From a virus, in the IMG/VR virus record IMGVR_UViG_3300008117_000514, positions 1 to 21,078 of that record: a DNA stretch of 21,078 nucleotides; one strand, given 5' to 3'. A program made the position numbers and the translations under genes. The stretch's first letter is position 1. Each line of letters opens with the position of its first letter. Below are positions 1 to 21,078 of this stretch, piece after piece. Below the pieces are notes generated by a model. The model saw only the letters and a list, made by a program, of their open reading frames with translations. It was not told the origin of the DNA and did not search any database.

Positions 1-73
1 TGGCGGGGTCTGCGGGGATGTGGGCGTTGTCCGCAAGGCGGATGACGGTGGAGGAGGTGGTGAGTTGGTACAT
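1..73 (-). CDS. Small tail-fibre-associated protein, N-terminal fragment (runs off window)
   Basis: The reading frame opens with ATG at 73 and stays open to base 1, giving 24 complete codons (MYQLTTSSTVIRLADNAHIP, then ADPA). A GAGGA ribosome binding site sits 6 bases before the ATG, and the gene starts 8 bases after the tail fibre stop. An opening with an IRLADxAxIPxDP motif is common in short proteins encoded next to phage tail fibres, often annotated as hypothetical or tail-fibre-associated; I recognise the style, not a defined function. The rest of the gene lies outside the window, so length and domains cannot be judged. Confidence 0.6.
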   Translation of the reverse strand, partial: MYQLTTSSTVIRLADNAHIPADPA

Positions 74-81
74 GGTCGTCC

Positions 82-1209
82 TCACAGTTCAATCGACGCA
101 ACGGCGTGACCAAAAAAGGCATTGGAAGCACCAACAGCGGCATTGTTTGATGCAGATACTCGCCGTGTTGATGCGGCCATAGGCGCGTTTACAGCTACGT
201 CTGAGGGAATGCCTGTTCTCCAGGTTCCAGTCGCTCCAGATGAAGGGTTATAAAACGTAACCGTTGGAGCAGCTCTCATTTCAACAGGGAAATCCCACCC
301 ACCCGGGGTGGTGCCATTGGCAGTGCCCACGGAGACTGAATAAATAGCACCAGTGTTAGTTACCGTTCCTGGCGCATCTGCTAAAGAGTAAGTTTTGCAG
401 AAATACCTCTGCGCCAAACCCAACTCCACCCCAAACGGCCGATGCTCAAACGGCGAATCCACCGCGCCCGGCTCAAGCTGTACGCCCGTGATGGCGAAGA
501 TGTTGGTATTGGAATCCAGGCAGTTCACCTGGTTGGCGGTATCCAGAAAGTTCCCCGTCTGCCAAGCCCCTGCCGTGGTCTGGAACGTGCTGCCTGCGGC
601 CAGGACGAAGCACGCCTCCAGGCCGGTGCCGTTGGTCCAGTCCCAGGTGCCGGCGGTGATGAGGCCGCCGGTGACGGTGATGGTCTTGTTTTCCCAGACG
701 TTCGCCGCGTTGACGGTGTATTCGGCCACGTAGCTGCGGTTCAGGCCGGAATTGCGCAGGGCGATGCAGTGCACGCCCGTTTTGCTGCTGCGCGCCCGGA
801 AGCGCAGGGTGAAGGTGCGGCCGATCAGGTCGCGCACGTTGTAGCCTTCGATTCGCTGGCTGATGAAACAGGTGTCGCCGGCGGCGATGCTGGCATCTGC
901 GGTGGTGACGGCTACGCGCAGACTGTTCTGAAACTCGTTATCTGCGGGCACGTCTGCCTGCTGCGAGATAGTGACCACGGCGGCGGACGTATTGCCGAAG
1001 CGCCAGCGGTCCAGGGTGTAGGCGCCGTCTGCCACTGCAGCGAAACTGGCGCCCCGCTGCGCAATATCCATCTTCCCGTTGATGATTCGATTCTTGAACC
1101 CCGCCAGGCTGTTCAGCCCATCCTGCACGTAGGTCAGGAGTTGCGAGTATTTCACCGGGTAGTCGAAGCCGCCTAGCGTGACGTTGTAGGGTGACAAATC
1201 AAATGGCAT
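82..1209 (-). CDS. Tail fibre / receptor-binding protein
   Basis: This 375-residue protein is probably the distal tail fibre that touches the host surface. Near residues 40-70 it carries NRIINGKMDIAQRG followed by a YTLDRW motif, a signature common at the start of phage fibre carbohydrate-binding modules. The middle is a beta-rich, jelly-roll-like stretch ending in a GVQLEPGAVDSPFEHRP motif around residues 242-260, typical of such modules. After an AQRYFCKTYS motif comes a tip region of about 110 residues with an MRAAPTVTFYN motif. ATG 1209 is preceded by GGAG. It is the second-last gene visible in the late operon, as expected for a fibre. The last part (about 82-420) has noticeably lower GC than the rest, suggesting exchange of the tip. 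Specificity cannot be read from the sequence. Confidence 0.8.
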   Translation of the reverse strand: MPFDLSPYNVTLGGFDYPVKYSQLLTYVQDGLNSLAGFKNRIINGKMDIAQRGASFAAVADGAYTLDRWRFGNTSAAVVTISQQADVPADNEFQNSLRVAVTTADASIAAGDTCFISQRIEGYNVRDLIGRTFTLRFRARSSKTGVHCIALRNSGLNRSYVAEYTVNAANVWENKTITVTGGLITAGTWDWTNGTGLEACFVLAAGSTFQTTAGAWQTGNFLDTANQVNCLDSNTNIFAITGVQLEPGAVDSPFEHRPFGVELGLAQRYFCKTYSLADAPGTVTNTGAIYSVSVGTANGTTPGGWDFPVEMRAAPTVTFYNPSSGATGTWRTGIPSDVAVNAPMAASTRRVSASNNAAVGASNAFFGHAVASIEL

Positions 1210-1221
1210 GGCTTGCTCCGT

Positions 1222-2061
1222 TCAAACCTCGATGAATTCAAAGTTCTGGGACCACCGGTTGGGCACCGGCAGGGTGTTGGGCGCGGCCTGGGCGAATTTG
1301 CCGAGCATGCTGTGGTCACGCTCTAGGTCGGCGCCGGCTTCGGGGTAGACGCTCACGAAAATCTCGCGGTGCAGGCCGTTGACTCGGGCCAGGTCTAGCC
1401 ACAGGGCGCGCTCGCTGATGTCCAGCAGGCCCAGGTCAAACGACAGGCGGCGGAAGCTGGCGCGGCGGTCTGTGCGCACGCTGCCGCCCAGGGTGCGGCG
1501 CTGTTCGCTGTTGGTGTCCCACGACAGCGCCAAGCCGTACTCGGCGTTGAACACGGGCGTCAGGTAGCGGCCGATGATGAGGCGGCTGGCCTGCAGGTAG
1601 CCGGCGGGGTTGAGCGGGTCGGCCAGGTCCAGCCGGAAGCTCAGGGCGAAGACCCCCGTGAACCACAAGGTGTAGAACGGCTGCTGCCAGTCATTGAACA
1701 CGCCATTTCCCCAGGGCGCCACGCCCCAGGCGAAACTGCCCCAGCCGATGGAGGTCAGCGGCGTGAGCGTGGTGCTGTCGTACACCACGGTGCCGGTCTG
1801 GTTGGCGCCGGCGTACAGGCGCAGGCGCCAGGTGGCCGCGCCGGTGAGGTTGTGGCCGTACAGCACCAGGGCGCTGCACAGGGTGGATCCGGCGAAGTTG
1901 CCGTTGATGGTTTTGGTGCCGGTGGCGTTGGTGGTGCGGGCCACGCGGGCGCGGCCTTCCAGCTGCAGGTTGCCCACGGGCAACGTGGCGGTGAAGTCAC
2001 CGCTGGTGAGCGTGGCGGCGTCCACGTCGTTGGTGGAGATAACGCGCAGGTTGTTGGCCAT
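1222..2061 (-). CDS. Tail tip protein, probable beta-sandwich domain
   Basis: A 279-residue protein between the putative tail hub gene and the fibre. Its ATG shares one base with the TGA of the upstream gene, so translation is probably coupled. Residues 1-160 are rich in Thr, Gly, Leu and aromatic residues (for example the WGSFAWGVAPWG segment) and look like a discoidin/galactose-binding type beta sandwich. The C-terminal part has charged segments and ends NRWSQNFEFIEV, suggesting an assembly interface. There is no enzyme motif, signal peptide or membrane segment. Position after tape measure and hub supports a distal tail or baseplate role; the exact role (distal tail protein, fibre anchor) is inferred from order only. 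Confidence 0.6.
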   Translation of the reverse strand: MANNLRVISTNDVDAATLTSGDFTATLPVGNLQLEGRARVARTTNATGTKTINGNFAGSTLCSALVLYGHNLTGAATWRLRLYAGANQTGTVVYDSTTLTPLTSIGWGSFAWGVAPWGNGVFNDWQQPFYTLWFTGVFALSFRLDLADPLNPAGYLQASRLIIGRYLTPVFNAEYGLALSWDTNSEQRRTLGGSVRTDRRASFRRLSFDLGLLDISERALWLDLARVNGLHREIFVSVYPEAGADLERDHSMLGKFAQAAPNTLPVPNRWSQNFEFIEV

Positions 2062-3533
2062 CAGACGAAGACCTCAAGTTCGATGCGCCCGCCGGTGAGG
2101 CTTTCGCGCAGGCCCACCACGCGGGCCAGGGTGCCGTTGTTCAGGCCGAAGCGCCCGAGGTTGAGCGCCACCACGTCACCCAGCTTGACCTGCTGCGCGG
2201 CGGTGAAGCCGGCCAGGCGGTACACGTAGCGCAAGGTGCTGTAAAGCGTGGCTTGGCGCGCGGCCTCGGTGTTGGCGGCGGTGGCGTCCAGCAGGGCGGT
2301 GGGCTGCAGGTCTTCGTCGATGGCCAGCAGATGGCCCGTCAGGGTGTTGGTGGCTTTGGCCACGAGGTGCGGCGTCTGCAGGCGTTCGCGCTGGGCTTCG
2401 GTCAGCGTCACGGCGCCGCTGGTGCTGGTGGACCAGAACCGGGCGTAGCCCAGGCGCACGCTTTTGGCGGGCAGGATGCGGCGCACGAGCTGCACGCTGT
2501 TCTCTTCCACGTCGTCAGCGTCCAGGGTCAGCACGGCCGGGGCGGCGGGGGCGCGGAACTGGCCGACGCTGAGCTTGCCGGCGCGGTCAATGGTGTAGAA
2601 GCCGCCCAGGCCGGTGAGCAGGGTGTCCAGCGCCTGCAGCACGGTGGTGGTGTCGTTGTCCACGTACAGGCCCACGGTGGCGCTGATAGCGGTGTTCATG
2701 GCGCTCACACTGGCGGCATCAATGTCGCCGCTGGTGAGCGTGGTGCGCTCGAGCACCAGGCGCTGCATCACATCGGCCGCGGTGGTCACGTAGGTGCCGC
2801 CGGTCTTGCTGCCGCGCACATCGGCGGTGATGGTGCCGGTGAGCGCGCCCGTGAGCGTGATGGTGCCGTTGGCCAGGTCTGCCGTGTAGCCGCCCGTGGC
2901 GCTGCCGTTGACGTACACGGCGTCAATGGCGTGAATCGCGCCATCGTGCACGGCGTAGCGGCGCAGGCCCGCGTCAATCAGCATGGGCGCCACGTTCTTG
3001 CACTCGCCGTAGCAGATGGGGCGGCGGCGGTCTTTGTTGGTGTCTGTGCCGCCGATGAGCGTGGTGCAGGCCGGCACGTTCAACAGGGCCTGGCGGTCAC
3101 GCATGCGCAGGGTGAGCGTGGCGCTGTCGCGGGCCTGGATGTCCTCGAGCGTGCCGCTGAAGACCTGGCGGAAGTCAGCTTTCGGCCAGGTGGGGTCACC
3201 CAGGTACAGGCGCACGGGTCGGCCGTCCCAGGCGTCCGTCAGCCAGGCGTCACGCACGCCGCTGCTGTTGTCGATGTCGATGTCGCCGTAGCCGATGAGG
3301 CTGCGGCCGCGGAAGGCTTCGGCAAGCTGGCTGCGCACCCAGGGCACATCGAGCACGATGTCGTCATACCCGGTGCTGGCGGGGGTGTCGCTGGGCGTGG
3401 TGACGAAGCCGTGGGTGCTCATGTAGCGCGTGACCACGGCGCCGGCGCTGTAGGCTTCGGCCTCCACCAGCACCACGCGGCGCTGGTTGTCGGCGCGCAG
3501 CCAGGCGGTGTATTGGGCGTCACTGATGGGCAT
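2061..3533 (-). CDS. Tail hub / tail tip structural protein
   Basis: A 490-residue protein directly downstream of the tape measure gene, where siphophages usually encode the distal tail and hub proteins. The start ATG (3533-3531) lies one base after the TGA at 3537-3535 that closes the tape measure C-terminal frame, which supports both ends. The N-terminus (MPISDAQYTAWLRADNQRRV) is followed by a beta-rich body of about 150 residues, a short cysteine pair near residues 174-178 (ICYGEC), then long alternating Thr/Gly/Val strands. The C-terminal third includes a KLGDVVALNLGRFGLNNG segment, resembling hub proteins that describe a ring-like barrel. I know of no catalytic motif here. The hub assignment rests on order and general character, so a minor tail protein of another kind is possible. 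Confidence 0.6.
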   Translation of the reverse strand: MPISDAQYTAWLRADNQRRVVLVEAEAYSAGAVVTRYMSTHGFVTTPSDTPASTGYDDIVLDVPWVRSQLAEAFRGRSLIGYGDIDIDNSSGVRDAWLTDAWDGRPVRLYLGDPTWPKADFRQVFSGTLEDIQARDSATLTLRMRDRQALLNVPACTTLIGGTDTNKDRRRPICYGECKNVAPMLIDAGLRRYAVHDGAIHAIDAVYVNGSATGGYTADLANGTITLTGALTGTITADVRGSKTGGTYVTTAADVMQRLVLERTTLTSGDIDAASVSAMNTAISATVGLYVDNDTTTVLQALDTLLTGLGGFYTIDRAGKLSVGQFRAPAAPAVLTLDADDVEENSVQLVRRILPAKSVRLGYARFWSTSTSGAVTLTEAQRERLQTPHLVAKATNTLTGHLLAIDEDLQPTALLDATAANTEAARQATLYSTLRYVYRLAGFTAAQQVKLGDVVALNLGRFGLNNGTLARVVGLRESLTGGRIELEVFV

Positions 3534-3731
3534 GTCAGCTTGGCTTGCTCGCCGGCAATGTCGGGTCGTCGTAGTAGATTTGGTCTGCCAGGGCGCGGCC
3601 GTTCTTGTCCAGCGCCTTCACCAGCGCGCCCTCGAGCTCGCCCACGCGGGCGATCAGGCGCTCCAGCGTGCTGACGGTGGCGGTGGTGCCGGCCGTGGTG
3701 GCTTCCGTCAGCGAAGACAGGCCCTCCATGC
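3419..3731 (-). other. Frameshift region at the tape measure 3' end
   Basis: Without a shift, the tape measure frame runs on to 3419, but the added 104 or so residues are His/Arg/Pro-rich (for example HHGRHHRHRQHAGAP), look like wrong-frame translation, and overlap the next gene by 115 bases. The alternative frame from ATG 3729 to TGA 3535 encodes 64 residues with good protein character (TVSTLERLIARVGELEGALV, then a DKNGRALADQIYYDD motif), and its stop lies one base from the next start. Skipping the single C at 3730 joins the two. No ribosome binding site is seen before ATG 3729, and no heptamer of the usual slippery type is present, so an indel or sequencing error is more likely than programmed recoding. 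Confidence 0.7.
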
Positions 3732-6700
3732 TGGTTGGCCAGGGTGGACAAGCTGCCGCCGTTGGACTCCAAGAACCGGCCCACGGGCGCGAAGGCTTCG
3801 CCCAGGGTCAGCAGCTGCGAAAGCCGCTGGCGGCCTTGCTCGTTGCTCACGTCGGTGCCTTCCACCAGGCGACGGAAGTCCGCGCGGCTGAAGATTTGCG
3901 TGTCAATGCCCAGGCTGGCAAGCTGGTCACGCACCTGGCGGGCCTGGATGCCGGCCAGCTCGGCTTCTTCGTAGTAGTTGGCGGCGAAGCTCTGCGTCTT
4001 CGCCACGAAGCTCTCCATCCCGCCCGCGAAGCCCAGCAGCTGCTCACGCGCATCCACGCTGAGGTTGGCCACGCGGCTGAACACGCCGCCGAACTCGTTG
4101 ATGGCCTCGCTGAATTTCTGCAGGCCGGCCAGGCGTTGCAGGGTGTCAGAGATAGCCTCACCGGCCTTCTGGAAGGGCGCAAGCTGGCCCTGGAAGGTGG
4201 TGGCCAGGTCTGCGGCGTAGCGGCCGAACAGGGCCTGGATCTCGGCCTGGTCTTTGGTGGCGTCGCCCGAGAGTTTGATTTTGAACTGCGTGGTCACGGT
4301 GCTCAGCGCATCGCCCGGCAGTTTCAGGGCCTGGGCCCAGGCGCGCGTGCTGTCCAGCACGCCCATGGCGCCGGCCGTGAGGGCGGCAGAGGTTTCGTCG
4401 CCCAGGGCGCTGAAGTTGGTGCCGCTGCGGTTGCTGCGGAACCAGCCGCCTTTCTGGAACCAGTCCGCGAAGGATTGGCCGGTGGCCGCGCCACCGCTGA
4501 GCGAGCCCATGATGCCGCTGTCGCGCATTTCGGGGGCCTTGCGGCCGAAGGCGCGATTCACCAAGCCCCCCACCAGACCGGCGATCGGCCCGATGCCGGG
4601 GATGGCCGAGGCGATGCCGGCGATGGTGTTGACGGCGCCGCCTGCGCTGTAGCCGCCGGACAGGCCCTTGCTCAGGCCGTAGCCCAGGAAGCCGTTGCCC
4701 AGCATGCCCAGGCCGGAACCGAGCATGCTGCCCATGCCCGTGGGGCCGGCCACCAGGTTGCCGCCGATGTTTTGCACCGTGGAAAGGCCCAGCGCCTGGC
4801 CCACGGTGCTGTTCATGATCTGCATGGCCAGCGTGTTGACGACGCTGCCGTTCAGCAAGGTGGAAGCCGCGCCCAGCAGGCTACCGATGCCACCCACGCC
4901 GGCCATGCCCCCCGCACCGGCCGCGCCCGTGCCGGCAGACGCACCGCCAGAGAACCCCATGGCACCGGCAAAGGCCCCGGCGATGGGGTTGACGATGGCC
5001 TGAATGACGGGGCGCAGCACCATGCTGCGGAACAAGCCCTTGATGTACTCCCAGGCCGACTTGCCGCCCTGCATCAGGGCGTCGGAGAGGGATTGGCCGA
5101 TCTGGTCGGTGGTGCGGCGCCACTCGTCTTCGATCTTGCGGGTTTGCTCGATGCTGTCGCGCACGGTTTCGCGGTTGACGATGGCCTCGCGCACGCTCTT
5201 GGCGTATTCGTCGTATTCGTGGGTGCCGGCCTTGACGCCGCGGGCCTCAGCCGCCAGCAGGGCGATGGTGACCTCACGCTCGACGTTGCTCATCTGCAGC
5301 ATCGCTGTCTCGCGCTCGATGGCCTCGATGAGGCCCTGCGAGGTCTTCAGGCGCTGGGTGTCGATGATCTCCTGCGCGTCCTGGTCTTTGAGGGCGCTGC
5401 GGCGGGCCATGATCTCGCGGTCTGCAGCTTCCACGGTGGCCGTGGCCAGGGCCTGGCGCACGCTGATGCGCTCACGAATGGCGGCGGCCTGGGCCTTGAG
5501 GGAGTCGTACTCTTTGGCGTCCAGGTTGCGGTCCATCGCGCGGATGGCCTGGGTTTCCAGCAGCACGGCCTGCTCTTCTTCGCGGGCGCTGATGATGTCT
5601 TGGAAGGCCTGCTTGCCCAGCACCATCTGGGCCACCTGCTCGGCCATGGTCTGGTTTTCCCTGACCATCTTCTCAGCGCTCAGGCTCAAGGTTTCCAGGT
5701 ACTTCTCACGCACCTTGACGGCTTCGCCCGTGGCCTTGGCTTCGTCGCTCAGGCCCTCGCTGCCACCCTTGCCGGCGTATGAGGCGCGGATGGCGGCAAT
5801 GCGGCGCTCCACCTCGGCCTGGGCGATCTTGCCTTCCAGGCCCAGGCGCTGGGCCTCAGTGATCTCCTTCTGCATCTTCTGCTGGTCACTGAGGTACTGG
5901 CTGCCCTTTTTGTCCCACTCGACGCGGGCCTTCACCATGGCGGCACGCTCAGCGTCCAGCGTGATGCCGCGGGCTTGCAGGCGCACTTGCTCTTGCAGGA
6001 AGGCTTCTTGCAGGCGCAGGGCGTCGATGGCGGGTTGGTAGGCGACCCGGTTGTCGCTGCGGGCTGAGGCCTGCGCGGACGTGCGCTGGGCGAGCTGGTC
6101 GCGCACGGTCTGAAGCTGCTTCTCCAGGCTGTCTTCACGGCCCAGGCCCAGCATGGCATCCCAGGCTTTCTTGGCGTTGTCCGCCACAAAGCGCCAGCTC
6201 TTCTCAACGTAGCCGAGTTGCTCTTCCAGCGTTTTCGCGCTCGCCTTTGTCTTGGCCAGCGCGGCTTCCGTGGCCACGGCGCTTGCCTCGGCGGTGCGCC
6301 CCTGGGCCTCTAGGGCCTTCACTTGCTCGTAGACGCTCAGCGTGAGGAAGCGCGTGCTCTCGTTGAGCTTGATGGATGCAGTCAACGGATCTTTGGCCAG
6401 GGCGGCGAACTGCTTGGCGGTTTCCTCAGCAGCAGGCCCGCCCGCGCGCTCCAACTCGATGGCGGCTTGGGCCACGCGCTCCAATGAACTGGCGGCGATG
6501 TCGCCACTGGCAGCCATGGCAGCCAGGACTTCAGCGGCCCGGCCCTGAGTGCCGGCCACGGCGCTGATGCGCGCAGCCATCTGGTCCAGCGCGCCAGCCG
6601 TGGTGCCCGCAGCGTTGCCGCTGAGCGTGATGGCCTTGACATAGGCGTCCATTTCACGCGAACCCATGAACGCGGCCAGGCTCACCGTACCCAGGGCAGC

Positions 6701-7123
6701 GGCGGCCACCGTCAGCGGGCTGATGAGCGTGCGCAGGTAGCCAGTCACACCCGAGATGGCCTGGCCGATGCCGCCGTAGGAATCCTTGATCTGTCCGCCC
6801 TGCTGGATGAACACCATCCACGCCGGCATGCCGCTGGCCAGGCTGGTGACCACATCGGTCATCTGCATGGCAAGCTGGCGGTTGGCTTGGCGCAGCAGGT
6901 TGGCTTCCACGCGGGCCTCGCGGGTCTGCTGCGTGTACTGCGCCATGGCCTGGCTGACGTTGCCGATGCCGGCCGTGCTGCCCCCAAGCTGTTGGAAAGC
7001 ATCGGCCACGCGCAAGGTCTGCGCGTCCACCGCGCCCATGGCCTGCTCGACCTTGACAAGCTGCGCCTGGACGGCCTCAGCGCCCGTGACGCCCAGCTTG
7101 ATACCGATGTCGCTGCCGCTCAT
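3535..7123 (-). CDS. Tail tape measure protein (frame disrupted near C-terminus)
   Basis: The tape measure protein sets tail length and occupies the tail tube lumen. Residues about 75-155 carry the TMP_2-type signature (LRQANRQLAMQMTDVV, then an IQQGGQIKDSYGGIG motif and a hydrophobic segment near 132-153). Residues about 280-660 are long charged, Ala/Gln/Glu-rich helices. A lambda-type C-terminal tape measure signature follows near 665-730 (DEWRRTTDQIG, then SAWEYIKGLFRSMVLRPV), then a Gly/Ala-rich hydrophobic stretch to about 860. The frame from ATG 7123 is sound through residue 1131 (base 3731). There it shifts by one base: the natural C-terminus continues in another frame from 3729 to the TGA at 3535. 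Corrected length is about 1195 residues, normal for a tail near 180 nm by the usual rule (my estimate). It follows the G/GT chaperone genes directly. Confidence 0.9.
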
Positions 7124-7135
7124 GCGCGCACCGCC

Positions 7136-7558
7136 CTACCGGGCGCTCCGGTCACTGGCCTTGCGCTGGCGGCGCCACTCCGCAAGGGTTTCGTCTTCAA
7201 GGATCTGCAGCTCGGCCAGTACTTCGGGCACCCGGGGGCGCTGCACCAGGCGGCGCATGCGGATGAGGCTTTCCACGCCGGCGTAGTCCAGGCCCGTGGG
7301 GCCGTCAAAGCCCACGCGCCACTGTGTGCGGCAGGCGAGGAAGACGCGCACAGCCTCTTCGTGCTCGCGCCAGAGGTAGAAGACGCGCTGCTGGCGCGTT
7401 GACGGCTCATCGACGGCCGCAAGCCCGAAAGCGGCCAGGGCCGCTTTGGTCTCGTCACCGCCGTCGTCTTGTTCTTCGTCATCGGATGCAGGTAGCGCGT
7501 CGTCATCGTTGCCTCGGACCAATTCACCGCGGGCAAGAAGGCGCGCTACCTCCCGGAG
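7136..7558 (-). CDS. Tail assembly chaperone, T part (DUF1799-like), made by -1 frameshift
   Basis: This frame supplies the second half of the tail chaperone, equivalent in position to lambda T. It has no ATG; the first possible start is a TTG at 7522 without a good ribosome binding site, but the frame is open back to the slippery site. A -1 slip at 7558-7564 would fuse 108 residues of the upstream gene to 140 residues here (about 248 in all). The join reads LREVARLLARGEL, then an acidic linker (DDDALPASDDEEQDD), then a folded part with VFYLWREHEEAVRVFLACR and a VGFDGPTGLDYAG motif characteristic of the DUF1799 phage family. In lambda, the GT fusion binds the tape measure protein and recruits tube subunits. 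Its stop at 7136 is 12 bases before the tape measure start. Confidence 0.75.
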   Translation of the reverse strand, partial: LREVARLLARGELVRGNDDDALPASDDEEQDDGGDETKAALAAFGLAAVDEPSTRQQRVFYLWREHEEAVRVFLACRTQWRVGFDGPTGLDYAGVESLIRMRRLVQRPRVPEVLAELQILEDETLAEWRRQRKASDRSAR

Positions 7559-7881
7559 TTTTTTTCCTTGGCCTTGACGCTGATGGCGTCCACGTAGGCA
7601 TTGAAGATGTGGACATCCATGCCGAACACGTCCAGCAGCTCTTTCAGCGCAGCGCGGTCAAAGGGCAGATCAGCACCGGATCTGTCTTGCATGCCGCTCC
7701 AGCCTTGAGTCACATCGGTGATGAAATCGCTGAAGCCGCGTTTATCGGTCTTGCTCTCTTCCGCCGACACCCGCTTGCAGGTGAGCGTGAAGCTGAAGTC
7801 AGTCTTGCGCCCACCCGCCTCGGGGATGGTGCCGGCCACGGGAACGTCGATGGTGTCGCTGAAGCCAAGGCGCATGGCCAT
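7546..7881 (-). CDS. Tail assembly chaperone, G-like
   Basis: A 111-residue protein between tail tube and tape measure, the fixed position of siphophage tail assembly chaperones (lambda G, HK97 gp14). The body is a small beta-containing domain (DTIDVPVAGTIPEAGG, then a FSFTLTCKRVSAEE strand) followed by a helical segment, consistent with that role but not diagnostic. The start ATG 7881 has a near-perfect AAGGAG site 8 bases upstream. The last codons (KAKEKNSGR, TAG at 7546) pass over an A AAA AAC heptamer, so most ribosomes would make this short form and a minority the longer G-T fusion. The chaperone is not part of the finished virion in known relatives. Confidence 0.75.
   Translation of the reverse strand: MAMRLGFSDTIDVPVAGTIPEAGGRKTDFSFTLTCKRVSAEESKTDKRGFSDFITDVTQGWSGMQDRSGADLPFDRAALKELLDVFGMDVHIFNAYVDAISVKAKEKNSGR
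7558..7564 (-). promoter_or_regulatory. A AAA AAC -1 programmed frameshift site
   Basis: On the minus strand the codons are AAG GAA AAA AAC TCC, so the heptamer A AAA AAC is in the phase required for tandem -1 slippage (X XXY YYZ). It lies 4 codons before the zero-frame stop (TAG 7546-7548), and the -1 frame is open from here to 7136. A similar arrangement joins lambda G and T, where the slippery sequence is GGGAAAG. I did not find a convincing downstream hairpin or pseudoknot by eye. Confidence 0.8.
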
Positions 7882-7908
7882 GTTGTTTTCTCCTTCGGGT
7901 TACAGGCT

Positions 7909-7926
7909 GACGAGCCGAAGCTCGTC
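7909..7926 (-). other. RNA hairpin with UUCG tetraloop (downstream copy)
   Basis: The minus strand reads GACGAGC TTCG GCTCGTC, a perfect 7-base-pair stem closed by a C(UUCG)G tetraloop, an exceptionally stable RNA loop. It lies between the tail tube stop and the ribosome binding site of the G-like gene. There is no U tract, so a simple intrinsic terminator is unlikely; mRNA stabilisation or weak attenuation between an abundant structural protein and a low-dose chaperone is a reasonable inference. Confidence 0.75.
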
Positions 7927-7955
7927 ATTGCCGGAGGTTGTTGCGGTGAAGCGGT

Positions 7956-8918
7956 TTACAGGCACACGAGCCGAAGCTCGTCATTGCCGGCGGTCGTGGG
8001 GGTGAAGCGCAGGTTCTGGCCGATGTGCACGTCGCCTTCGTATTCCTGGTCCGTCGGGTCGATGCGCTGCACCTGGGGGGCGTGAACGATGATGCCCACG
8101 CCGGCACCGGTGCTGTGCGTGAAGCCCAGCGTGGTGTTCGTGCTGGCGTTGATGTCCGTCATGAAGGACACCTCTTGCGCGGCGGTGAGGTCCAGCTGCA
8201 TGCTGCCCTGGACGTTCCGGTCACTGATCTGCACGGCCTGGCCGCCAAGCAGGGCCTTGCGGCTGACGGTGTTCTGCAGGTTGATGCTGAGGCCCCGGCT
8301 GGGGAACACGGTGCCGGAAGACAGCGCGCCCGCAGCGTAGGTGCAGCCCAGGTTGACATCGCCGCTGTTCACGTCAGTCACCACCTGCGGTGCGCGGAAG
8401 GCGGTGAGCGTGACGCTGGGGTCTGCCGTGGCGGTGCGGCCACCGTCCAGGCCCACCATGCTGAAGCGCAGCATGGGCGCGGCGCCTTCGTTGAGCATGA
8501 TTTCCACGTTGCCCATGGCGCCCAGGGCCACGCGGCGCACGCCGTCGATGTGGTAGTAAATGGTGACGCTGCTGAAACTGGCCGAGACGGGCGTGTATTC
8601 CACGCGGGCGGGCGTGGCCAGGATCGCTTCAGCCATGCCGCAGGCGCGCAGCACGGGGCCCCAGGCGGGGGCGGTGCCGGCGGTGCCGCTGTTGGCCAGC
8701 TCGACCTCGAAGTTGATTTCGACGAAGCGCGTGCCGGCAAGCTGGCCGCTGCCGCCGAAGTACGGGCGGATGAAGTTGCGCTCGACGTTGTTGTAGGCCA
8801 GGTTGAAAGTGGCGTTGCTCACCAGCATGGCGTTGGCCGCGCCGGTGGGCACGCTGTCAACGCCGTAGGTGACCTCGGTTTTGACCAGGATGGCGGTTTT
8901 GCGAATCAGGCGGGGCAT
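7956..8918 (-). CDS. Major tail tube protein
   Basis: A 320-residue protein in the lambda V position, after the connector genes and before the G/GT chaperone pair. The N-terminus (MPRLIRKTAILVKTEVTYGV) and the central strands with FEVELANSGTAGTAPAWGP are characteristic of the phage tail tube family often labelled Phage_tube_2. The rest is beta-rich, with an SINLQNTVSRKALLGG segment and a VQGSMQLDLTAAQ strand expected for the tube ring. It should be the most abundant tail protein, forming stacked hexamers. ATG 8918 is preceded by GAGGAAT, overlapping the stop of the 59-residue gene. The 3' end is duplicated in the spacer that follows, which gives two tandem hairpins. Confidence 0.85.
   Translation of the reverse strand: MPRLIRKTAILVKTEVTYGVDSVPTGAANAMLVSNATFNLAYNNVERNFIRPYFGGSGQLAGTRFVEINFEVELANSGTAGTAPAWGPVLRACGMAEAILATPARVEYTPVSASFSSVTIYYHIDGVRRVALGAMGNVEIMLNEGAAPMLRFSMVGLDGGRTATADPSVTLTAFRAPQVVTDVNSGDVNLGCTYAAGALSSGTVFPSRGLSINLQNTVSRKALLGGQAVQISDRNVQGSMQLDLTAAQEVSFMTDINASTNTTLGFTHSTGAGVGIIVHAPQVQRIDPTDQEYEGDVHIGQNLRFTPTTAGNDELRLVCL
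7966..7981 (-). other. RNA hairpin with UUCG tetraloop (upstream copy, within coding sequence)
   Basis: Second copy of the hairpin: ACGAGC TTCG GCTCGT, 6 base pairs with the same C(UUCG)G loop, formed by the last codons of the tail tube gene. It arises from the same duplicated segment as the hairpin at 7909-7926, so the mRNA would carry two tandem UUCG hairpins about 40 bases apart. Confidence 0.65.
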
Positions 8919-8923
8919 GGTGC

Positions 8924-9103
8924 TTATTCCTCAGCGGCGGGGTTGGGGGCGGCGGCGGGCGCGGGGGCGGCATCCACCTCGGGCAGGCGTTGCCATTGGC
9001 CATCGGCCCACGTCCAGCGGCCACCGCCGGGCGGGGTGCCCACCGGGGTGGTGGACGGCGCAGCGGCGGCGGCGGCGGTGTCAGGGGCGGCGGTCTTGGT
9101 CAT
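8924..9103 (-). CDS. 59-residue Ala/Pro-rich protein with WTWADGQW core
   Basis: A short gene between the tail terminator-like gene and the tail tube gene. It starts at ATG 9103, 3 bases after the upstream TAA, and ends with TAA at 8924-8926, 5 bases before the tail tube ATG, so it is tightly embedded in the operon. Both ends are low complexity (Ala, Pro, some acidic residues), while the centre carries GGGRWTWADGQWQRLPE. The gene fills what would otherwise be a gap of about 190 bases. I do not recognise a family with certainty. The tryptophan-rich core flanked by flexible arms could be a small binding or assembly factor; this is inference. Codon use is similar to the neighbours. Confidence 0.65.
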   Translation of the reverse strand: MTKTAAPDTAAAAAAPSTTPVGTPPGGGRWTWADGQWQRLPEVDAAPAPAAAPNPAAEE

Positions 9104-9106
9104 GGG

Positions 9107-9556
9107 TTACGTCCAGGCGGCCAGCGTGGTGCTGGTGGTGCGGTGGTTGACGGTGAGGTTGATGACGGCGGCGACCACTGGCGTTTCGCCGTCATCGAGC
9201 TGCCAGTCGATGGCGGGCTGCATGCGCACGTCAATGGCGCCCAGGCCTGCCGGGCTGACGGTGGACAGGCGCTGCCACACGGCCTCCAGCAGGGCGTCCA
9301 CAGCGGCCATGGGGTCAGCGGTGCCGCTGGCGGCGCGGGCCAGGCACTCCACCTGCACCTGCGTCATCCAGTCGTAAGGCCCGCCCAGGATCTGCGGCGT
9401 GTTGGCGCGAGACTGCACCAGGCGCACCACCACGGCCTCTGTGGTGGCCGCAGAGACGGGGCGCGTGGTGTTGACCTTGACGTTGCCGCTGGCCACCGCA
9501 GGCGCGGCCATGAGCGCGGCGACGATGGCGGACTGGATGGCGAGGTGGGCGCTCAT
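9107..9556 (-). CDS. Tail terminator / tail completion-like protein
   Basis: A 149-residue protein between the head-tail joining protein and the tail tube gene, where lambda has Z and U. The pattern of an N-terminal helix (AIQSAIVAALMAAPAV), a strand with VVVRLVQSRAN, a VQVECLARA strand, a helix (AVDALLEAVWQRLSTV) and a final strand (VVAAVINLTVNHRT) matches the alpha-beta fold of tail terminator and HK97 gp10-like proteins that cap the tail tube at the head end. ATG 9556 lies 2 bases after the upstream TAG. The exact equivalent (U-like or Z-like) cannot be decided by eye. Confidence 0.6.
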   Translation of the reverse strand: MSAHLAIQSAIVAALMAAPAVASGNVKVNTTRPVSAATTEAVVVRLVQSRANTPQILGGPYDWMTQVQVECLARAASGTADPMAAVDALLEAVWQRLSTVSPAGLGAIDVRMQPAIDWQLDDGETPVVAAVINLTVNHRTTSTTLAAWT

Positions 9557-9558
9557 GG

Positions 9559-9834
9559 CTATGCGCGCTCCAGCATCAAGGTGCTGACGCCGGTGCCGTC
9601 AGGCTGATGCACGGCCACCAGGTAGCTGGTGCCGCCCACCACCGCCGTCTGGCCCACAGGGTCAGCCGACAGGCCGGCCGTGGGCAGCGTGAGCATGGGC
9701 CTGGCAGACGACATGCCCACCAGGCCCACCTCGGCAGAGGCGAAGCCGTTGTCGAAGATCCCGCGCACGGCCGCGCCGTTCACGGTGGCGTCCACCGCGA
9801 AGTCGGCAAAGAAGGGCGCGAGGTCTTCGGTCAT
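9559..9834 (-). CDS. Head-tail joining protein (FII-like)
   Basis: A 91-residue protein immediately after the capsid gene. It begins MTEDLAPFFADFAVDATVNG and continues with a GIFDNGFASAEVG segment and a strand SYLVAVHQPDGTG, a layout typical of lambda FII-type (Phage_attach) proteins that complete the head neck and receive the tail. The length is close to the usual 95-120 residues, slightly short. It is preceded by a 39-base spacer after the capsid stop, with only a weak AGG before ATG 9834, and followed by the terminator-like gene 2 bases later. Confidence 0.7.
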   Translation of the reverse strand: MTEDLAPFFADFAVDATVNGAAVRGIFDNGFASAEVGLVGMSSARPMLTLPTAGLSADPVGQTAVVGGTSYLVAVHQPDGTGVSTLMLERA

Positions 9835-9873
9835 GGCTGGGCCTGGGCTGGGCTTGTCGTCTGGCCTTCAGGC

Positions 9874-11745
9874 TCAGACGGTCAGCGCGTCCACCATCGT
9901 GGCGAAGCTCACCACGTTGCGCAGTTGCACGTCCACGTCTTGCAGGGCCACCACGCGCACGGTGCCGGCGGTGCTGCCGGTGTACGGGTCCACCATCAGG
10001 TCCAGGCTGCCCCACATGCCGATGACCAGGTCAGCGAAGTTGCCGAACACGATGGCCGAGCAGGTGGAGCCCGAGCTGCCCTTGACCAGGTTGGACGGCA
10101 CGGCGTTGGTGACGGCGGTGCGGTAGCCGTTCATCGGCGTGTCACCGTCATCCCACACGAAGCCGTTCTGGCCCGACACCTTGCTGGTGGTCTTGAGCTT
10201 GCCGCGCACGCGGGCGTTGGTCAGGTAGCCCAGCGTGCCCACATCGGCGTTGGCCACGGCCACGTCAGACTCCAGCTGCACCATGTTGGCCCAGGTGGGC
10301 GCTGCACCGTTGGTGCCGCCGATGACGGAGGCCGTCACGCGGGTGAGGATGCCGCTGGGCTGGTTGCTGGCGCCGCTGCCGTTGATGGCGGCTTGCTGAA
10401 TGGCCAGGCCCAGGATGGTGGCCAGGTCGTTCTGCACCATGGCTTCCACGTCGATGCTTGACTGCAGCAGCAGGCGGCGGCTGATGTCGGTGAAGGCGCC
10501 CACCGTTTTCGGGCTCATGGTCACCTGGGCGATGGTCTGGTCGCTCTCGGCGGGGGCGGTGTTCTCAGCCACCCAGTAGGCGGTGCCGGTGCCGCTCAGG
10601 CGCGGGATGGCGATGTTGCCCACCAGGCCCGTCAGCATGCGCGTGCCCATCTTGTCGATGACCATGGCGTTGCGCAGGGCGTCAATGAAGCTGCCGCCCA
10701 GCAGCTCGGTGGCCACCAGGTTGCCGCCGGCCGTGGCCGTGGTGACGTTCAGGTCACGGCGCTGGACTTCGGTGGGCACCATGAAGCCGCGGGCCTGCTT
10801 GCCCAGCTTGGCGGAGGTCGCTTCGGAGCACTCACGCTCGAAGGCGGCAGCGCGCTGCGCGGCGGCGTCGCCCGGGTTGGCCAGGGCGTTGATGGCGCGC
10901 ATCATCGAGTAGCGCTTGGTTTCGCGCTTGTCCAGGCCGATGTCGGCCGTGGGCATGGGCTTGCTGGAGAGCTTGGCGATGGCCTCAGCCTGGAACTGCT
11001 CGGTGGTCAGGCCGCGCTGAATGGCGTCCAGCGCCATGTCGGCGCCGCCGGGCAGGCCCTTGGCGATCTTGGAGATTTCGGCGGCGTGGTTGCGCTCGGC
11101 CACGGGGGTGGTGACATCAGACATGCTGTGGTCCTTCGAGGGTTGGGGTTCGGGTTCAGTCGCTGCCGCTCTGGCTGCGGGGCCTGCGGCGGCCGGGGGG
11201 TCTTGTGCATCGGTGCCTGCATCCAGGCTGCGGCCGATGCCGACCGTGGGGTCTGCTGGCACGGACACCAGCGACACCTCGAAGGGCTCCCAGTCGGTGA
11301 CGCGGTAGGTTTCCACACCTTCCTTTGTCTCGACCAGTTGCGCCTTGTGGATCATGTAGCCCACGCTCACGTTGCGGCGGATGCCGTCACGAACGTCTGA
11401 CCACACTTCCTCTGCGCGTGCGCTTTTTCCGAAGCGCACGGTGGCACGGGCTACACGGTCCGCACCCACCTCGACAGATTCAATGACGCCAACCACATCA
11501 CGGGTGTCGTGATCGACGAGAAGATTGGCCCCGCTGCGCAGGCGCCCCTGGCGCATGGCGGTGGGGTTGATGTCCAGGATCTCGATGCCCCAGTAGCGCT
11601 CATAAGGCGTCTCGCTGGCGAAGGCCAGCGTGGCGGTGCGCGCTTCCTCGTTGATGGCGGCACGCTCCACCTGCAGGGCGCGCTCGGTGCGGCCCTTGGG
11701 CAGGGCGCGCTGGAGATTGGCTGGCAACTTGCTCATGCGCTGCAT
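9874..11745 (-). CDS. Prohead protease - HK97-fold major capsid protein fusion
   Basis: One reading frame encodes both the maturation protease and the major capsid protein. Numbering from the chosen ATG at 11745, the protease part covers about residues 1-175 with a likely catalytic triad His79 (VDHDTRDVVG), Ser127 (RRNVSVGY) and Glu156 (WEPFEVSLVSVPAD), matching the HK97/U35-S78 protease pattern. An Ala/Pro-rich linker follows, then an HK97-type capsid protein (HAAEISKIAKGLPGG region, TATAGGNLVATEL, GTGTAYWVAENTA, LQSSIDVEAMVQNDLA, INGSGASNQPSGIL). Alternative start: GTG 11790 adds 15 residues, but it lies inside a 31-base repeat and has a weak ribosome site, while ATG 11745 has AGGCG upstream. 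An internal ATG at 11124 has its own good site, so free capsid protein may also be made. Such fusions occur in known phages; the protease would release the capsid part during assembly. Confidence 0.9.
   Translation of the reverse strand: MQRMSKLPANLQRALPKGRTERALQVERAAINEEARTATLAFASETPYERYWGIEILDINPTAMRQGRLRSGANLLVDHDTRDVVGVIESVEVGADRVARATVRFGKSARAEEVWSDVRDGIRRNVSVGYMIHKAQLVETKEGVETYRVTDWEPFEVSLVSVPADPTVGIGRSLDAGTDAQDPPAAAGPAARAAATEPEPQPSKDHSMSDVTTPVAERNHAAEISKIAKGLPGGADMALDAIQRGLTTEQFQAEAIAKLSSKPMPTADIGLDKRETKRYSMMRAINALANPGDAAAQRAAAFERECSEATSAKLGKQARGFMVPTEVQRRDLNVTTATAGGNLVATELLGGSFIDALRNAMVIDKMGTRMLTGLVGNIAIPRLSGTGTAYWVAENTAPAESDQTIAQVTMSPKTVGAFTDISRRLLLQSSIDVEAMVQNDLATILGLAIQQAAINGSGASNQPSGILTRVTASVIGGTNGAAPTWANMVQLESDVAVANADVGTLGYLTNARVRGKLKTTSKVSGQNGFVWDDGDTPMNGYRTAVTNAVPSNLVKGSSGSTCSAIVFGNFADLVIGMWGSLDLMVDPYTGSTAGTVRVVALQDVDVQLRNVVSFATMVDALTV
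11122..11137 (-). promoter_or_regulatory. Internal ribosome binding site and ATG for free capsid protein
   Basis: Within the fusion gene the minus strand reads GAAGGA, 7 bases, then ATG (11124-11122), in frame. The position is exactly the end of the protease linker, so initiation would give a capsid protein of 416 residues starting MSDVTTPVAERNHAAE. The sequence and spacing are better than those of the gene's own start, which argues against chance. Lambda uses an internal start in the C gene to make the scaffold Nu3 in a similar way. Confidence 0.6.
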
Positions 11746-11757
11746 GGTGCGGCGCCT

Positions 11758-11788
11758 GGTGTCAAGTGCGTAAGGCAAGCGGCTTGAC
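11758..11788 (-). repeat. 31-base dyad repeat, copy 1
   Basis: This element matches 18121-18151 at 28 of 31 positions in the same orientation. It is bounded by GTCAAG and CTTGAC (an inverted repeat, 16 bases apart) and contains the shared core GTAAGGCAAG on the plus strand. Here it lies just before the likely start of the protease-capsid gene, ending 12 bases upstream of ATG 11745. It may be an operator-like site, a boundary used in module exchange, or the relic of a gene end. Confidence 0.75.
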
Positions 11789-11799
11789 ACCGCGCAACT

Positions 11800-12015
11800 T
11801 CAGCGCCCCAGGAAGATCAGGTCTTCTTGCCGCTTGCGGCGCGGCCGGCGCGGGGTGATGGGGATGAAGGGGACATCACGCCAGGGGCGGTCGCTCCAGT
11901 AGCTGGGCTGGTCAGGCGCGGGCGCTTCCAGCGGCAGCAGGCCCATGATGGCCACGGCCTGGGGCGTGTAGCCAATGCCCTGCAGGGCAATGGCAATGGG
12001 GTTCAGCGTGGCCAT
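11800..12015 (-). CDS. Small hypothetical protein, 71 residues
   Basis: Begins MATLNPIAIALQGIGYTPQA and continues with a short hydrophobic stretch (VAIMGLLPLE), then a Pro/Trp-rich segment (WSDRPWRDVPFIP) and a basic tail (RRPRRKRQED). It starts at ATG 12015 with AGGCG upstream, 16 bases after the repeat-protein stop, and ends 9 bases before the GTG 11790. Similar short proteins with an IALQGIGY-like opening often follow the HGL-motif proteins in phage genomes, so it probably works with the upstream gene product. No function can be assigned; the hydrophobic stretch is too short to be a convincing membrane segment. Confidence 0.65.
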   Translation of the reverse strand: MATLNPIAIALQGIGYTPQAVAIMGLLPLEAPAPDQPSYWSDRPWRDVPFIPITPRRPRRKRQEDLIFLGR

Positions 12016-12031
12016 GGCGCCTGGTGGTGCG

Positions 12032-13228
12032 TCAGTTGCGGGTGACGGTGGTGGTGCCGCCCGCGGTGGCCAGGGTCTGCGTGATGCTGCCGGCGCTGCG
12101 GCTGGCGGCGGTGACTTGCAGCGTGCCGGTCAGGCCGTGCAGCGCAGCCAGCTCGTCGATGAGGGCGCCGGGGTCAGCCGGCGTGGTGGTGGGCGCGGCG
12201 GTGGTGGCCACGGTGACGGTGCCGCCTGACTCGCTCACCGTCTGAGCCAGGGCTCCGGCCGTGCGGGCGGTGGCGCTGACCTCCAGCGGCGTGCCGATGC
12301 CCAGGCCGTGCAGCAGGTGGATCTGCAGCAGGCGGCGGGCCTGGATGCCGGTGATCTGGAAGACGATGTCGCTGCCTTCGGCCGCGAAGGTGTCCGCCCC
12401 GCTTTCAGTGGCGGCCAGGGTGCCAGCCACGCGCACCCGACCGGCTGCGGCCAGAGTGTCAGAACCGGTTTCGGTGGCGGCCAGGGCGCCAGCCACGCGC
12501 ACCCGACCGGCTGCGGCCAGAGTGTCAGAACCGGTTTCGGTGGCGGCCAGGCTGCCGCGCACGCGCACCACGCCTTCGGCGCTGAGCGTGTCCGCACCGC
12601 TTTCGGTGGCGGCCAGGGTGCCAGTGATGGTGCCGAGCGAGCCACCAGTTGCGGCAAAGGTGTCAGAGCCGGTTTCGGTGGCGGCCAGGGTGCCGGTGAT
12701 GGTGCCGAGCGAGCCACCAGTTGCGGCAAAGGTGTCTGCACCAGACTCGGCTGCAGCAAGGGCGCCCTGAACGATGACCTTGCCAGAGATGGCAGCGGTG
12801 TCTGCACCGACCTCCAAGGCCGCCAGGGCGCCCTTGACGATGACCCTGCCGGCTGACGCAAAGGTGTCCGCACCGGCCTCGAAAGCGGCCAGCGTGCCTT
12901 TGACGATGACTTTCCCGGCCGCAGAAAGCGTGTCGCTGCCGGTTTCCGTGGCCGCCAGCGTGCCCGTAACGACGGAGCCGACCGTGCCCGCCGCGGCGAA
13001 GGTGTCGGAACCAGACTCCGTGGCGGCCAGGGCGCCCTGGACGACCACCCGCCCGACTGCGGCAAGGGTGTCGCTGCCCGTTTCCGCAGCCGACAGCGCA
13101 CCGCTGACGCGGACGCGGCCTTCAGCGGCCAGCGTGTCGGCGCCGGACTCGACGGCCGACAGGTTGCCGGTGATAACCCCCGGCCCTGCCCCGCCGGCGA
13201 TGCGCGGCACTCTTACGCGCAAGGGCAT
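12032..13228 (-). CDS. Tandem-repeat structural protein (12 x 22-24 residues) with duplicated C-terminal motif
   Basis: A 398-residue protein. Residues about 19-291 are twelve copies of a 22-residue unit with core LAATExGxDTxAAxG followed by short alternating valine strands; three copies (3, 7 and 8) are 24 long. The sequence has no cysteine and almost no aromatic residues, consistent with a regular beta structure such as a solenoid or fibre shaft (inference). Residues about 294-398 form a C-terminal domain with two copies of an L..HGL motif, each followed by an RxAG and a QT..x.GGT.TV pattern (about 303-343 and 358-398). I see no signal peptide. ATG 13228 has GGAG nearby. Location between portal and capsid suggests a virion surface or head decoration role, not proven. 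Confidence 0.75.
   Translation of the reverse strand: MPLRVRVPRIAGGAGPGVITGNLSAVESGADTLAAEGRVRVSGALSAAETGSDTLAAVGRVVVQGALAATESGSDTFAAAGTVGSVVTGTLAATETGSDTLSAAGKVIVKGTLAAFEAGADTFASAGRVIVKGALAALEVGADTAAISGKVIVQGALAAAESGADTFAATGGSLGTITGTLAATETGSDTFAATGGSLGTITGTLAATESGADTLSAEGVVRVRGSLAATETGSDTLAAAGRVRVAGALAATETGSDTLAAAGRVRVAGTLAATESGADTFAAEGSDIVFQITGIQARRLLQIHLLHGLGIGTPLEVSATARTAGALAQTVSESGGTVTVATTAAPTTTPADPGALIDELAALHGLTGTLQVTAASRSAGSITQTLATAGGTTTVTRN
12409..12540 (-). repeat. Two adjacent 66-base DNA repeats in the repeat protein gene
   Basis: Units 12409-12474 and 12475-12540 differ at only one base (T or C at 12422 / 12488). They encode units 11 and 10 of the protein repeat. Such near-identity at synonymous positions points to recent duplication or gene conversion rather than old divergence. 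Confidence 0.9.
12601..12744 (-). repeat. Two adjacent 72-base DNA repeats in the repeat protein gene
   Basis: Units 12601-12672 and 12673-12744 match with one mismatch over the first 60 or so bases and then diverge. They encode the longer 24-residue repeat units (with the GGSLGTI segment), which differ in length from the 66-base units next to them, so the gene carries two separate recent duplications. Confidence 0.85.
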
Positions 13229-13231
13229 AGG

Positions 13232-14065
13232 TTAATCTCCGATCAGCGGCGGGCGGTTTTTGAACGGATGCGCGGCGGGGAGGTTGTTCAGCGCAGTGAT
13301 GTCACCAAATGAAGCTGCTCGCCATGCCATGTAGCCTTCCATGCGCTGGCGAAGCGCATTCGTTAGTGCAACACCTGTGAAGATAATCGCCTCGCGGATA
13401 CGCCAGTTTGTCCATCGGCTAAACTTCACGCCGGAACCTACATCAACTGCCAAAGTCCCAACGTTAGTGCGTTGGGTCCAAGCGCCAGAAACCGTGCCGT
13501 CTACCGCGCCATTCCCCCAACTGTTGATGAAGCCGTTGCCGATGGTGCCACACATAATGTTTGTAGTACCTGTAGAGAAAGTCAGTGCGCCTGTGCCATC
13601 GTAATTTCGCTGGGTGCCCGCAGTGTCATTTGTGTAAAGTGCGCTCTTTCCATTCGACTTAATCAGATACGCCCATCCCGCCGTGGTCGGACCGGCAGCA
13701 TTGTAGAATTCAAACGGCGAGTTGTACGCATTGGTCCAAGACACTGCGCGCAACGACACGAAAAAAGACACAGGATAAACAAACGCCCAGCCTTCGGGGC
13801 TGCGTTGAAGCGCGTCGTTTGAGCCGTCCCACAGAACCGATTGCGGTTGCAGAACGGCATCCAATGTCGGCCTATTTGCAGCAACGCCCTGCGTGAAATG
13901 CCTGCCGTTCCCGCTCTTGTCCGTCAGTTGGGAAACCGCGCCGCTCTGACCAACAATCGCAGCAAGATCGAACGTATCCAGCCATAGCGCCGGTCTTTCA
14001 AGCGCAGGCGTCCAAAGCCGCCCTTGCAGCCGCGCCTCATCGACGAGAGAGACACCACGCGGCAT
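13232..14065 (-). CDS. LamG / concanavalin A-like lectin-domain protein
   Basis: A 277-residue protein. Residues 22-95 carry the pattern of the concanavalin A-like/LamG superfamily as seen in phage and environmental proteins: ALWLDTFDLAAIVG, QLTDKSGNGRHFTQ, NRPTLDAV and LWDGSNDAL. The rest is beta-rich, with the end LPAAHPFKNRPPLIGD, a conserved-looking tail after a helix with LRQRMEGYMAWR. Such domains bind sugars or act as stable beta sandwiches on virion surfaces. ATG 14065 follows the upstream TAA directly, with GAGGA just before. Local GC is about 55%, below the roughly 70% of its neighbours. Capsid-surface fibre or tail-side adhesin are both possible. Confidence 0.7.
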   Translation of the reverse strand: MPRGVSLVDEARLQGRLWTPALERPALWLDTFDLAAIVGQSGAVSQLTDKSGNGRHFTQGVAANRPTLDAVLQPQSVLWDGSNDALQRSPEGWAFVYPVSFFVSLRAVSWTNAYNSPFEFYNAAGPTTAGWAYLIKSNGKSALYTNDTAGTQRNYDGTGALTFSTGTTNIMCGTIGNGFINSWGNGAVDGTVSGAWTQRTNVGTLAVDVGSGVKFSRWTNWRIREAIIFTGVALTNALRQRMEGYMAWRAASFGDITALNNLPAAHPFKNRPPLIGD

Positions 14066-14479
14066 TTACGTCACGTCCTCGTTGAAATCTGTCACATAGA
14101 TTTCGTTGCCCGACGCGGCAAACGCGACACCCGCGTTGTTGATGACGCTGAATCGCAGCGAAAACGGATACAGCCGCACGAGCGGAACGTTGACTATCTT
14201 TGCCGACGCGCCAGTGGTCAGCGGCATCGTGTAAAGATCGCCGCCGACAGCATCGCCTAAATCCGTGCCATCGCTCGCCGTGACGCGCAGCGTGATGCTG
14301 CCGCCCGTCGAAGGCGTGATACTGCCGAGCTTGATCGTCACGAACCCGTACAAGTCACGGTTCGTGCTGTTGTCCCAGGTGACGCGGGTCGATTCGGAGC
14401 CGTTTGCCAGCGAGTTGAGCGTTGTTCCCGCGAGGTTGCTGCTACGAGTGGAAACAGTTGACCATTTTGCGACTGCCAT
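14066..14479 (-). CDS. Hypothetical structural protein, 137 residues (beta-rich)
   Basis: Begins MAVAKWSTVSTRSSNLAGTT and runs as alternating strands rich in Ser, Thr, Val and Gly, ending EIYVTDFNEDVT. No catalytic, membrane or signal sequence is seen. It has a strong AAGGAG site before ATG 14479 and its TAA is directly followed by the lectin gene's ATG, so the two are probably made together and may form one appendage. I recognise the general type (small phage beta-sandwich protein) but no named family. Lower GC than the flanking genes places it in the same acquired cassette. Confidence 0.65.
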   Translation of the reverse strand: MAVAKWSTVSTRSSNLAGTTLNSLANGSESTRVTWDNSTNRDLYGFVTIKLGSITPSTGGSITLRVTASDGTDLGDAVGGDLYTMPLTTGASAKIVNVPLVRLYPFSLRFSVINNAGVAFAASGNEIYVTDFNEDVT

Positions 14480-14482
14480 GAA

Positions 14483-14926
14483 TTACTCCTTCGCACCACG
14501 AGCGATACCGACTGCACGGGCATCGACCTTGACGCCGTGATACTCTGACCACGATGGATGCCGCGAGCGGCGCGAAAGCGCAAACAGCGCATCGCGCTGC
14601 GCCTCCGTCATCACATCACCGAGAACCAGCGCATCAATCGCGGAGCGCGTACTCGTCAGTGAAAAGTCCAAACCGTTTTGCTCTAACGCCCGGAGTCCCC
14701 AGCGCAGCGTCGGGTTGTCCGTTGCCATCGAGGCCAGCGCATCAAGCAAAGCAGCACCTTCTTGCGGCCCGAGCGCGTCCATCACGCCGCCGATGCCAGT
14801 GCTGGTCGGCTCCCATGTCACGACGATGGGCAGCGTTGGGTCTGGCGCATTTAGCGCCGCCGCTGCGGCCCAGTCTGGCAAGTCAGCGACATCGGGATTA
14901 GCGAGTCTCGTAGAAAGTGCGCCCAT
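14483..14926 (-). CDS. Hypothetical phage protein, 147 residues
   Basis: Begins MGALSTRLANPDVADLPDWA. It has a helical middle (GAALLDALASMATDNPTLRW, then ALEQNGLDFSL) and a C-terminal segment PSWSEYHGVKVDARAVGIAR. Proteins of this type recur near phage structural genes, but I know of no established function. It starts at ATG 14926 with GAGG upstream, 11 bases after the preceding stop, and ends 3 bases before the next start. Base composition is like that of the two genes that follow, so it seems to be the first gene of the lower-GC cassette. The Asp/Leu-rich helical region could be an interaction or chaperone domain; that is a guess. Confidence 0.6.
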   Translation of the reverse strand: MGALSTRLANPDVADLPDWAAAAALNAPDPTLPIVVTWEPTSTGIGGVMDALGPQEGAALLDALASMATDNPTLRWGLRALEQNGLDFSLTSTRSAIDALVLGDVMTEAQRDALFALSRRSRHPSWSEYHGVKVDARAVGIARGAKE

Positions 14927-14937
14927 GCCTCAGTACC

Positions 14938-15312
14938 TCAAGCGTGCGTGATCGCCGCGCTGTTGATGGTCACCGTCTGGCCGGCGGTGATGCTCAGGCT
15001 GTCCAGGATGATGTCGGCCGCCGACAGCCCAACGGTCAGGCCGGTGATGATGTCGGTGCCGCCGCTGGCCGTGCGAATGCGAGCCGCTGCGGCCGTGCCG
15101 GTGTTGTCGGCGCTGGAGTCGCTGCGGGGAAAGCCTGCAAGCGTCAGCACGGCGCCCGATGCCGCCGCTGCGGCCGGGTTGCCCAGCGCGATGGTGGCCA
15201 GGACAGTGCTCATGCCCGTGGTGCCGATCTCCAGCACGCCGGTCGTGCCGATGGCCGTGGTGACCGCATCGAGGCGGGCGTTCTTGACTGCGGTGGTGTA
15301 GGTGACTGCCAT
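14938..15312 (-). CDS. Hypothetical structural protein, 124 residues (Ala/Thr-rich)
   Basis: Starts MAVTYTTAVKNARLDAVTTA, followed by LEIGTTGMSTVLATIALG and a beta-rich end (DSLSITAGQTVTINSAAITH). Proteins with this opening are frequent in phage structural operons, usually annotated as hypothetical. The start has AAGGA upstream at a normal spacing. It follows the holin-like gene by 30 bases, and GC is high like the main operon, so it seems not to belong to the lower-GC cassette. The fold looks like a small beta sandwich or jelly roll, compatible with a head decoration or fibre subunit. No function is assigned. Confidence 0.65.
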   Translation of the reverse strand: MAVTYTTAVKNARLDAVTTAIGTTGVLEIGTTGMSTVLATIALGNPAAAAASGAVLTLAGFPRSDSSADNTGTAAAARIRTASGGTDIITGLTVGLSAADIILDSLSITAGQTVTINSAAITHA

Positions 15313-15342
15313 GGTGGTGGTCCTTCAGGTGATGAGTGGGGT

Positions 15343-15606
15343 TTAGGCGCCAGGCTGCTGGCCGCGCAGGGCGTGCATGCGGGCTTGGTGTTCGCGCTCT
15401 TCGCGGGCGTCGGCGCGGGAGCGGAAATACAGGTTGACCACGAAGCCGGCCAGGCCGAGCACGATGCCGGCCAGCACCGCGGCTTCGCTGCTGACCAGCC
15501 AGCCGCCGAGGGTGACGCTGGCGCCGGTGTAGGTGGTTTTGCTGGCCGCGCTGGCGATGGTGGCGTCCACCGTTTGCTGGGCGACGTGGTGTTTCATCAT
15601 GTCCAT
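15343..15606 (-). CDS. Holin-like small membrane protein
   Basis: An 87-residue protein with one strong hydrophobic segment (about residues 39-62: SSEAAVLAGIVLGLAGFVVN), a preceding amphipathic Gly/Ser region (SKTTYTGASVTLGGWL) and a highly charged C-terminus (RSRADAREEREHQARM). This resembles HP1-type phage holins (Phage_holin_2_3-like), which form the inner-membrane hole at the end of infection. The start ATG 15606 lies 8 bases after the portal stop with GAGG between. No endolysin or spanin is encoded nearby, which is unusual because lysis genes are normally grouped together. A membrane protein with another job, for example in host exclusion, is the main alternative. Confidence 0.65.
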   Translation of the reverse strand: MDMMKHHVAQQTVDATIASAASKTTYTGASVTLGGWLVSSEAAVLAGIVLGLAGFVVNLYFRSRADAREEREHQARMHALRGQQPGA

Positions 15607-15614
15607 GGGCGGCC

Positions 15615-17519
15615 TCAGCGCTCGTAGGTGGTGACGGTGCGGGTGATTTCGTCGTTGGCGTCACGCTCGACGGTTTGCACGCTGCGGGTGGGGTGGCTGT
15701 CCACCACGGTGACGGCGGCGGGCTGCACCTGGTTGACCACGTTGACGGCCGGCACTTCGGCGCGCACCTCGGGCATGATGGCCTCGACGGTGACGTTGGG
15801 CGCGGGGATGACGATGGGCATGTTCTGCACGTCCTCTCGGATCTGGCTGAGCATGGCGCGGTGCAGCTCTTGGATGTTGTGCGCCATCTGCTCGGCCTGG
15901 GCGGTGTCAATGCCCACGTGCACGCTGACCGGGGCCGGCGCGGGTGCGGGGCGCTCCAGCGCACGGGCCAGCACTTCCACCATGGCAGCCTCCGGCGCGG
16001 CGCGGCCGGCGGTGGGTTCCGCAGCCGGGGCCGGGGCGCCTGGTGCGCCTGCAGCGTTGGCGCCAGGCGTGGCGTCATAGGCCGTCAGGCGCACGCCGTA
16101 TTCGGCGGCCAGGTCTTGCGCGGCCTTGATGGCGGCCAGGGTGTCGTCGAAGTCGTACCCCATGGCGGCGCTCAGGTCTTGCGGGCTCATCAGGCCGGCT
16201 TTGACCTTGAGGATGTTGGCCTCGGTGTCGGCCTTGGGGTCTACCCAGTCCCACCGACGGGGCTGCCACTGGTGGGCGCGGAACTTGTCGAGCTTGGCGG
16301 CGGGCAAGGCGCTGCCGTTGGGCATGAGGATCAGGCCCTTGAGCAGGCACCACTGCAGCCAGGCCTGGTAGACGGGCTCCAGGAAGGCGGCGATGAACCA
16401 TTCCTGGTCAGCGGCCCAGCGGTCACGCTCTTCCAGCGTGCCGCTGCGGATGCTGCTGAAGTTCACGCCTTCCAGGTCATTGGCCAGGCTGTGGTACGCG
16501 ATGCCCCAGCCCGAGGCGATGCGCTGCAGGTGGTGTTTGACGAAGGGGCCAACCACCTGGTCTGGATAGCGGCTTTCGTGCGCCTGGAAGGTGACGCCGG
16601 GGGGCAGCACGTCATAGGTGCCGGGCTGGCTGACGGTGATGGATTCGCCCTCACCTTCCACGGCGCCGATGGGGCTTTGGCCGTCAGGCGTCTGGAAGAA
16701 GCCGAAGTGGTTGGCGCCGTTTTCGGCGGCCAGCAGCGTGGCCAGGCTGAACTTGCCCAGGTGGTGCAGGCTGACGACGCCAGGCGCCATCCAGGGCACG
16801 CCGCGGGCTTGCTCGGGGCGCTCTACGCGCAGCACGTGCAGCACTTCACCGATGGGCATGCGCAGGCGCTGGCGGTTGCTGCCGTGGCCGTCATTCGGGT
16901 GGCCGGCGAAGACGTAGACGGCCACGGGGCGGCGGTAGCTGTCCACCTCCACGCCCATGATGATGGCGTTGCGGCCGGGCGTGGCGGCGATGTTGTAGAG
17001 GGTGTCAATGCGATCGACATCGATGGCCTGCAGGGCGAAGCCGAAGCGGTTTCCAGCCTCGGGGCCACGCACCAGGCGCACGAGGAATTCGCCATCGGTG
17101 GGGAGCTGGCCCACCAGGGTTTCGCACAGATCCCGCAGGCTTTGCCGGCCGGTGACATCGCACTGCGCGCCCCACTCGGCCCAGGCGGATTCGATGGCCT
17201 GGTTGGCCAGGCGGTCGGGCCGGTTGGGGCCGTCTTGCACGCGGGCCTGCAGGCGGATGCCGCCCGGGCCCACGATGTTGGCCTGCACCATCAGGCGGAA
17301 CTTGCGGGCGTAGTCGTTGTTGTTGATGAGCTGGCGGCAGCGGGCGCGCAGGCGGTCCAGGTCTGTGCGCAGCTCTTCGTTGATGCTGTTGGTGGTGCTG
17401 ATCCAGTCAGCGGTGAGGCGGTCAATCCGCGCGCCCTCGAAGCGGCGTTTCTGCACGCGGGCGGCCGGGGCGATGCGCTGGGCCAGCCACTGGCGGGTGC
17501 TGCTGAGGAAGTTGCTCAT
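15615..17519 (-). CDS. Portal protein (lambda gpB family)
   Basis: A 634-residue protein forming the dodecameric ring at the head vertex through which DNA is packaged. The opening (FLSSTRQWLAQRIAPAARVQ, then an RRFEGARIDRLTADWI motif), the ARKFRLMVQANIVGPGGIRL segment and the QARGVPWMAPGVVSLHHLGK region are characteristic of lambda-type portals (Phage_portal_2). A Pro/Ala-rich linker near residues 480-525 precedes a C-terminal tail rich in Glu and Thr. The ATG overlaps the upstream TGA in an ATGA arrangement, so translation is coupled. Length is a little above lambda B (533 residues), mostly from the C-terminal tail. GC matches the main operon. Confidence 0.92.
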   Translation of the reverse strand: MSNFLSSTRQWLAQRIAPAARVQKRRFEGARIDRLTADWISTTNSINEELRTDLDRLRARCRQLINNNDYARKFRLMVQANIVGPGGIRLQARVQDGPNRPDRLANQAIESAWAEWGAQCDVTGRQSLRDLCETLVGQLPTDGEFLVRLVRGPEAGNRFGFALQAIDVDRIDTLYNIAATPGRNAIIMGVEVDSYRRPVAVYVFAGHPNDGHGSNRQRLRMPIGEVLHVLRVERPEQARGVPWMAPGVVSLHHLGKFSLATLLAAENGANHFGFFQTPDGQSPIGAVEGEGESITVSQPGTYDVLPPGVTFQAHESRYPDQVVGPFVKHHLQRIASGWGIAYHSLANDLEGVNFSSIRSGTLEERDRWAADQEWFIAAFLEPVYQAWLQWCLLKGLILMPNGSALPAAKLDKFRAHQWQPRRWDWVDPKADTEANILKVKAGLMSPQDLSAAMGYDFDDTLAAIKAAQDLAAEYGVRLTAYDATPGANAAGAPGAPAPAAEPTAGRAAPEAAMVEVLARALERPAPAPAPVSVHVGIDTAQAEQMAHNIQELHRAMLSQIREDVQNMPIVIPAPNVTVEAIMPEVRAEVPAVNVVNQVQPAAVTVVDSHPTRSVQTVERDANDEITRTVTTYER

Positions 17520-18070
17520 CCGAACCTCACGAAGACGCGGCGGCTGTCAGGCAGGCCAGCGGCCACGGCGGCGGCGGCGTCTTCGCGCTTGACCTCGGCG
17601 CGGTATTTGTCGCGCAGGCTGAGCAGATCGGCCACGGGGATGTTCTTGAGCTGGCGGCCGGCGATCTGGTATTCGGCCACGGCGCTGGAGGCGCGGTTTT
17701 CGATGACGGCTTCGATGGCGTCGAGCGTCTTGCGGGCGTGGCTGCGGGCGTCAAACGTGGCGGCGCTGTAGGCGTTGCGCACCGTGAGGCGGCCTTCGCC
17801 CACGGTGTAGACCTCACCCGAGCGGGTGACGCGGGCGCGCCAGTCATAGGTGCCCGCGGCATAGCCCCCGGTGGTGGTGGCGGCCACGGTGACGGCGTGG
17901 TCATCACCGGAGGCCGTGGCGTTGATGGTGATCTTGGCCGCGGCGTTGATGAGCGTGTAGCTCAGCGCCCAGCCCGCGCTGGCGGGGTAGTCGGCCAGGG
18001 TGCGCGTCCAGCGCCAGGTGTCGCCGGCGTTCGCGCTGCTGGGTTCGATGTTGGGAATGTCTGCTGCCAT
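17516..18070 (-). CDS. Head-tail connector in gpW position, with N-terminal Ig-like domain
   Basis: A 184-residue protein between the large terminase region and the portal, where lambda has W. The C-terminal part (about residues 137-165: EYQIAGRQLKNIPVADLLSL, then RDKYRAEV) resembles gpW-like head-completion proteins that bind the portal. The N-terminal 100 residues form a separate beta-rich domain (SSANAGDTWRWTRTLADYPA, YAAGTYDWRARVTRSGEVYT) absent from lambda gpW, which is only about 68 residues. Together they look like a connector with an added Ig-like or BppU-like domain. ATG 18070 lies 54 bases after the preceding gene; its TGA overlaps the portal ATG. Confidence 0.65.
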   Translation of the reverse strand: MAADIPNIEPSSANAGDTWRWTRTLADYPASAGWALSYTLINAAAKITINATASGDDHAVTVAATTTGGYAAGTYDWRARVTRSGEVYTVGEGRLTVRNAYSAATFDARSHARKTLDAIEAVIENRASSAVAEYQIAGRQLKNIPVADLLSLRDKYRAEVKREDAAAAVAAGLPDSRRVFVRFG

Positions 18071-18120
18071 GCGGTGGGGCGCCGGGGCATGGCGCGCTTT
18101 CGCATGAAGATAGGCGCTGG

Positions 18121-18151
18121 GGTGTCAAGCGGGTAAGGCAAGGGGCTTGAC
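18121..18151 (-). repeat. 31-base dyad repeat, copy 2
   Basis: Matches 11758-11788 at 28 of 31 positions, same orientation. It overlaps the last eight codons and stop of the Mor-like gene (VKPLALPA, stop) and lies upstream of the connector gene start at 18070. Flanking bases (GGCGC before it on the plus strand) are also alike, so the shared region may extend slightly further with small indels. Confidence 0.75.
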
Positions 18152-18508
18152 GTTTTGGGGGGCGGCGTCGGGGTCAGCCTCGGTGACGATCTGGTGGATG
18201 CGCTGGCGGCTGAGCCGGTATTTGCGGCTGAGCGCGCCGATGTGGGTGCCGGCGCGGTGTTCGCGGCGGATGGCGGCGTTGCGCTGGCTGGTGCCCTCGC
18301 CCGCGCGGCGGGCGATGTAGGGCCGGTCACCGCCCCAGTGTTCGCGCACCTGGCGGTCGATCTGCACGGCCAGGGCGGCGCTGAAGCCGGGGGTGAGCGC
18401 GACCACGCGCTGCAGGATGTCGGCCACGATGTCGTCACCGGCGCCGGATTCGTCCCAGGGCATGCGGGGCGGCGGGGCGGCGGGTGCGGGGGCGGCAGCT
18501 TTGGGCAC
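18125..18508 (-). CDS. Small HTH protein, Mor-like C-terminal domain
   Basis: About 127 residues from a GTG at 18508; ATG 18463 (MPWDESGAGDD) is an alternative start. An Ala/Pro-rich head is followed by a helical part (DDIVADILQRVVALTPGFSA, then ALAVQIDRQVREHW) and a C-terminal segment with GGDRPYIARRAGEGTSQRNA and LSRKYRLSRQRIHQIVTEAD. The GG.xxYI...G pattern followed by a LSRKYxLSxxxIHxIV helix-turn-helix is the layout of the Mor/C phage activator family. The frame extends upstream to 18712 but there overlaps the terminase gene in another frame and is low quality. No ribosome site is strong, so coupling to the terminase stop (18520) is likely. Its role, whether transcription or packaging, is unproven. 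Confidence 0.55.
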   Translation of the reverse strand: MPKAAAPAPAAPPPRMPWDESGAGDDIVADILQRVVALTPGFSAALAVQIDRQVREHWGGDRPYIARRAGEGTSQRNAAIRREHRAGTHIGALSRKYRLSRQRIHQIVTEADPDAAPQNVKPLALPA

Positions 18509-18519
18509 GGCGGCTGGGC

Positions 18520-20463
18520 TCAACGGCGGTAGTTGATGCGGAAGCGGGGGGCGGGCGGGGCGGGCACGCGGGGGACGTTTTCCGGTGCGGGGCGATTGAC
18601 CTGCACCTTTTCTGCCATGGATGGCGGTGGGTTGTCCGCTAAGGCTGAAACGGTGGCGGCGGCAAACAAGTCGAGCGTGCGCGGCTGGACAGCGTCCTCC
18701 AGCTGCTTCCACTCTTTGTCCGTGCGCACATGCAGGTTGAGCATGTGTGTGCAGAAGATGGCGTAGACGCTGCAGTCCCAGGCCTCATTGCGGCGGCGCT
18801 TCGGGTTGACCCACTTGTAGTCAATGCCTCGGGCGGTGCGCACGGGCACTCGGGCCTCGACGGTCATCTGCTCGTAGAACTGATCTGGCAGATCCTTGCT
18901 GAAGTGGACATAGCCAGGGCCGGGCCGGGTGACCTGCAAGCGACCATAGAGCAGATCTTTGGCCGTGTCGGTGCCAACAAACCACAGCTTGACACCGCGC
19001 TTGAGGATCTGGCCTCGCCAGTTGACGTCCTGCACTGATGCGCGGCTCTTGACCATTTTGCTGGGCTGGTGATCGCCCTTGACGGCATAGACGCGGCGCC
19101 GCTCTCGTTGCCGACAGAAGTTGTACGCCTGGTGTGTGAAGTGGCCCCCGGTGTCCACAGCCGCCGCATCGATTCCGAGCTGCTGGCCCCCCGCGTGAGG
19201 GAATTTGGCCAGCAGGTATTCGTCGAGCTTGGCCCACTCGCGCTCATCAGCGGGGTTGGCCGGAAGGATGGCGTAATCCACCACCCACATCTCTTCGCCA
19301 CGGCCAATGGCCCACACAACGGCCTCGAAACGGTCGTCCTGTACGTCCACCCCACACACCAGAACCAAGCCACCCATGGGCACGGTGCGCAGTGAGTAGG
19401 CCTCCGCGCGCCGGGCTAGCTGGTGCTGGTCAGCCTTCTCGAAGACTTCTTCCCACACCTCACCCAGCGTCTCGTTGACGAACGTGATGAGCGATCCGCT
19501 CTCCCCCTCTTCTGCCTTCTTCTTGGCCTCCAGAAACTCTCGAACGATGTCTGCCCACTCGCGCTGTGGGCTGTAAGCGGCCCAAATGACAAAGGCGACG
19601 TGTCGCGGGCTGTGAATAGGCTGGTCAGCGCCGTCGCGCCAGATGCCGTCTTGCCCATAGCGGTACGCAGCGCAGTCGCTTATCCAGACGCCACGACCGT
19701 ACAGGCGCAGGTACTCGGCTTGGCTTAGCTCACCCCGGCAGTGCGGGCACAGGTGGCGAACCGGGCCTGTGTCGCCGCCCATGCCGCCGCCCTTGAAGCC
19801 ATGCGCCACGTGATCCAGCCCCTTGATGCCCGGGGTGCTGCCCACGATGAGCTTCGGGAATGGTGCGCCCTCCAGGCGGCCACGGGCACCCTCGACTGGG
19901 TTGGTGCGCTTTTCGACCACAAGGTCAAAGGCGCTGGCCTCGTCCAAGATAGCCACTGCCACCGTGATGCGACGGTAGGCCCGCGCCGCCTTGCCGCCCA
20001 GCGTGTGCATCACCGAACCCATGAACTGCTTGAGCTTGAGGGTGTCTTCCTTGCTGTTCAGCTTGAACGGCTGCACGGCCTTCACGTCGCGCAGCATGGG
20101 GTCAATCTCAGACTTCACAAAGCTGTCGCGGTCGTCGTCCGTGGGCTGCCAGATGGCCTGCTTGCGCCGGCGGTGCGCGATGTTGTAGGCGGCGAAGGCA
20201 ACCAGCGTCTTGGTATAGCCCACGCGCTTGCTCTTGCGGACGTTCACCTCCTCGATGTCGTCGTTGCTGAAAGCGTCCATCCATCCCTTCTGGAACGGGT
20301 AGGCCTGCCATTGACCCTGCGTATGGCTGGATTCGGCCGACAGACGAAAGTGCTCTCCGGCCCATCGGCTCAGCGGCATAGGCTCAACGGCGCGCAGCGG
20401 TTCCAAGCCCGCGGTGATCGCGTTCAGAACCGCGTGAAGCGTCTCAGTCGGTGCTCGGCTCAT
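18520..20463 (-). CDS. Large terminase subunit (lambda gpA family)
   Basis: A 647-residue packaging motor and nuclease. Residues 76-86 (RKSKRVGYTKT) form the variant Walker A that lambda gpA also has at nearly the same position. The Walker B region is AILDEASAFD (171-180). A zinc-binding-like pair CPHC lies at 239-242. The nuclease domain begins at GVDVQDDRFE (Asp373) with further acidic residues in GIDAAAVDTGGH (Asp432, Asp438). Order of domains and length match gpA (641 residues). The ATG at 20463 overlaps the small terminase gene by 20 bases, with GGAG upstream. It acts in the cytoplasm with the small subunit at the portal to cut and pump DNA; the gpA type suggests packaging from cos ends. 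Confidence 0.95.
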   Translation of the reverse strand: MSRAPTETLHAVLNAITAGLEPLRAVEPMPLSRWAGEHFRLSAESSHTQGQWQAYPFQKGWMDAFSNDDIEEVNVRKSKRVGYTKTLVAFAAYNIAHRRRKQAIWQPTDDDRDSFVKSEIDPMLRDVKAVQPFKLNSKEDTLKLKQFMGSVMHTLGGKAARAYRRITVAVAILDEASAFDLVVEKRTNPVEGARGRLEGAPFPKLIVGSTPGIKGLDHVAHGFKGGGMGGDTGPVRHLCPHCRGELSQAEYLRLYGRGVWISDCAAYRYGQDGIWRDGADQPIHSPRHVAFVIWAAYSPQREWADIVREFLEAKKKAEEGESGSLITFVNETLGEVWEEVFEKADQHQLARRAEAYSLRTVPMGGLVLVCGVDVQDDRFEAVVWAIGRGEEMWVVDYAILPANPADEREWAKLDEYLLAKFPHAGGQQLGIDAAAVDTGGHFTHQAYNFCRQRERRRVYAVKGDHQPSKMVKSRASVQDVNWRGQILKRGVKLWFVGTDTAKDLLYGRLQVTRPGPGYVHFSKDLPDQFYEQMTVEARVPVRTARGIDYKWVNPKRRRNEAWDCSVYAIFCTHMLNLHVRTDKEWKQLEDAVQPRTLDLFAAATVSALADNPPPSMAEKVQVNRPAPENVPRVPAPPAPRFRINYRR

Positions 20464-20956
20464 CGAACAGAAGCTCCGGGTCGTCCTCGTCTTCGGTCAA
20501 TGACTTCGCCACCAGCTGGGCGGTGGAGTTCACCCATTCGTTTCGCGCGCTGGCGATCACGGCGCTGATCTCATCGCGCTGGGGCTCGGTCAACTCAGGG
20601 CACGATTTGCGCAGCACGCCAGGCAGGTGCTCGAAGCGTTCGGCCACCGCTTGGCTGGCCAAGGCCAGCACCTCAGCCAGCAGGGCAACTGAGGCGTACT
20701 CGCCACGCAGCGCGGCATTCTTGATTTCCAGCCCGAGTCGCTGTTCGCGAGCCAACGCAGCGCGCTCTTGCACCAGGTCCAACCCCCCCGACTCGCTGGC
20801 GCGGCCCGCCGCTATCTCGCGCAAGCGGTGGCAGTAGTCGAGAAGCATTTGGCCCAGCGGGCCGGTGGGGATGCCAGCCTGGCTGATCGCCTGCTGGGAG
20901 ACTCCCACCATGTTTGCCAACTGTTGCTGCGTACCGGTAGCCTGCAGGTCGATCAC
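20444..20956 (-). CDS. Small terminase subunit (Nu1-like)
   Basis: A 170-residue protein starting with GTG at 20956 (GGGGG about 8 bases upstream). Residues 7-27 (GTQQQLANMVGVSQQAISQA) form a clear helix-turn-helix that would bind the cos region. The middle (residues 53-90) is helical and charged, with ALAREQRLGLEIKNAALRGEY, a linker seen in Nu1/DUF1441-type proteins. The C-terminus is acidic (EDEDDPELLFDEPS), fitting contact with the large subunit. It is the first gene of the operon in this window and overlaps the large terminase by 20 bases. GC here is near 60%, slightly below the tail genes. Confidence 0.85.
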   Translation of the reverse strand: MIDLQATGTQQQLANMVGVSQQAISQAGIPTGPLGQMLLDYCHRLREIAAGRASESGGLDLVQERAALAREQRLGLEIKNAALRGEYASVALLAEVLALASQAVAERFEHLPGVLRKSCPELTEPQRDEISAVIASARNEWVNSTAQLVAKSLTEDEDDPELLFDEPSTD

Positions 20957-21078
20957 TAAACAACCCCCGTAGAAAGGCCATGCAACAGTCTGAAAGGGCG
21001 GTCCGAATTACCCGCGCTGGCAGGTGCCAGGGAGGACCCGAACCGGGGGGGTGGGCGGTGGCTGGTCATGCGCCTGAC
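20957..21078 (-). other. Non-coding leader upstream of the terminase genes, possible cos region
   Basis: No gene is supported in these 122 bases. On the plus strand the segment holds CTGGCAGGTGCCAG (21017-21030), a perfect 6-base inverted repeat with a 2-base centre, followed by GGGAGGACCC and a run of seven G (21045-21051). In lambda-type phages cos lies directly upstream of the small terminase gene, and symmetric elements are part of it. The cutting site itself cannot be placed by eye, and the upstream boundary is cut by the window. Confidence 0.35.

Follow-up and report, generated by a model that had tools for sequence, protein, structure and literature searches.

A repeat protein of variable length, encoded beside a small relative of fibre-connecting proteins and exchanged with it between phage backbones, lies within the tailed-phage structural module that a 21,078-base virus record (the whole stretch of DNA analyzed here, referred to as the window) carries on its minus strand. 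We consider it probable that these genes constitute a mobile cassette of adaptor plus virion fibre, whose shaft or filament, beta-structured and variable in length, would be the repeat protein. The connector fold of the partner was already known, its role being established in a few model phages, and the pairing now ties to it a previously unannotated repeat family of many environmental phages. The open-licence literature, searched under a selection of possible names, yielded no paper on the pair, and by DNA the nearest named phages match the window over 110 bases of the tape-measure gene only.

The twelve-unit array and its family

The repeat protein (12032..13228, minus strand; ATG at 13228, stop at 12032) has 398 residues, of which residues 21-292 (12353..13168, minus strand) form an array of twelve 22- or 24-residue units with the consensus GxLAATExGxDTxAAxGxVxVx. 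Units start at residues 21, 43, 65, 89, 111, 133, 155, 179, 203, 225, 247 and 269, a spacing of 22 or 24. Coordinates, strand and unit count are those of the initial annotation, and an HMM built only from the units of other phages recovered all 12 domains (E = 5.8e-97), compared with E = 0.095 for the best of 200 shuffled controls; TRF also detected tandem arrays in the gene. Cysteine is absent, as had been noted before, and the few aromatics of the array are exclusively Phe. The C-terminal part (12035..12352, minus strand) comprises two copies of a helix followed by three strands (HGL...PLxVxAxxRxAGxxxQT...TTTV). The GC-rich nature of the repeat is taken to account for the long open reading frames that overlie the array in other frames (e.g. 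12235-13101 and 12261-12770).

Searches of Pfam, PHROGs and PDB with the repeat protein sequence gave no family above threshold, and no solved structure was matched by sequence; matches to PA14 (E 0.0052) and phrog_9477 (0.064) were set aside as repeat-composition noise. The C-terminal part alone had no match among phages. A BFVD search with the model of the repeat returned one uncultured-phage protein (E 4.7e-5, 32% identical) with no assigned function. The loose likeness to RTX repeats suggested in the initial annotation did not survive inspection: GGxGxD and GxGxD each have 0 matches in the protein and the period is 22, not 9, and we rejected a calcium-binding RTX reading for want of a GGxGxDxUx nonapeptide in tandem.

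A search of viral contigs for the unit matched 216 stretches, the best 80 of which were retained. About 70 distinct proteins of phages, with differing N- and C-terminal domains, contain the unit, and the consensus given above holds across 74 distinct proteins. The unit is also present in five bacterial contigs, one of them from Aromatoleum anaerobium. Most spacings across the family are 22 residues, the commonest departure being 24-25, and by HMM the proteins have about 4 to 25 units; 21-residue units without Gly9 occur in two further contigs (L140, L162) and in Curvibacter phage P26059A. The N-terminal parts vary, including LamG-like domains (L017, L018), a zinc carboxypeptidase domain (Peptidase_M14, E 5.8e-9; L075:3613-5088) and several uncharacterized beta-rich domains. 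For the C-terminal parts, at least three unrelated classes can be distinguished, one being that of the window protein. The fibre or stalk role proposed in the initial annotation is retained, given a fixed neighbour of fibre-connector type, and its further claim that the shaft carries the C-terminal domain is not supported in that form, in view of these unrelated classes. Modules that are likely to bind ligands occur as N-terminal fusions or as separate neighbouring genes.

One recurrent C-terminal tail, in which charged residues are followed by leucines (e.g. EDEDDLLVLLLAA), is found in the repeat proteins of L009, L016, L018, L020, L027, L045, L077, L080 and L155 and possibly acts as a docking signal. 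It also exists as a separate small gene: g71 of the window (11800..12015, minus strand) ends in RRKRQEDLIFLGR and resembles the acidic/leucine tails of many repeat proteins.

The composition of the repeat is simple (rich in Ala, Gly, Thr, Val and Ser) and its duplications are recent, as would be expected of low-complexity filler, that is, a DNA repeat that expands with little functional role in a flexible linker able to tolerate it. We regard this explanation as highly improbable. Across 620 aligned units from about 70 proteins, Gly1, Glu7, Asp11 and Gly17 are essentially invariant, a conservation overstated to some degree because the training pattern demanded some of these residues. Divergence between units is mainly synonymous (dN 0.28 vs dS 0.98; dN/dS of about 0.29), which indicates that the protein motif is under constraint, and the partner gene is fixed.

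Coils of a beta-helix stack at about 0.48 nm; if the units were to stack in this way, twelve would span approximately 6 nm. Rather than disorder throughout, the AF2 monomer has beta structure, and the composition of the protein falls on the folded side of the charge-hydropathy line. The predicted fold is a beta-solenoid with one 6-residue and one 12-residue strand per unit (pLDDT 67.7), a model that VIA-align groups with beta-helix adhesins and tailspikes at Z up to 25.3 (Vag8) and for which Foldseek against the PDB gave a best E of 0.29. Since AF2 over-predicts, or invents, beta-solenoids for repeat sequences (PMC11795689), we treat the beta-helix as weak evidence. In such a solenoid, Glu7 and Asp11 would be stacked on their counterparts in successive turns with no evident counter-ion; these residues may bind metal or contact a partner.

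Unit number in close relatives

The initial annotation had pointed to near-identical neighbouring units and proposed that copy number can change by recombination; the near identity is confirmed, and a changing copy number is supported. A single base separates the two 66-bp units (12409-12474 and 12475-12540), and 5 bases separate the two 72-bp units (12601-12672 and 12673-12744), or 2 in 68 in the best register. Among close relatives, the repeat number is not invariant. One contig (L002), with surroundings almost without differences from the window, also has 12 units. A second (L003; 99.6% identical) follows the window over 3961 bp with 14 mismatches; exactly one 72-bp unit (12665..12736, minus strand) is missing at that point, and the next 138 bp are identical. 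Taken alone, this missing unit could be a short-read assembly collapse. That explanation does not easily apply to L006 and L007, which both represent a single related phage, because their units differ in sequence. In these records six units are flanked by an N-terminal end 100% identical, and a C-terminal end 96% identical, to those of the window protein. In another pair (L044 and L053), the proteins are one unit, or 24 residues, apart. The number of units in the repeat protein therefore varies between close relatives.

In the proposed mechanism, the 22-residue units would together make up a shaft rich in beta structure, whose length would change by whole units when near-identical units recombine unequally. 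If unit number does set shaft length, phages could change the reach of an appendage by simple recombination, a route to rapid adaptation.

The partner gene g124

The gene that we consider central to the interpretation, g124 (14938..15312, minus strand; 124 residues), lies outside the coordinates covered by the initial annotation and was missed there. It encodes a fibre-connector/garland-like protein (phrog_3758). In most repeat loci it is found a short distance upstream of the repeat gene, including loci whose terminase, portal and capsid do not resemble those of the window. A reverse search starting from g124 gave 57 distinct sequences, 50 of them with enough flanking DNA, and a repeat protein was adjacent in all 50 (46 found by HMM and 4 by eye), a pairing that holds for this clade only, as the sequences aligned for g124 came from loci with the repeat. 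In the 46 HMM-found cases, the repeat gene is downstream of g124 in 45 and upstream in 1. The unit HMM detected no such repeat in the examined neighbours of distant g124 relatives (KPP25, Pan4, Seuss and MW202496), although it also misses the divergent units of P26059A, such that very divergent repeats could escape it. We conclude that the pairing of g124 with the repeat is a property of one clade, within which it is near-obligate. Two loci (L013:6459-7245 and L049:6498-7283) carry two tandem, diverged g124 paralogues ahead of the repeat gene, the outer one being similar to proteins from Caulobacter phage Seuss, from Vibrio phages and from Milano.

By sequence and fold, g124 is a relative of fibre-connecting proteins. 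With the g124 alignment A2, hmmsearch matched PDB entries 44nx_B (E 4.5e-7), whose printed part is identical to ORF006 of Pseudomonas phage KPP25, a structural protein, and 9rkv_A of phage 7-7-1 (E 2.4e-6), which we infer from its length and from the text of the 7-7-1 paper to be gp014. The AF2 model of g124 (pLDDT 95.4) matches 9rkv_A in Foldseek (E 3.3e-4, TM 0.70) and in VIA (Z 11.6, 119 aligned), followed in VIA by the neck proteins of Bas63 (Z 9.5) and Sf14 (entry 9c39_K, probably gp31 by its length; Z 9.3, 102 aligned). Matches to the GP4 fibre-tail adaptor (7.3), A511 gp105 (6.2) and a phi812 arm segment (5.8) fall below Z 8 and are weak on the tool's own scale. When the single Sf14 gp31 sequence was used as hhalign target, no sequence similarity to g124 was detected (probability 0.2).

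Garland proteins of 7-7-1 are homodimers that touch short and long tail fibres and wrap the tail fibres (PMC12796354), and those of Milano have the fold of T4 gp8 and A511 gp105, a type of protein that links receptor-binding proteins to the baseplate (PMC10811340). By analogy, g124 would be the connector that docks a fibre to the virion, and the repeat protein the shaft or filament that it holds.

The same relatives permit a different arrangement, in which the repeat protein is an extended string that binds g124 dimers, one or a few units per dimer, and in which unit number sets the count of beads in a whisker or garland. The near-obligate pairing and the conservation of the whole repeat motif across phages are consistent with this arrangement, as are the A511 connector dimers that line up on an extended chain, the unidentified 'string' of the Milano garland (PMC10811340) and the single Sf14 protein that threads both whiskers (PMC11821841). 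However, the strings of Sf14 and A511 are not known as tandem repeats, and the distant relatives of g124 in KPP25, Pan4 and Seuss had no such repeat in the neighbourhoods examined. We rate the string as rather unlikely, and the data do not separate it from a shaft. Its most specific form, a two-component, length-tunable appendage in which each 22-residue unit would bind one g124 dimer, the recombination-changed unit number would count the whisker beads, and the pair would move as a module among unrelated tailed phages, appears more doubtful still.

Cassette exchange and comparison with known appendages

In the window, the cassette is flanked upstream by the portal gene (15615..17519, minus strand) and downstream by a protease-major capsid fusion (phrog_617; 9874..11790, minus strand), the latter identified by family scan and followed by the tail genes; the portal and terminase genes take their names from their order, their size and the sequence. 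A holin-like gene (Phage_holin_2_4, E 5.3e-16; 15343-15606, minus strand) lies between portal and g124, inside the head module. Downstream of g124 are two small cassette proteins, g147 (14483..14926, minus strand) and g137 (14066..14479, minus strand), and then g277 (13232..14065, minus strand), a virion structural protein (phrog_10356). Two features lie elsewhere in the window: a two-copy 56-base tandem duplication (87% match) at 7896-8009, across the end of a 320-residue gene and probably a duplicated gene end, and a tape-measure reading-frame tail of odd composition (3419-3650, minus strand), which shares about 115 bases, read in another frame, with the next gene (2061-3533) and where a frameshift near the end of the frame is possible.

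Comparison with L006 indicates how the cassette moves. From the holin-like gene to g71, the two phages are 65-96% identical, and at least 90% identical save for g71 and a replaced g277; individual values in L006 and L007 are 96% for the holin-like gene, 93% for g147 and 90% for g137. TerL, portal and capsid are only 27-41% identical between L006 and the window. A similar block within a dissimilar backbone points to exchange of the genes as a block. In g277, compared with its L006 counterpart (L006:6827-7558), the first ~20 and last ~15 residues are kept and the middle is exchanged, as expected for a diversifying tip protein. By comparison with the LamG-bearing relatives, we propose that g277 may be a lectin-like tip or adhesin. 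Neighbouring genes or fused domains of this kind (LamG-like, glycine-rich, peptidase, collagen-like and others) would supply ligand binding or activity to the fibre.

Across the family, the cassette adjoins six capsid families (phrog_617, 1357, 1328, 10, 267 and 212). It lies between portal and capsid in the window and in L058 and L018, after the capsid gene in L031, L051, L073 and L023, before the terminase in L034, and after a gene matching tail families in L049. The L034 copy (NZ_WTVG02000039.1 323098-340048) stands near terminase and portal genes in a 716-kb contig of the cultured Aromatoleum anaerobium LuFRes1, and this region is likely a prophage.

The position among head genes, from portal to protease/capsid, in the window and in other loci would be compatible with a product that coats the capsid or neck in the manner of head fibres and has no receptor-binding role, and phrog_3758, which 56 of the 56 g124 family members match, is filed under head and packaging. 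We nevertheless find such a decoration improbable, as the fold relatives of g124 are mostly fibre or neck connectors, adhesin-like and enzyme-like domains occur in the same cassette, and the positions in L034 and L049 depart from the head genes. The length-variable fibre shaft held by a connector remains the reading that we favor, with the neck, tail or capsid as its presumptive site on the virion. The pair of g124 and repeat gene offers a handle for finding and testing exchangeable virion appendages.

Several known systems resemble parts of this cassette. The predicted beta-helix-like solenoid, with 22 residues per turn, is reminiscent of the parallel beta-helix adhesins and tailspikes (Vag8, EtpA, pertactin and the P22 tailspike), but these have no sequence relation to the repeat protein, whose repeats, unlike theirs, are nearly identical, and the model may be an AF2 artefact. 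In the cultured siphophage P26059A, gp5 is homologous to g124 (70.5%) and gp7 is a repeat protein, the pair being encoded between portal-like and protease genes; gp7, a hypothetical protein, differs in having 21-residue units of TExxDT type and is 40% identical in the best segment. The garland proteins of 7-7-1 (gp014) and Milano (gp125/gp127) are likewise small, fibre-associated virion proteins, and g124 shares both sequence and fold with the 7-7-1 chain 9rkv_A. In contrast to g124, which is found among head genes together with a repeat protein, they serve the baseplates of contractile tails and have no reported 22-residue repeat partner. Finally, the neck whiskers of Sf14 (gp30/gp31) show no similarity to g124 by hhalign with the single gp31 sequence and have no reported tandem repeat, whereas in fold g124 matches both them and the Bas63 connector (Z 9.3-9.5). 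The two Sf14 whisker genes sit between portal and protease (PMC11821841), the same portal-to-protease/capsid position that the cassette occupies in the window; as gene position, it would agree with a location at the neck.
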